NCBI RefSeq assembly: GCF_000001735.4
Contig: NC_003074.8
Location: 5,580,101 to 5,644,100 of the forward strand
Direction of reading: 5' to 3'
Length of the DNA: 64,000 nucleotides
From: Arabidopsis thaliana
Taxonomy: Eukaryota > Streptophyta > Magnoliopsida > Brassicales > Brassicaceae
This document shows positions 1-64,000 of the stretch, in pieces; the first letter of the stretch is position 1, and every line of letters starts with the position of its first letter. Below the pieces are notes generated by a model. It had not been told where the DNA came from and searched no databases. It worked only from the letters and a program-made list of their open reading frames with translations. Position numbers and translations under genes: made by a program.

Positions 1-574
1 TTGACTCCTGCCAAGCAGCTAACGGCATTTGGTAGTGATGACGGAACTGTATGGGATGATGGTGCTTACGTTGGGGTTAAGAAGGTGTACGTTGGACAAG
101 CCCAAGATGGAATCTCAGCTGTTAAGTTTGTGTACGACAAAAGCCCTGAGGAGGTCACAGGAGAAGAACATGGAAAGAGTACTCTACTCGGATTCGAAGA
201 GGTATAATACTTTCTTTGCTCTTTTTGTTGAATGTAAAAATTATACATCAGAGAATTCAAATTCTCTTCCGGTTTCCATCATAATGTATTCAATTGTTTT
301 ATTTGGTTTCCAATAACTGCAGTTCGTACTTGACTATCCAAGTGAATACATCACCGCAGTCGATGGCACTTATGATAAAATCTTTGGGAGTGATGGCTCA
401 GTCATAACTATGCTCAGGTTCAAGACTAATAAGCAAACGTCTCCTCCCTTTGGACTTGAAGCTGGCACAGTCTTCGAACTCAAAGAGGAAGGCCACAAGA
501 TCGTTGGTTTCCATGGAAGAGCCGATGTTCTGCTCCACAAAATTGGAGTCCATGTTCGTCCTTTATCCAACTGA
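1..574 (+). CDS. PBP1: Jacalin-related lectin, 3' part (probably PBP1/JAL30)
   Basis: Coding exons are 1-201 (open at the window edge) and 323-574, stop TGA. The visible part is the last jacalin domain, beginning at the interdomain LTPAKQL linker. [16 protein letters not shown] is the typical first strand pair, and the last exon opens at [15 protein letters not shown]. The intron follows the codons for GFEE in phase 0, as in every jacalin domain of this window. The canonical sugar-site Asp (G-x3-D) is His ([11 protein letters not shown]). The exon is nearly identical to the matching exon of the next gene, so the duplication or a gene conversion is recent. Assignment to PBP1 (PYK10-binding protein 1, an activator of the ER-body beta-glucosidase PYK10) rests on position before JAL31 and on memory. 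A poly(A) signal AATAAA lies near 750. Confidence 0.88.
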
Positions 575-1475
575 TGATGGAGCTCTTTATCCTTGATTCC
601 ATGCATCTAATAAGTTATCAAATCTATCTTCTAAATTTCTCATATGAGGTCTCTTCATGCCTCTGGTGAATGGTGATCTTTGATAAGTGTTTTACGCGTT
701 GTCTCTTGCGATGTTGTTTTTTCTTTGTTCTTCTTGTGCTCTATTTTAATAAAGGAAGTTTGTTCCAATCTGATCTTTAGTTTCCCTATATGTTCTATAA
801 TACTTACTTTTGCCATTATTTGGTTCTGATACTAATTTTACTTGCTATAATTCAAACTAAAATCTCAACGTATGAATTGTACAATTTAAAATGCAAATGT
901 TAACTTTTTTGGATCAAATATATAGTTGTTCGTATTTTCTCAGTAAAAAAATCCTGCACAAAGTTTTTATCTAGAATGTGTGACCATATTGAAGTTTTTG
1001 GCCTTCTCCAAACATAAAAAGTTATTAGTTAAAAGTATATGAGTTGGCCAAAAAATACGAACCGGTTCTTGTTTCTAGATTGAGCGTTACAGAAAATTGT
1101 ATTATATATATACTCTTGGTTCTAATTTCTCTTAGGTGATTTCAATTATACTTTTACTGTTTGAAATAATGTACAATGCTGTGGAAACATGTTCTTACAA
1201 GACTTATCAAATCGTCAACCAATTAGAGTCCTAAAAAGGGGGTCACTAATTGTAGAATTCTGACTTATATAAATTGCAACTTGCACCCTTTACAAGTAAT
1301 AACGTATATAATAAAATTGACGACTCTGTGAATTTTAAAAGAACTAATTAGCTTGCTGCCATCGTTTCATTGGCCAACACCAATATAAAGACGATTAGTT
1401 GAGAAGCTGTGGAAGTAAAAAAGGAGTATATGAATATTTGAACATGTATTTCTTCCGGTAATGTTTTAAATATGC
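575..1475. other. 3' UTR and intergenic spacer
   Basis: This holds the 3' UTR of the first lectin gene, with AATAAA near 750 followed by a T/G-rich stretch, and then AT-rich spacer. No coding signal was found. The related spacer after the next gene (about 2900-3330) matches it in several stretches, so duplication units include 3' flanking DNA. Confidence 0.6.
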
Positions 1476-1490
1476 CTCGTGGATCACGAA
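1476..1490. promoter_or_regulatory. Palindromic element upstream of JAL31
   Basis: CTCGTGGATCACGAA is an inverted repeat of CTCGTG and CACGAa around GAT, about 240 bp before the JAL31 start codon. The same element lies upstream of the pseudogene copy, JAL33 and, with another spacer, JAL35. Function is inferred from recurrence only. Confidence 0.5.
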
Positions 1491-1729
1491 ATAATAGATT
1501 ATTATTTCTGCTAGTACGATCAATGATCCTATATGCGGATATATGGTTATATGCAAGAAGTCAATATAAACACCTATGATTCACTTAAATCGATCACAAT
1601 CTACTCACTTTTGAAGGTCATCTCTCTTTTCCTCTCTATTAGTACAAAATTGGTTAATAATTGAAAATTCACAATTTGTTTTTTTTTCCAATTATAGTAA
1701 CTATAGTAAGATTGATCAGCAAGCAAAAT

Positions 1730-2859
1730 ATGGCTCAAAAGGTTGAAGCAAAAGGAGGGAAAGGAGGCAACCAATGGGACGATGGATCCGATCATGACGC
1801 CGTGACCAAGATTCAGGTTGCAGTAGGCGGAATGGGAATTCAATACATTCAGTTCGATTACGTCAAGAACGGACAAACCGAACAAACTCCTCTTCGTGGT
1901 ATCAAAGGCAGTACCATTCCAACTGATCCGGTTCCTATACATTTTCCTTGCTTATTTGACTTCTTCTAATTTTTATAGAAAATCTATTGTTTTACGTTGA
2001 AGTATTGACATATTGAACTTGATCTCTACAGTTTGTGATTAACCATCCTGAGGAGCATCTAGTTTCTATTGAAATTTGGTATAAACCTGATGGTCTTATT
2101 CAAGGGCTTAGGTTCATATCCAACAAAAAGACTTCTCGTTTCATTGGATACGATCGTGGTACTAGATCATTTCTCCAAGTTCAAGACAAGAAGATCATTG
2201 GCTTTCATGGGTCTGCCGGAGACAATCTTAATTCTCTTGGAGCTTACTTTGCTCCGTTGACTATCCCATTGACTCCTGCCAAGCCGCTACCGGCACTTGG
2301 TAGTGATGATGGAACAGCATGGGATGATGGTGCTTACGTTGGGGTTAAGAAGGTGTACGTAGGACAAGCCCAAGATGGTATATCGGCTGTTAAGTTTGTA
2401 TACGACAAAAGCCCTGAGGAGGTCACAGGAGAAGAACATGGAAAGAGTACTCTACTCGGATTCGAAGAGGTATAATGTTTTCTTTCTCTTTTTTTTTTTG
2501 TTGTTGATGAATGTTATATACATATAGCTATATATATGCTTTGATCAGAGAATTCAAATTTTCTTTCGATTTCCATGATGACGTATTCAAGGTTCCAATA
2601 ACTGCAGTTCGTACTTGACTATCCAAGTGAATACATCATCGCAGTCGAAGGCACCTACGATAAAATCTTTGGGAGTGATGGCTCAGTCATAACTATGCTT
2701 AGGTTCAAGACTAATAAGCAAACGTCCCCTCCCTTTGGACTTGAAGCTGGCACTGCCTTCGAACTCAAAGAGGAAGGCCACAAAATCGTTGGCTTCCATG
2801 GAAGAGCCGATGCTTTGCTCCACAAAATTGGAGTTCATGTCCGTCCCGTTTCCAACTGA
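1730..2859 (+). CDS. JAL31: Two-domain jacalin-related lectin JAL31
   Basis: Exons 1730-1930, 2032-2469 and 2608-2859 join in phase 0 to a 296-residue protein. The start is [19 protein letters not shown], used by most members of the array. Domain 1 is about residues 1-143, followed by the linker [15 protein letters not shown] and domain 2 to the end. No signal peptide is seen, which fits the cytosolic location reported for PBP1-type lectins. In both domains the usual sugar-binding Asp is replaced: Asn in domain 1 ([11 protein letters not shown]) and His in domain 2 ([11 protein letters not shown]). A 5'-UTR intron runs from about 1617 to 1697 (AAG/GTCATC to TATAG). TATA-like AATATAAA lies near 1563. 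The family is known to bind the PYK10 complex. The choice of JAL31 over PBP1 rests on length (296, versus 298 recalled for PBP1) and order. Confidence 0.93.
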
Positions 2860-3373
2860 CCATGAAGATCTTTATCTTTGATTCCATGGAGATCTTTATC
2901 TTTATCTTATAAATTGGTCATTTGAGGTCTCTTCATGCCTCTGGTGACCTCTGATAAGTGTTTTAACTTTTAAGTGTTGTATCTTGTGTTGCCGGTTTTT
3001 CTTTGATGTGGTTGTGTTCCATTTTAATTAAGGAAGTTTGTTTCATCTCTTCTAATTTTTATATCCCCAAATGTTCCGATATATATTTCCCATTTGCGTC
3101 TGATACTAATTCTCTTACTATAATTAAACAAAAATCTCAATGTACGAATTGTACAATTTAAAACAAAAGTAAATTTTTTTGGATCCAAAATATAGGTGTT
3201 TTCTTTTCTCCAAAACAAAAATACCTGCGTAATTTTTTTTATCTAGATTGTGGCCAAAATATAGAAGTTTTCGGCTAAAAAATATTATTAGTTGCAAATA
3301 ATATGAGTTGGCCAAAAATAAAGAAAATAATAAAAGTATGTAGCCTTCTTGGGTAAAATAATTTAATACTCAA
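2860..3373. other. 3' UTR and spacer after JAL31
   Basis: 3' UTR followed by AT-rich spacer, with blocks similar to 600-1050 after the previous lectin gene (for example the stretch around TACGAATTGTACAATTTAAA). No gene seen. Confidence 0.55.
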
Positions 3374-3385
3374 CGTGGATCACGA
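3374..3385. promoter_or_regulatory. Palindromic element upstream of the broken jacalin copy
   Basis: CGTGGATCACGA, the core of the element also found before JAL31 and JAL33, lies about 400 bp before the ATG of the pseudogene. It shows that the duplicated unit included the promoter. Confidence 0.42.
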
Positions 3386-3786
3386 ATTATGGATTACTAT
3401 TATTTAGAATTGTGTTAATTAATTAAATAATGAGGCCTATATGTGGATCTATTCTTGAATATTAATTAGATTCTTTTTTGGTAAAATATCTTTGCTAATT
3501 CCAAGAGGTCAATAAATTAACGTACAGCCCACTCGGATGGATCACCACTTATCCTCATCCTTTATATCTCTTATGATACTATATTATAGTAAAATTTGGT
3601 TAATAGTTGCAATTAACAATTTGTTTTTTGCAGTTTTAGTAACTCCTAAGAAAAAATGTTTCGTAGTCTAGTGGTTGTTTTATAGATTAGAGTCTTATTG
3701 GTGAACGGTTTAAACTTTAGATATTTTTTTTCACTTCACTTCTTACCCCAAAAAAAACTCCAAAGATTGGTAAAAATCAAACAATG

Positions 3787-4350
3787 ATGGCTCAAAAGGT
3801 GAACTTGGTAGTGATAAAAGAACTGCATGGGACGATGGTGGCATGGTGCTTACAACAGTGTTAAGGTGTATATATGTCAAGGCCACGATTGTCGATTGTG
3901 TGTCCACGGTTAGTTTGAGTATGCCAATGCTTCTCAAGTTGTTGCTGGAGATGAACACGGAAAGAGGTACTTATATATCGCTGCGGCCTAAACGGGCCAA
4001 ACGCATTTTGAACCCATTTATTTTATAACTTGGTTGGTCGAGATACGGACTTTTTTTTTAATAAGTGACCCGTTTAATCCCACAACTTCCCTAGGCATTG
4101 TGGTCTTTGACTATTGTGACTATACTAGTTATTTTATACCTTCTTAAAGTCAGACCGGTTTCCATCGGACAAGATTAAGTTGTTTTGCTTGATTTCATTG
4201 TAGTTCGACATTGATTATCCAAGTGAATACATCACCGCTGTCGATGGCACATGCGATTAAATCTTTGGAAGTGACTCTGCGGTCATTATCATATGCTTAG
4301 GTTCAAGACTATTATGCGAACATCTAATCCCTTTGGTCTTGAAGCTGGCA
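3787..4350 (+). pseudogene. Truncated jacalin-related lectin pseudogene
   Basis: The copy opens with ATGGCTCAAAAGGTG (MAQKV), like JAL31-33, but five codons later jumps into sequence matching the start of domain 2 (AACTTGGTAGTGAT...GCATGGGACGATGG). Most of domain 1 and its introns are therefore deleted. The frame is lost within about 15 residues. A donor-like AGAG/GTAC follows the GAACACGGAAAG motif near 3966, and an acceptor TTGTAG opens the last exon at 4204, which matches the [13 protein letters not shown] exon. In that exon TAA replaces the codon after TGCGAT, and small indels follow. Homology stops at 4350 (GAAGCTGGCA), where filler and a LINE fragment begin, so the 3' end is missing. 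It sits between JAL31 and JAL32 in the same orientation. Confidence 0.9.
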
Positions 4351-4362
4351 AGACTATTATGC

Positions 4363-4692
4363 CAAAGGGATTAAATCTGATGATGATGGGAGAATCATAA
4401 TGATCCTTCAGTTCTGACCATAAAACTTTTCGCTCCTCCACGTAGTTTGAAGCATAGACAAAGGAACAGAAAAATTCATCCTGTCGATCTTCTAGCTTCA
4501 CCGAACAAGTCAGCAATTGACCACTCTTATAAATAGGACTAAGTCGCACATTCTTACGCCATAGAACCCAAATACGACCCCGTCTATTGTGCTCATAATT
4601 AGTGAGAAGCGACCAATCCTTGAAAAGCTTACCAACAAGCTGCGAAACCTTACTCTCCTTTACTCTCGTTTCAACCAAGCAACCAAACTTGA
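4363..4692 (-). mobile_element. LINE (non-LTR retrotransposon) endonuclease-domain fragment
   Basis: The minus strand encodes about 105 residues typical of the apurinic-type endonuclease domain of plant LINE elements: FGCLVETRVKE, then a W-S-L-L-x-NYEHNRRGRIWVLW block, a YKSGQLLTCSVKL block and EFFCSFVYASNYVEERKVLW. No reverse transcriptase, poly(A) tail or full target-site duplication is seen, so it is a short fragment rather than a complete insertion. One end abuts the broken jacalin copy through a short filler made of copied jacalin pieces (4351-4373). The ORF is open across this block but has no start context and no other LINE domains. The call rests on recalled family motifs. Confidence 0.72.
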
Positions 4693-5711
4693 AAAAAGAT
4701 TAGTTATTAGAATTATAATTATCGGTAACCTTGAAATCACCATGAAATTAATTTTCTTGTTATATTCTTATCCTCTTCTTCTTTTTCTTAGCAATTTTTT
4801 CTTCATATCCTTTTTTTTATTAGTAGTCTATTGAGAGAAGTTTAATACAACAGTAGAGTAGAATGATATAACATTACTACTTGAAATAGTTGTTTGCGAG
4901 CGAATTCATGTTTTGTGAAGAAAATCGTTTTTCAAGTATTTTATTACCCCTAGCGGATTTTTTATAAGAAAACTAAATTTCCGCAATCTGGATCTTGAAT
5001 AACACGCGTAGACAACACACCACGTCAACGAGTTTCAGGGTCGACGTACACGTCAACTTTAACGTTTTATAGAAGATTTTGAATTAGTATGCTGATCCAT
5101 TTTTATAACCCCAATCTGACTAAAGATCGCGATTCACGAGTCGCGAAACAACGAGATACTTAGGCACAAATCTTTCTTGCCACATTCAGGCACGCAATGA
5201 TGTACGCTAGACTATTTTTTTGCTGTCAACAACTACTGAAAAATGTTTTTGTTTTCTTTTCTTTTCTTGGTTTGATATATTAAATTGCGACAACATTAAC
5301 AATTATCAAATCTTGTAGAATATTGAAATGAAACAATGTAATATCCTGAAACACAATTTCCCCATCTTGAAAACTAAAACTTCATTGGCAAAATAAAATA
5401 AAATGAAACCTCATCTTATTTCCGACAAAATCAGTCATTAGAAGTTTTTCGTGCTTCAAGATTCCAATGACCACAAGTAATATAAATCTATACCAAACCA
5501 AATTTGACTACCATCCGTTTGCAATTAGAATTCAATTTTCCTTTCATGTTACTATTTCAAACAGAAACATGCCAAAAATGGAACTTACCTCATTATGTCC
5601 GATAACTAACCGTTATGCTACTCCTTAAGAAACGTGTGCTACTATCATATCATTAATACACAAATTCAACTCATTTGCTTCATATTCACAACAATTTAAT
5701 AGTTTCACGTA
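4693..5711. other. AT-rich spacer before JAL32
   Basis: No coding signal. It holds scattered half-sites such as TTCACGAGTCGCG near 5134. From about 5660 the sequence becomes similar to the JAL33 promoter (8177 onward), sharing CATTTGCTTCATATTCACAAC. Confidence 0.5.
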
Positions 5712-5732
5712 TCGTGGATATATCGCGAGATT
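5712..5732. promoter_or_regulatory. Degenerate palindromic element upstream of JAL32
   Basis: TCGTGGATATATCGCGAGAT aligns with the JAL33 element TCGTGGATCACGAGAT but has extra bases in the spacer and CGCGAG for CACGAG. It lies about 260 bp before the ATG, the same position as in JAL33. Confidence 0.35.
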
Positions 5733-5986
5733 ATACAATATCTTCTATTAATTAATTGCTGGCATGATTGTAAAAAAAAAAAAAAAACTGCTGGCATGTA
5801 TTCAAAAAAATCAATATATACCCCCATGCAGTTCTTCGTAGATGGATCACTCGACTCTTTCTATCTATCTCTTATCAGGTCAAATCTTATTCTCTCATAT
5901 CTGATAGTATTTTTGTAAATATTGGTTATTAAAAAATTGTGTTCGTAATTACAGGTAATTCGAAAGACATCAAAAGCAAGCAAAAG

Positions 5987-7441
5987 ATGGCTCAAAAGGT
6001 GGAAGCACAAGGAGGTATTGGAGGAGATGTATGGGATGATGGTGCTCACGACGGCGTTAGAAAGGTGCATGTAGGGCAAGGCCTTGATGGTGTTTCGTTT
6101 ATCAATGTCGTGTACGAGAATGGTTCACAGGAAGTTGTAGGAGGTGAACATGGAAAGAAGTCACTAATTGGAATCGAAACGGTACGTAAAAATGTTTTGC
6201 TTCGAATCCACTAATCTTGTCTTTATTTTGCTTAAGTTTATATTATATGTTCTTAAAACTACTAAACTCTCAATACTAGGGATATAACGTTATGATAGGA
6301 TAATAGCTCGCGGACCATCCAATTAGCCATGTTTAGAATTTAGGTCGTATCAGTTCTAATGATTAATTATAGTTCTAAAGCCAAACCTAAATATTAAAAA
6401 TAAGAACCAATAATTACCAGACCAATTGACGCCTTATACGTATAATTATGGTTCTAACAAGCCAAACCTAAACCTTAAACTATTACTCAATATATCTTTC
6501 TATTTTTGCAGTTTGAGGTTGATGCAGACGACTACATCGTAGCAGTGCAGGTGACCTATGACAAAATATTTGGCTATGACTCCGACATCATCACATCCAT
6601 AACCTTCTCTACATTCAAGGGAAAAACCTCGCCACCCTACGGATTAGATACCGAAAATAAGTTTGTACTCAAGGAAAAGAACGGTGGCAAACTTGTTGGG
6701 TTCCATGGACGCGCTGGCGAAATTCTATATGCTCTTGGAGCGTATTTTACTACAACCACAACTCCTTTGACTCCTGCCAAGAAACTACCGGCTGTTGGTG
6801 GTGACGAAGGAACTGCCTGGGATGATGGTGCTTTCGATGGTGTTAAGAAAGTGTATATAGGGCAAGCCCAAGATGGTATATCGGCCGTGAAGTTTGTGTA
6901 CGATAAGGGCGCCGAGGATATTGTAGGAGATGAACATGGAAATGATACTCTACTCGGATTTGAAGAGGTATAATACTTCTTGCTTTCTTCTCTTGTGGTT
7001 GAATGTGAAATGTTTTTACAAAATGATATGAATATCTTACACAAAAATATGCTTGGGTAAGGGAATCCACATAAACTTTCGTGGATAAAATCATGCATAT
7101 TTTATATTAGCTAGTGTTGAATATCTCCATTTTTGATATAAAATATTTTAACTAACTCAATTGTTTTATTTGGTTTCCATCAATTGCAGTTCCAACTTGA
7201 CTATCCAAGTGAATATATTACTGCAGTTGAAGGCACATATGACAAAATATTTGGTTTTGAGACTGAAGTCATAAATATGCTTAGGTTCAAAACTAATAAG
7301 AAAACGTCTCCTCCCTTTGGAATTGAAGCTGGCACAGCCTTCGAACTCAAAGAAGAAGGTTGCAAGATCGTCGGGTTTCATGGAAAAGTAAGTGCGGTGC
7401 TTCATCAGTTTGGAGTCCATATCCTTCCTGTCACCAACTGA
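5987..7441 (+). CDS. JAL32: Two-domain jacalin-related lectin JAL32
   Basis: Exons 5987-6181, 6512-6967 and 7190-7441 give 300 residues in phase 0. A 5'-UTR intron lies at 5879-5954 (TCAG/GTCAAA to TTACAG). Domain 1 ([19 protein letters not shown]) ends near residue 145. The linker [17 protein letters not shown] joins domain 2. Both domains lack the canonical sugar-site Asp: Tyr in [11 protein letters not shown] and His in [11 protein letters not shown]. There is no signal peptide. It has the same length and exon structure as the next gene (JAL33), so the two are a recent pair, with matching promoters. Expected role: a cytosolic lectin acting with the PYK10 beta-glucosidase complex, by family knowledge only. 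Confidence 0.92.
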
Positions 7442-8224
7442 TCATCACATATATATATATATATATATGTCTCTTCTATACCACCAAGTTTGTCACGTGT
7501 GATATCTTCATTAAGTTTTAAGTTTTCTAATTTTTCTTGTTCTGTTTATCTATGTTTTAAGTGTCTTTAAGTATGGTGTTTTGTGAAGTTGTTATGCCTG
7601 TAATATTATATGTGATTGGCTTTAATAAAAGTGGGTGATTATTATACATATCAGTTGCACATTAGGAGAAAAGCTTATATTCATACTCAGTATCTCGGCA
7701 TCTAGTGTATGATGGAAACAATTATCTTTAAGACTTTAGCATTATTTAAAGTGAGAAACAAGAAAACTTCGCCATAATTGGAGAATTGGTCATTTTGATC
7801 AAAATCCAACACCAGACTACGCGCAGTCCGTTTCGAAGGAGGTACACTCCACTTAGTATCTAGATTTAATTTATTATACAGTATGTTTAATTTTTTTTTT
7901 TTTTCAAACACATATTTTTCTTCTTAAGAATATATATGGAAATATAATATGTTAATTATGTAATGATCAAATAATATTAAAACACACATATATATATATA
8001 TATAAACCATATGAGCAATTGGATAACGGGTAAAATCTAACCAGGTTTCAAAAATTGTAACTATTGTTGATTTTTTTTTTTTTTTGATCAACAACTATTG
8101 TTGAGAAAAACATGTATTATGTGAGCAAAGGAAAAAAAGGGAAAAAAAACTACAGATCAGTAATATCAACTACTCCAATTCAACTTATTTGCTTCATATT
8201 CACAACATTCTAATATTTTAATGA
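7442..8224. other. 3' UTR and spacer between JAL32 and JAL33
   Basis: Contains the JAL32 3' UTR, an (AT)n tract, AATAAA near 7623, long T and A runs near 7890 and 8072, and AT-rich spacer. No gene seen. Confidence 0.55.
7449..7469. repeat. (AT)n microsatellite in the JAL32 3' UTR
   Basis: An uninterrupted AT dinucleotide run just after the JAL32 stop codon. A second, shorter AT run lies near 7988-8004. Confidence 0.9.
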
Positions 8225-8239
8225 CTCGTGGATCACGAG
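8225..8239. promoter_or_regulatory. Perfect palindromic element upstream of JAL33
   Basis: CTCGTG-GAT-CACGAG has perfect 6-bp arms and lies about 255 bp before the JAL33 start codon. Half sites resemble E-box-like bHLH targets. The ER-body regulator NAI1 is a bHLH protein, but binding here is inference. Confidence 0.55.
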
Positions 8240-8492
8240 ATTATATTAACATTTCTATAGATTAATTAGTGGCCTACATTCAATGATATCAATAATTACA
8301 CATTTTATCCAGAAATAAAAATAATCAATAAATACGCATGAAGGTCATTGTAATGCATATCAATAACTCGTTCCCTCTCTCCTCAGGTAAATTCTCAGTC
8401 TCTCGTCTGATAATAGTTTTGTAGAGTTTGGTTAATAAAACTAATCGTGTACGCTACTAATACGTACAGGTAACTAATTAATATTCAAAAAG

Positions 8493-9692
8493 ATGGCTCA
8501 AAAAGTGGAAGCAGGGGGTGGCGCCGGAGGAGCTTCATGGGATGATGGTGTCCACGATGGCGTTAGAAAGGTGCATGTAGGGCAAGGCCAAGATGGTGTG
8601 TCATCTATCAACGTCGTGTATGCGAAGGACTCTCAGGATGTTGAAGGAGGTGAACACGGAAAGAAAACGTTACTTGGATTTGAAACGGTATGTAGTGGTG
8701 TTTGCTACCACTCTCTTTGAGTTTAACTTATTAGCCTTGTTCGGATCAGTTTTAAAGCTTTGTAAAATGAGAACCAATTAAGACTAGACCAATTCACACC
8801 TAATACGGTCTAGATTGAGTTAATCTATACAACATCTCTACTCACGAGAGGTATCTTTTCGATCATTGCAGTTTGAGGTTGATGCAGACGACTACATAGT
8901 AGCAGTGCAAGTGACCTACGACAACGTGTTTGGCCAAGACTCTGACATCATCACATCTATTACCTTCAATACATTCAAGGGAAAAACATCTCCACCCTAT
9001 GGATTGGAAACGCAAAAGAAGTTTGTACTCAAGGACAAAAACGGTGGTAAACTTGTTGGCTTCCATGGACGCGCTGGTGAAGCTTTATATGCTCTTGGAG
9101 CATATTTTGCTACAACCACAACTCCTGTGACTCCTGCCAAAAAACTATCTGCAATTGGTGGTGATGAAGGAACTGCATGGGACGACGGTGCGTACGATGG
9201 TGTCAAGAAGGTGTACGTAGGACAAGGCCAAGATGGGATATCAGCCGTTAAGTTTGAGTACAACAAAGGCGCGGAGAATATCGTAGGAGGTGAACATGGA
9301 AAGCCTACTTTACTCGGATTCGAGGAGGTATTTTTTGTTTTTGCTATCAAAATTCAAAATATGTTGTATCTTTTCATTTTCTTAAAACTAATTGACAGTA
9401 AGCAGATTGATCTATATGATTTAAAATCCTTTAATTGCAGTTTGAGATTGACTATCCAAGTGAATACATCACCGCAGTTGAAGGCACCTATGATAAAATC
9501 TTTGGGAGTGATGGCCTAATCATAACTATGCTTAGGTTCAAGACTAATAAACAAACGTCTGCTCCCTTTGGACTTGAAGCTGGCACAGCCTTCGAACTTA
9601 AAGAGGAAGGGCACAAGATCGTTGGCTTCCATGGAAAAGCCAGTGAGTTGCTTCATCAGTTTGGAGTCCATGTCATGCCACTCACCAACTGA
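8493..9692 (+). CDS. JAL33: Two-domain jacalin-related lectin JAL33
   Basis: Exons 8493-8687, 8872-9327 and 9441-9692 give 300 residues. The 5'-UTR intron is 8387-8469 (TCAG/GTAAAT to TACAG). Domain 1 is about residues 1-145 and domain 2 about 155-300, joined by [17 protein letters not shown]. Canonical sugar-site Asp is replaced by Tyr ([11 protein letters not shown]) and His ([11 protein letters not shown]). From memory, the solution structure of this protein (At3g16450) has been determined and shows tandem beta-prism domains. Intron positions after GFET and GFEE match JAL32 exactly. Poly(A) signals AATAAA lie near 9857. No targeting signal is visible. Confidence 0.93.
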
Positions 9693-12600
9693 TCACATTA
9701 CAGCTACCTCCTTCGCTTCCATCGAACTTGTTAATGTGATCTCTTGAAAATAACTTGTTATACCTATGATGGTTATGCCTATCTATGTTTAAATGTTTTT
9801 AAGCGTTCTCTTTTGTGATGTTGGTCTTTATATAATGTTACGTATGATAGATTTGAATAAAGGTGGTTGATTCCATCCCTATAAATTGCACATTAAGTCC
9901 CATCGTGAACAACGTTCGATCCATACTAAATTAAGTTACTGCAAGTGTGTTTAGCGTATTCAGATTAACATTTTACTGAATTAATTTTGTTTTAGGTAAA
10001 GACCCGCGAATATATGTTTAATATGTTTAAATGAAGTCCAATTATTACATGGGGACTATAGATCATATAATCATAGATTAAAGTTCATTATTGTTTAGGT
10101 ATAAATAAAAGTTTTTTGAAAATAGTATTAGGTTTTGTAAGTAAAAATTGGTTAATTGGGTGGTCATGATCATACTGATAAAAAAATGAAAGTATATGAA
10201 AAAAGGATTGTTGGAATGTATTAATTTGGCTCGGCTTTGGCAAACCTGGGATAGATTGCGTCCTAACTTTTAGTGATTTGGCATTTAGGCCTTACCAATC
10301 AACTGATCCAGCCCATGTAATGCTAATCTTGGAATTTTCCCTTTTTGAAATTCAGTTTGCAATATATTAATCTTGGATTTTTCCATCTTTCTAATTGATT
10401 TACAATATTTTTATATTGGATCAGCCGCGTAAGGAGGAGATCTGATCTGATCTGATCCACACACGTCTCACGAGTGTAGTAGGCTCGACGTGCTCAAACT
10501 CAAAGTGTGATAACGTATTTTTTAAGCTTAAAAGAAGTCATCATTATTGTTATCTGTCTCAATAGAAATAAACGCCACGAGATCCACGAGTCGCATTTTT
10601 TTTATTTTGCCAAAAGTCAAAAATATGTTTCCATATATATCTTCGGAAATTAAGAAGAATTAGATTTTAATCTGCGGTATACCGCGGGGACAATTTATCT
10701 TTTTAAAGTTAGTATAATTTTTTTTTGCAAATTATATCTATTTATAATATATTTTTATTTTATAGTTTACAATTATTATTAAGTAACGTACTGCCAAACC
10801 CGTCCCGCCAAACCCATCCCGTAAAAAAACCATTTATTTATATTACTGTTGATCTTATTTATGATATATTTATAAATCATTGTCTATATATTTTTGTCGA
10901 TGCGGGACGTTGAACCCACACATTTTTTGCCAATTGGTTAATATATGTTCATTTTTAAAATTTTGAATCATAAAATATGATGGAAAAAATTAAGATTTTT
11001 TTAAACTCTATATATTATATAATGATGTTAAAAATTATGATATATCAAACTTTTTATAAGTTTAAATATTAATAATGTTTTATAAATTTTAAATATATAA
11101 ATAATAATATTTAAAAAATTAATATGTTTGTTTATAAAGTAATGACATAATAACTCTAAAAGCAAGGATTTAGAAGATTTAAATCTTTAATTAAATATTT
11201 TCATTAATAAATAATTAATGTCAGTGACATGACATTGTAAATAAGTTCAAATACAAAATTTATTTATTTAAACAAAAAACGTTTAGTAAGAATAATATTT
11301 ATTTAACAAAAAACTTTGTTTTAAAATATTGTTAACAAATATGTTTATGCTAATTTTAAGGGATTGATTTGAAGTTTGTTAGGATTAAATTTGATTGATA
11401 ATGTGATTGACAATTTAAATAAAAAGTTTAAAGTAAAATTAATTATTTTGGAAAAAAAAATTAATGCTAATGACATTAGATCGTAAATAAGTTCAGGATT
11501 TATTTGCTAAAATAGCTACAAAAATGTATATATAGATTTCAAAATATACTTTTTTAATCACTATTTTTTCGTGGAGTAGCTGTCTACGAATGTTCTATCC
11601 AATACATTCGAACACGTGATTGTTCGTTAATTTTCTTGATTCTGTAAGAGAAACAAAAAATATAGATGTCCAACTTTTTTTTTCGGGTGGGAATATAGAC
11701 GTCCAGCTTAGCTACGTACTGAATAATTCAAAGTTCCAAACTAGTATATATTAATACAATTGACGATAAGGTCATAAGGATCGATGGATTCCAACGATTC
11801 GATACAAGTATTAATGAAATAAGATAACACGATTGTGACAGCAAACTCTATATTGATATTTCTATTTTTTAATTAGCCATGCGTTGCACGATCAATTTAC
11901 AAAATAATAAAAGAAAATGATCGATCAAAGAGCATTCCATTGAAATTTAATTCCATCCTGTAATCACATAATTTTGGGCCCAATCCTATTTTTCAAATGT
12001 AACATGCTATTACATAGTCACATAGAACATCCTAAAATAGGGTTAAAATGTACTTTTATCTATTTGCAATTTTGATATTTTCCTTTCTGAAAAAGATTAG
12101 TATATGGCAAATTATCTTTTAGATAAAAGATCTTTTGTTCTGACTATACATTAATTTATTTTAAAAAAAAAACTTAACAGATATATTTGCAAATACAAAA
12201 TGATGAAAAATAAAAGGGATACCATAATCTAAAATCTGACAAAGAAAATATACAAAAAGTCAATTACGATACTTAGAAAAAGAACTATATATTTTTGGGT
12301 AGGGAAGTTCAAAAACAAATTACCGATTTGCTGACTATATGAGCAATTATTACATACTTTTATTTATTTGTACAACAATTATTACACATACTTGTGTGGA
12401 CCAACATGATTAATTTTATATTGGCCATATGGTGCGTAGTAAATGTTATAATAACTTGAAATTAAATAATAACTAAGCTCGACTCGATATATAGATCCAA
12501 CCAGTAGCCTCTCTTATTCACACCTAATCTTCATCTTCATCTTCGCATTCATAGTCTCTACGATCAGGTAATCCCCCTCTCTCTATCTATCTTTCATATA

Positions 12601-12928
12601 TGTGTGTATGTGTAAACTATCTATATTCTGAAAATAGATCAATCAATTGATCTTTTCCTATCTCAATTGTTTTCACAACCATCAGTTTGACTTTTGATCG
12701 TTTAAGGCTCGAGAGAATTATCATTCACTGTAGTAAAGATAGTTTATACCAACAAACCCATTTGGTGTTGACCAGCTTTCAACATAAGTATGAGTTAGAG
12801 CTAGAACCGGATTAGTATTAATGTTACTTGTACCTGTTCATAGTACTAACCAAAAATGATCCAAAAAAATGAAAATAACAAATAAACCATTTATGGTTAT
12901 CACAGATAGATAAAAGAAGTCAACAACG
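9693..12928. other. Long AT-rich spacer with repeat remnants and the JAL34 promoter
   Basis: No gene seen. Features: the JAL33 3' UTR; three tandem copies of CTGAT near 10441-10457; a direct arrangement CACGAG-ATC-CACGAG near 10575-10590; a hairpin with a Helitron-like end (10672-10690); diverged direct repeats sharing TGTAAATAAGTTCA/CGTAAATAAGTTCA near 11236 and 11483; and a G-box CACGTG at 11613. The JAL34 5'-UTR intron is 12568-12905 (TCAG/GTAATC to TCACAG), with TATA-like GATATATAG near 12488. Confidence 0.5.
10662..10690 (-). mobile_element. Possible Helitron 3' end (hairpin plus CTAA)
   Basis: On the minus strand the 12-bp palindrome GCGGTATACCGC is followed by AGATTAAAAT and then CTAA-T, the arrangement expected at a Helitron 3' terminus (hairpin, about 10 bp, CTRR, host T). 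The element would extend toward higher coordinates through the AT-rich DNA. A 5' TC end was not located, and TCTATATATACA on the minus strand near 11535 is only a candidate. Confidence 0.35.
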
Positions 12929-15422
12929 ATGTCTTGGGACGATGGATCACACGCAAAGGTGAAGAAAGTGCAGCTAACCTTCGATGAGATCATCTACTCA
13001 ATCCAGGTCACGTACGACGGAGCCACCGCTCTTCAATCCCAGCTTCGCGGCTCCGTTGGTCCCAAATCTGCTGAGGTTTGTGGAAAAAAACACACTAAGA
13101 TCACTTATTTTTACAGATATAATGTGTAATTTTTTTGTTAAGTTAATTAACTTTAATGTCATATACATACATAATCAGTTCACTTTGGCTCCGGACGAGT
13201 ACATAACGGCCCTTTCTGCTTACGGCAAATCGTTGAGTACGCAAGAAGTTATTACGGCGTTGACTTTCACAACCAACAAGACTTCTTATGGACCTTACGG
13301 TACCAAATCCGGTTTCCAGATTTCTGCTCCGGAAGCCACCGGTAAACAGATCTCCGGTTTCCTTGGTACCAGCGGCAATGTTCTCAACACCATCGACGTT
13401 CACTATTCTCCCATACCTACTGGAGGAACTGGCACCGGAGGAACTGGCACCGGAACTGGCACCGGAACTGGCACTGGAACTGGCACTGGCACCGGAACTG
13501 GCACTGGAACTGGCACTGGAACTGGCACCGGAGGAACTGGCACTGGAACTGGCACCGGTACTGGAGGAACTGGCACTGGAACTGGCACCGGAGGAACTGG
13601 CACTGGAACCGGCACTGGGACTGGCACTGGAACCGGCACTGGGACTGGCACTGGAACCGGCACCGGAGGAACTGGCACTGGAACCGGCACCGGAGGAACT
13701 GGCACTGGAACCGGCACTGGGACCGGCACTGGGACCGGCACCGGAGGAACTGGCACTGGAACCGGAACTGGTACCGGTTCAGGTGCTCAGAAATTGGAAG
13801 CACAAGGCAACAGTACAGGAGGTACATCATGGGACGATGGATCCGATTACGATGGCGTGACCAAGATATACGCAAGCTACGGTGGGGAAGGTATTCAATA
13901 CGTCAAGTTCGACTATGTGAAAGGTGGAGTAACAAAACAAGGAGTTCTACACGGTAAACAACAAAGTAGACAAAATCCAAGAGAGGTAAGCTTACGTACA
14001 ACTTTCTTTCAAGGTTTCTAACTATATTTTATACAAAGATTATATTACTGACATTGTGAACCCTTTTTAATTTTTTGGGTAGTTTGTGATTAACCATCCG
14101 GATGAGTATCTTGTTTCTGTTGAGGGTTGGTATGAAACCGTCATGCTAGGAATCCAGTTCAAAACGAACTTGAACACTTATGAGGTCAGCATCTATCCTT
14201 TCGAACCTAGTACTGATACTAAATTTACTCTTCAAGTTCAAGACAAGAAGATCATTGGATTTCACGGTTTCGCGGGCAACCATGTTAATTCCATTGGAGC
14301 TTACTTCGTTCCAAAATCCTCCACCACTCCTGTTCCTTCAACCCCTTTGAAGCTGACCGCAGAAGGTGGTGAGACAGGAGCTGTATGGGACGATGGTTCT
14401 CACGATGATGTTAAGAAAGTTTATGTAGGACAAGGCCAAGATGGTGTTGCAGCTGTCAAGTTTGAATACAAAAATGGTTCTCAGGTTGTTTTTGGAGATG
14501 AACGTGGAACGAGAACATTGCTAGGATTCGAAGAGGTATGCACGCTTAAGACCAACTATTTTTATTGGTTTCCCTTTTCAACTAATTTCACTATTCATTA
14601 TGCATTTATCTATGTAGTTCGAGCTTGAATCAGACGAATATATAACATCCGTGGAAGGATACTACGAAAAAAACTTTGGAGTTGATACTGTAGTGACAAC
14701 GCTGATTTTCAAGACTAGCAAGAACAAAACAGCTGGACCGTTTGGGATTGTATCTGGCACAAAGTTTGAATTCAAGAAGGAAGGTTACAAGATCACTGGG
14801 TTCCACGGACGAGCTGGTGAGTATGTTAATGCTATTGGAGCTTATTTAGCTCCATCAGGCACCACCCCTTTGACTCCTGCAACACAATCCCAAAAGCTAG
14901 AAGGAGCTGGTAGTGAGGCAGGAACTTTATGGGATGATGGTGCTTTCGACGGTGTAAGGAAAGTGTCTGTAGGACAAGCCCAAGATGGTATTGGAGCGGT
15001 CTCGTTTGTGTACGACAAAGCAGGTCAGGTTGTAGAAGGAAAAGAACATGGAAAACCCACATTGCTTGGATTTGAAGAGGTATACTTTATTAGTTCTTGC
15101 TTTCTCTTTCGTCGTTTAACCGTATAGTTTATTATCCTCAATTTTGTTCTTTTTTGTGCTTCTTGAATTGCAGTTTGAGCTTGACTATCCAAGTGAATAC
15201 ATCACGGCAGTTGATGGCACCTACGATGCAATCTTTGGGAATGAACCAATCGTAAATATGCTTAGGTTCACGACTAATAAGCGAGTATCTATTCCTTTTG
15301 GAATAGGAGCTGGCACAGCCTTCGAATTCAAGAAGGACGGTCAAAAGATAGTTGGTTTCCATGGAAGAGCTGGTGATCTACTTCACAAATTTGGAGTCCA
15401 TGTCGCGCCAATAACCAAATAA
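12929..15422 (+). CDS. JAL34: Four-domain jacalin-related lectin JAL34 with Gly-Thr linker
   Basis: Exons 12929-13075, 13179-13985, 14083-14535, 14618-15079 and 15174-15422 give 705 residues, all phase 0. Domain 1 starts abruptly at [14 protein letters not shown] and lacks the usual MAQKVEAxGGxGG segment. An in-frame TAA lies shortly upstream, so the start is not further 5'. Residues about 131-249 are almost only Gly and Thr, encoded by 12-bp-type repeats. Domains 2, 3 and 4 follow, separated by [12 protein letters not shown] and [11 protein letters not shown] linkers. The last residue before each intron is Glu and the next exon starts with Phe, as in the other JALs. Canonical sugar-site Asp is Asn in domains 1-3 and His in domain 4. 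Domain 2 most resembles domain 1 of JAL31, and domains 3 and 4 resemble the two-domain genes, so JAL34 looks like a fusion of a solo domain with a tandem unit. Confidence 0.93.
13422..13779 (+). repeat. Coding minisatellite for the Gly-Thr linker
   Basis: About 360 bp of GGAACTGGCAC(C/T)-type repeats with GGAGGAACT interruptions inside JAL34 exon 2. Every unit keeps the reading frame and gives Gly-Thr or Gly-Gly-Thr. Such arrays vary in length by slippage or unequal exchange. Confidence 0.95.
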
Positions 15423-15439
15423 TTATGGAGATTTTAAGT

Positions 15440-16042
15440 ATCTTTTGATGATAGTTTACACACTTTGAATAAGCTGATTCTACTTTATTTCTCTCTGTTT
15501 GTTTACTGCTTCAGTGTTTTAAGTCTTCTCTTTGTGTTTGTTGCTGTTGTGTCTTTGATGGATTTTTGTGATCCGATTTAATAAAAGAAGTGTGTTCAAA
15601 GTAATTCTCTAGTCTCTTTATTTGAAATTCCGGGGATAGCAGATTGGTTTCCGCAACATTGACTCCAAGTTTATAATGATCTTGATGATGGTCTAAAAGT
15701 TTTGAATAAGCTGACTCTAATTTACTAGGTTCTGTTTGTTTATATACCTTCAGAGAGTTTCAAGTCTTCTCGTTGTGGTCTTGTTCTGTTTTCTTGATGT
15801 GATTTCTTATTCATTTTAACAAAAGAAGTTTGTGCAAAGTCACAATGCAGAAACCCACTTTATTTAGATTTTAGATAAGCAAAGCACACAGATGCATTAT
15901 CCTTAAGAAAAACAAAATACAACACTAGACCACAACTTCATAAACTCACAACATAACCTTATTCAAATTTCAGGGATATCCAGATTGGTTTCACATCATT
16001 TGGCTATGGGCGCAACATTGACTCCAAGTTTGTAAAGATATT
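15440..16042. repeat. Tandem duplication of the JAL34/JAL35 convergent junction
   Basis: Bases about 15457-15601 (TTTGAATAAGCTGATTCTAC...AAAAGAAGTGTGTTCAAAGT, JAL34 3' UTR) recur with changes at 15700-15841. Between them, 15624-15675 (GGGGATAGCAGATTGGTTTC...GCAACATTGACTCCAAGTTT) matches the true 3' end of JAL35 at 15971-16032. The unit is therefore JAL34 3' UTR plus the JAL35 tail, about 240 bp, present twice. The inner JAL35-like fragment is not functional because it ends after about 50 bp. Confidence 0.8.
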
Positions 16043-17609
16043 CACCAGCTTGTCCATAGAAACCAACGATTTTGTGGTCTTTCTTCTCCAGTACGAATTC
16101 AGTTCCTCCCTCGAGTCCATACGGGATAGATGTTCTCTTGTTTGTTTTAAACTTAAGCGAGACGATTGCCGGGGCATCTACACTAAAAATCTTGTCATAG
16201 TAGCCCGACACGGCAGTGACATACTCATCTGGTCCAAGCACAAACTGCACGTTTTGCAACAAAATTAAAGACTTTAGGTTTCTAGATCAATAACTATAGA
16301 AAACAAGATTTGAAAATGAAATCAAGATTACAACCTCCTCTGCTCCAAGCAATGTCTTCTTCCCATGATCACTTCCAAGGACAGGCTTTGAAGCCTTTTC
16401 ATAGTCAGCTTTGAAATAGGTCACACAAGAGTCACCTTGTCCAACATATATCTTCTTGACACTGTCGTGAACACCATCATCCCAAGCAACTCCACCATCT
16501 CCACCTTGTGCTGGAATAGTATTGGAAGAAGGAGTCAATGGTGTGGACGAAGGAATAATATAAGCTCCTAGAGAATGGATCAGATCACTTGAAGTTCCAT
16601 GGAATCCAACGATTTTGCCGCCTCCTAGCTCAGCTTCTTCTCCAGAGGTTAGTCCAAACGGCTGAGAAGTTTTTCCTTTGAATGTCTTGAATATAAGAGC
16701 TGTGACGATCTCTATCGGTGACCCGAAAAGTTTCTCGTAGTAAACTTTCACATAGGTGATGTAGTCTTCAGGATCAATCTCAAACTGCAAAAACAAAAAC
16801 ACATCAATACTAGAAAGAAAGAAAAAAAAAACTTTTGGGCAATTTCAAGAAATACAAAGATTTGTGTACCTCCTCTGTTCCAAGTAGTGTTTGCTTCCCA
16901 TGTTCAAGTGATACAATCTTACCATCTTTCTCGTAATCAAACTTGACATAAACAACACCAGAGTCACCTTGTCCAACATAAACTTTCTTTACATTGTCAT
17001 AAGCACCACCGTCGTCCCAAACATCTCCACCACGACCACCTTGAGCTTCCAATTTGGTCAGACCACCTGATACCGGCGGAGTCAGCGGTGTAGTCGACGG
17101 AATTATATAAACTCCAACAGAATGGATCAAATCACTTGAACTTCCATGAAATCCAACGATTTTGCCACCTCCTAGCTCAGCTTCTTCTCCAGAGGTTAGT
17201 CCAAAAGGCTGAGAAGTTTTCCCCTTGAATGTCTTAAAGATTAGAGCCGTTACGATCTCTATCGGTGATCCAAAGAGCTTCTCGTAGTAAATTTTCACTG
17301 ATGTTATGTAATCTTCTGGATCAACCACAAACTAGCAAAAAAAAAAAAAGACAACCAAAAATGATCAGTTAATGTTGATGACAAGAGAACTCTCATTGAA
17401 AACAAAATATTTACCTCCTCTGTTCCAAGTAGTGTCTGCTTCCCATGTTCGTGTGATACGATTTTTCCATCTTTCTCGTAATCAAACTTGACGTAAACAA
17501 CACCAGAATCACCTTGACCAACATACACTTTCTTGACGTTTTCGTAAGCACCACCATCGTCCCATTCTTCTCCTCCACGACCACCTTGAGCTTCCAACTT
17601 TTTCGCCAT
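15996..17609 (-). CDS. JAL35: Three-domain jacalin-related lectin JAL35 (JR1)
   Basis: Exons on the minus strand are 17609-17415, 17331-16870, 16784-16335 and 16244-15996, giving 451 residues. It starts [20 protein letters not shown]. Three jacalin domains are separated by linkers of the [11 protein letters not shown] type. Domains 1 and 2 are very similar (both contain VGQGDSx[21 protein letters not shown] and [13 protein letters not shown]). Domain 3 ends GVNVAPIAK. The G-x3-D Asp is His, His and Tyr in the three domains. It converges on JAL34 and is the only minus-strand member. A 5'-UTR intron lies near 17892-17625 (CAAAG/GTGTTT to CTTTAG). JR1 was named for jasmonate and wound response. 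No signal peptide is seen. Confidence 0.94.
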
Positions 17610-18093
17610 CTTTTCTTCTTAACCTAAAGTTATAGTACCCATTTCTTAGAAACTGTAAACGCACAAGAGCCATGAACAGACACTACTCAAGCACTTTCAT
17701 GATGATGAAACTAATCTAATCTGAGGACTATAATACTTCCACTAGGACATTACTTTAAACAATGGTATCATATTCTCATAGATTCATTATCATATAAAGA
17801 AATTCAATAATTCAAATAAAACTAGTAAAAATCAATATAACGATTTTGTGAAAGAAAGAAAAAAGGAGTACATTAAAGGGAAGGAAGAAACACCTTTGAG
17901 TGTGAGAAATGGAGATGAAGATGGAATATGAATGAGTTAATCTTGGGATTTTGTATATATACTATATAGTATATATAAAACATTTTTGAATACGAACATT
18001 AAATTCTCTTTTCATCCAATACTAACCACTTTTTTTTTCTGCCAATACTAACCACTTTTTCTTTTCTTTTTGAGAGACTTTATATTCAACCAA

Positions 18094-18108
18094 CTCGTGC
18101 TTCACGAG
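18094..18108. promoter_or_regulatory. Palindromic element upstream of JAL35
   Basis: CTCGTG-CTT-CACGAG has perfect 6-bp arms with a 3-bp spacer and lies about 490 bp before the JAL35 ATG (about 200 bp upstream of the 5'-UTR intron). It shares arms and spacing with the JAL33 element although the genes point in opposite directions. Confidence 0.5.
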
Positions 18109-18547
18109 GGATGGAAGCTTTGATTAGTTAGGACTTAGGAACTTGTATTAATCTAAATATCTTTTTTTTTTTAAAATTGAATCTACCTTACAACATAAAA
18201 TTTGTAAAGAGAATTCCAAAATTCCAAAAAAAATCACCTAAAATTTTAAAATCGTGAAAGCAGCATCGTAAAGATGTTCTCTTCTGTTTTTTTTTTTTTT
18301 TTTTAACTCTCTTTTGAATATTGGATTAGAGATTTTCACAGTGTCGTAGATTCTTCGTAGAGTCTGTTATGAGTTGACATTTACCATAGGAATTGCATTA
18401 TCGTGAGAAGGTTAAATGATAAATTGACATTTATAAATTCTCAAAATGTAGGTTATGAGTTGTCAAAGAAATGTAGGCTATGAAAAAAAAAACTTACGTC
18501 TAAAAAAATGCAAAGTTAAGAAAGAAATACTCAAAGTTCGTGGCATT

Positions 18548-18676
18548 TGACCATCTCTCAGCTACACCTCAAATTATAGCTCATGAGAATGGCCCATGAA
18601 TATGATTGTGGCTCCGTTAATCACGTGGTATTAAAACTCACACACGACCATTTCTCATCTGCCTCCAATTATAGCG
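18548..18676 (+). repeat. Diverged direct repeat upstream of JAL35
   Basis: GACCATCTCTCAGCTACACC...AATTATAGC at 18549-18580 recurs as GACCATTTCTCATCTGCCTCCAATTATAGC at 18648-18676, a tandem copy about 100 bp away. Confidence 0.6.
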
Positions 18677-18703
18677 AAACCGTTACAACTCGTTGTTCAC
18701 GTG
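18622..18703. promoter_or_regulatory. Two G-box motifs (CACGTG)
   Basis: CACGTG occurs at 18622-18627 (TCACGTGG) and 18698-18703 (TTCACGTGAG), 76 bp apart and about 1 kb upstream of JAL35. G-boxes are targets of MYC2-type bHLH factors in jasmonate signalling, which would suit JR1. The distance is large, so the link is inference. Confidence 0.35.
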
Positions 18704-19805
18704 AGCATCAAAATGTGCATTACTCCTTTCAAGTTCGGCAAATCCTAATTATCCATTTTAATGGACTGCAGAGACTTTAATTAGAGCTTATAGAACTTTA
18801 AACATTTTGGTTTAAATCTTAAAATAGAAATTTAACCAATCTCAAATGATTTTTTTTTCTTTTCTTTTGGCATAAGTTTCATAACTCGATGATGAATGCT
18901 ACGATAATATAGACATACAGTATGATGATTAGATGAAAACAGATAAAGAAGAAAAAGTGTATCGTACGCCCCACTCGGTGATAATGATTAATGAGACTAT
19001 ATATGAGAGTACCCAAATATGATTTTTTCCACTCATGAATCGTATTGCACTATTTCTGCATTATTAAGATAGACCCACATTTAACATTAGACCAAAAAAA
19101 AAAAAAGATAGACCCACACCACCTGTTATAGTATTTAGTATTTTTACACATCCACTAAACGACGACAATTGACAAAATCACACAAACCTTTCTCCTTTAT
19201 TCATTTTTGTTTAATTCGGGTCCCTTGCTTTTTAGCATTCGGCTCTCATTCTTATCTTCCCATGGATGGATAGTCATAGTTATATAATACAGTTCAATTG
19301 AAGTTATGCAGTATATATATGCACCACACACGAGTCTTCTATATATGTGGATACTACGTTTCAAAATAATTCTATTAACTTAGAGAAGATAAACTTTCTT
19401 AGTACTTTTTTCGTTTCACTTTACACACACCTCAAAAAAATTCTTGTTTCATTTGTGACTGCATGTAAATGTCGTTACCTTACTTGAATTTTTACACAAT
19501 GGTACGTGAAAAAGAAAAGAAAAAAAATATAATTGAGAGAAAATATAATAGGATCACACCACTACAATACATGGGCTTTAAATTCATCTTTTCTATATGT
19601 TATAATTTGGGCCAAGACTATTATATCATATGGGCCTATCAATGTAATTAGAAGCAATTGCCCGATCCAATAACCTTAATTAGGAAAAAAAATCGTTCCC
19701 TTCTCTCGTTTCTTTTCAGCTCTGACTCGGCCTCTATCTCTCTCCCGTCGTCAGCCACATTCACCGGTACTCATCTGACCAAGCTAGGGTTTCGCAGTCA
19801 TCATC

Positions 19806-22616
19806 ATGTACCGTACGGCAGCTTCTCGAGCCAAGGCCCTTAAGGTCAATGTCCTACTTCACTTGTTTCCATTGAGATTCTGGTTTTTTTAGGAGAATGC
19901 TTAGTATTGAACAATTTGTATGATTCATTGTTTTTGGATTTGGATTAAAGGGTCTCTTAGATTCTTATAGATCTTGATTCAATTTTATCGCTTTATAGTA
20001 GCTGGTGCCATTATTCATGCTTTTTGCAGGTTTATGAAATGTCTCTGTTTCGAAAGTTCTTATTTTTACAATGTTAATTGAATCAAGAGATTAATGATGC
20101 TTAGGATGTGTGTGTGTGTGTGTGTGTTTATAGGGCATTCTAAACCACAATTTTCGAGCTTCTCGTTATGCAAGTTCTAGTGCTGTTGCAACGAGCTCTT
20201 CTTCCTCCAGCTGGCTAAGTGGAGGCTACTCTAGTTCACTTCCTTCTATGAACATTCCCTTGGCTGGTGTCTCTCTTCCACCACCACTCTCTGACCATGT
20301 TGAGCCTAGCAAACTTAAGACCACTACTCTTCCAAATGGTCTGACTATAGCCACTGAGATGTCTCCGGTGAGAGCTTCTTTTAGTAATCCCAACATCAAC
20401 TTCCTGTTAAAAACTACTGGAAAGTGATTTTGAGTGAAATTTTGTTCAGAATCCAGCAGCTTCCATTGGTTTATACGTTGACTGTGGTTCTATTTATGAG
20501 ACTCCTCAATTCCGTGGAGCGACGCACTTGCTTGAAAGGATGGCATTCAAGAGTACATTGAACAGAAGCCATTTTCGCCTTGTAAGGGAAATAGAGGCTA
20601 TTGGAGGTAATACTTCAGCTTCTGCATCCCGAGAGCAGATGGGTTACACAATTGATGCTCTCAAAACCTATGTTCCCGAAATGGTTGAAGTGCTTATTGA
20701 TAGTGTGAGGAACCCTGCTTTTTTGGATTGGGAAGTGAATGAAGAGGTACTTCATGTCATGTTGCATGTATCTCACAAACATTAAAGCTAAGCAATTTTT
20801 TTACACTGTTTTCATCATTTTTCTCCTGGCAGCTCCGAAAGGTGAAAGTAGAGATAGGAGAATTCGCAACGAATCCAATGGGTTTTCTTTTGGAGGCAGT
20901 TCATTCTGCTGGTTACTCTGGCGCATTGGCAAATCCATTGTATGCACCTGAATCTGCAATTACTGGATTGACTGGGGAGGTCTTGGAGAATTTTGTTTTT
21001 GTAAGACCGTTAACACAAGAGATTATTGCATTCGCTGGAACTAGTATCACTGGCTTTTGGTTTGTTATTTCGTAGATGTGTCTTTTTTCTCATTTTGTTC
21101 TGAAATTTCAGGAGAATTACACTGCTTCACGAATGGTCCTAGCAGCTAGTGGAGTTGATCATGAAGAACTTCTAAAAGTGGTTGAGCCATTACTATCTGA
21201 CCTCCCTAATGTACCCCGACCTGCGGAGCCAAAGTCTCAATATGTCGGTGGAGATTTCCGTCAACATACGGGTGGAGAGGTACAAATATGACGTTTCAAT
21301 GGGCTTCTTTGAGTAAAAGAAGGTTTATTATTCCTAATATCTTTCTTTTTTTGTTTCACCATTCTCAGGCTACACATTTTGCGCTTGCTTTTGAAGTGCC
21401 AGGATGGAATAACGAGAAGGAAGCTATCATTGCAACTGTTCTTCAGGTGCCTGACTCAAATACATTACTTGATCTTTCAAACGCAAAGACTTAATTGTGT
21501 AAAATCCAATTCTTATCAGATGCTTATGGGAGGAGGTGGCTCATTTTCTGCGGGAGGCCCTGGAAAAGGAATGCACTCTTGGCTCTGTAAGTCTCTGAAT
21601 GTGTTCTCTTTCTACTTGCGGTTTTTCAACACTCATGTTTTAATGTAAGTTAGTTATTTGTTGGTCATGATGATGATGAGATTGGTTTCTTTATTGTCTG
21701 GATGCAGATCTTCGCCTTTTGAACCAACATCAGCAGTTTCAATCATGCACTGCATTCACTAGCGTCTTTAACAATACCGGATTGTTTGGAATCTATGGTT
21801 GCACGGTGAGTTTGCACCGATTTCTAGTTGTTGCTTATTAACGGTTTTTAGCACTTTGCAATGTGGGTTTGCTTACATTCTTTTGGCGTTGCAGAGTCCT
21901 GAATTTGCTTCACAGGGAATTGAATTAGTAGCTAGTGAAATGAACGCTGTTGCTGATGGAAAAGGTTTTCTATATATTTCATCCATTCTTTTTTAGAACC
22001 ATTTATCAACTCATACAGACATATTATTTACTCTGGTGTACATGCTTTGGCAGTTAATCAGAAACATCTTGATCGCGCCAAAGCAGCAACAAAATCTGCG
22101 ATTCTGATGAATCTGGAATCTCGGGTAGGTCACTTAAAAGTTCCACCTCTTTTTCTTAAGCCATGAGGGTGACTTTATAATGGAATTTAACTGTTTGTGT
22201 GATTTGCAGATGATTGCAGCAGAAGACATTGGTAGACAGATTCTTACTTACGGAGAGAGGTACATACACTTTGTAACATTCCACTTCTAAACTGATTATA
22301 ACCAGACTTTTCTCTAACTGTTTTTTTTTTTGTTTTCCCAACATATCTGCAGGAAACCAGTAGACCAATTCTTGAAGACAGTAGACCAACTTACCTTAAA
22401 GGACATTGCAGATTTCACTAGCAAGGTTATCACAAAGCCTTTGACAATGGCAACTTTCGGAGACGGTAATGACAAAACCATCATCACAGTTTTACATCTT
22501 TTATAAAACGGCATTGCAAACTTAAATCCATTTTACTTATTCTAAAATCTTGTGTTGATTTTGGGACAGTGTTGAATGTTCCAAGCTATGACTCCGTAAG
22601 CAAAAGATTTCGCTGA
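19806..22616 (+). CDS. MPPA2: Mitochondrial processing peptidase, alpha subunit 2
   Basis: Thirteen exons: 19806-19844, 20134-20367, 20450-20746, 20833-21000, 21112-21279, 21369-21446, 21520-21586, 21708-21805, 21895-21964, 22054-22124, 22210-22259, 22353-22465, 22570-22616. They splice to 499 residues. The N-terminus MYRTAASRAKALK is Arg/Ala-rich and lacks acids, as expected of a mitochondrial presequence. The M16 peptidase fold follows, with the degenerate zinc motif THLLERM (second His lost, normal for alpha subunits) and the glycine-rich substrate loop GGGGSFSAGGPGKGM near residue 330. The C-terminus is SVSKRFR. The protein forms MPP with the beta subunit, which cuts presequences, and in plants is also a core subunit of the cytochrome bc1 complex in the inner membrane. 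It reads head-to-head with JAL35. Confidence 0.95.
20107..20126 (+). repeat. (TG)n microsatellite in MPP intron 1
   Basis: Ten TG units end 7 bp before the exon 2 acceptor (TTTATAG at 20127-20133), so length changes could affect the branch point or polypyrimidine region. Confidence 0.9.
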
Positions 22617-23861
22617 AGAGTGAAGAAGTAAAAAAGATCTTTTTACATCATAAGATAGAGTTGGGACCTGTAGAATAAAGATAGCCTTTTTTTTGGAGAT
22701 CCAACCAAATTTTTTGTTTCATCTATCTCTCAAGTTTCTGACCTAAGATAAGTCCATGAAAATGGTGACAAATTACGCCCATGTCTCCAATTTCGTTGTT
22801 GCGTATTTCTTCTCTTCGGTTAGTGAATAATGATTGATACGTTTACCAACTTTTTTCAGCTTCAATTTTTAAATTTCTTTCTTGTTAAAGAATGCTGGCA
22901 AACATAGGCATTAAAGATAGATAGAAGTCTACTACTACATAAAATATTTTCCAAATTATTAATTTTATGAACTCTTAAATGCTTTAATATTTTGTTAATA
23001 AAAGGATTATTGAATAAATGGATCTAAATAATAGAAACGACTCCATCAGACAAATAATTGCCTTAAAAGTATCTTAAACTCTCAACCAGATATAAGATAG
23101 ATCCACAATAAATTACTACTAGAATTAGATCAATTTACCATAGTTATTTCGAAATGTGAAAGCATAATTTACATACACACTCCTAAAGTCTAAAATGAAG
23201 GTGTTATTTTTTTTTTGACAGCCTATGATGAAGGTGTTTAATCACAGAAAACCTTAATTAAAAAGGCTATTAGGGAATCTTTTTGGCGGATTACGAGGTA
23301 AATTAGAGCTTATCAAAAGCAGTTGATGTGTATTTTAATTATTTCTACTTTCAGAAGAACGAATATGATGACGTAAACACGTATCGGCATGAACCAATCA
23401 TATTCCCTGGTGGTTTTTAAAAATGATTAGATATAGAAACATTACAAAAAGATTTTGAAAAATCACGATAATGATAACGTCATGTCGTACTTGTCTGACG
23501 CTACATGGATTCCAAATTTATTGCAAATTTCAACCTCATTTCGTCATCATAGTTACTTATTAATAATATCTTCCCTCGATTACTCGCATCTTTGAATTTC
23601 AAATTCTTCATAACCAATATCTAAATTCAAGTAATCTCTTACTATTGAAGAACATTATAATTTTGAAATATGGATAAGTTTCTTACTTCTCTTATGCGTA
23701 ATCGACAAAAAGCATTCCACATGAAGAGGAAAAGAAGCAAATTTCACATTTTTTCCAAAGCAAAGCAATAATTTACAAAAAAAAAAAAAAAAGGAAAGTC
23801 ATAAATGAAAAGTCAAAGGCTATGACGATATTTTCTTTAAGGACGAAAATAACGTTTTTTA
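22617..23861. other. Convergent 3' region between MPP and IQD26
   Basis: Holds the 3' UTR of the MPP gene (from 22617), AT-rich spacer and the 3' UTR of IQD26. A 16-bp A-run lies at 23777. No gene or clear repeat family seen. Confidence 0.55.
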
Positions 23862-25389
23862 CTAATTATAGAATCTAAAATCAGTCTCGTTCTGACGAAA
23901 CTGATGATCATACGAACAAGGAGAGCGTTTCTGTTGCTGCGTTTGCGTTTGCGGTTGTGGTTGTGGTTGCACCATCCTCACACCACTAACGCTACTTCTA
24001 GCCGCCATAATCTCATCAAGTGACAATCTTTTTCTATCAGGACGTTGTCTCGGTGCACTATGCGAACGTACCTTGGCTTTAAACGACTGCGTATTAGCCA
24101 TATAGCTAGGTGTCATCAAACCAGGATAACTTGGCCTAAAACAAGCGTCTCTGCAAACACTTTTCGCCGGCGATGGGGGCGTGTAGTAATAGTTATTATT
24201 AGCCATTGATGAAGAGAATCTCGGCGTGTTTTGAGCCGTAGGAAACTTGCATTTCTCTCCCGGAAAACTCCATTCGAAATCTTTGGCTTGATAGATGAAA
24301 TCATCTCCACATTCGGATACAGCCACATTCATTCTCTTTGATCTTGATTTCGTCTTGTAAGTATCAATCTCCACAATCTTGGGACTGGTCTCATCGTACG
24401 CATTGTTGTTGTGATTACTCTGTTTCTCTACAGAGATTGATATTCTCTTGCTATGGATTTCACTTCTTGAATCATCCAACCTCTCCTATAATCAAATCAA
24501 TCCATCAAAACATAAGTTTTGACTATAGAGATTATGTTAGAAATAAGACAAAAGAAAAAGAATGGTTATTACAAGTGAGTGTCGAGGATGAAACATGTTG
24601 TTGCGGTTGATGCGTTGCGATCGGACGCTGGTTTGAGCTCTAATGAGAGCTTGCATGCTATGCAGCGTTTCGGCGGCGCGTTTGCGGACTAAGTATCCTC
24701 TTACCAAAGCTTGTAGCTTCACTAAACCTTTCAAAGCTCGTAACGCTTTTCTCGCCTATAACAAAAAAAAAAAAAATACTTAGACCAAATAACCACATTT
24801 TAGTGTTTAATCAGAAAAGAATCTAACTTTCTTGAAATTAGCAAAGATGTGTTGTACTGTTTCATTAACGAAGATGTGTAAGGAGCAAGTAAAGTACAGA
24901 CATACTTTCTTTTAGTTTTGTCGAATCTAAACGATACCCACATGGCAAAATTCAATCTTTTTGCGTCGAAATCGATTACACACCAAAAAAAAAAAAAAGT
25001 GTTTTGGAGGTTTTTAAGAAATTTACCAAATAGCCCTTGAAGACTGATTGAATTTTCACTGCGGCCCACCGCTCCATTGCGTTCCCGGAATATCCTCCGC
25101 TTCTTCCGTTACTTGTTAACCTGACCACCGCCACAGCAGCTTGAGCCGCTGCAACCGCTGCGTCAGCAGCCGCGGCTGTAGCAGCAGCAACCGCAATCGC
25201 GTGTTTGTTCTGTTCTTTGTCTGTTTCCGCAAGGTAAGTTCTGAGCCAGACGGAGTCAGCTTGGAGAACTTTCCGGTGAATGTTAGAACCACCGGCTTCA
25301 CCTCCAACGTCGCCGGAAACACAGTTCTCTTTCTCTTTGCTCTTCTTCATACCAAAAATACCCTTGAACCATCTCGCAGCTCTTCCCAT
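23862..25389 (-). CDS. IQD26: IQ67-domain calmodulin-binding protein IQD26
   Basis: Exons on the minus strand are 25389-25027, 24755-24573 and 24485-23862, giving 389 residues. The start [20 protein letters not shown] is preferred over the in-frame ATG four codons upstream because MGR(A/K)xRWFKGxxG is the family N-terminus. An Ala-rich helix (about 67-88) precedes the IQ67 region: [25 protein letters not shown], split by intron 1 after GYL, then [19 protein letters not shown] and [14 protein letters not shown], i.e. IQ motifs with a separation and a conserved intron inside the domain, as in the IQD family. The C-terminal part is basic, Ser-rich and has a Gln/Pro repeat ([13 protein letters not shown]). 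Such proteins bind calmodulin and usually sit on microtubules or in the nucleus as scaffolds. Confidence 0.94.
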
Positions 25390-28300
25390 CTTCTCTTTCA
25401 ATTCAAATTATAAAGAACGGTCAAAAAAAGTTTTAAAGAGAGAAACGTTTCGGAGATGACAAATCACAAATACCCAAAAGAACTTTTCGTATGCAGAAAA
25501 TGAAGAGGAAAACAAAATTTACGGCACTGAAACTGAAGACACAATGTGATGTTTTGAGAAAGGAGAACTGTAAAAAAAAAGAGAGATAAGAAGTTCAAGA
25601 AAAGAGAGAGAGAATGTGATGGATAGGTTCTTCAAAAATAAATATAAGTATCACCATTTATATATAAAGTATTATTTGAATTTAAACTTGAGCAAAGGAC
25701 AAATAGGTTGATTATAAAAACTAGTTATGTACATTTGTTATGGAGTATTTTTGTTTTAAATGCACCGTTAGGTAAAGAGGGGCTAAAAACTTTTGATTAT
25801 ACGATATAGCTTCAAGTATAAGGTAACGTATTTTATAATTCAAAAACTAATGAACAATATTAAAAAACTTAAGCGTCAGATTTAAGATATCTTACTATTT
25901 TCAGCAAATAAAATTTTATATGTTGCTCAAGAAATATTAACTTTTGAACAAAAAGAAGAATAGTTTATATTTCTAGTTTTGTCATTGTAAGACAAACAGT
26001 TACTTCATTTGAAAATACCTTGAATTTAATTTCAATGAACTGACAACAGTTGTAATCATACTTTTTGAACACGAAAAGTAGGAATCATTACTCAGAAAAA
26101 TTTGAAAACGAATTATTAAACGAAAAATGATACGGATTTACAGAATATTTTTACACAGAGTCTAGATTTTAGGGCTGTGAATAATTATTGTTTTGAAAAG
26201 GATAGGAAGAAAGAAATAAGAAAAATATTAAACCAAAAAAGATCTGACACAACCTCGTGAAGAACTGAATTACAAGACAAAATGATGTCATGGAGAGACA
26301 AAAGATGGAGCGCTCTAATTTTTCTATTAATCGAATTTCTTATTTCTTTCGATAACATAATACTTGTATAATTTAAAAATATGCCAAAAGAGAAAAAAAA
26401 AATAGAAAATCAAGCAGAAAAGAACACGGATCTGCAGACAAACAATGAAGACGAATATATTAACTATTTTCTACAAATTAAACCTAAAAATAAACGCACC
26501 TTCAAAGATTCAAAAGTGGTGTGTCTCTCTGCCTTTAGCAATTTGTTATTGAGTAATTAAAAATATGTCTTTATGGAGCATTGTGTTCTTACTCGGTTTT
26601 AGAGATACCCTTCTCGTAATTCCCGTTATTAATAAATTTAATTATCCCATTTCCCTTCCTCAACCCATAATCCCATTTATTTTAAAATATATAGTATAAA
26701 TTTAAATGCTAACCAAAATAGAAATTTTTTCTTAAGGTAAGAAGATCTAATGAATTTTGAAACAATCACAAATTAATCCGTTTTTATTTAGTATGAAGCG
26801 TGCATTACGCTAATGACATTGATTATCTTGACTTATTAGCTGTTTCTAAAATATAGTCTGGTTTCAAATGGATTGATATATCATATAAATGCAAAACCAA
26901 ACTATATATTTTTACGGTCGTGGTTGACGAAACGTTGACTAAGTTGTTCCCATCATTATAGCTAAGGTTTATGCTCATGTCGGAGTGTGGCTTGGTGAGG
27001 AACAAATGTGAAACTGGAAACTATAACAAAAAGTTGAAACTTTATGTCTTAATGATGAGTTTCTGTTACCAATCAAAGAAGGTAGTAGCATTGGGTTTTG
27101 TCTACCTCGAGAAATGAAGTTAACTTTGTGAAACAATGTACCTTTTAACGTTTTTCTTTGTACTTTTTTGGGTGTGATTTATATGGTTTTGGGAAGTCAT
27201 ACTAATTTTAGATTCTATAGTCGTTATGGAAATTTCACGGTTGCAAAATATATATACATACATCCGGTAAAAATTGACCAATAACTTCGATCATCGTGAC
27301 AAACAAAAATATTTACCGCAGCAAGCAAAATGTATTTTACCTTTTACATTGTCAGGAAAATTCTACTATGGAATACCTAGATTTGTGACAAGACTATATT
27401 TTTGGTTCTAACAGAGTAGATGATACTAACGATGAGACGTAAATTAGTGATGATAATCCTTTTTTGGTTAGCAAGAGTCTTTGGATGATAAATCTCTTAA
27501 CCCAAAATTTATTATAATTATTGAAAATTTAAAATGCATTTGGCATGCGAACAAAAAGCTTTTGGGATCTTATTTTGGGGACAATGAGTTGTTCTCGTAC
27601 AGATGACAGATCCAATCGCTGAATATAAAATTAGGAATGGACATTTAGTTTTATTTTATTTTATTGGGTTTGGGTCAGTATGGTTGATTTTGTTTTAGTA
27701 CAAATGAAGCTCACATCTAACCGAAGTTATAGATCGGTTTGGTTTGATTTTATTTTGGTTTGCGTTGGAGTTAGTTCCCATAGATTTAAATCTGCAAATG
27801 TATGTTCTTGTGTTCTTTTTCAAACAATTGTCTGCATGGTCTTTAAGCCACATAAATAAAAATGTCTACAACATGTTTCAACCCACTTTGAAAGGTACTA
27901 TCATTGTAAGGTTTAAAATTGAGAAGACAAAATTTTGTTTCAAGCATTATAAACGCTCTTTGTTTCAAAGAGAGGATGACGAATTATTCACATTTCATTT
28001 GATAGTGATCAACGAATAAAGATAAGCAGTGGTAATGCTAAAGATTTCTTCAGAGAGAAATAGAAATGTATCTTACAGCATCTATACTATATAGAAATAT
28101 CGACGTAATTTTATAAAATCATTCAGCCGGGATGCAACATAAAGATCAAACAAGCCATATGACTTATGGAACGAACAGACTAATTAAGATATATTTGGAA
28201 GATTTGTTGTCATCTAACGCAATTTCTAGCTCATCATTTAATTTGACAAACCTATACATATTTTAAAACCATTCTACACGTTTAAACCAATATTGAGTTG

Positions 28301-28852
28301 TCCCGCCACGGCCCAACAATTTCAAAATGGGAGATGAGTTTGTTCAATGGGACGCACGGACTTACGTTGCAAAGACTTTAAAATTTGATTACATTAGGCA
28401 AATTATCTTACTGCGTTTACCATTAGTTAATCATATATACGTGAAGATTCTTGATTTCCTACTACTGTTTGTAATTTTGCATGGAGTATGTTCAGGTCTC
28501 TTTTAAATGTTTTAATCACTGTAAATAAGTGTTTAAGTAAGTTTCTAGCTGGTTTATATCCAACTCATTTACCAAAAACAAAATATCAAACTCAATTCAT
28601 TTGATCATGTCTCACACATATTTGTCTATACTATAAGAAGTTTAATTATGATGTCTGTTTTTTTTTCTTTTCGATAGCTTCAAATGAAAACACACATTCG
28701 ACACCGAACATGATCATGAACATGATAGCTCGATTCATCAATTCAACAGACGTGATAAAACAACGTAACTTTATAAAATGGGTAAAAGACCTTGTCTAAA
28801 ACTGCATAAAAATTTGAGATTAATTCAATGATCATTATGAATATTACAAATT

Positions 28853-28853
28853 C

Positions 28854-28886
<33 letters not shown>

Positions 28887-28888
28887 AA
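28853..28888. repeat. Compound (AT)n(GA)n microsatellite
   Basis: An AT run passes directly into GAGAGAGAGA and GAAAG. No coding context. Confidence 0.9.
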
Positions 28889-29044
28889 GAATTTAAACAT
28901 TTAAGAACATAATCGAAGTGAGCTTCAAGCTTTCCATATACTGTATATGCTATTACATGAATTACAAGAAGAACTTATTCAAATCGTAATCCTAATCAGT
29001 GTTAAATTAACTGAAAACTTATTTATATATTTGTAAAAATTTAC

Positions 29045-29171
29045 CTTGCCTTTCTTTTATTTCCTTTTTTCTTTTTGCCTGACTTCACCCTGTGTGCCAT
29101 AAGACCCCTTCTATGAAATTGGCACTCTTTAAAGTTATCTTCGTCAGGCCATCTCTGAAGAACCTCTGCTT
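29045..29171 (-). pseudogene. Degenerate lysine-rich exon-like fragment
   Basis: The minus strand reads about 42 codons beginning EAEVLQRWPDEDNF, followed by KECQFHRRGLMAHRVKSGKK and a Lys-rich tail, and ends at a donor-like AAG/GTAAAT (29045/29044). A stop codon lies just upstream of the Glu in the same frame, after GKEEEKP. The composition and the donor look like a real exon that has lost its gene. I do not recognise the parent protein. No neighbouring exon was found within 1 kb. Confidence 0.35.
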
Positions 29172-31541
29172 CTTATGGCTTTTCCTCTTCCTTACCAAAA
29201 CTAATAGACTCACTTTGTCTCTTGCTTCGTTCTCAAGAAGTAGATACACCAATAAGAAGACATAAGTTTTGTCTCTTTTTCAAAGATTTCTCTGTTGTTC
29301 GCTTAAATTTACGATACAACCCTTCACAAACCATATCTACTTAAAATGAAAGGAGCATATAGAAACATATGAATAAAAGTTTAACCGATGAAACGAACAA
29401 GTCATTAAGCGTTTATATGTCAAAGGGATGTTTCTAGAAGCACTCGATAGCTTAGGGACACTTTACTCATAGAAACATTTATTCATATAACTCAATGATT
29501 ATACATTTACATTATGAGCACACAAGTAATACGATAGGCCCATCACAACTAAAAAATGCTAAATTCTTTCTTTCGTTCTATCTTCTCCTTATGATATTTT
29601 CAGTTTAATTCAGATGTTTATACCTACGTACGCATTAGGCTGGTTAGGGAAGTATTTGATTTTGTATGTATTCAATTTCTTTTATATTAGATCTGTTTTG
29701 AATTCATCTGATTTGTTCCCTTTGGCTCGTGAGTGTCGAGAAGAACACTCATCATTGTCTTATTGCTGGTACGTTTCACACATTTTAATAAAAGATCTTT
29801 CAAATAGTTAGATCATGACCTACTGTATAAACTTACTTTGTTGAAAGACTGATCTCCGTATCTGTGTTCTTTTGTTTTGGATTTTTCCTGTTGTATTATC
29901 TATTTATTTTCCTTAGATATAACAAAAATATATCACTCTCTTCATACAATTATATAGATTTATCCATTTTTATTAAAATTCTACGTTTTAAAATTTTGAT
30001 CGTTTTATCATTCAAAGAAATCGGCGTTTTTGTCAAGTTGTCTCTACAATTTAACTTGAATTATTTTGGAGCGTGAATTTGTTTGACACACGATTTAAAA
30101 ACTTTCTAAGGGATCATCATATAGGAGAGCTAAGTGGGATAGACATGTAGAAGGATTCAACCCTCAAATTCATTATTCTTTAGAAACAAAAATATATACA
30201 TATTTTACCAAAAAAAAATTAAAAAAAATATATATACATATTCAACAGTTATGGGCGCCTCCACTTGATGAATTCTTTATATTGGAGAATCTTGTCTCTA
30301 GTCAAAACCCATAATCATCTATTTCATTTTATATAAACTAGTACATACAAATTTTAGTTGAGCAAGATTTCAAAACACGCATGGAAAAGATTATAAATGT
30401 GTAAGGATCACCGACGAAATTTATAAACCTATCCACCTTACTCCACTGTCCACAACAAAAAATTGTACTATTTACCATAAAACTCCACTACAAGAACCAA
30501 CCTCATTATCACTATATATATTCAAAGTTGTACGTAAGGTAGACATGACTCTAGTGTAAGAGATGAATATATTGAAGAAACCTTTCACTGTTTTTCTTAA
30601 TGTGGGCCAAATATTCCTACTGTTTTACAAGATAAAGTCGTTAGTGTTCTCTACGTTTAAAGAGTATGTCGGAGAAATATTTTCCATTTTATACAGCGCT
30701 CTTAGGTGTTACAAATAGGAGATACATTAGTATGTAGGGTTATATATAATAAGATATTATTTTTTAAAGGTGGTACCAAATTATCAAGTGGTTCAATTCT
30801 TACCTTATAGCATTTAAATGTTGACTAAAATAATTATTGACAAGTACTATTCGTTGCATATATGTTCAATTCATTTAAAATCAAAATTTTCAAAGATTTG
30901 GTTATAAACTTTAATATATGTGTGACTGTTTGGAGTGTGTCGACCGACCCAGCATGGACCCAAATTCTTGATGTAAGGCCCATTTAAGAGTAAAATGGCA
31001 CACAGTCCGAATAAAGATACCCGAAACGTTACGCAGTGTATTTGCTGATATTCACTAATAACACAATGGACAATTAATAACTGATGAAACTAAACTAGAA
31101 GGTTTACGTCGACATTTTTAAGTTTTTTTATTTGTTTATCAGCAAAAAAAACAGGTATTCAAAGTTCAATTCTTTGTTGCAGTGGTGGAGATAACCATCA
31201 CAATCATGTATATTAAATGATGGGTTCCTTTATCTAAAGAACGAGTTATAAGTCTCACATTTGCTATGAGTTAGGCATGTCTCAACGAAAATGACTATTC
31301 TGAAAAAAAATTCAATGTTTCTATCGTATTTATTTTTCATGTCCCATTCAGTATTTTCCCCCAGACCCCAACCACAAATTCTAACCCATACACTCACTAC
31401 TGCTTTATAAGAAGACACCACGAATTGTCAATTGCTCATGTTGTTGCGCTATATTATTTTTTGCATATGCTTAATAAGGTAAAAGTTAGTATGTAAATAT
31501 ATCTTTAGGTTCCAAACAATGAAAATATAATAAGTGGTGCG

Positions 31542-31715
31542 CAGGGCCGGTTCAAACTTTTTGAAGACCTTTTGCTGATTTATAAAAACTGACTTTAGTT
31601 AATATTGGTTTTTAATTTCTGTAATTTTTGGACCCTAAAACCTTAAAGAAAATTGAAAAAAAAATTGAGGACCCTGTGCTTTTGCTCCTCTAGCACTCCC
31701 CTAGAGCCGGCACTG
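31542..31715. mobile_element. Small hAT-like TIR element (MITE)
   Basis: Termini are CAGGGCCGGTTC and, inverted at the other end, CAGTGCCGGCTC (10 of 12 match). They are flanked by GTGCG on both sides (31537-31541 and 31716-31720). The 174-bp body is AT-rich and non-coding. CAGGG(C/G)CGG-type ends are typical of plant hAT relatives, but hAT duplications are 8 bp and only 5 bp match here. Confidence 0.5.
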
Positions 31716-32700
31716 GTGCGACATTTTGCAACAAATGAAACAACGGAATTTTCCAACTCATTATGTTGCGGCTATCGCTTTACATATGTTTCGAAAATGT
31801 TTCTTTTTTGGTTTGGTTAAAAGTTAAAACATATACCATTATTTAGCTACCAAAAAATGTTATTATCAAACTATTTGGCTGCATCAATTTCAATGGTTAT
31901 ATTGTTTAACCACAACACTCATCTGGTAATGAGAAGGACAACTTCGAATAAAATTTTTAAGATGAATACAAGTCGGCCAAGTGATGCTTGTGGTATGAAT
32001 ATATTTATCACGAAAACAATGTGCTAAATTAAACATATCTATAGTGATGTTTTAGTCGATCCACCAAGACACTGTCCAATAAGTTACAATGTGTATGTAT
32101 GATTTAAAAAGTCAGGATAAAAAGCTGCTAAATTCTGCACCTAGAAGAACAAAAGAGATGATATAGCCACCAAAATTATCACGACATGGACTGATCTCAT
32201 TCTGAAAAGTCTTTTTTGAGTTTTCAACTTCCAATCTTATCTTCTTATATACATGCATACTCAGGTTAAATAGTAAAAACAAGAAGAAAAAAAAAGACAA
32301 CAACAAAAACAACAATAATGGCCTTTCATTCTCAGCTTTTTACATGATTAAAGGTATAGCCAAAGTTGGAAGGAACAAAAGTTAAAAGAGCTTTTACAGA
32401 GAATAAAAATTTCATCTTCTTTTTTCAAAAAGAGTTTTGCAGACATGCATGAGATAATTATTACAGTATGTTCTAATTATCTCCTTAATTAATTAAAATG
32501 CTTATAAACACAGATTGCTTATGTAATCTCATCGTCTAGTGTCTTGAAGACATGGGAATATCAGATCAGATCAAATGTTTCTCTGGACCAAAAAAAAAGT
32601 AAAAAACCAATGATTAACTCTTATATATAACAAAAACCAGATGTACATTTATAAAGCTTTGAGACTCTCTGTCTGAAATAAAAGTTTCTAAAAAGACTCT

Positions 32701-34108
32701 TCAGTGCATCATCTTCTCTTGCTTACTGCATCCAACTGCAAATATACAGAGGAACCCTTTTAATCATATAGCTCTAATAAATCATCTAAACATATAAGAA
32801 CAGAAGCTTACATGTCAAGGCAGATGAAATCTCAGAGCTTTTAATCACACGCAGTCTCTTCACAGATGAAACAAACATTCTGTGTTTAAAAACAAAGATT
32901 AAAGATCAGTTAGTATGCAAAAAAAGAGGTATAAACAAATCTCCAAGCAAAATTCTATTCTTTAGGTAAAGAATTATCAATTTGAATTACTACTACTATT
33001 GATTAAAAGCTGAGAACTTTTGTTGTTATATGATCAAGAATCTAATTCTGCAAAACACTGAATCAGATTCAGAGAACAAAAGGGGAAAAGATTCTTACTG
33101 CCATGGAACATCCCCAACAAGCATCTTGTCCCCTTCATTGTCTTCATAGGTTAAAGTAAATTCTCCTTTCCCATCTAATAATCCAATGATAGGTTTCTCT
33201 TCTCCTTGACCATCAGAGATATCTCTTTGAGCTATAAACCAACAACATACACAAATCATACTCAGTAAACACAAGTAACACTCCTAAAGAACTAAAAAAC
33301 AGAATTTGAGATTAAGATTTAACCTGCGAGTAGACCTCTGAAGAGTTTGTCAACGACAAAAGAGAGCTGTTCGTAGCTGTTGTAAGCATTGAGATCAACT
33401 TTACGACCAATAGGAACACCATCCATGTTGATCTTGACAAACATTCCTTCCTTCTTGGTTTCAACTTGTTTTTCACCATCATCACTCTTGTTGATTTGAC
33501 CTCCATGAGAGGATTCGTTACCTAGCTTTGAAGAGCTTGTGCTCGCTAGATTCTTTCTGAACGAACGAACCGGAGGCCAACCCACCACTGGACCAGGAGC
33601 AGTTCTTTGAACCAGATATCAAAAGAAACAAGAGACATATGTCAATACCAAACGACAAAAACAGAGCAAAACAGAGTAAATGTTGAAACTTTTAACATGT
33701 GAAGGTAAAAAAAAAAACACAGATTGCAGAAGATGGGTCCCTAATGTTCAAGAGAATATCCTCTGTCAAAGCAGTAAGAAAAAATAACAGTGAAGGAAAA
33801 AAAAGGAGATTATACCTTTTCTGTGAGATGTGAGGAACAGAAGTGGTTTTGTTGGAAGGAGAGAAGTGATTGCCATTAAAACAGTGGAAAGATTTGTCTT
33901 CTGTTTCCTTCTTGATGTTTCTTATCTCTGTGTTCTTCTTCTTGATTGCTGAATGATCTTCTTCATCACCACCGGGTGGTCCAAGCCTTAGCTCAAGTTT
34001 CTTCTCCTGATCTGTGTTGTTCTTGTCTTCTTGGTACCATTTCCTTCCTTGTGGAATCAAATCAAGAAGTTTTGGACCGATTTCTCTGTTTCTTGGACAA
34101 CCTTCCAT
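32701..34108 (-). CDS. IAA26: Aux/IAA transcriptional repressor IAA26 (PAP1)
   Basis: Exons on the minus strand are 34108-33816, 33604-33324, 33231-33099, 32879-32812 and 32735-32701, giving 269 residues. Domain I holds the EAR repression motif LELRLGPPG at 38-46, which recruits TOPLESS. Domain II is the degron VVGWPPV at 104-110, bound by TIR1/AFB F-box proteins with auxin. The PB1 fold (domains III/IV) starts [18 protein letters not shown] near residue 150, with the invariant Lys, and has the acidic OPCA segment [15 protein letters not shown] for dimerisation with ARFs. The last exon gives a short tail ending KQEKMMH. The protein acts in the nucleus and is degraded in response to auxin. The name PAP1 refers to phytochrome-associated protein 1. 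All splice sites are GT-AG. Confidence 0.96.
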
Positions 34109-37011
34109 TGATCAACCCAAGATTCCTTCTATACGTTAACTATGTATGAAATTGAAATCTATAGCTTCACTAAACCCTAAGAACCCCTTTTAAAGAAACA
34201 ATCCCACAAAACTGAGAGCGAGAGAGAGAAAGAGAGATGTGTAATGAAGGTATGGTAAGAGAGCAGTGGTGGGATTTTATACAAAATCAAAGCTTTTTTT
34301 TTCTCTCTCTCGTGCACGCTTTGGTGGGTTCTCTCTCACACAGCCTTACCTTTTTTTCTTTCTCAATTTGTTGTTCTCTCTCTCTAAAGATTCTGAAAGG
34401 GACGAGAAGAGAAAAAATAGGAATACAAAGAAAAGGAAATTTGGATTTGTATGAACAAAAAAAAACTCAGAAAAAGGTAAAGCAAAGTAGAGTGACTCCA
34501 CTTTTACTCCTAAACCCCAAAAGTAGAAATGAAAACTACAATAAATTTACAGATTGCATACCAAGAAAAACAGTAATTGTTCTTGACATGAAAAGAGAAT
34601 ACTGTGAAAAAAAAGAAGTGGGTTTTAACGTTTTTGGTTTTAGGAGTTCTTTTGTGGAGTAAAACACACGCAACCTTGTCTTTTTTTCTGCCTCAAATAT
34701 CGCTAATTAAGGGTTTGTCTAGTAAAAGAAGCAAAGCGTGCTGTTCTGTTTCTCACAAGTATACGAATTAGAAAAATAATTAAATGCGTAATTCCAATAA
34801 ACAACTTGACCATTAAAAAAATACTAATAAGAGTAATTAAAATATGATAACAATAAAGGAACTAAGGGAAGATCCCATAATTTATGGTCTGTTTTTAGGA
34901 CCACTCTCTTATCCACTGTCCATAAGACACATATCCCTATGCTTTTCTAAAAACATTTTTCTATAGGTCGTCATGGTAATTTGATACTTTAATAGTAATA
35001 CTACCATTCTACAAAGATATACATAAAGCAAATAATAAATGAACATCATGGGAAGATCAATTGAGAGAATTCAAGAAATGGGTGAGGCATTGTATAAACA
35101 TACGAATCTGCATGGCGTCTCAGTGAGATATATGTAATTATTTATTTATAAATTTGCCACACAATATGTCAATTTGTTAGGTAGCTAAACAATTATTTTG
35201 TCAAAAGTTAAAAACAATGTGTACGTGTGGATTACGATGGTATAATTTAATTTGCTTCCCCAACCAAGTAAATAGTCAACTGTTTGTTTGTTTTTCCTAA
35301 TCAAAAATTTTCTTTTCTCAAATCTACAAAATCAACATATTTTGATAAAAATAACAAAAGAAAAGACTTTAGCAGAAACAATTGTAGTTGGTCCTTTGAT
35401 CTTAAAAAATGTACATAATTTTGCAGCGTAAATCAAGAACATATTTCAAGTTTTTCAACCAAAGATTGAAGCTATTTTATTTGGTTTTTCAGGAGGGGGA
35501 AAAGAATGTACATGTCTCTCCCACGTACGTGTGACACCGATATTACGATAAAGCCGACGTAGAAAAATCTCGAGTGAGAGTTCCGGTCAAGTAAGGAAGG
35601 GTAATTTAGGAAATTGAAGAAGGAGTGTGTCTCTAGTCATATCTTGTCGCCGTTTTACCCAACTCCGTGACTTTCTTCCCTCACTGTCAGACAAAACCTT
35701 AACCATGGTTAACATAACCTGAACCTCTCCGGTTTAACTTAACCGCACTAACTAGATCCGCACAGACAAACTAGACAGTGGACACATGTTGAAGTTGCAC
35801 AAGATTTTGAGATCGTACGATAAGGTTTAAATTTGGGCTTTAATCAAAGCCGTAGAAGTGAATAGAGATATAGCAAATGTGACGGCTGTGATTAAAAGAG
35901 TACAAAGCAAAGCATCCGATTAAAAAAGTAGCCGACTCAGGAGAAAAGGAACAAAAAAACAACTCGTGAATTGAATGTCATATCAAGGGAAATAAAGAAA
36001 AGCAAGTGAGAATAGTGGTGGTGTCAATGATGCTCTTCCTAGAATTTTCACCAAGAAATAAAATTATTTTTATCCACTCACTAATTTTTTTAGTGAACTA
36101 AAAAAGGAGTATATGTAAGAAATTGATATCATTTTAACAAAATAAAAAGAGGAATAAAAGAAAAAATAATCCAAATATGGATAAGGTCTGAACTGATCCT
36201 CTAGTATAACTGGCCCATGAAAATCACGCTGAAAATGAGCCCAATTGTTGATCATCAATGTTCATGAACTTCATGCCTTTATGGAAAAATGGGTTGACTA
36301 TTGAGTTTTGACTACTAATACTAGTAGTTTTGTGAATTTATCACATATATAATGCAAGTTTCTTAGAGTTGAATGAAAAAAAATCATGCCTTGCATATTT
36401 GATTGTACTCCTTTCTTCAAAATTTTGTTCATGTTTTTGGGTGCTTGTATTTGCATATTTAGAGTAGACTATAGAAAACTAATTTTTTTTTTTTTTTTTC
36501 TCATCTCTTCTTATCAGACTTGTATTCCAGAAGGCTTCACCTCTTACGCAAGTGGAGTTTTTACATATCAAAGTAAAATAATTAAAAATTCATGGATGGT
36601 TTAAAATATACAATCTCACAAATTATGAGTTGTCTATTTATAATAACCTATAACAATGTATATGATTATTTGTTTTTTAACAGCTGAATTTCATTGATTT
36701 AACAAGTATGATTATTTGTTGTTTAAGCAAGAGCAAAACTATTATTCAACAAATTATAATTGTTTCTATGGGAAAATCTTATTTTTATACATAACAGGGA
36801 TAAAATAAAACCGATAAATAACATATACAATAGATTTTGTAAACATTGATATTAATTTACTCAGTGATTATTATTATCTAATATGATTATTAAGTGGTAA
36901 ACAAAATTGTAGATATTATTTTGTTAATTATCGACAACACGACAAACAATTAGAAAGAAAAAAAAAGCAGGAAAAAAGGAGTTTCTTAATTTTCACAAGT
37001 TATTAAAAAGG
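34109..37011. other. IAA26 promoter and spacer
   Basis: The first ~350 bp is the CT/GA-rich 5' region of IAA26, including runs of TCTCTC near 34300 and 34375. The remainder is AT-rich with no gene seen. The last ~300 bp includes the 3' UTR of the C2-domain gene. Confidence 0.5.
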
Positions 37012-38094
37012 TTAAAAATCAAAACCAATGTCGGATACTATATCACTGATTAAGAGCCCACCCAATGCTCCTCCCAGAAGCCCAGCTCCCACTCCAAGCC
37101 CAAGCCCAAGCCCTGGTTTATTATTATTATTCTTCGGCGGCACTTGTGTAGTCGGACAACCGTATCCATATCCCGGTGACGTCGGCGGCGGATAACCATA
37201 CCCGTGCTGATTCTGCGGAGACGAAGGCGCGAACCCGTGAAACGACTGTGACGGTTGCGTTTGGTGGAACGAATGGCCGGGAGGCGGCGGATAGGATTGA
37301 TGCTGCGGCGGAGAAGTACTGTAATACGGCGGAGGATATAAATTCGATGCAGAGGGTGGCGGAGGTGGATAAACAGCGACTGGCTGTTCCGGGTAATGAG
37401 AATGGTACTGATACGGGTTCGGGTACGGGTACGGCGGTGAGGAATAATGTTGCGGCGGAGACGACGGAGGATATCCAATCGATGATAATGGTGGATAGAA
37501 ATTTGCTTCAGACGATTGCGGCGGAGGATAATTTGTCGTCGCCGACGAGAAATCAGACGGTATATCCATCGGATTCGTGTAAACGTGTGATGATGATACC
37601 GGTGGATCCTGGTGGAAAACGTGTGATGAAACCGGTTGATCCGGTTTAAATGTCGGTGAATCGAACCGGTACGAAAAAGTCAACGAGCCTTGACCTTTTC
37701 CAAACGGAGTTCTGACCTGATACGTAACAAATCTCATCATCCCCTGACCGTCACCGTTAGATGACGGCGACGAAGAACCATGAAGAAGCTCAAGAACCGG
37801 GACTTGGACCTCTCCGAGATCTTTGTCGCCGAAGATCCGATCGCAGACCAATTTCACGACGAGGGTTAAACGACCTTCGTGTGCTAACCTTTGATCAACG
37901 GAAAATTTGACGGTGTGATTCCAAGTAGGCTCAGATTCTCCGGTGCGATCGATGGGGGTTTTCTCCTTATGATTCTTCCGAGAATCATCGCCGGTGATCC
38001 AAACGACGGCGTATACGTCCATTTTTGTGATGAGGTTGACATTTTCAAGATCTTTTGCTGAGTAAACGTTGAGCTCTAAGGTAAGATTCGCCAT
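37012..38094 (-). CDS. C2-domain protein with Pro-rich region and Gly-rich tail
   Basis: A single exon of 360 residues (probably At3g16510). Residues about 1-130 form a C2 domain: LTLELNVYSAKDLENVN, then KMDVYAVVWI, PTWNHTVKFSV and LVVKLVCDRIFGDKDLGEVQVP. The middle (about 155-320) is rich in Pro, Ser, Tyr and His with PPP and YPPP repeats. The C-terminus has a Lys/Asn stretch, then GLGLGLGVGAGLLGGALGG and an acidic hydrophobic end. This layout is that of SRC2-like (cold-regulated) C2 proteins, which bind membranes through C2 and may be anchored by the Gly/Leu tail. The number of Ca2+-ligand Asp residues appears reduced, so Ca2+ dependence is doubtful. Start codon chosen as the first ATG, with typical MANLTLEL. 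Confidence 0.9.
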   Translation of the reverse strand: MANLTLELNVYSAKDLENVNLITKMDVYAVVWITGDDSRKNHKEKTPIDRTGESEPTWNHTVKFSVDQRLAHEGRLTLVVKLVCDRIFGDKDLGEVQVPVLELLHGSSSPSSNGDGQGMMRFVTYQVRTPFGKGQGSLTFSYRFDSPTFKPDQPVSSHVFHQDPPVSSSHVYTNPMDIPSDFSSATTNYPPPQSSEANFYPPLSSIGYPPSSPPQHYSSPPYPYPNPYQYHSHYPEQPVAVYPPPPPSASNLYPPPYYSTSPPQHQSYPPPPGHSFHQTQPSQSFHGFAPSSPQNQHGYGYPPPTSPGYGYGCPTTQVPPKNNNNKPGLGLGLGVGAGLLGGALGGLLISDIVSDIGFDF

Positions 38095-38525
38095 GGCTAA
38101 GGCAGAGAGGGATCGAAAGAGAAGGAGATGATTATTGATTCCGTCAAAAATAGATTATATAAAAGAATCTACGCGTAAAATAATATTTATGTAACCGAAG
38201 CTTCTCTTAAATAATCGGAAAATTAACATAAACAGATGTGTATCTAGTGGACAGTAGAAGATTTTTCCTTTTAGCTATATAGAAAATCAATCTTAGGCGT
38301 TGATTTGCACAGATCTTTGACACGTCTTTAATCAAGTTTTGTCTTCCAATCAGATTTCTTTGCACTGACGCGGAAACTTTAATTTGATACAAGAGTTAAA
38401 TTTCTAGTATTTTTCTACCATTAATTGATGCAATGACATAATTTCAAAGATCATTCATTAGAGATATGGGAATTTATAAGTTTAGAAACATTCCTACCAT
38501 TAATTAATACTACAAGGCTTGATTT
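38095..38525. other. C2-gene 5' region and spacer
   Basis: Short promoter/5' UTR of the C2-domain gene, then AT-rich spacer. Blocks near 38405-38460 (TTGATGCAATGACATAATTTCAAAGATCA) resemble the UGT88A1 3' flank at 39229-39257, so the duplicated UGT segment includes 3' flanking DNA. Confidence 0.5.
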
Positions 38526-38765
38526 TTAAGAACATTTTGGGCTCCATGACTGAGGAGTAACGTAGTCAACACGGCATGAGATGAACCGGTTTCTGCCAAG
38601 GCTGATTCGGCTGCGTTCTTTGGTTTTCTTCCTAACCGGACCATCCAGCAGTACCTCGCGGTCTCGATTCACCACCTCCGTTGAGCTCACGAAACCCATG
38701 TCTGATTCATCCATCGGAATTGCAATCTTGATTTCATTCAAAATCATCACTCTGTTAAATTAGAA
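38526..38765 (-). pseudogene. Duplicated UGT88A1 exon-2 fragment
   Basis: The minus strand reads [28 protein letters not shown], close to the UGT88A1 exon 2 segment [28 protein letters not shown]. After about 50 residues the homology continues in another frame (KNAAESALAETGSSHAVLTTLL), so there is a frameshift. The PSPG box and exon 1 are absent. It lies 0.7 kb downstream of the intact gene in the same orientation, so it is a partial tandem copy. Confidence 0.87.
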
Positions 38766-39254
38766 TATAAATCCGGTTAAAAAAAATATGTACGTCAAAC
38801 GGAGTCACTAATCTCACTTATCACACAAGTCAGAAGTCGCAAAGCAACGAATTCCTTGATTCCTAAGGTACATCTAAAAACCTCTCAAGGAACTACCAAA
38901 TGGGACTTCAACAAACTGATCTTGTTAATTTGTTATACATCAACCTTGTCGTATTCACGAGTACGAAAACTTCACTCTTCCTTACTACGCATGCAAACTT
39001 GATCCATCCTTTCTTGTAATGCACGAAAGCCAAAATTTATTGCAAAAATTTTCAGTGTGATGTATCGGCATGGTTCGGTTTGCTGAGTTCAATGATGAAC
39101 AAACGCACACAGGACAACGACAAACGATATAAATTGTTCTTTCCATCTGCGGTCTCAGAGACATAACTTTGAACTAGTAAAACGAATAACCCCCAAAGAC
39201 ATGATTCTGAGAGACTACAAAGTTATTAATTGATGCAAGACTTAATTTCAAAGA
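38766..39254. other. Spacer between the UGT fragment and UGT88A1
   Basis: Non-coding; includes the UGT88A1 3' UTR near 39180-39254. No distinct feature seen in the rest. Confidence 0.5.
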
Positions 39255-40733
39255 TCACTTTGGGCTCCACGACTGGAGTAAAGTAGTTAATGCGGTATGA
39301 GACGAACCAGTTTCTGTCAAGGCTAATTCGGCTGCGTTCTTCATAGCCATGGTTCGCTCCCTAACCGGACACTCCCCAATTATCTCTTGGACTCGTTTCT
39401 CCACCTCTGTAGAGCTCACGAAACCCGTCTCTGATTCATTCATCGAAATCGCAATCTTGATCTCATCCACAATCATCACTCTATTAAACCTCTGCTCAGC
39501 GTACAACGGCCAAGCCACCATCGGCACACCTATTATATAGTAAACCAATTCAATTAACCACAATGAACATTTTAAGCATATATATAATCGAAAAATGTGT
39601 ATATATATACATTATTTACCAGCACAAACAGCTTCAAGAATTGAATTCCAACCGCAATGAGTGACGAATCCCCCGACTGCTTTATGATTCAGAACCGGAA
39701 CTTGCGGAGCCCATGATTTCACGACCATCCCTTTGTCTTCGGTTCGGCTTAAGAATCCTTCTGGTAAGAGTGATTTCAAATCCAGTTCTGTCTTTTCTAA
39801 CTCGGGTGGATTACGGACCACCCACAAGAATCTCTGCCCACTTTTCTCTAAACCAACAGCAATCTCTATCACCTGTTCTTTTGAGAACAAACCTAAGCTT
39901 CCAAAACAGAGAAACACAACACTCTTTTCCGGCTGCGAATCCAGCCAATTGAGACAAGAAACTGCCTTGTTGTCGTTTCTATCTTCGATTCTTCCGTTTA
40001 CAATGAGCGGTCCAATTGGATAAATATTGCGAAAACAGAGCTCCTCTGTTATGGCCTTGATGGCTCTGTTTTCTAAAGCATCAAACGTATTGATAATAAT
40101 CCCTGACGACTTCGAGAGCTGTTTACCGAACATTATAAAAACATCGTAGACCTCATCGTCTCGTTCGAGCACCGCCTTAGGCATATCGGAGCCCTTCATC
40201 GGAGGAACGCCGGGGATATGAACTGTAGGAATGTCTTTGAGGTTTTTTCCGGGGGTTGTTTCGTCGATGGTCGGGAGATAGAAGGAAAAGGCGAGACATG
40301 CGGCTCCAGAGGTGTAGAAGAAGTAAACCGGGAACGTGAAGTCAGCGGTGATGTCTAAAACGGCGGTGCAGAAGAAATCGATGATCATTGCTCGGACATT
40401 GAAATTCCGAGAGAGTGAGAAAAGAGTTCGGTGGACACTTGGGTTGCTAAAACAGAGGATCTCTAGGAGGAGAGATTCGTGGTGGTGGCGAGAGGTGGAG
40501 GAGGAGGAGTACGGTGTGACGGCGGGAAGATGGTGGAAGGTTATTGAAGGGAAGGAGGAGGAGACGGAGGAGATGTAAGTGGCGGTTGATTCCGGCTGAT
40601 AAGGCGGTGGAACTAAGATAATGTGGATGGAGAGAGATGGGTTTTTGGAGAGGATGGTTTTACCTAACTCAACCATGGACACTAAGTGACCTATTGGTGG
40701 TGCAGGATACAGAACTATAGCTTCTTCACCCAT
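39255..40733 (-). CDS. UGT88A1: UDP-glycosyltransferase UGT88A1
   Basis: Exons on the minus strand are 40733-39620 and 39529-39255, giving 462 residues. The start [16 protein letters not shown] is used rather than the in-frame ATG 11 codons upstream, since GT1 proteins start near the first beta strand. His16 is the expected catalytic base, and a partner Asp lies in [10 protein letters not shown]. The PSPG sugar-donor box runs from W341 ([20 protein letters not shown]) to AEQ near 384 and ends in Gln, the residue linked to UDP-glucose use. The single intron (phase 1) interrupts the PSPG box within the Gly before VPMVAW. The enzyme is cytosolic and transfers sugar to small acceptors, with flavonoids and other phenolics reported for the family. 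A broken copy of exon 2 lies just downstream. Confidence 0.95.
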
Positions 40734-43700
40734 GGCTCTTCCTAAGGTTTGTGAGATTTGTTGCAAGAATTGGAAAGTTAATAATGATGATATGGTTAAC
40801 TGTCACACGTCTCTTTGAATGTTAGATATGATTTTCATTAACTTTTTTTGGAGGAAAGTGACATAAAATCAGATGGACCAATAGATGATATGATCCATGG
40901 ATAATGGTTGCACCTCTCGACAAAATAATGTCACAAGTCAAAAGTTTTAGACTTTGTAGTCACAAAACAGCGAGAATTTCTTTTACCGGGGTTAAATAAA
41001 TCTAATATATTTTTGTTTAGATATATATACATTTAAATCATTTAAAATGTAAATTATAAATACATTTAATGTTTTTTTCATACAATATATCTATAAACGA
41101 TTATAATATTTTTACGGTGAGAACATATTAGAAAATTGTATCAACAATCTTAAGCTGAATCATTCGGCAATATGCTTAATTCAACCACATTGAAACATGT
41201 TAAGTATTTTAAATCTCACATAATGACGTCATAAACATGGTTAGGTATGTGTGTGCTGAAAGTATTTGGTGTTGACTTAACAATTTTTGTCAATTCTTAA
41301 TTCATAGGAAAAACTCATAAAGTGTTTGTAATGGAAGTTAATACTTCAAAGAGAACGTATCTAAGAGAAATGAAGCATAAACTAAATGAAAAAGAAAGTG
41401 TAATTATGATATTTTGAAAGGAAATTATCTTCAGAAAGCAAAGAGACATAATTGTTGCAAGGGATGGTCATCAAACTCAAGACTTGATACTATGGAGGTG
41501 ATCAAATACTACCAATTATGCCAAAGACCTATTTTGTACAATGATCAACCAAAAATTTCATGATCATATCATTTATTGGTCCATGATATCAGTGGCATAC
41601 ATGGGTTCGCCACTGAAAAAACTAACATATCTTAACATTTGTTATGTTCAACACAATAAATACTCATAATAAAAAGTCTTAAACTTTCTTCGCAAAACTA
41701 GTGACTGTCTCACTGACCGAGAGTCTTTATATACGATTGAAAGTTCGTTATGACGTTCCAAGATCTTACAATTTTTTTTTAAATATGATTAAGGTTTTAC
41801 CTATCCAAACTCAATTTAGAAAAATCAATTTTATTGAATTCGAATAATTGATTCCATTATACAGTGTGCCTTAATTAATGGAACATATTTAATTCATGTC
41901 TCTTGTATCATTCAAGTCATTCCACGTCTATCCCTACTATATTATTTGGAAAGTACATTTTAAATGTAATCTTATTTTTTGTAAGTAATTACATAAGTAT
42001 GCCATTAGAAATAAAATTTAAAGAGTAAATTAATTCATCTCTTTAAAAATTAAAAAGTCAAATACTAATTTAATTAATTAAATTTAATTAAAAACGAAAT
42101 ACATTATTAATTTCCAAAAAAGTAACCAATTAAAATCAACAAATTAGATTTGATATCTAAATTATCATATTAATTTTTTATTAATTATTATAGTTCACCT
42201 CTCATCTTTATATGATTCTATTTTTGCAAAAAATAATACTATCGTTATAAAAAATAATTATATTTTTTTCGCATATGACATAACTTGAATTTTTAAAAAG
42301 AATATAAACTGTTCAATACATGAAAAATATTATAACGGGTCAAAAATAGATTTAAGAAAATTTTCTACTGAGTACTGAGTCATAATTTGAATATTTATAT
42401 TCAATTTCATAATATTATTTTAAAAATTTATAATCTTATATATTACAATAATTAATAACATATTATATATTTTTATATGTATGATGTGATTCAATTTTTA
42501 ATACAAGCTGGAAAATCCTAGAATTGACGGGTTTAAATCGATATTAATACAAGATGGTATACTACAAGTGAAACTCTAAAATTAACAATCAAAATACAAG
42601 TGTATAATTTTAAACACTAAACAATATAAATAATATCAACAAAACATATACAACTCGCAGTTTACTATACATTTAAAATCAAATAAAATAATATCATATA
42701 TTTATAATCATCTTTACAATAAAAGTTTTTAGTTTAACTAAAATATAAGCCTACCTGCGGTATACTGCAAGTTAAAATTATAAATAAGCAGATTACCATC
42801 ACGATGTATGTACCTTCTCACATACACACCTATCAAAAACTTAAAACCTTTCAAAACCTCTTGGTATATTCAAATTAGGATTCTTCATTCATGGAATCAT
42901 TATTCCAAGGGTTTTGGGATGTCTTATGAAATGATTTTGGCAGAAGAGGATGTAAATTTTTTTGAATAAAAAGTAGTCAGCAAAACATATGTTTTTTTTG
43001 GGAGTTTTTAGATAATTAAATCAGAGAATAAGATTGGGCATATGAGTAACTCATTCGAATTCGGGTAGAACTCGTTCGGGTTTGGGATTAATGGGTATAT
43101 GATTTACTACCTAATAGAATAATTCTAAATATTCGGTTCTGGTTCGGGTCGGATCCAGTTGGGTTTGGGTCAGTTTGCACAAAACGTTTCAGACCCTAAA
43201 AATACCAAAAAAAATAGAAACGAGAAATTTGTATGTAGATAGCGGGTCTCCAAACAAAAAAAAAACTTTTAAATTTGTTAAGTTTTAATAAATTTAATTA
43301 TATTTGAATATATTTTACTAAATTTTTACAAACATAACAAATAATTTTTGAATAGTTTAGTTGTTTTAAATATTTAGGTCCAAAATTAATTGATATATTT
43401 AGATTTATAATTATAATCTTAGATAATTAGATAATATTACGATTAAATATAATTAATATTTTAGATATTAAATTAATGTTTGGATTTTTGAATACTCTTT
43501 TTGGGTAACGGGTAATTTACGGACCAATCAGATATCCACGGGTTTACTAAAACTCTACCCAATAAGGAAATTTCCTAAAATTTTAACCCGCCTTAACCCG
43601 GTTTTTTGGTTCGGGTATTAGGTTGGTTATCGGGTCCGTTCTTTCGTTAGCCCTATTAAAGATAATCTAATATAGGCCCCAATTAGGTTCACATATATAA

Positions 43701-44485
43701 CCAAAATACTATACAAAGACTAATTCTAAGTTATGCCAAAAATTATATCCTTTAATACAAAGAAAACATGTTTCTTACCAAAACAACTTGTATACAAATT
43801 TTACACATTTACTTAAAACTACATATGTTGTATTTATTATAAAAATAACATTTTTAAACAAAGTCAATCTAATGCAGCATTATATGCAAATAGTACAAAC
43901 ATTGAAAAATATTATGGCATCATTTTTATACTATACTATTTCTTGTGTAATTCGAATAAAATATACAATTTAATTTATAAAAAATATTAATGTCTGTGCT
44001 GTATAGCACGGGTTATGATCTAGTAATCTTTTGCATGGGAAAACTAATTATTGTCTTTTTATATTAACATAAACCGTTTTCATTGGGTGAATGAAAGTTT
44101 TTGCTCTGTTTGGTTTATTTTATCATTTTCGATCAATAGAAATATTTATCCATGACCGATACATTACGAAGACGTCTAGAGGTATTGAATGATGTTGACT
44201 TGGATTTGGAACATAAATCGATGTTTCCTAGTAAATCATGTGGTTCAAGCAAATCTAGTTAATCAGTTATAAAATACATGAAAACAAAGTTCTTTTTATT
44301 GAGATATCTGAATTAATCAGACTGAATACAAATATGGCAATCCGGAGTAATGAAACCACGCACTTGGCTTGTTTTATTCAAACCATAATTATTCACTCTA
44401 GTTACCACTGAGTAGTATGCAGCAATTACTAAAAAAGTAAAAACAAAACAAACGATACTTAGCCTATAAACAGAACCAAACCGGT
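40734..44485. other. AT-rich interval with transposon remnants
   Basis: The first ~200 bp is the UGT88A1 promoter. Then follows very AT-rich DNA without a gene: a near-palindrome CTGCGGTATACTGCA near 42756, a block of GGGTTTGGG/TTCGGG-type repeats (43060-43190 and 43550-43640), and a Helitron-like 3' end at 43996-44023. The last ~200 bp is the 3' UTR of the lectin gene. Confidence 0.5.
43996..44023 (+). mobile_element. Helitron 3' terminus
   Basis: The hairpin GTGCT-GTAT-AGCAC is followed by GGGTTATGAT and CTAG, then a host T at 44024. Hairpin, about 10 bp, CTRR and insertion at A/T are the marks of a Helitron 3' end, and the hairpin matches the CCCGTGC...GCACGGG type common in Arabidopsis. 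The element would extend to lower coordinates. Its 5' TC end was not fixed and no Rep/helicase coding sequence is visible, so it is non-autonomous. Confidence 0.65.
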
Positions 44486-45316
44486 TTAGTTGTTTTTGGC
44501 GGCGTTTTCAAACGACCAGCTCCAAATATCGTGACGCTCAACGGCACGTCCCATGGAACCAGCAAAACCGGCGTACATGTTTTGAAGAAGAACTTCATTG
44601 AGCACTCTGGGAGCTTCGATCAAAGCCCGCTTAGGTTTCTTAACGTTTTCAGGCGCGAGTGTAACCGTAATCGTAGAGTCTTTGTTTCTGAACTCAACCC
44701 AAGCCTTGAACCTCTCTCCACTGCTAAGATTCACATCTTTAAACGACCAAACTTTCCTTTTCCCGACTCTTGTCTGAACCCAGTAACCAGCTTTCTCAGC
44801 GACAAGAGAAGTCATTGAGTTGATGTTAACTCCAACATGGTTACCACTAATGTCTAGAAACTCTTTGTTCTGAAAAGTATCGAATTCGATAGCCAAGATG
44901 TGGTTCTCTGGCTTTCCATCGTTGGTTTTGTTGAGGATTCCGAGATATCCGCCATCTGAAGCACCGGAGTTATCAGCTTCCGGGGTTATGATGAAGGCGA
45001 AACCTTGACCGGAGTTAGGTTTGGTGCGAGGAGTGATGGAGAAAGTGAAAGAAGTTTCAAATGAAAAAGGAGAAGAAGTGTTTGAAGGTTTGAATGGGAT
45101 TTGATTGATGTAAAGACCTTGACCATGAGAGAATGGGTTCTCGTCTCGGGTCATGGATAAAGCTCCGGATCGGCTTACACCATCAGAGGAAGGACCAAGC
45201 TCTGCGTCTCCTAGGAATAACAAGTTGCTGCCATCGAAGGAATCGAAGTTGAATTTGACGGCAAAAGCTGCGTTAGCTAAGAACAGAACAAGAAAACAGA
45301 GTTTGTGAATCTGCAT
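44486..45316 (-). CDS. Soluble legume-lectin-like protein
   Basis: A single exon of 276 residues (probably At3g16530). Residues 1-19 ([19 protein letters not shown]) are a signal peptide. The remainder is one legume-lectin beta-sandwich: [19 protein letters not shown] at the start, [36 protein letters not shown], and the metal-site segment [28 protein letters not shown], in which the Glu, Asp, Asn, Asp and His ligands of Mn/Ca-binding lectins are present. No transmembrane segment or kinase domain follows, so it is secreted rather than a lectin receptor kinase. N-glycosylation sequons occur (NTS, NKT, NLS). Related proteins are induced by chitin and other elicitors. A TATA box (CTTATATAAA on the minus strand) lies about 85 bp upstream of the ATG. 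Confidence 0.93.
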
Positions 45317-45396
45317 TGTGTGCGTTTTTTTTTTGGTGTTGTTGTTTTTTGTGATTGAAAGATTGATGATGAAAATATTTGGAGGTTGATAATGTG

Positions 45397-45406
45397 TTTA
45401 TATAAG
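45397..45406 (-). promoter_or_regulatory. TATA box of the lectin gene
   Basis: CTTATATAAA on the minus strand about 85 bp before the start codon is a well-formed TATA box at a plausible distance. Confidence 0.6.
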
Positions 45407-45457
45407 GGATAACGTAAGCCATCGAGTTTGAATATTCAAATTTATACTTCGAAAAAT

Positions 45458-45463
45458 GGTCAA
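45458..45463 (-). promoter_or_regulatory. W-box in the lectin promoter
   Basis: GGTCAA (TTGACC on the gene strand) about 140 bp upstream of the ATG is a WRKY-type W-box core. It would suit an elicitor-induced lectin but is a short motif that can occur by chance. Confidence 0.3.
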
Positions 45464-46189
45464 ATAAATTAAGCCAAGTGGATTCGATTCAGATCGGACG
45501 CCACCACAAAGGGCCTAGCAGTGAAAATGGACCCATCAGATGTCATGAACAAATTAATTTTATTCTTTTGATAAAATATAATTGATTCGAGTAATAATTA
45601 ATTATAAGAAAAAAAAAAAATCGATTATAAATTGTTTTGAATAATAATTGATTAATTATATTTTCTTGTCCCCTTTCTCTACGAAACATTACGAATTTCA
45701 TGCGTCGTGTACATATCTGTAAGACATAGCCACTTTTAGTTTATATGAACTATTTTCGTTACGTGGATGCAAAATACGTTTTTCTGACGTCCACATAAAT
45801 ACACTCTGGAAAAGTTTACGTTCAGAGGAGTTTACGTGGATGCAAAAAAACGTTTGGCAATCTCATTAAAAAGTTTTTTGATAAAAAAGAAAGATAAAAG
45901 TAATCATGCTAATAATTAAGATAACACGTTTTAACTTTTACGTGAAATCTCTTTGATTCAACAAACATAAAAAAAAAAAAAAACCATTGATAAGAAAACA
46001 CTTTCTCTTAAACCAATTACAAACCTCAATTAAAACACATATCCGTTGAGAAAAATAAGAACACACATATGTTTATTTAGTTTAACTTGGAAGATGTCTT
46101 CTTCTACGTATGAATGGTCTTCATTCTTTCATTATATTCTCCATGTGATAGCTAGTCATGTAACTCCTTTTGAAATCAATCCTTGTTTA
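45464..46189. other. Spacer between the lectin gene and DEG11
   Basis: AT-rich spacer and the 3' UTR of DEG11. A short repeated phrase (ACGTGGATGCAAAA) occurs at 45762 and 45835. No gene seen. Confidence 0.5.
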
Positions 46190-48757
46190 TTAGGAAAAAT
46201 CAAACATCAAAGGAAGAACACTCCAAGGAAGAAGGTTGATCTTATTGTCTTTGAACGGATCATCAAGCAACATAGGAAGACAAATGTCCTTTGATATGAC
46301 CGACTTTATTTTGTGACGTTCCAAGATTTGTAACGTTGCCTTTTTAGCAGATTCATAGTTGAGGACCAAAACCTTATGATTTTTAAACTCCAGCCTCAAA
46401 TCTTCGGTGCTACATTCCTCTATTAGCTCGCATAGATGCTTAAGATTCTTTACTTCCACTCCGTTCACTTTCTCCACCTGTTCCCACCACAACTATTAAT
46501 ATCTTTTCCTAGACATAATAATTGCACAAAATTTGGAACCATGTTTATCTTTCTATCGTTTTTATCGTTAGATTCAAAGTTGAGACAAACTAATGGCGTT
46601 TCAGTTAGCTTTCACCAAGAAACTCTCAAGAACAAGTAATAAATAAATTACCTGAGCACCATATAAACTTTGGTATCCTTCGTTGATGTCATCTGCTAAT
46701 CTCTACACCAAGAAACAATTTCTCTCTAAGTGCAATGCCTAAATGTTATATTGAAAAGAAGACATATTTTTAAACTAAACATGCTTTTATTGTTAAGAAA
46801 AATAGCATCTTTAGTAGCTCTACATATCCTCATTCTTTCTACCAAACTCAGATTCAAATTAAACATGATTGAATTAAAGAGAAAAAAAAAACAAATAGTA
46901 TCGTGGACAAAGAAAGATGCAAACCTCGGAAATTTTGACTTGGTGATGTTCACTATCAAGATATGTTTTAGTGAGAGGCACAAAAACAAAACCCCCAAAT
47001 ATGTAGTAACTTGGAACATTATAAAATTGTTGCACTGTAAAGTTTGGTTTCACCTGTGTACAAAAGAAAGTAGTTCAGAACAAAATGTGAACGAGCAGGG
47101 CCAAACAATTTATAAAATATAACAGACGATGATTTACCGGTTTTAGACTGATATTGTACTCATACTCTTTTCCGTTTCGTAAAACTTTAACTAAGGCTTT
47201 TTCACCTGGTTTCTTCATAGAAACCAAGTAGCTGAAATCTATCCGTCTTTTGTTTTGGAAAGGAACTGCATCAAACAGAAACTCACTTCACAAGTAAATA
47301 TGGAGAAGACCATTAAGCAATATCTATTACCAATATCATTACCTTTCTCATCATTTCCTATTGGAACACCATCAATTGCAAGAATAATGTCGTCTTTTCT
47401 CAAAATTTTGTAAGCCCCCGACGACGAGTTTATTTTGTTAATAAGAATTCCTGTCATTTCATGGCTCATCTTGAAATGATTACGGATTTGAACATTTTCG
47501 AGAGATTGATATGAAAGATCCAATGAGCCGAAACAAGAATATTGTCTGCTCTCTTGAACACTAGTTATGAAATGCTTAATTATTGGAGTTGGGATCACAA
47601 AACTGCATGTAAAAACCACACCCCAAAAAAAAAAAAGTTAAAGAGTTTCCCCCACCTCTTGATACAAATGTATGTAAATTGATTATCTAAGATTTACAGT
47701 TTAGCTTTCAACTTACCCTATTTCATATACCACACCAACGACTTTGTTTCCCATAATCACCGGGCCACCACTATTTTCATCGTTGATAGTTGCATCAATC
47801 TGTATTGATAGCAGATCACTGTCACTGTAATCGTATATTCTAGTTTCAACTCTAAGTACTAGACCTTTTGTAATGCAGATATTTTCACCACCTGCATTTT
47901 GAGCACATTAATATAATTCTACTAACCAAATCATAAGAAAAATTTCATCATTTAGCATAATTTTATGGTATATTGGAATATGAATTATAAGATTGTAGGA
48001 AACATGCATGATATGTCTCCATATGATTTATTACCAACAACGGACACAACTTCTTGGAGAGGTGGTATGTCTCCAAGCTCCAAGGGATTCATACCCTTCC
48101 AAAACTCGTCACTATCGATCTCCAAGATGGCCAAATCACATTCATGTGAAATCTTTTGAACTTTTGCTTTGTATTTGATTTGAGAGCCATGTCTTTTGAC
48201 GTCCACGAATGTGTGATCATTCATAGCCATCACCACATGAGCGTTCGTAAGAATTTTCCTTCCGGCGATTGCAAATCCTAGAACATCAATTTCAAGCCAT
48301 AAAAATAACAACTTTGAAGTGAGCTTTGAGATAAGTATAGTCACATACCAGTGCCCCTGGATGATTTTTGGTCAAGAGTCTTCCAAGGTTTGGATTTGCT
48401 ATACTCGGTAGAGTTAGAGAATACCTTTACAACCGAATCCAGCACCAATTCATCAAGAGGATGACTTTCTTCTATTTTCTTCCACCGTTCTAGCTTCTTC
48501 TCATCTTCATGTATTGAGTGGATATTTCTTCGGCAAGTTAACGCAAATGGAAGAAACACACCCCTCTCCGCTGCTGATGTGCTGCTCCTCCTGCATATAT
48601 ATCCGTATCTGGAAACTCGGCCGGCCGTTGTTACCGTTGGCAGTGAATTGGTCAGTACATTATTGCAACTTCGGTAAAAGAAAAGAGAAGAGAGTAAACC
48701 AGGAACCCGAGCTCTCGAGTACCGGCCCACCGTATGAACACACGGCCGGAAAAACAT
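46190..48757 (-). CDS. DEG11: Deg/HtrA-type serine protease DEG11
   Basis: Exons on the minus strand are 48757-48349, 48277-48035, 47891-47717, 47602-47343, 47265-47138, 47053-46925, 46702-46652 and 46477-46190, giving 560 residues. The N-terminus is rich in Arg and hydrophobic residues with no acids for over 40 residues, as in a mitochondrial presequence. The trypsin-like triad is His150 (LTNAHVV), Asp184 (HECDLAIL) and Ser258 (ENSGGPV). The oxyanion-side Gly of the usual G-N-S-G-G is Glu here, so activity may be altered. A PDZ-like domain follows ([30 protein letters not shown]), then the plant Deg C-terminal region with [13 protein letters not shown]. Deg proteases degrade damaged proteins. 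It forms a tandem pair with DEG12. Confidence 0.92.
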
Positions 48758-49819
48758 ATCAAGCTTATTGGAAAATCGAACCCCTGGTTGGTGCTACTGT
48801 TTAAAATAGGAAGTCCTTTTTTCTCTTCCTTTTCTAATCAAATTTTTTCCATTTTTTGTCTTCAAAAGTTTCCTTAACTTATCGTAGAGAATTGGTTTGT
48901 TTTTTCTCCAAGGAACCTTTAACCTTTTTTTTTTTTTGAAGGTTAAACAAATCATCAAAGGCTTTACCAGCAGATTCATTTTTTTAACTAGCGGTAGATG
49001 TATAAGACCACCTCCAACGAGTGGGACGATGAAAGTCTCTAAAAAACCAAAAAATAATAATATTTAAATCTTATAATTATATTCTATTTTTTTTTAATAC
49101 AGACTACCAATAAAACGATAAAGGTATATTTGTTTGTAGAACTGTTCCTTAAATAAGGGCTTTTAGAACATCATTATTGATGATCTCTTAAGACAATTCT
49201 TATGTTAAGAGACAGGTCTTATAATGGCTTATAACTAACAAAAGTCTCTTATTTAAGAGACTTTAAGACATTTTTTTTAGTTATGTATAAGACATATCTC
49301 TTAACATAAGAGTTATGTTAAGAAACCATCAATAAGGATGGTCTTAGAGCTTCTCTCCGGTATCTCTAACTTTGAATTATTTTTCTTTTCTTATATTGTG
49401 AGAATAGAAAGACACTGTTGGTGGTGCTCTAAATCGTGTTCAAATTTCGAAATGTCTTACATTCTTTCATTGTTTGCTTAGATAGGGCATTGAATTAATC
49501 AAAAACCCCTAGAGGAAACCACAACATGATTTTTTACTTAAAGATTATTAGCGTGCTCCACTAGAGACAGATAAACTATATATTCGTCCCAAGTCAATTC
49601 GTTTTATTCAGTTTTTATACAAAAGCAAACGATTCTTCAGATTAAGTTGAATCCCAACCTTTTTAAAAATCTTGTTGTATTGCTTTTAACCTTGGACAGG
49701 CCATAAACAATCCTAGTATCTTTGAGCGTACCTTCGGACAAAGCAGCAAAGGAAGACAACTCCAAGGCAGACGGTCAATCCTATTATCTTTGATCGGATA
49801 ATCAAGTTGCGGAGGGAGA
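48758..49819. other. Spacer between DEG11 and DEG12 with a TIR element
   Basis: The DEG11 promoter, a 344-bp TIR element (49003-49346), AT-rich DNA and the DEG12 3' UTR. No gene seen. Confidence 0.55.
49003..49346. mobile_element. Non-autonomous TIR element (MITE)
   Basis: Ends are TAAGACCA...TGGTCTTA, a perfect 8-bp inverted repeat with weaker extension. The interior contains further inverted repeats, for example AGTCTCTTA-TT-TAAGAGACT at 49243-49262, and repeated TTAAGAGAC/TTAAGAAAC phrases. No ORF. A clean target-site duplication was not seen, so family assignment is open. Confidence 0.55.
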
Positions 49820-52341
49820 CTACTCGCTGGCCCAAGCCGATTTTATATTGTGACGTTCCAAGATCTCAAATGTTGCCTTTTTAGCAGATTCATAGTTGAG
49901 TACCATCACTTTGTCATTCTCCAAGTCCAGCCTCAGATCTTTGCTAAAACATCCCTCTATTAGTTCACGTAAGTGTTTCAAATTCTTTACTTTCACTCCG
50001 TTTACTTTTTCCACCTGTTCCCACCACAAATATATTTTCTTTTAGCGAAAGACAAATTAAGAAATGATTGGTGTTTGGGATTCATCCAAGAAGTCTCATA
50101 AATAAATTACCTGTAAATCTTTGAAATTACTGTATCCTTTGTTAATGTCATCTGGCATTACCTAAAACATAAAAAGGGAAATATTATTTGTTTTGGATTA
50201 GAAATAGTTTACATGCTCTTAGTCTCATTGTTGACAAAATCAAGGGACGGAAAAGAACTACTACTAGCAAACAAATATCTTATAGTAGCTCAAATAATTA
50301 TCATCATTCTTTACAATAAACTAATATTCAGCTTAGAACTGAGCTTAAAAGAGGATTTAGTATTGTGAACAAAGAAAAGCAAACCTGAGAGATTATGACA
50401 TGTTGTTCATCGGTAATTTTGTAGTACTTATCATCAATGTACGATTTAGTGAGAGGCACAAAAACAAAACCACCGAATATGTAATAACTTGGAAGGTTAT
50501 AATATTGTTGCACTTGAATGTGTGGTTTCACCTGACAACAGTAAAATAACATAGTTCAAACAAGATGCGAACTAATATAGTTATATAGCCAACAGGTTGG
50601 AAAGGAGTCATAAAATTTTCATTACAAATGAGGACTTACCGGCTTTAAACTGATATTGTACTCATGCTCTTTCCCCTTCCTTAGAACCTTTACTAAGATA
50701 TTTTCATCTGGTTTCTTCATAGAAATAAAATGATTGAAACTTATTCGTCTCATTTCGGAAAGGACCTGCATCAAACATAGTCACACTTAATAGTAAACAT
50801 GGAAAAATACATTAAGCGATGTAAAAAAAATATATAGTTTATATTACATGTTTTATCATTTCCTACTGGAACACCATCAATTGCGAGAATGATGTCATCT
50901 TTTCTCAGAATTTTGTGAGCCCCCGACGATGAGTTTATTTTGTTTATAAGAATTCCTGTCGTTTCAGGGCTCATCTTAAAATGATTACGAATTTGAGCAT
51001 TTTTCATTGACTGACATGATAAAACTAGTGAGCCAAAAACAGCGTTGTGGGAGCTTTCTTCTGCACCAGTTATGAAATGTCTAATTATTGGGGTTGGGAT
51101 TACAACACTGCATGTGAAAACCAAAGAGAGAGAGAACAAAACGTCAGGCAAAAGTGAAGGTTGTACCTCTTGATCACAAATGTAAGCAAAACTATATCAA
51201 TGATTTACAGTTTCAACTTACCCTGTACTTTTCTTATCTCCAAGAATTTGAAATAGTACACCAAGGACTTTGTCTCCTGTAATAACCGGGCCACCACTAT
51301 TTCCACCGTAGGTAGTTGCGTCAATATGTATTGTCAGTAGTTTAGTGGAACTTCGAAGGTAATTTCCAGTTTTAACTCCAGTTACAACACCTTTTGTAAC
51401 GCATATTGTTTCACCAGCTACATTGAGCAAATTATGGAAGCATAATAAGAGCTAGTTTCATTAATTATCAGCAAAAAAAATTCCGTAATTTAAATAAACA
51501 TGACTTGCAAGCATGATGATTTCTTGGAGATCACATTAATTCTCGCTAGTAACCAAAGCAGAATAAAAGTTTCATATTTTTAACATAGTTTCTTGGTATA
51601 TTGTAATATGAATTATAAGACCATATTTATAGGAAACTAGGGCAGACATCTATCTCTCTTCCATTACCATGCTTTATACTCATATGACAGTTTGAAACAT
51701 TGTCAAGAATAAATACCTTTTGGATAACCAACAACATATACAATTTCATTGAGAGGCGGTATGTCTCCGAACTCCAAGGGATTCATACCCTTCCAAAACT
51801 CGTCGCTATCGATCTCCAAGATGGCCAAATCACACTCATGTGCAATCTTTTGAACTTTTGCTTTGTATTTGACTTGAGAGCCATGTCTTTTGACGTGCAC
51901 GAATATGTGATCATTCATCCCCTCCACCACATGAGCGTTCGTAAGAATTTTCTTTCCCGCGATTGCAAATCCTAAAAACATCAATTTAAAGCCAAAGTAA
52001 CGCATACAAAAAAACAACCTTGATGTGAGCTTTGAGATAAGCAGTCACATACCAGAGCCCCCATATGATTCTTGGTTAAGAGTCTGCCAAGGTTTGACTT
52101 TGCTATACTTGGTAGAGTCAGTGAAGACCTCTACCACCGACTCCAACATCAATTCATCAACGGGAGGACTTTTTCTTATTTTCTTCCACCATTCCTCATC
52201 CTTCGACATGGTATGGATCTTTCTTCCGCGAGTTAATGCAAACGGAAGAACAATAGTAGCGATCCGGCTAGAGATTGTTATCGTCGGGAGTAGAGCTCTC
52301 GAGTACCGGGACACCATACCAACACACGACCGGAAAAGCAT
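49820..52341 (-). CDS. DEG12: Deg/HtrA-type serine protease DEG12
   Basis: Exons on the minus strand are 52341-52053, 51971-51717, 51417-51222, 51107-50867, 50765-50640, 50531-50385, 50161-50111 and 50014-49820, giving 499 residues. The triad is complete: His110 (LTNAHVV), Asp144 (HECDLAIL) and Ser222 in the canonical GGNSGGP. An Arg/Ser-rich N-terminus suggests a mitochondrial presequence. The PDZ-like segment [32 protein letters not shown] follows. Exon 4 must end at CCA/GTAGGA, upstream of the DEG11 donor position, because exon 5 has lost 2 bp relative to DEG11. With the ancestral-type donor the frame would stop. Elsewhere the two genes align exon by exon, including the 17-codon exon 7. 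The locus could also be a decaying copy if the shifted donor is not used. Confidence 0.86.
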
Positions 52342-52751
52342 ATTGATAATTCATCTTAGTGAAAACTCGAACCTGTTTGTGTTTATAATAAATTGCCCTT
52401 TTTCCTTTTAATTATTTTCCATTTTTGCATGAAAACTTGCCTTCATCTATAATTAGAGTAAATAACTAGAGAAAATTGATTTCCTTTTTCTTTCCAAGGA
52501 ACTTTCTTTGAACTGAAAGAATATTTATACATATTCTATAAAGTTTATAGCTAACAAAAATGTTGGTAGTACTGTTAAAGATGTTAAATACAATGGTAAT
52601 GGTATTACAATGTCTTTATTAAAAAATGGAACACAAAATAGTTCAAGTTAAAGAAAAGAAAAAACCATTGAACTTGAAGGATGTGGTCTTGAATAAACAC
52701 AGGAATGTCTGTTGAATTTAGGTATTTACAAGTATAAATTCAAACATCTAA
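52342..52751. other. Spacer between DEG12 and the tRNA gene
   Basis: DEG12 promoter and AT-rich DNA. No distinct feature apart from the sequence directly upstream of the tRNA. Confidence 0.5.
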
Positions 52752-52824
52752 GCCCGTCTAGCTCAGTTGGTAGAGCGCAAGGCTCTTAACCTTGTGGTCG
52801 TGGGTTCGAACCCCACGGTGGGCG
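52752..52824 (+). tRNA. tRNA-Lys (anticodon CTT)
   Basis: A 73-base cloverleaf with no intron. The acceptor arms GCCCGTC and GGTGGGC pair, including G-U pairs. The D arm contains the A-box TAGCTCAGTTGGTAGAGC. The anticodon loop is CTCTTAA with anticodon CTT, and the T arm/B-box is GGTTCGAACCC. The discriminator base is G. CCA is not encoded, as expected for a nuclear gene. A short T-run (ATTTTTGG) about 8 bp downstream can end Pol III transcription. Confidence 0.97.
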
Positions 52825-53325
52825 CATTAATTTTTGGCAGTTCTCTTATTTTTGGCAATAATCGTATGTTTCAAATGAGTAGCTAGTGGAGAAACTTAAA
52901 TAAATAAATCAAAACAGAGCCAACAACAAACTTTAACGTATCCAAAACAGAGGAGATGGCTTCAAACCAAGTTATGATGGGTTCTTATTAGTCCTAAAAG
53001 AGTTATTAAAGTTTTTTTAGAACTCTAAAAAGTTTCGGGCTTCTTAAAAATAAAACACAGAAATGATAATGATAAAGATTTTCTGACCAATTGTCCCTCT
53101 ATTAAAATCACTATTTGCTTATTCTTTAACTATATAATCTGAAATTAATTAAAATCATTTGATCCAATAATCATGATAACAAAATTGTGTCACTTTTCTA
53201 ATGGAGTATAAAATAAAATAATAGTTGTTTCTCTTCTCCTAAGCTACTACAACGACAAAGAGAAGATCTCGTTGACTCCCCCCCCCCCCCCACACAAAAA
53301 AAAAAACCAAAAAAATACAGAGCTA
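52825..53325. other. Promoter of the F-box gene
   Basis: AT-rich DNA from about 52960 to 53245 is duplicated at 54630-54903. A 13-base C-run followed by A-rich sequence lies at 53278-53316 in the 5' leader, directly before the ATG. Confidence 0.6.
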
Positions 53326-54442
53326 ATGGTTCTGCTTCCATGGGAGCTGGAGGAAGATATACTGTCTCGGCTTCCACCTCGATCTCTTGTTCAATTCAGA
53401 TCGGTTTGCAAACGATGGAATGCTCTTTTTGATGTTAAAAGTTTCAACAAGGACCAGTTCGCTCGTGCTCGTCCTCAGTTCATCTTCATTACCGATTCCA
53501 AGATTTATTCGATAGAGATCATCGGTCTCGACGGCGTTGATCCAACGATTAAGTTACATGTGCTAGACTCCTCTGGTATCCCTTACCGTGAATGGAAATT
53601 TGCTTACTTAACCATCACTGCTTGCGATGGCCGATGGGTTCTTGTTTTGTAACTCTTGGATTAGTCCCAAGGGAACAGCTTTTTGGAATCCGTGGTTGAA
53701 ACAGATTAAATGGATCGAGTACGAGAATAAAGGTTTCAATGTATGTGGCGTAGGATACGATAATACTAGGCCTGAGAAGGTTTACAAAATCTTGGAGTAT
53801 TTAGAGTGTCGCCGTGAAGAGAGCTCGAACGCATGCTACCAGAGAGTTGCGATCTACGAGTGTGCCTCTCATGCGTTCAAGTTTATTGATACTTCTAACA
53901 AGGTCTGGTTCATAAGCGATGTTCAACGATACAGTGTGTGCTTGAACGGAAATCTCTATTGGCTTTCTTTTGATGACTTTCGCATCCTATGCTTTGATTT
54001 CTCGAGGGAGATAGTCAAACCCTTTTGTCTCCTTCCGTGTCGGAAGTTTGATAAATGCGATTTACTTGCCCTCCAAGTTTTCAAGGGAGATAGGTTATCC
54101 TTGTTAAATCAATGTTGTAAGACAAGGACGATTGAGATTTGGGTTACGAAGAAGAAGATTGATTCTAGTAACAACAATGGATCAGACGAAGTTGTGTGGA
54201 TTAGCTTGTTGACTTTGCCACCAAATAACTTGCCAAACTTATTTATTGTGTGTTATGGCATTAGTTACTTCATCTATGACAAGACCACCTTAATCATTTA
54301 TTGTGAAGACGAGAACACTTCAGCGGCTTGCATCTATATCATCAGGGGGGATTTGTTCAAGAAGTTTGAAATTGATTCCTCTGCTTTCTTTTGTTATCAC
54401 TGTGTTTATGCTCCCAATTTTATCCCTCTTCCTTTAATGTAA
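53326..54442 (+). pseudogene. F-box protein gene (FBA type) with a 7-bp frameshift
   Basis: The start MVLLPWELEEDILSRLPPRSLVQFRSVCKRWNALF is a clear F-box (Skp1-binding), used in SCF ubiquitin ligases. The frame runs to TAA at 53650-53652 after ITACDGRWVLVL, while the family pattern CDGFLFCNSW continues in another frame from about 53633 to the TAA at 54440-54442, with the FBA-type C-terminal region (TAFWNPWLKQIKWIEY, FNVCGVGYDN, VYKILEY). The shift is explained by GATGGCCGATGG at 53626-53637, a near-tandem GATGG repeat adding 7 bp. Without it the gene would encode 369 residues, the usual length of this family. Alternatively a small intron could be annotated here, but no good donor and acceptor pair is visible. 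A decayed copy follows downstream. Confidence 0.82.
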
Positions 54443-54629
54443 AAGTTCTGAATAATAATAAGATGCTTTTTAGTGTTTCACATTAAGCTCTCAATTCAAC
54501 ATTTATTTCACTACTAGTTTAAACCAATTGACAAAACCTGTTCAGTCTATGTTACAACTTACAATCCAAGAAATTCTGAGAGGATTAATTCGACGTATTC
54601 CCCATTACGTTTTACATTTTAAGATGTGT
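54443..54629. other. 3' flank of the F-box gene
   Basis: Non-coding 3' flank. The stretch CACTACTAGTTTAAACCAATTGACAAAACC near 54510-54540 recurs near 55630-55660 after the decayed copy. Confidence 0.55.
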
Positions 54630-55690
54630 GGAATTAGTTATGAAGGGTTCTTATTAAACTTTTTAGATTTCTTAAAAATAAAAAACTCTTCATTACTAAT
54701 TATTTAACATTTCTTAAAAATAAATACACAGAAATGATAATGTTAATAATTCCCTTATATCATAAATTCCTTATTTGCTTCTTTTTTTACTATTAAATCT
54801 AAAATCAATTAAAATCCTTTGATTCAATAATCATGATAACAAAATTTTGTCTTTCTAATGGAGTATGAAATATAATAATACATAGTTATTTCTCTTCTCG
54901 TAAGAGCATCTCCAAAGGCAAAATCAAATCTTCATATTTAATTTGAGGTTTCTTGTTCTCCAAAGGCAACCTCAAAACCTTAAAATTTGAGGTTTCATTT
55001 TTTATTCATTTTGGTCCTTACAAATATTTATGTCTTACAGATACTCTTACTAATATATTATTCTATCATATTAGTCCTTAAATTTTTATGTCTTATTTTG
55101 ATGTATGGAGAGGAAGTTGTGTGGATTAGCTTGTTGACTTTTCCATCAAGTAACTTGCCAAAATTTTGTGGCATTAGTTACTTTATCTATGACAAGACCA
55201 CCCTAATTATGTGTTGTGGTGACGATGAAAGTCGAACGGCTTGCATCTATATTTTTGAGGGGAGATTTGTTCAAGAAGATTCAAATTGACTGGGTTTTTG
55301 TTTTCCCGGTGTTGTTACTGTGCTTATCCTCCCAATTTTATCCCGTTCCTTTAGGTTCATATTGCAAGCCTAATAATTTTATCGGATTTTCTTGAATCTT
55401 GTTCATGTCTCTGTTTTCTTAGGTTTATTACCATTGTAAGATGATAATATATAGACTTACTATCTCAAACATTGATGATCAACACACTTTCACTTCGAAC
55501 TAACCAAAATGTTTGTAACCATTGAGTCAATTTTACAAATATACGTAAGACATATAAAGTTGTGAACAATAAGGTGCTTATAGTGTGTCACATGATTAAA
55601 GATCATCGTAGGCCACCCACATTATTTCACTAGTAGTTAGCCCATTGACAAAACCGATTCAGTCTATGTTAGAACTTAAAATCCAAGGTA
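54630..55690 (+). pseudogene. Decayed tandem copy of the F-box gene
   Basis: Bases 54630-54903 repeat the F-box promoter (for example CAATAATCATGATAACAAAATT and AATGGAGTATGAAAT). At the point where the first copy continues with its leader, unrelated sequence begins (GAGCATCTCCAAAGG). Homology resumes at 55113 with GAAGTTGTGTGGATTAGC, equal to 54188 in the first copy, and encodes VVWISLLTFPSSNLPKFCGISYFIYDKTTLI with later indels to about 55370. The 3' flank also matches near 55568-55690. The F-box and most of the coding region are gone, so no product is expected. Confidence 0.88.
54904..55112. mobile_element. Insertion replacing the F-box coding part in the decayed copy
   Basis: The segment begins GAGCATCTCCAAAGGCAA and repeats CTCCAAAGGCAACCTCAAAACC at 54959. 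GAGCATCTCCAA is a terminal sequence of many plant non-autonomous transposons. The expected inverted end (TTGGAGATGCTC) was not found on the right, so it may be truncated. Confidence 0.35.
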
Positions 55691-55950
55691 ATAAACCAAA
55701 CCAAGTAAACACCCAAAAGCCCAAAAAAATAAAAAACAGAACATATGACTCAGGCTGAGACAAACTGATGAATTCTAGGCTCGCAACTAAGACTACTACA
55801 ATGATATATATATACGGACTATACATGAAATAATATTATACCAGTTCCAAAGAATTGAAAAACTGATGATCAGTTCCAAAGTCTAAAAGAAGATCAGTGA
55901 GACTAATTACAATTTTACCAATCCAACATTTGTCGCCATCATCATCAAAA

Positions 55951-57602
55951 TCACACGAACGTAGAAGCTTTTGAGGTACGTTGATCGGTACCTAGAGTGA
56001 TTACCATTATAGTCACATCGTCATGATATCTCCTTCTCCTACCAGCCGGAACATTCGTCAATTCTTCCAAGGTAAAGCCTACATCAAAGTGTTTTCTTTT
56101 GTCATATAGTAGATCATGAAGTCTGCACACATTTTGTGAAGTAAACATTAACAAAAAAGCATCTTACCAGCACGAGCAGCAGCTTTAGCTACAAGACGTT
56201 CAAGCAGAAACTTTGCTGGATCACCAGAAGGATTACTAGAAACGAAGGAATGGACGAGCCCAATCGCTTCCTCGTTGCTGAAGAAATCAAACAAACCATC
56301 GCTTGCAACTATAACAAAGTGATCTGATTCCGTTATCTTGTGAACTCTCATCGATGGTTCCACTGAAACATAAGGCGGGCTCAAAAGGTTACGAACGCGG
56401 AGGATCCCCATGAGTGCATCATTTAGTTTCTCCTGCAAGTTAATAGAGAAGAGCTACTTGATACTTTTTCTTTCAAGTATAAAACTCATAACTTAAAAGA
56501 ATAATACTAATACCTTCTTCAAGTAACCAACTCCGAGAGCACGAGTAACTTTAAGCTTTCCTTTGATTTTCCCACCAATAACGATCTTAGGATCATCAAG
56601 ATGCTCACTTAAGAGTCTAGCTTCTTCGACTTCGTTATCAACTGTATGATCCTCTGTGAGCTGAACAGCTTGCAGCTTCTTATTACCATTGTAGGTCGCT
56701 AGAACAGCTCTGCTATCACCAAGATTAAGGACGTATAGATCCTTCCCAACCAGGAGAGTGACCAAAACACAAGATCCAACGGATACTAAATCCGGTCTTT
56801 CTTCCATTTCTTGCTCAACCATCCTTAGGAAATCGGTTTCCGCCTGAAAAAGCGCACGGTTCAAGCAATCTAGTACTCCTTGCCTGAACAAATCAGTGGA
56901 AGAGTAATCTACATTACTTATATTTGATAACAATTCCAACTTTTCGCCATCATCATCGGACTTTGTTTGCTTCATTTGACGATCAAGCAACTGAAGATGA
57001 AACACAATGGACTCATATAAAGTACATGCCAAGAAATCAGCAGCATCTCTTCCGTTGAATCCATCATAGATAGCGCAAAACAACCAACCATTCTCCTCAG
57101 AGCAAACAGCTTGAACTCTATCTTCCCCTGCAGCACCACCCGCAACTTGAACTTCCATAGCAGAGAGAAGAAACCCTTCATTAACAGAAGAAGGAGAACT
57201 CATTGACGTCAAGTAACAAGATTCAGGCTCAGGAGGACTCGGACTAGTAGACGAGCTGCAGCTTAGACTCACCATACTTCCATGGAGAGAAGGAGAGAGT
57301 ATATCAAGCTTCGAAAGCGCAGGCGAAGACGGAACTTTCCTGAAAGATTTCGGAGAATCCAGAGACGGCAATATCTCAGAACCAATGACTCCATTGCAGA
57401 TATTAGTATTGGCTAAAGTGGGGTTTCCACTTAAAGCAGCTCCTGATAAACAAGAGAAACTGCTAGTCTTTTGTAGCCTAAACCCACCAAGAACCTCACG
57501 ACCATCAGCAATTTTATCTTCAGGGATTCCTATCTTCTTATTATTGCATTGATAACCAAAACTTATCTCAATCTCACCATACGGATCAGTCCCTTCCTGC
57601 AT
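55951..57602 (-). CDS. Protein phosphatase 2C, POL/PLL subfamily (PP2C 40)
   Basis: Exons on the minus strand are 57602-56514, 56432-56168 and 56078-55951, giving 493 residues (probably At3g16560). The first ~140 residues are a Ser/Pro-rich region with repeated SFRKVPSSPALSKLD-type motifs. The PP2C domain has GEDRVQAVCSEENGWLFCAIYDGFNGRDAADF, where DGFNG replaces the DGHGG of most PP2Cs, as in POLTERGEIST-like proteins. Further metal and fold motifs are GSCVLVTLLVGKDLYVLNLGDSRAVL, VTRALGVGYLKK, SDGLFDFFSNEEA and DDVTIMVI near the C-terminus. POL/PLL phosphatases act in meristem signalling at the plasma membrane. The N-terminus here lacks the Met-Gly-Cys acylation signal of POL. A 5'-UTR intron spans about 58180-57630. 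Confidence 0.92.
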
Positions 57603-60430
57603 TTTTTTTCTTCACTTTCTTGCAATGTTCTGAAACAACAAAAATCCACAACAAAACCATAAAGTTTAGTCCTTTTTTTAACTTGAACAATCCTAATGAA
57701 ATCTTAAGACTAATACAAAAACCTCACACTTCAAAAAAGTTAGCTGCTTTAATGACCTTAGAGACAAAATACGTGGTGAGAGTCTAAGCACATATCGAAA
57801 GTGAAGATAGATGGGGCCAAGGTAACGAACAGTTACATAAGTTAAACGTGAGAGTTAAGAAAAAAATGATATTTTTCATAGGAGGCCATTAAATGCAGAC
57901 CACAGAAGTTGTTGGGAAATGTTTCAGATAGAATGTTTATACAGAGATAAACTAACTAAAAACCCAGAAAACACAGAGAAACTTATAGATTTGGTATCAT
58001 CAAAGTATTCACCGTGACATGTGTTCATATCTATATGGATTACAACAATATATGGATATATCAAAAATTCCATTGATAAGATAAATCAAAACTCGCAAAC
58101 CAAATTGAAAAGATTAAATAAAACAGATTATCGGAACGAGACATTGGGGATGTTATTGATGATGAGAGAAATGGGTTTACCTTAAACGTATACGGGGATG
58201 GAGAAAACCAAAGAGAATCGAAGATTCGTAGAACTGAGAAGAAGCGAAGCGAATTTAGAGAAAAAAGAACAAATCAGAGGAGACGACGACGACGAATAAA
58301 AATGAGTGAGAGAAAGTGAAATTGGATGGAGGAGAAGAGTTAACGAGTGAATGTTTTTTGTTTGCTAATTTTGGTAGTGTTTATTATATAATCGAAAGCC
58401 CTCTCCTTTATAATGTTTTTTCACACTTTTCTTCTCTCTGTCTTTTTCGTTTTTGATTCGTTGCTTTTTCAGCTTCTTCTTTTTTTGTACATCTTTTAAA
58501 TTTTTTACCAAAAACAATGATAATGCTTAGTTTTTTTATTAGTATCTTGGTTGAAACTACAGAGGTCAATTTGGGTATTCTGAAATTTTCTTGCTAAGAT
58601 ACTTTCAGATATTTTTGGTAGAAAAATTAGAATCTTTTGTTTTGGGTGGTGTTGCATAAGTAGAAGAAAAAATGTCTATCTACAGAGCAAAAATTCATAA
58701 CTCGTCAGAAAGAAATGATCAACAAGATATTTAATTAAACGAGTAAATAGAAAAATCTATCGACGAAAGTGAAAAACGAAGATAGGGTCAACAATTCAAG
58801 GCAATAAGTGTGTGTAGTTGACATTTTATCCTGATGATGTCATCCTCAGATCTCTACCGGTAATGTTATATTTTATTCATCTCTAGCTCTATTATTTTCT
58901 TGGACTGCTCAAAGAACCAATATAATACGATTATAATTTGGCAAGAAGGGCTTACAAGGAACATTAAATTTACCCATATCTTCACTATGAATCTTTTTCA
59001 GAAATAATATGATTTATTTGTGATAGATGTAATCGTGTAATATCTTCTGATCGAATTCAGAGTGGTAATTTACTATGCAATTTATTTTTTACGGACAACA
59101 GGATAAAATAACCCAAAAATACATGGTGACGTTTTACAAAATCTGATCTTTTGAGTACTAGGCTAGTACTAGATGTCGACGTAGCGTACCATCATAGTTG
59201 CCGCAAACAGAGACGTGAGGAAGTAAATTAATAAGTAGATACAAATAAATAATTTAAGCTGTAAGCAAAAAATCGAGAATGTTTAAGAGTTAGGTTGCAT
59301 GACGTTAAAGAAGGGAGCAGATCTAACATTTTGCATCTCTCACCATATATTATAGAGTTTAATAATCGAAAGTTGTTAAATCATATCAAGAAGCAACACG
59401 AAAAGTATTAAACAATAGCTAAAGACGCAATGAAAAACGTCTATAGTTTTGTACCATTTTTTTTTATCTCGAATATTGACTTGGTGAATTGAGCTAATAA
59501 TCTAGCTTATAGCTTTCACACCTGAAAAAATCAATTTCGATTTTTTGCATATTCAGAAGGTCCCATAAACCGTGACCGGTACAGCCTTAACCGGTGTTAT
59601 TCATCAAAAACTCACCGATTGATTCGGTTTGGAAAAACAAAATTTACGTTTTTAAAACCGTTGATCGCATACATGAATGTTTTTGCCTACCTAAGGTTAA
59701 TTAGTAAGTATACTAAGTAAATCAAACCGATGCATGAATAAAAATCTAGGACCAAATGACCGGTACGATTCTACAATACCAAGAGTCAATATATTAATAC
59801 TAATTAAGAGGCTGAGTGGAAGAAAATATCACATCAATATCATATATCATATACGACTTATCAATAATAGAGAGAGTCGTTTAAGAGATTGATAAATACC
59901 CACAAATACTGATTTGTGGCTGTTGAGGCACAGGAGAAGCTGCTTGCTGTTGAAGCCAACTGATGAAAACAGTCGTCCTCACTATCATTCCCTTCCTGAA
60001 AATGACATTTGATGACAATTCTATAATTTCCATTTAGCTTACGTACCGGTTTTTGGCAGTTTACAATGAATAGGATAGATCTCGGTTTGTCTTTATCACC
60101 GCGATTTTTCAATAATCATTACACAATTTCTGCAAGCTGTTGTGTTATGTGTATCTAATGAAAGCTCCTAAGTCTCTTAAATCACATAACCTGGGATTAT
60201 TTTCTTTGCGGACATCTTATCGAGACAGTACTATGTATAGACGAGGGACTAATTATAACCAAGGATTGTTCAGGGACTGACAGTAAAAACTACGGCGGTT
60301 TAAGACTAAGAACTAATGGGACTACTTATATATATCGTTATGAAATAACGGTATCAACACGAAGTGAGTGATGAGGATTACCTTGACTTATTGTATATCT
60401 ACCGTATAGAAACTGGAACCCATAAGAGTT
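57603..60430. other. PP2C 5' region and spacer
   Basis: 57603-58250 holds the PP2C 5' UTR and its intron, with GA-rich leader near 58230-58330. The rest is AT-rich spacer with no gene I can support. A short frame near 59861-60112 (minus) has an acceptor-like TTTTCAG before GAAGGGAATG and might be a 3' exon of the AlaX-like gene's alternative transcripts, but nothing confirms it. Confidence 0.5.
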
Positions 60431-62575
60431 TCAAGATGCAATGGTGTAGAAAACTTTCGTCATTCCTTTCTTTGTTCTCATCTGTGTGATCTTGAAAAAC
60501 AACAAGGGAAGTGTACCCAGAAAAATGTAATTTAAGAAAACAAAAGTAGGAAACTATAAAAAGAAAAAATTTCTACTTGAGACTGGTATAATGGTTGTGT
60601 ACCTTCATGCTTATGATATCGGATAAATTGGAGACATGGGTTCCACCACATGGACACCCGGGGCTGTCACCTAATTTTATGATCCGGGGAGTGCTGCCCT
60701 GCAAGGGTGAATGGCTCAGAGACATCCTATGGTGGAACGTAACTGTTGGCAAGTGAAATGGCTCAGAGACATGCGCTTTGCTATCCATTTTTTATTGCTT
60801 AACTGACTATTAACCAGACACTGCATTATGGTAAGTAACTAAGGTGCTTCCAAAATTTTCACTAACATAGATACCAAATAGATGATATATAACTATTTAG
60901 ACAGAGCAGGAATTGATACAGAAAATGGTTTATCTAGCAATGGTTACAATTTACTTAACAAAGCCAAATATAATTACATCACTTAAAGAAAAGCCACTGC
61001 CTCAATGTGAATTGACAGCAAATTTCTGATATAACTAAAGATCAACACTGCTGCTTCTACAAGAACTACCGTCATTTAAGGATATGTCTATGAAAATTAT
61101 AACTCTGTAAGCTGACTTGAGGTTTATGAGCAATGGAAGAAAAATCATTAGAAATCAAGGAAAGAGTTTCTATTTGCAAATACCTTGGAAATATAATCAG
61201 GAAGACTGCCACCACAGAGCACAGATGCCTCTTCATAGGGCAATATAGCAGCATAAACCTTATACAGGGTATAAGAATCACTATTAAGAAGAATAACAAA
61301 AAATCGAAGAAATCCAACAATGGTAAAGAGACTATGAGGACTTACCTTTCCTCCTTTGGATATCAGTTCGTTAGCTTCTGCCTCCAACTCTTTCTGCTTC
61401 ACCTGAAACTCCTCCTGTGGGACGCTTCCTTTGTATTCCACAAAAGGACTGAATCACATTGTAGTTGATCAGTTTTTATATATCACTATTTTTAACGAAA
61501 GTTGCAAAGAAGCAAGCAGATGAAAAACCCCTTTAATGAGACTCTTACCCGTCAGGAAAATGGTACCCTTTTCCAGGCTCCAAATGTCCTAACCCAACTT
61601 TCTGCATACACATATCTAGCAAGTGTCCAGCTGAGTGCAACCTGATGATGAACAAATATTAACTTCAAGATAAAGTCCAGGCACAAACTACGATAGCAAC
61701 GTAAAAACTAAAAACTGCACAACTCAGAACCATACGTCTGAAATTTTGTTCCAACCATGCCATGCATAACAATGAGAACAATCTTCAACAGCCTATATCT
61801 GAATTCTGAAGAATTCCACCAGCAGATTACAAAACTGCATCACTCGTACTTTACAATAATTAACACAAAAAAGGAACAGATTCACTTAAAATTTGAAGTA
61901 TCTATACCCTATGTGCAGAGAAAAAAAGTGTTTCTGATAACATAATAAGAATGAATCCAACATTTGACATTTCATTCAAAACTACAATCATTCATCTAGC
62001 TTCCCTCTCGTTGTAATCAAATTCAATCAACAGTTACTTGCCTGGAATTGAGTTTACGCCTTGATTCATCAACAGTTAAGTAAACTTCTTTCCCTTTCTC
62101 ACTATCAATTCCACTTTCAGGATTCGAACCTTCGAAAACTCCGTAATGGAGAACCTACGATTTCAAAAGCGAAAACACACACACCATTCAAAATTTCGAA
62201 CATTCTAGAATCCATCTGCACTAATCACTCAACGGGAAAAGATCAGGATAGAGATTCAAATATACAATTCCGTCTTTCGATCGAACATCTTGAACGGAAA
62301 ATTTCAAATCCGAACCGGAGAAAACAATTAAACCGGTGTCTGACGGCTGGCCACCACCTTGTGGATGAAACACCGTTGATTCTAGTATTAGAGCTATGCG
62401 TCCATCTTGCGCCTGAATCAGAGAGTGAAGGATTCAAGCATTGAGAACTGTTAAAAAGGAGCTTCGAGAATGGTTACTATGAAGACGGGACCTTAAATAA
62501 GGAGAGAAATCTGGAATGAGACTGAAGATTGAACATGTCTACATGATAATCAAGCTTCGTCGGAGGAAAATCCAT
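60431..62575 (-). CDS. AlaX-like alanyl-tRNA editing protein
   Basis: Exons on the minus strand are 62575-62492, 62412-62266, 62154-62042, 61641-61549, 61448-61346, 61258-61184, 60698-60603 and 60490-60431, giving 256 residues (probably At3g16565). The N-terminal part has the AlaRS-type segment LESTVFHPQGGGQPSDTG. The zinc site is H117-S-A-G-H121 and C222-G-G-T-H226, the HxxxH...CxxxH pattern of the alanyl/threonyl-tRNA synthetase editing fold. There is no aminoacylation domain, so it is a free-standing deacylase expected to hydrolyse mischarged tRNA-Ala. Intron 3 has a GC donor (CCAG/GCAAGT at 62042/62041), since only this joins the frame into HSAGHLLD. All other introns are GT-AG. A copy of exon 3 with flanks lies 1.5 kb upstream of it. 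No clear targeting peptide is seen. Confidence 0.92.
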
Positions 62576-64000
62576 GGTGATTCCGGTTTCCGACGGATTC
62601 GTCGCGGTCAACAGTCAACACTAAAGTACCAAACTATTCAAAACTTTTACGTTTCTACGTGTATTTGTCAAGTTGACTAAAAGCCGCTTCTCCAGATATT
62701 TTACGTCTTGCCATTTATTGTTGGGCCTTGATTGTTTGGGCCTTTCAAATATTATATTTCTTTTTTTTTGAGTTTTAATAGGGGGCCCGTTTTAATAGTC
62801 TATTTGGACTTTCTTTTTCTCTGTACTGGACAAAAAGGGTATTACTTTTATATTTTTCATTACTAAATTTCAGTAGATTTAATATCTTTGGTTGAGAACA
62901 AAATTGTTGTATAAATAATAAATTACTTGTATCTTGTATTTTGAAGAGTCATTGAAATTTATACTCCAAATCTTAGTATTCATAAGAAGGAAACGAGTAA
63001 ATCGGTGTGAACCTAAAATTTTGTAGTCACACCTAAAAACCTAAAATTGCAACGATTTAAAAACTATAAAACCTTCGCATATAAATCCAAATAAAATGTC
63101 TTAAGAAAATGAGTTATTTTTTTTGAACATTTAGCTAATAAAATTTTCTTCAACATATGCTATACAAATTATATATTACTTTTTTAAAGAATAGTTTTTT
63201 TAAAAACGATTTACATATCTCTTTTTGTATATTGTAGATCATGAATAATATGACCATTGATTTTCTTTATTTTTTTAGAAGATGACTTTATAATACTTAA
63301 AACTTTTAAGATCTTTTTAAATATAATTTCACAAAATTTACAATGTATTTATATATTTTATTGTAGATCATGAATAACATAACCAATCTTGCGTTTTTTC
63401 TTGACTGTAGAATGACCATCTCTGAAATTTCAGGCAATGGTCTGAGATATAGATTTCCAGCCTCCTTGTGTGAACACTCAAGCAGACCATTACACTCAAC
63501 ACATCAGCTACTAACATTTGTTGAAATTTCATGTACATATAAATGATTCTTGGCGCCTTGATTCATCAACATTTTTAAATATAAACTTCTTTCCCTTTCT
63601 CAATATCGATTCCAATTTCAGGATTCGAACCTTCGAAAACATCGTAATGGAGAACCTACGATTTCAATATGAAAAACACACACACATCATTCAATAATTC
63701 AGAACAACTTAGAAACCATCAAATTGCAAACCCGCTTCGGATCATGTCTTAGGAAAAAAATAATCCAAATAGTGTCCACTCTCATTTCATAATTGTTGCT
63801 TTGTGTCGTTATGCCTGTCATGATATGGTTTTTAATAATGTCCATTTTGATTTTCTTTTTGGTTTTTATAAATTAGTTACAAACTTATAATGTCCATTTT
63901 GATGAAATTGGAAATCACAAATATGAACAATACACAAGAGATGTACATTAAACTCCCTTCATTAATATATGTTGGCATTTTAATAGGTAGTTTTTTTTTT
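62576..64000. other. Terminal intergenic region
   Basis: Promoter of the AlaX-like gene and AT-rich spacer. A local duplication sharing TGTAGATCATGAATAA occurs near 63233 and 63363. The copy of the AlaX-like exon lies at 63553-63740. No gene seen. Confidence 0.55.
63553..63740 (-). repeat. Duplicated fragment of AlaX-like exon 3
   Basis: About 185 bp matches 62056-62220: CGCCTTGATTCATCAAC, AACTTCTTTCCCTTTCTCA, GGATTCGAACCTTCGAAAAC and GTAATGGAGAACCTACGATT are shared, with scattered substitutions and small indels. It covers the exon 3 coding part and the flanking intron 2, but not the neighbouring exons. Confidence 0.88.

Follow-up and report, generated by a model that had tools for sequence, protein, structure and literature searches.

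A spaced N-box palindrome upstream of jacalin-lectin and PYK10-complex genes of Arabidopsis thaliana, a candidate site for NAI1-clade bHLH factors

We analyzed a 64-kb stretch of Arabidopsis thaliana DNA (the window) that carries the jacalin-lectin genes JAL31 to JAL35, together with copies of a 15-base palindrome, CTCGTG-N3-CACGAG, in their upstream regions. A first-pass annotation had placed this element at five positions, and all five are present: two copies are exact, one is a single base off and two are decayed. The JAL35 copy belongs, as had been claimed, to a gene of the opposite orientation. Where gene names are not printed in the papers cited below, they are those that we take to apply, judged by translated frames and matches to Pfam families. 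The features are as follows:

1476..1490, plus strand: JAL31 copy, CTCGTGGATCACGAA, 11/12 arm bases, 1 mismatch, start 254 bp upstream of the ATG
1730..1732, plus strand: JAL31 start codon
3372..3386, plus strand: decayed copy, AACGTGGATCACGAA, 9/12 arm bases, 3 mismatches, ahead of a JAL remnant (ATG 3787)
5711..5729, plus strand: degenerate JAL32 copy, ATCGTG-7-CGCGAG, arms 10/12, spacer 7 and not 3, start-to-ATG distance 276
5987..5989, plus strand: JAL32 start codon
8225..8239, plus strand: JAL33 copy, CTCGTGGATCACGAG, exact, 12/12 arm bases, start 268 bp upstream of the ATG
8493..8495, plus strand: JAL33 start codon
10576..10590, plus strand: direct pair CACGAG-ATC-CACGAG in the JAL33-JAL34 interval, 2.35 kb upstream of the JAL34 ATG
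12929..12931, plus strand: JAL34 start codon
17607..17609, minus strand: JAL35 start codon
18094..18108, minus strand: JAL35 copy, CTCGTGCTTCACGAG, exact, 12/12 arm bases, 499 bp upstream of the minus-strand ATG

The window contains 2 exact copies, compared to 0 in 100 dinucleotide shuffles, and 21 places with at most three mismatches; for the latter, the shuffles average 6.9 and never exceed 15. Lone three-mismatch places are near chance level, and the copy at 3372 is counted only because its promoter aligns with the neighbouring promoters. The direct pair at 10576..10590 may or may not belong to the element set. In the 1 kb upstream of the JAL34 ATG we found no N-box (CACGAG) and no palindrome within 2 mismatches.

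The element is rare in the whole genome: it has 13 exact copies (11 of them outside the window), whereas the reversed control occurs twice and the everted orientation once. Six of the 13 lie in open frames, one just beyond a COBRA-like frame, and six are intergenic. Five of the intergenic copies start 264-675 bp upstream of an ATG, those of JAL33, JAL35, NSP1, JAL22 and PYK10, and it is at these genes that the genome scan proposed by the first-pass annotation finds exact copies concentrated; the sixth lies upstream of FAMA. In addition, one-mismatch copies are located upstream of JAL30, JAL31 and BGLU22; PYK10, JAL22 and BGLU22 are distant from the lectin cluster. As a class, one-mismatch sites are not enriched genome-wide (102 versus 106 in the control). 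Among the matches listed, what we take to be retroelement-like frames contain one exact and two one-mismatch copies; we nevertheless reject a retroelement origin, as the promoter copies differ in their spacers and flanks.

The element also shows a spacing preference. Spacer 3 accounts for 13 of 62 sites with spacers 0-30, while the other spacings average 1.5-1.6 each (P-value 9e-9 to 2e-8; 3e-7 to 6e-7 when corrected for 31 spacings), and this excess is the fixed spacing that characterizes a paired-dimer site. With respect to orientation, the 13 inverted copies compare with 1 everted copy and with 17 direct copies over both strands, or ~8.5 when scaled to a palindrome, and inverted pairs are therefore only weakly preferred to direct ones. 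Of the 17 direct pairs, three were viewed in their surroundings: one is the window site at 10576, one lies in the promoter of a terpene synthase gene and one in what looks like an intron of a cation-exchanger-like gene; one viewed of the five spacer-0 pairs on contig 3 sits in a cytochrome-P450-like frame.

It had been proposed that the arms of the element are kept while the spacer is not, and this is true of part of the copies. JAL22, PYK10, JAL35, JAL33 and NSP1 differ in their spacers and are identical in all 12 arm bases, although the conservation of the outer CTC/GAG in these five promoters is partly a product of the exact-copy search. The GAT spacer common to JAL30, JAL31, JAL33 and the broken copy, on the other hand, accompanies duplication; NSP1, JAL35, JAL22 and PYK10 have other spacers. 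Furthermore, the promoters of NSP1, NSP4, JAL30, JAL31, the broken copy, JAL32 and JAL33 can be aligned as a single family, as they could if the element were a functionless relic of duplication in the JAL/NSP cluster and its copies elsewhere had arisen by chance. The conserved block of this family extends past the left arm, so that a mask shifted by 1-2 bases scores nearly as high (104 versus 106 of 120), again in line with a relic; the arms-versus-flanks test within the cluster is anchored on the motif, hence biased, and is not sharp. The PYK10 flanks are also somewhat similar to those of other copies: their likeness to JAL22, JAL33 and NSP1 is equalled by just 6, 12 and 3 of 400 shuffles, respectively, and the independence of all copies is therefore not certain. 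Overall, 7 of 36 flank pairs were at or below 12/400 shuffles, which is above expectation; the JAL30/JAL31 similarity is clear homology, and the other pairs may reflect A/T-run composition or remote kinship. Nevertheless, we consider a functionless relic highly improbable, given that the copies at PYK10, JAL22 and JAL35 carry different spacers and share 29-41% identity with other copies in their flanks, that the positions of the PYK10 and BGLU22 copies do not align, and that neither the spacer-3 excess nor the location in promoters comes near what chance would give.

The half site of the palindrome is the N-box CACGAG, exact in both arms of five promoters. The description of the half sites as E-box-like was mistaken, as CACGAG is the N-box of clade IVa bHLH factors and not a CANNTG E-box. 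According to the accessible text of PMC6528166, PMC7833464 and PMC9562455, N-boxes are bound by factors of clade IVa, to which NAI1 belongs; the exact match of the half site to the sequence bound by its clade relatives makes NAI1 a natural candidate. The half site is identical to that of the clade IV(a) N-box systems (TSAR1/2 in Medicago, BIS in Catharanthus, DPF in rice), but the Arabidopsis element has two facing N-boxes with a fixed 3-bp spacer. More than one N-box is reported for the CYP93E2 promoter, in an account whose accessible text does not describe spacing or palindromic arrangement. NAI1 itself is reported to bind G-boxes of the NAI2 promoter (Sarkar et al. 2021); these are likewise bHLH sites at a NAI1 target, but a different box and no palindromic pair. 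The element had also been regarded as a dimer-bound site. Its arms are indeed of bHLH type, but each is a complete 6-bp bHLH site, and the element therefore looks like two dimer sites and not like two half sites of one dimer.

We took the list of NAI1-dependent genes from the accessible text of PMC3947992, in which dependence on NAI1 is published for PYK10, JAL22, JAL30 and JAL31. JAL33, JAL35 and NSP1 are absent from this list, and that text does not report expression loss in nai1 for these three genes or for BGLU22. The set comprised 11 promoters of 1 kb each. MEB1 was represented by one of several MEB-like genes on contig 4, a stand-in without boxes; of two others, one has one G-box and one a G-box at -300, and neither promoter has a palindrome within 2 mismatches. 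ML3 was placed at what we presume to be its locus from its expected coordinates and translated frames, because the family search matched neither ML3 nor its controls. The first exons of PYK10, BGLU21 and BGLU22 against Glyco_hydro_1, and those of GLL23 and GLL25 against Lipase_GDSL, gave matches below the cut-off only.

Outside the window, 2 of the 11 exact copies precede published NAI1-dependent genes, PYK10 and JAL22. This association is non-random (P-value 2e-7 to 4e-6 for upstream limits of 700-3000 bp) and is the kind of enrichment that the first-pass annotation had suggested looking for. Its proposal of NAI1 or a relative is favoured by the binding preference of the clade and tempered by the finding that just 4 of the 11 promoters carry the palindrome within one mismatch (2 exact, 2 one-mismatch); the other 7 lack it in 1 kb, and 3 of the 11 have no N-box at all. 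The NAI2 promoter has only a G-box, 129 bp upstream of the ATG, and those of GLL23 and the MEB1-like stand-in have neither N-box nor G-box in 1 kb. N-boxes are nonetheless over-represented in the set (11 versus 1.8 expected, P-value ~3e-6; 0 of 500 Markov simulations reached 11), an excess that weakens when palindromes are counted once (P-value 1e-4) and when paralogs are dropped too (P-value 0.011). The inner core of the element, CGTGNNNCACG, is itself palindromic, and NAC, VOZ and similar families bind gapped palindromes. It is highly improbable, however, that a single dimer of such a family reads this core, as the half site coincides with a known bHLH site and four NAI1-dependent promoters (JAL23, GLL25, ML3 and MEB2) have N-boxes without the palindrome.

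Another set of bHLH factors uses the same hexamer, likewise in a myrosinase defence system. In the accessible text of PMC11928322, the WSB promoter shows FAMA ChIP signal close to a CTCGTG, FAMA binds a fragment of the SCAP1 promoter in which this motif occurs twice, and SPCH is cited as using CTCGTG as well. Since the single further intergenic exact copy is upstream of FAMA, the element might be read by FAMA, SPCH or MUTE with SCRM, which run this other system. We regard this as unlikely: the FAMA sites described in that text are single or widely spaced (starts 59 bp apart), include no N3 pairs and involve another bHLH subfamily, whereas PYK10, JAL22, JAL30 and JAL31 depend on NAI1, and ER bodies are present in nearly all seedling and root epidermal cells, beyond guard or myrosin cells.

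JAL35 and MEB2 are induced less by jasmonate in myc2,3,4 and myb47,95, and JAL35 is reported within the jasmonate/MYB47-MYB95 gene set, which counts against the NAI1-centred reading set out below. The first exon of NAI1 gives a match to Pfam HLH, and the bHLH domain of NAI1 can be aligned with MYC2 chain 5gnj_G. That MYC2/3/4 or another jasmonate-responsive factor reads the element is still very unlikely, given that MYC2 prefers G-boxes and that TSA1, a jasmonate-branch gene, is unchanged in nai1, whereas the palindrome sits at genes requiring NAI1. According to the accessible text of PMC5518230, PYK10, PBP1/JAL30, JAL33 and NSP1 proteins rise jointly in the pial1 pial2 mutant, which speaks for the NAI1-centred reading. 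JAL34, palindrome-free, yet rises there with JAL33 and PYK10, and this observation too counts against the NAI1-centred reading.

Taken together, we favour, with a probability of about 0.6, the reading that the paired N-box is a functional cis-element to which two bHLH dimers, most likely NAI1 or a clade IVa relative, would bind cooperatively. Two CACGAG N-boxes face each other over 3 bp, the CAC half of each pointing inwards and the CTC half outwards, and are probably occupied by NAI1 or by another member of clade IVa (bHLH18, 19, 25). The two dimers would sit next to each other with 9 bp between their centres and could help each other, so that the pair would serve the genes of the PYK10/ER-body and nitrile-specifier defence module as a strong and selective site. 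A bolder version, possible but doubtful, is an ER-body box on which two NAI1 dimers act as a tetramer on facing N-boxes with a 3-bp gap, marking PYK10-complex genes off from the many single-N-box promoters, with the copy upstream of FAMA connecting the ER-body and myrosin-cell myrosinase systems through one site type.

In the accessible literature, NAI1 target choice has so far been described for G-boxes at NAI2 only. The paired N-box, a 15-bp element that occurs 13 times in the genome, five of them in promoters of one defence module, is easily tested by mutation. The element could account for how PYK10, its lectin partners and a nitrile specifier come to be controlled together. If the proposed mechanism is true, the element would also provide a concrete example of spacing grammar for plant bHLH factors.

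A genome-wide scan proposed in the first-pass annotation returned 13 exact copies of CTCGTG-N3-CACGAG in the 119.66 Mb genome, and the promoters carrying them included those of PYK10 and JAL22. The same scan found two copies of the reversed control and one of the everted arrangement; the direct arrangement occurred 17 times on both strands, or about 8.5 on the palindrome scale, so the contrast between inverted and direct pairs is weak. Across spacers of 0-30 there were 62 inverted sites versus 46 in the reversed control. Among the 50 of these 62 sites that were listed, 12 had a spacer of 3, five a spacer of 0, and each other spacer at most three; the thirteenth spacer-3 site is located on contig C5. 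Because spacings other than 3 averaged 1.5-1.6 sites each, the 13 sites at spacer 3 have a P-value of 9e-9 to 2e-8 (3e-7 to 6e-7 corrected for 31 spacings). One-mismatch sites, as a class, showed no enrichment genome-wide (102 versus 106 in the control).

Six of the exact copies lie within open frames (L001, L003, L004, L005, L012 and L013), one follows a COBRA-like frame (L007) at a distance of about 50 bp, and six are intergenic. A Pfam scan of L001, L003, L005, L012 and L013 gave matches in three: AP2 (L003), 2-hydroxyacid dehydrogenase (L012) and COG7 (L013); L004 resembles L003. The L001 and L005 frames, presumably copia-like and acyltransferase-like, gave no Pfam match. The intergenic copies and the near copies are as follows.

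Palindrome copies (plain positions, window coordinates; negative values, bp from the ATG)
1476, JAL31, near copy at -254, one mismatch
3372, decayed copy
5711, decayed copy, spacer of 7 bp
8225, JAL33, exact copy, start at -268
18094, JAL35, exact copy, start at -499
NSP1, exact copy, start at -264
JAL22, exact copy, start at -600
PYK10, exact copy, start at -675
C3:8723459 (L011:1501-1515), sixth intergenic exact copy
JAL30, near copy at -246, one mismatch
BGLU22, near copy at -341, one mismatch
NSP4, near copy at -240, two mismatches

No palindrome with two or fewer mismatches was found at BGLU21, NSP3, JAL34 or in NAI1's own promoter. The window (C3:5580101-5644100), which matches the JAL30-JAL35 cluster region of Arabidopsis thaliana chromosome 3, contains all five places at which the palindrome had first been noticed. 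Its two exact copies compare with none in 100 shuffles, and its 21 places with up to three mismatches with an expected mean of 6.9. An apparent jacalin gene remnant at 3787-4400, between JAL31 and JAL32, has a decayed copy in its promoter. Elsewhere in the window, a direct N-box pair with a spacer of 3 (10576-10590) lies between JAL33 and JAL34, distant from both start codons, and a long Gly-Thr-rich stretch of JAL34 (13420-13790), read by eye, is encoded by short GGCACTGGAAC-like units.

Published passages list PYK10, NAI2, MEB1, MEB2, JAL22, JAL23, JAL31, JAL30, GLL23, GLL25 and ML3 as NAI1-dependent (PMC3947992). The palindrome was enriched at such genes: outside the window there are 11 exact sites, and two of these lie upstream of genes on this list (P-value 2e-7 to 4e-6 across upstream limits of 700-3000 bp, assuming uniform placement). 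In 1-kb promoters of the 11 genes, with a MEB1-like gene replacing MEB1 and ML3 at an assumed position, four carried the palindrome with at most one mismatch and eight at least one N-box. These promoters hold 11 N-boxes versus 1.8 expected (P-value about 3e-6) from a 97 kb background of mixed coding and non-coding sequence (window 20001-64000 plus 17 loci, selected sites removed); none of 500 Markov simulations attained 11, the highest reaching 6. Counting each palindrome once gave a P-value of 1e-4; with the paralogs JAL23, JAL30 and JAL31 removed and each N-box pair counted once, five N-boxes remained versus 1.3 (P-value 0.011), which weakens the N-box evidence, while the evidence from palindrome placement and spacing is independent of that figure. 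NAI2, GLL23 and the MEB1-like gene have no N-box in the 1-kb promoter; NAI2 has a G-box at -129. Roughly 200 bp upstream of its ATG, MEB2 has a direct N-box pair with a spacer of 5 (L048:2115-2131), and JAL23 retains a single N-box at the position of the JAL22 palindrome.

NSP1, NSP4, JAL30, JAL31, the broken copy, JAL32 and JAL33 form one duplicated promoter family, whose conserved block reaches a few bases left of the palindrome. Agreement across six copies was 151/180 pair-positions for the arms, 27/45 for the spacers, and 108/225 and 99/225 for the 15-bp flanks, a comparison biased by motif anchoring. JAL22, PYK10 and JAL35 have different spacers and flanks 29-41% identical to other copies, most of these identities falling within shuffle range. 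The PYK10 flanks, compared with those of JAL22, JAL33, NSP1 and BGLU22, were matched by only 6, 12, 3 and 9 of 400 shuffles, so the PYK10 copy may be remotely related to these four; the PYK10 and BGLU22 copies do not align in position.

The copy at C3:8723459 (L011, with L040 and L042) lies between a frame and a bHLH gene, both on the minus strand; we take the bHLH gene to be FAMA, a master gene for both myrosin and guard cells. This putative FAMA gene has a Pfam HLH match, and its earliest identifiable exon is 5.84 kb from the copy, with no intervening frame above 120 aa. The exact copy, located upstream of putative FAMA, contains CTCGTG, the motif FAMA itself uses. Separately, four N-boxes (L051:1113-1342; C3:9438612-9438841) lie within 670 bp before the start codon of a terpene synthase, probably TPS-CIN; two form a direct pair with a spacer of 3, repeated 8.3 kb off at C3:9447009. 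Text passages of open full-text papers contained no earlier description of the palindrome at these genes, which, given this limited coverage, is weak evidence for novelty.

Which factor reads the element? Available passages describe CACGAG, the N-box, as the binding site of clade IVa bHLH factors, whose four Arabidopsis members include NAI1 (PMC6528166, PMC7833464, PMC9562455). The NAI1 first exon has a Pfam HLH match, and among solved structures MYC2 gives the best alignment to the NAI1 bHLH domain. FAMA/SPCH-type bHLHs are possible rival readers and are described in published passages as using CTCGTG. The jasmonate branch is another: passages report lowered induction of JAL35 and MEB2 in myc2,3,4 and myb47,95, and co-expression of BGLU18 with JAL35 and JAL23. 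In pial1 pial2, according to the passages seen, the proteins PYK10 (AT3G09260), PBP1 (AT3G16420), JAL33 (AT3G16450), JAL34 (AT3G16460), GLL22 and NSP1 (AT3G16400) are raised, and most raised proteins are described as NAI1-controlled (PMC5518230); JAL34 is among them yet lacks the palindrome, so co-regulation is wider than the element. PYK10, PBP1 and NSP1 are also described as having opposite responses to Mn deficiency and to Fe deficiency (PMC5090222). The fixed gap between the two facing N-boxes suggests that two bHLH dimers may sit side by side. Taken together, the palindrome is probably a paired N-box element for NAI1 or another clade IVa bHLH factor.
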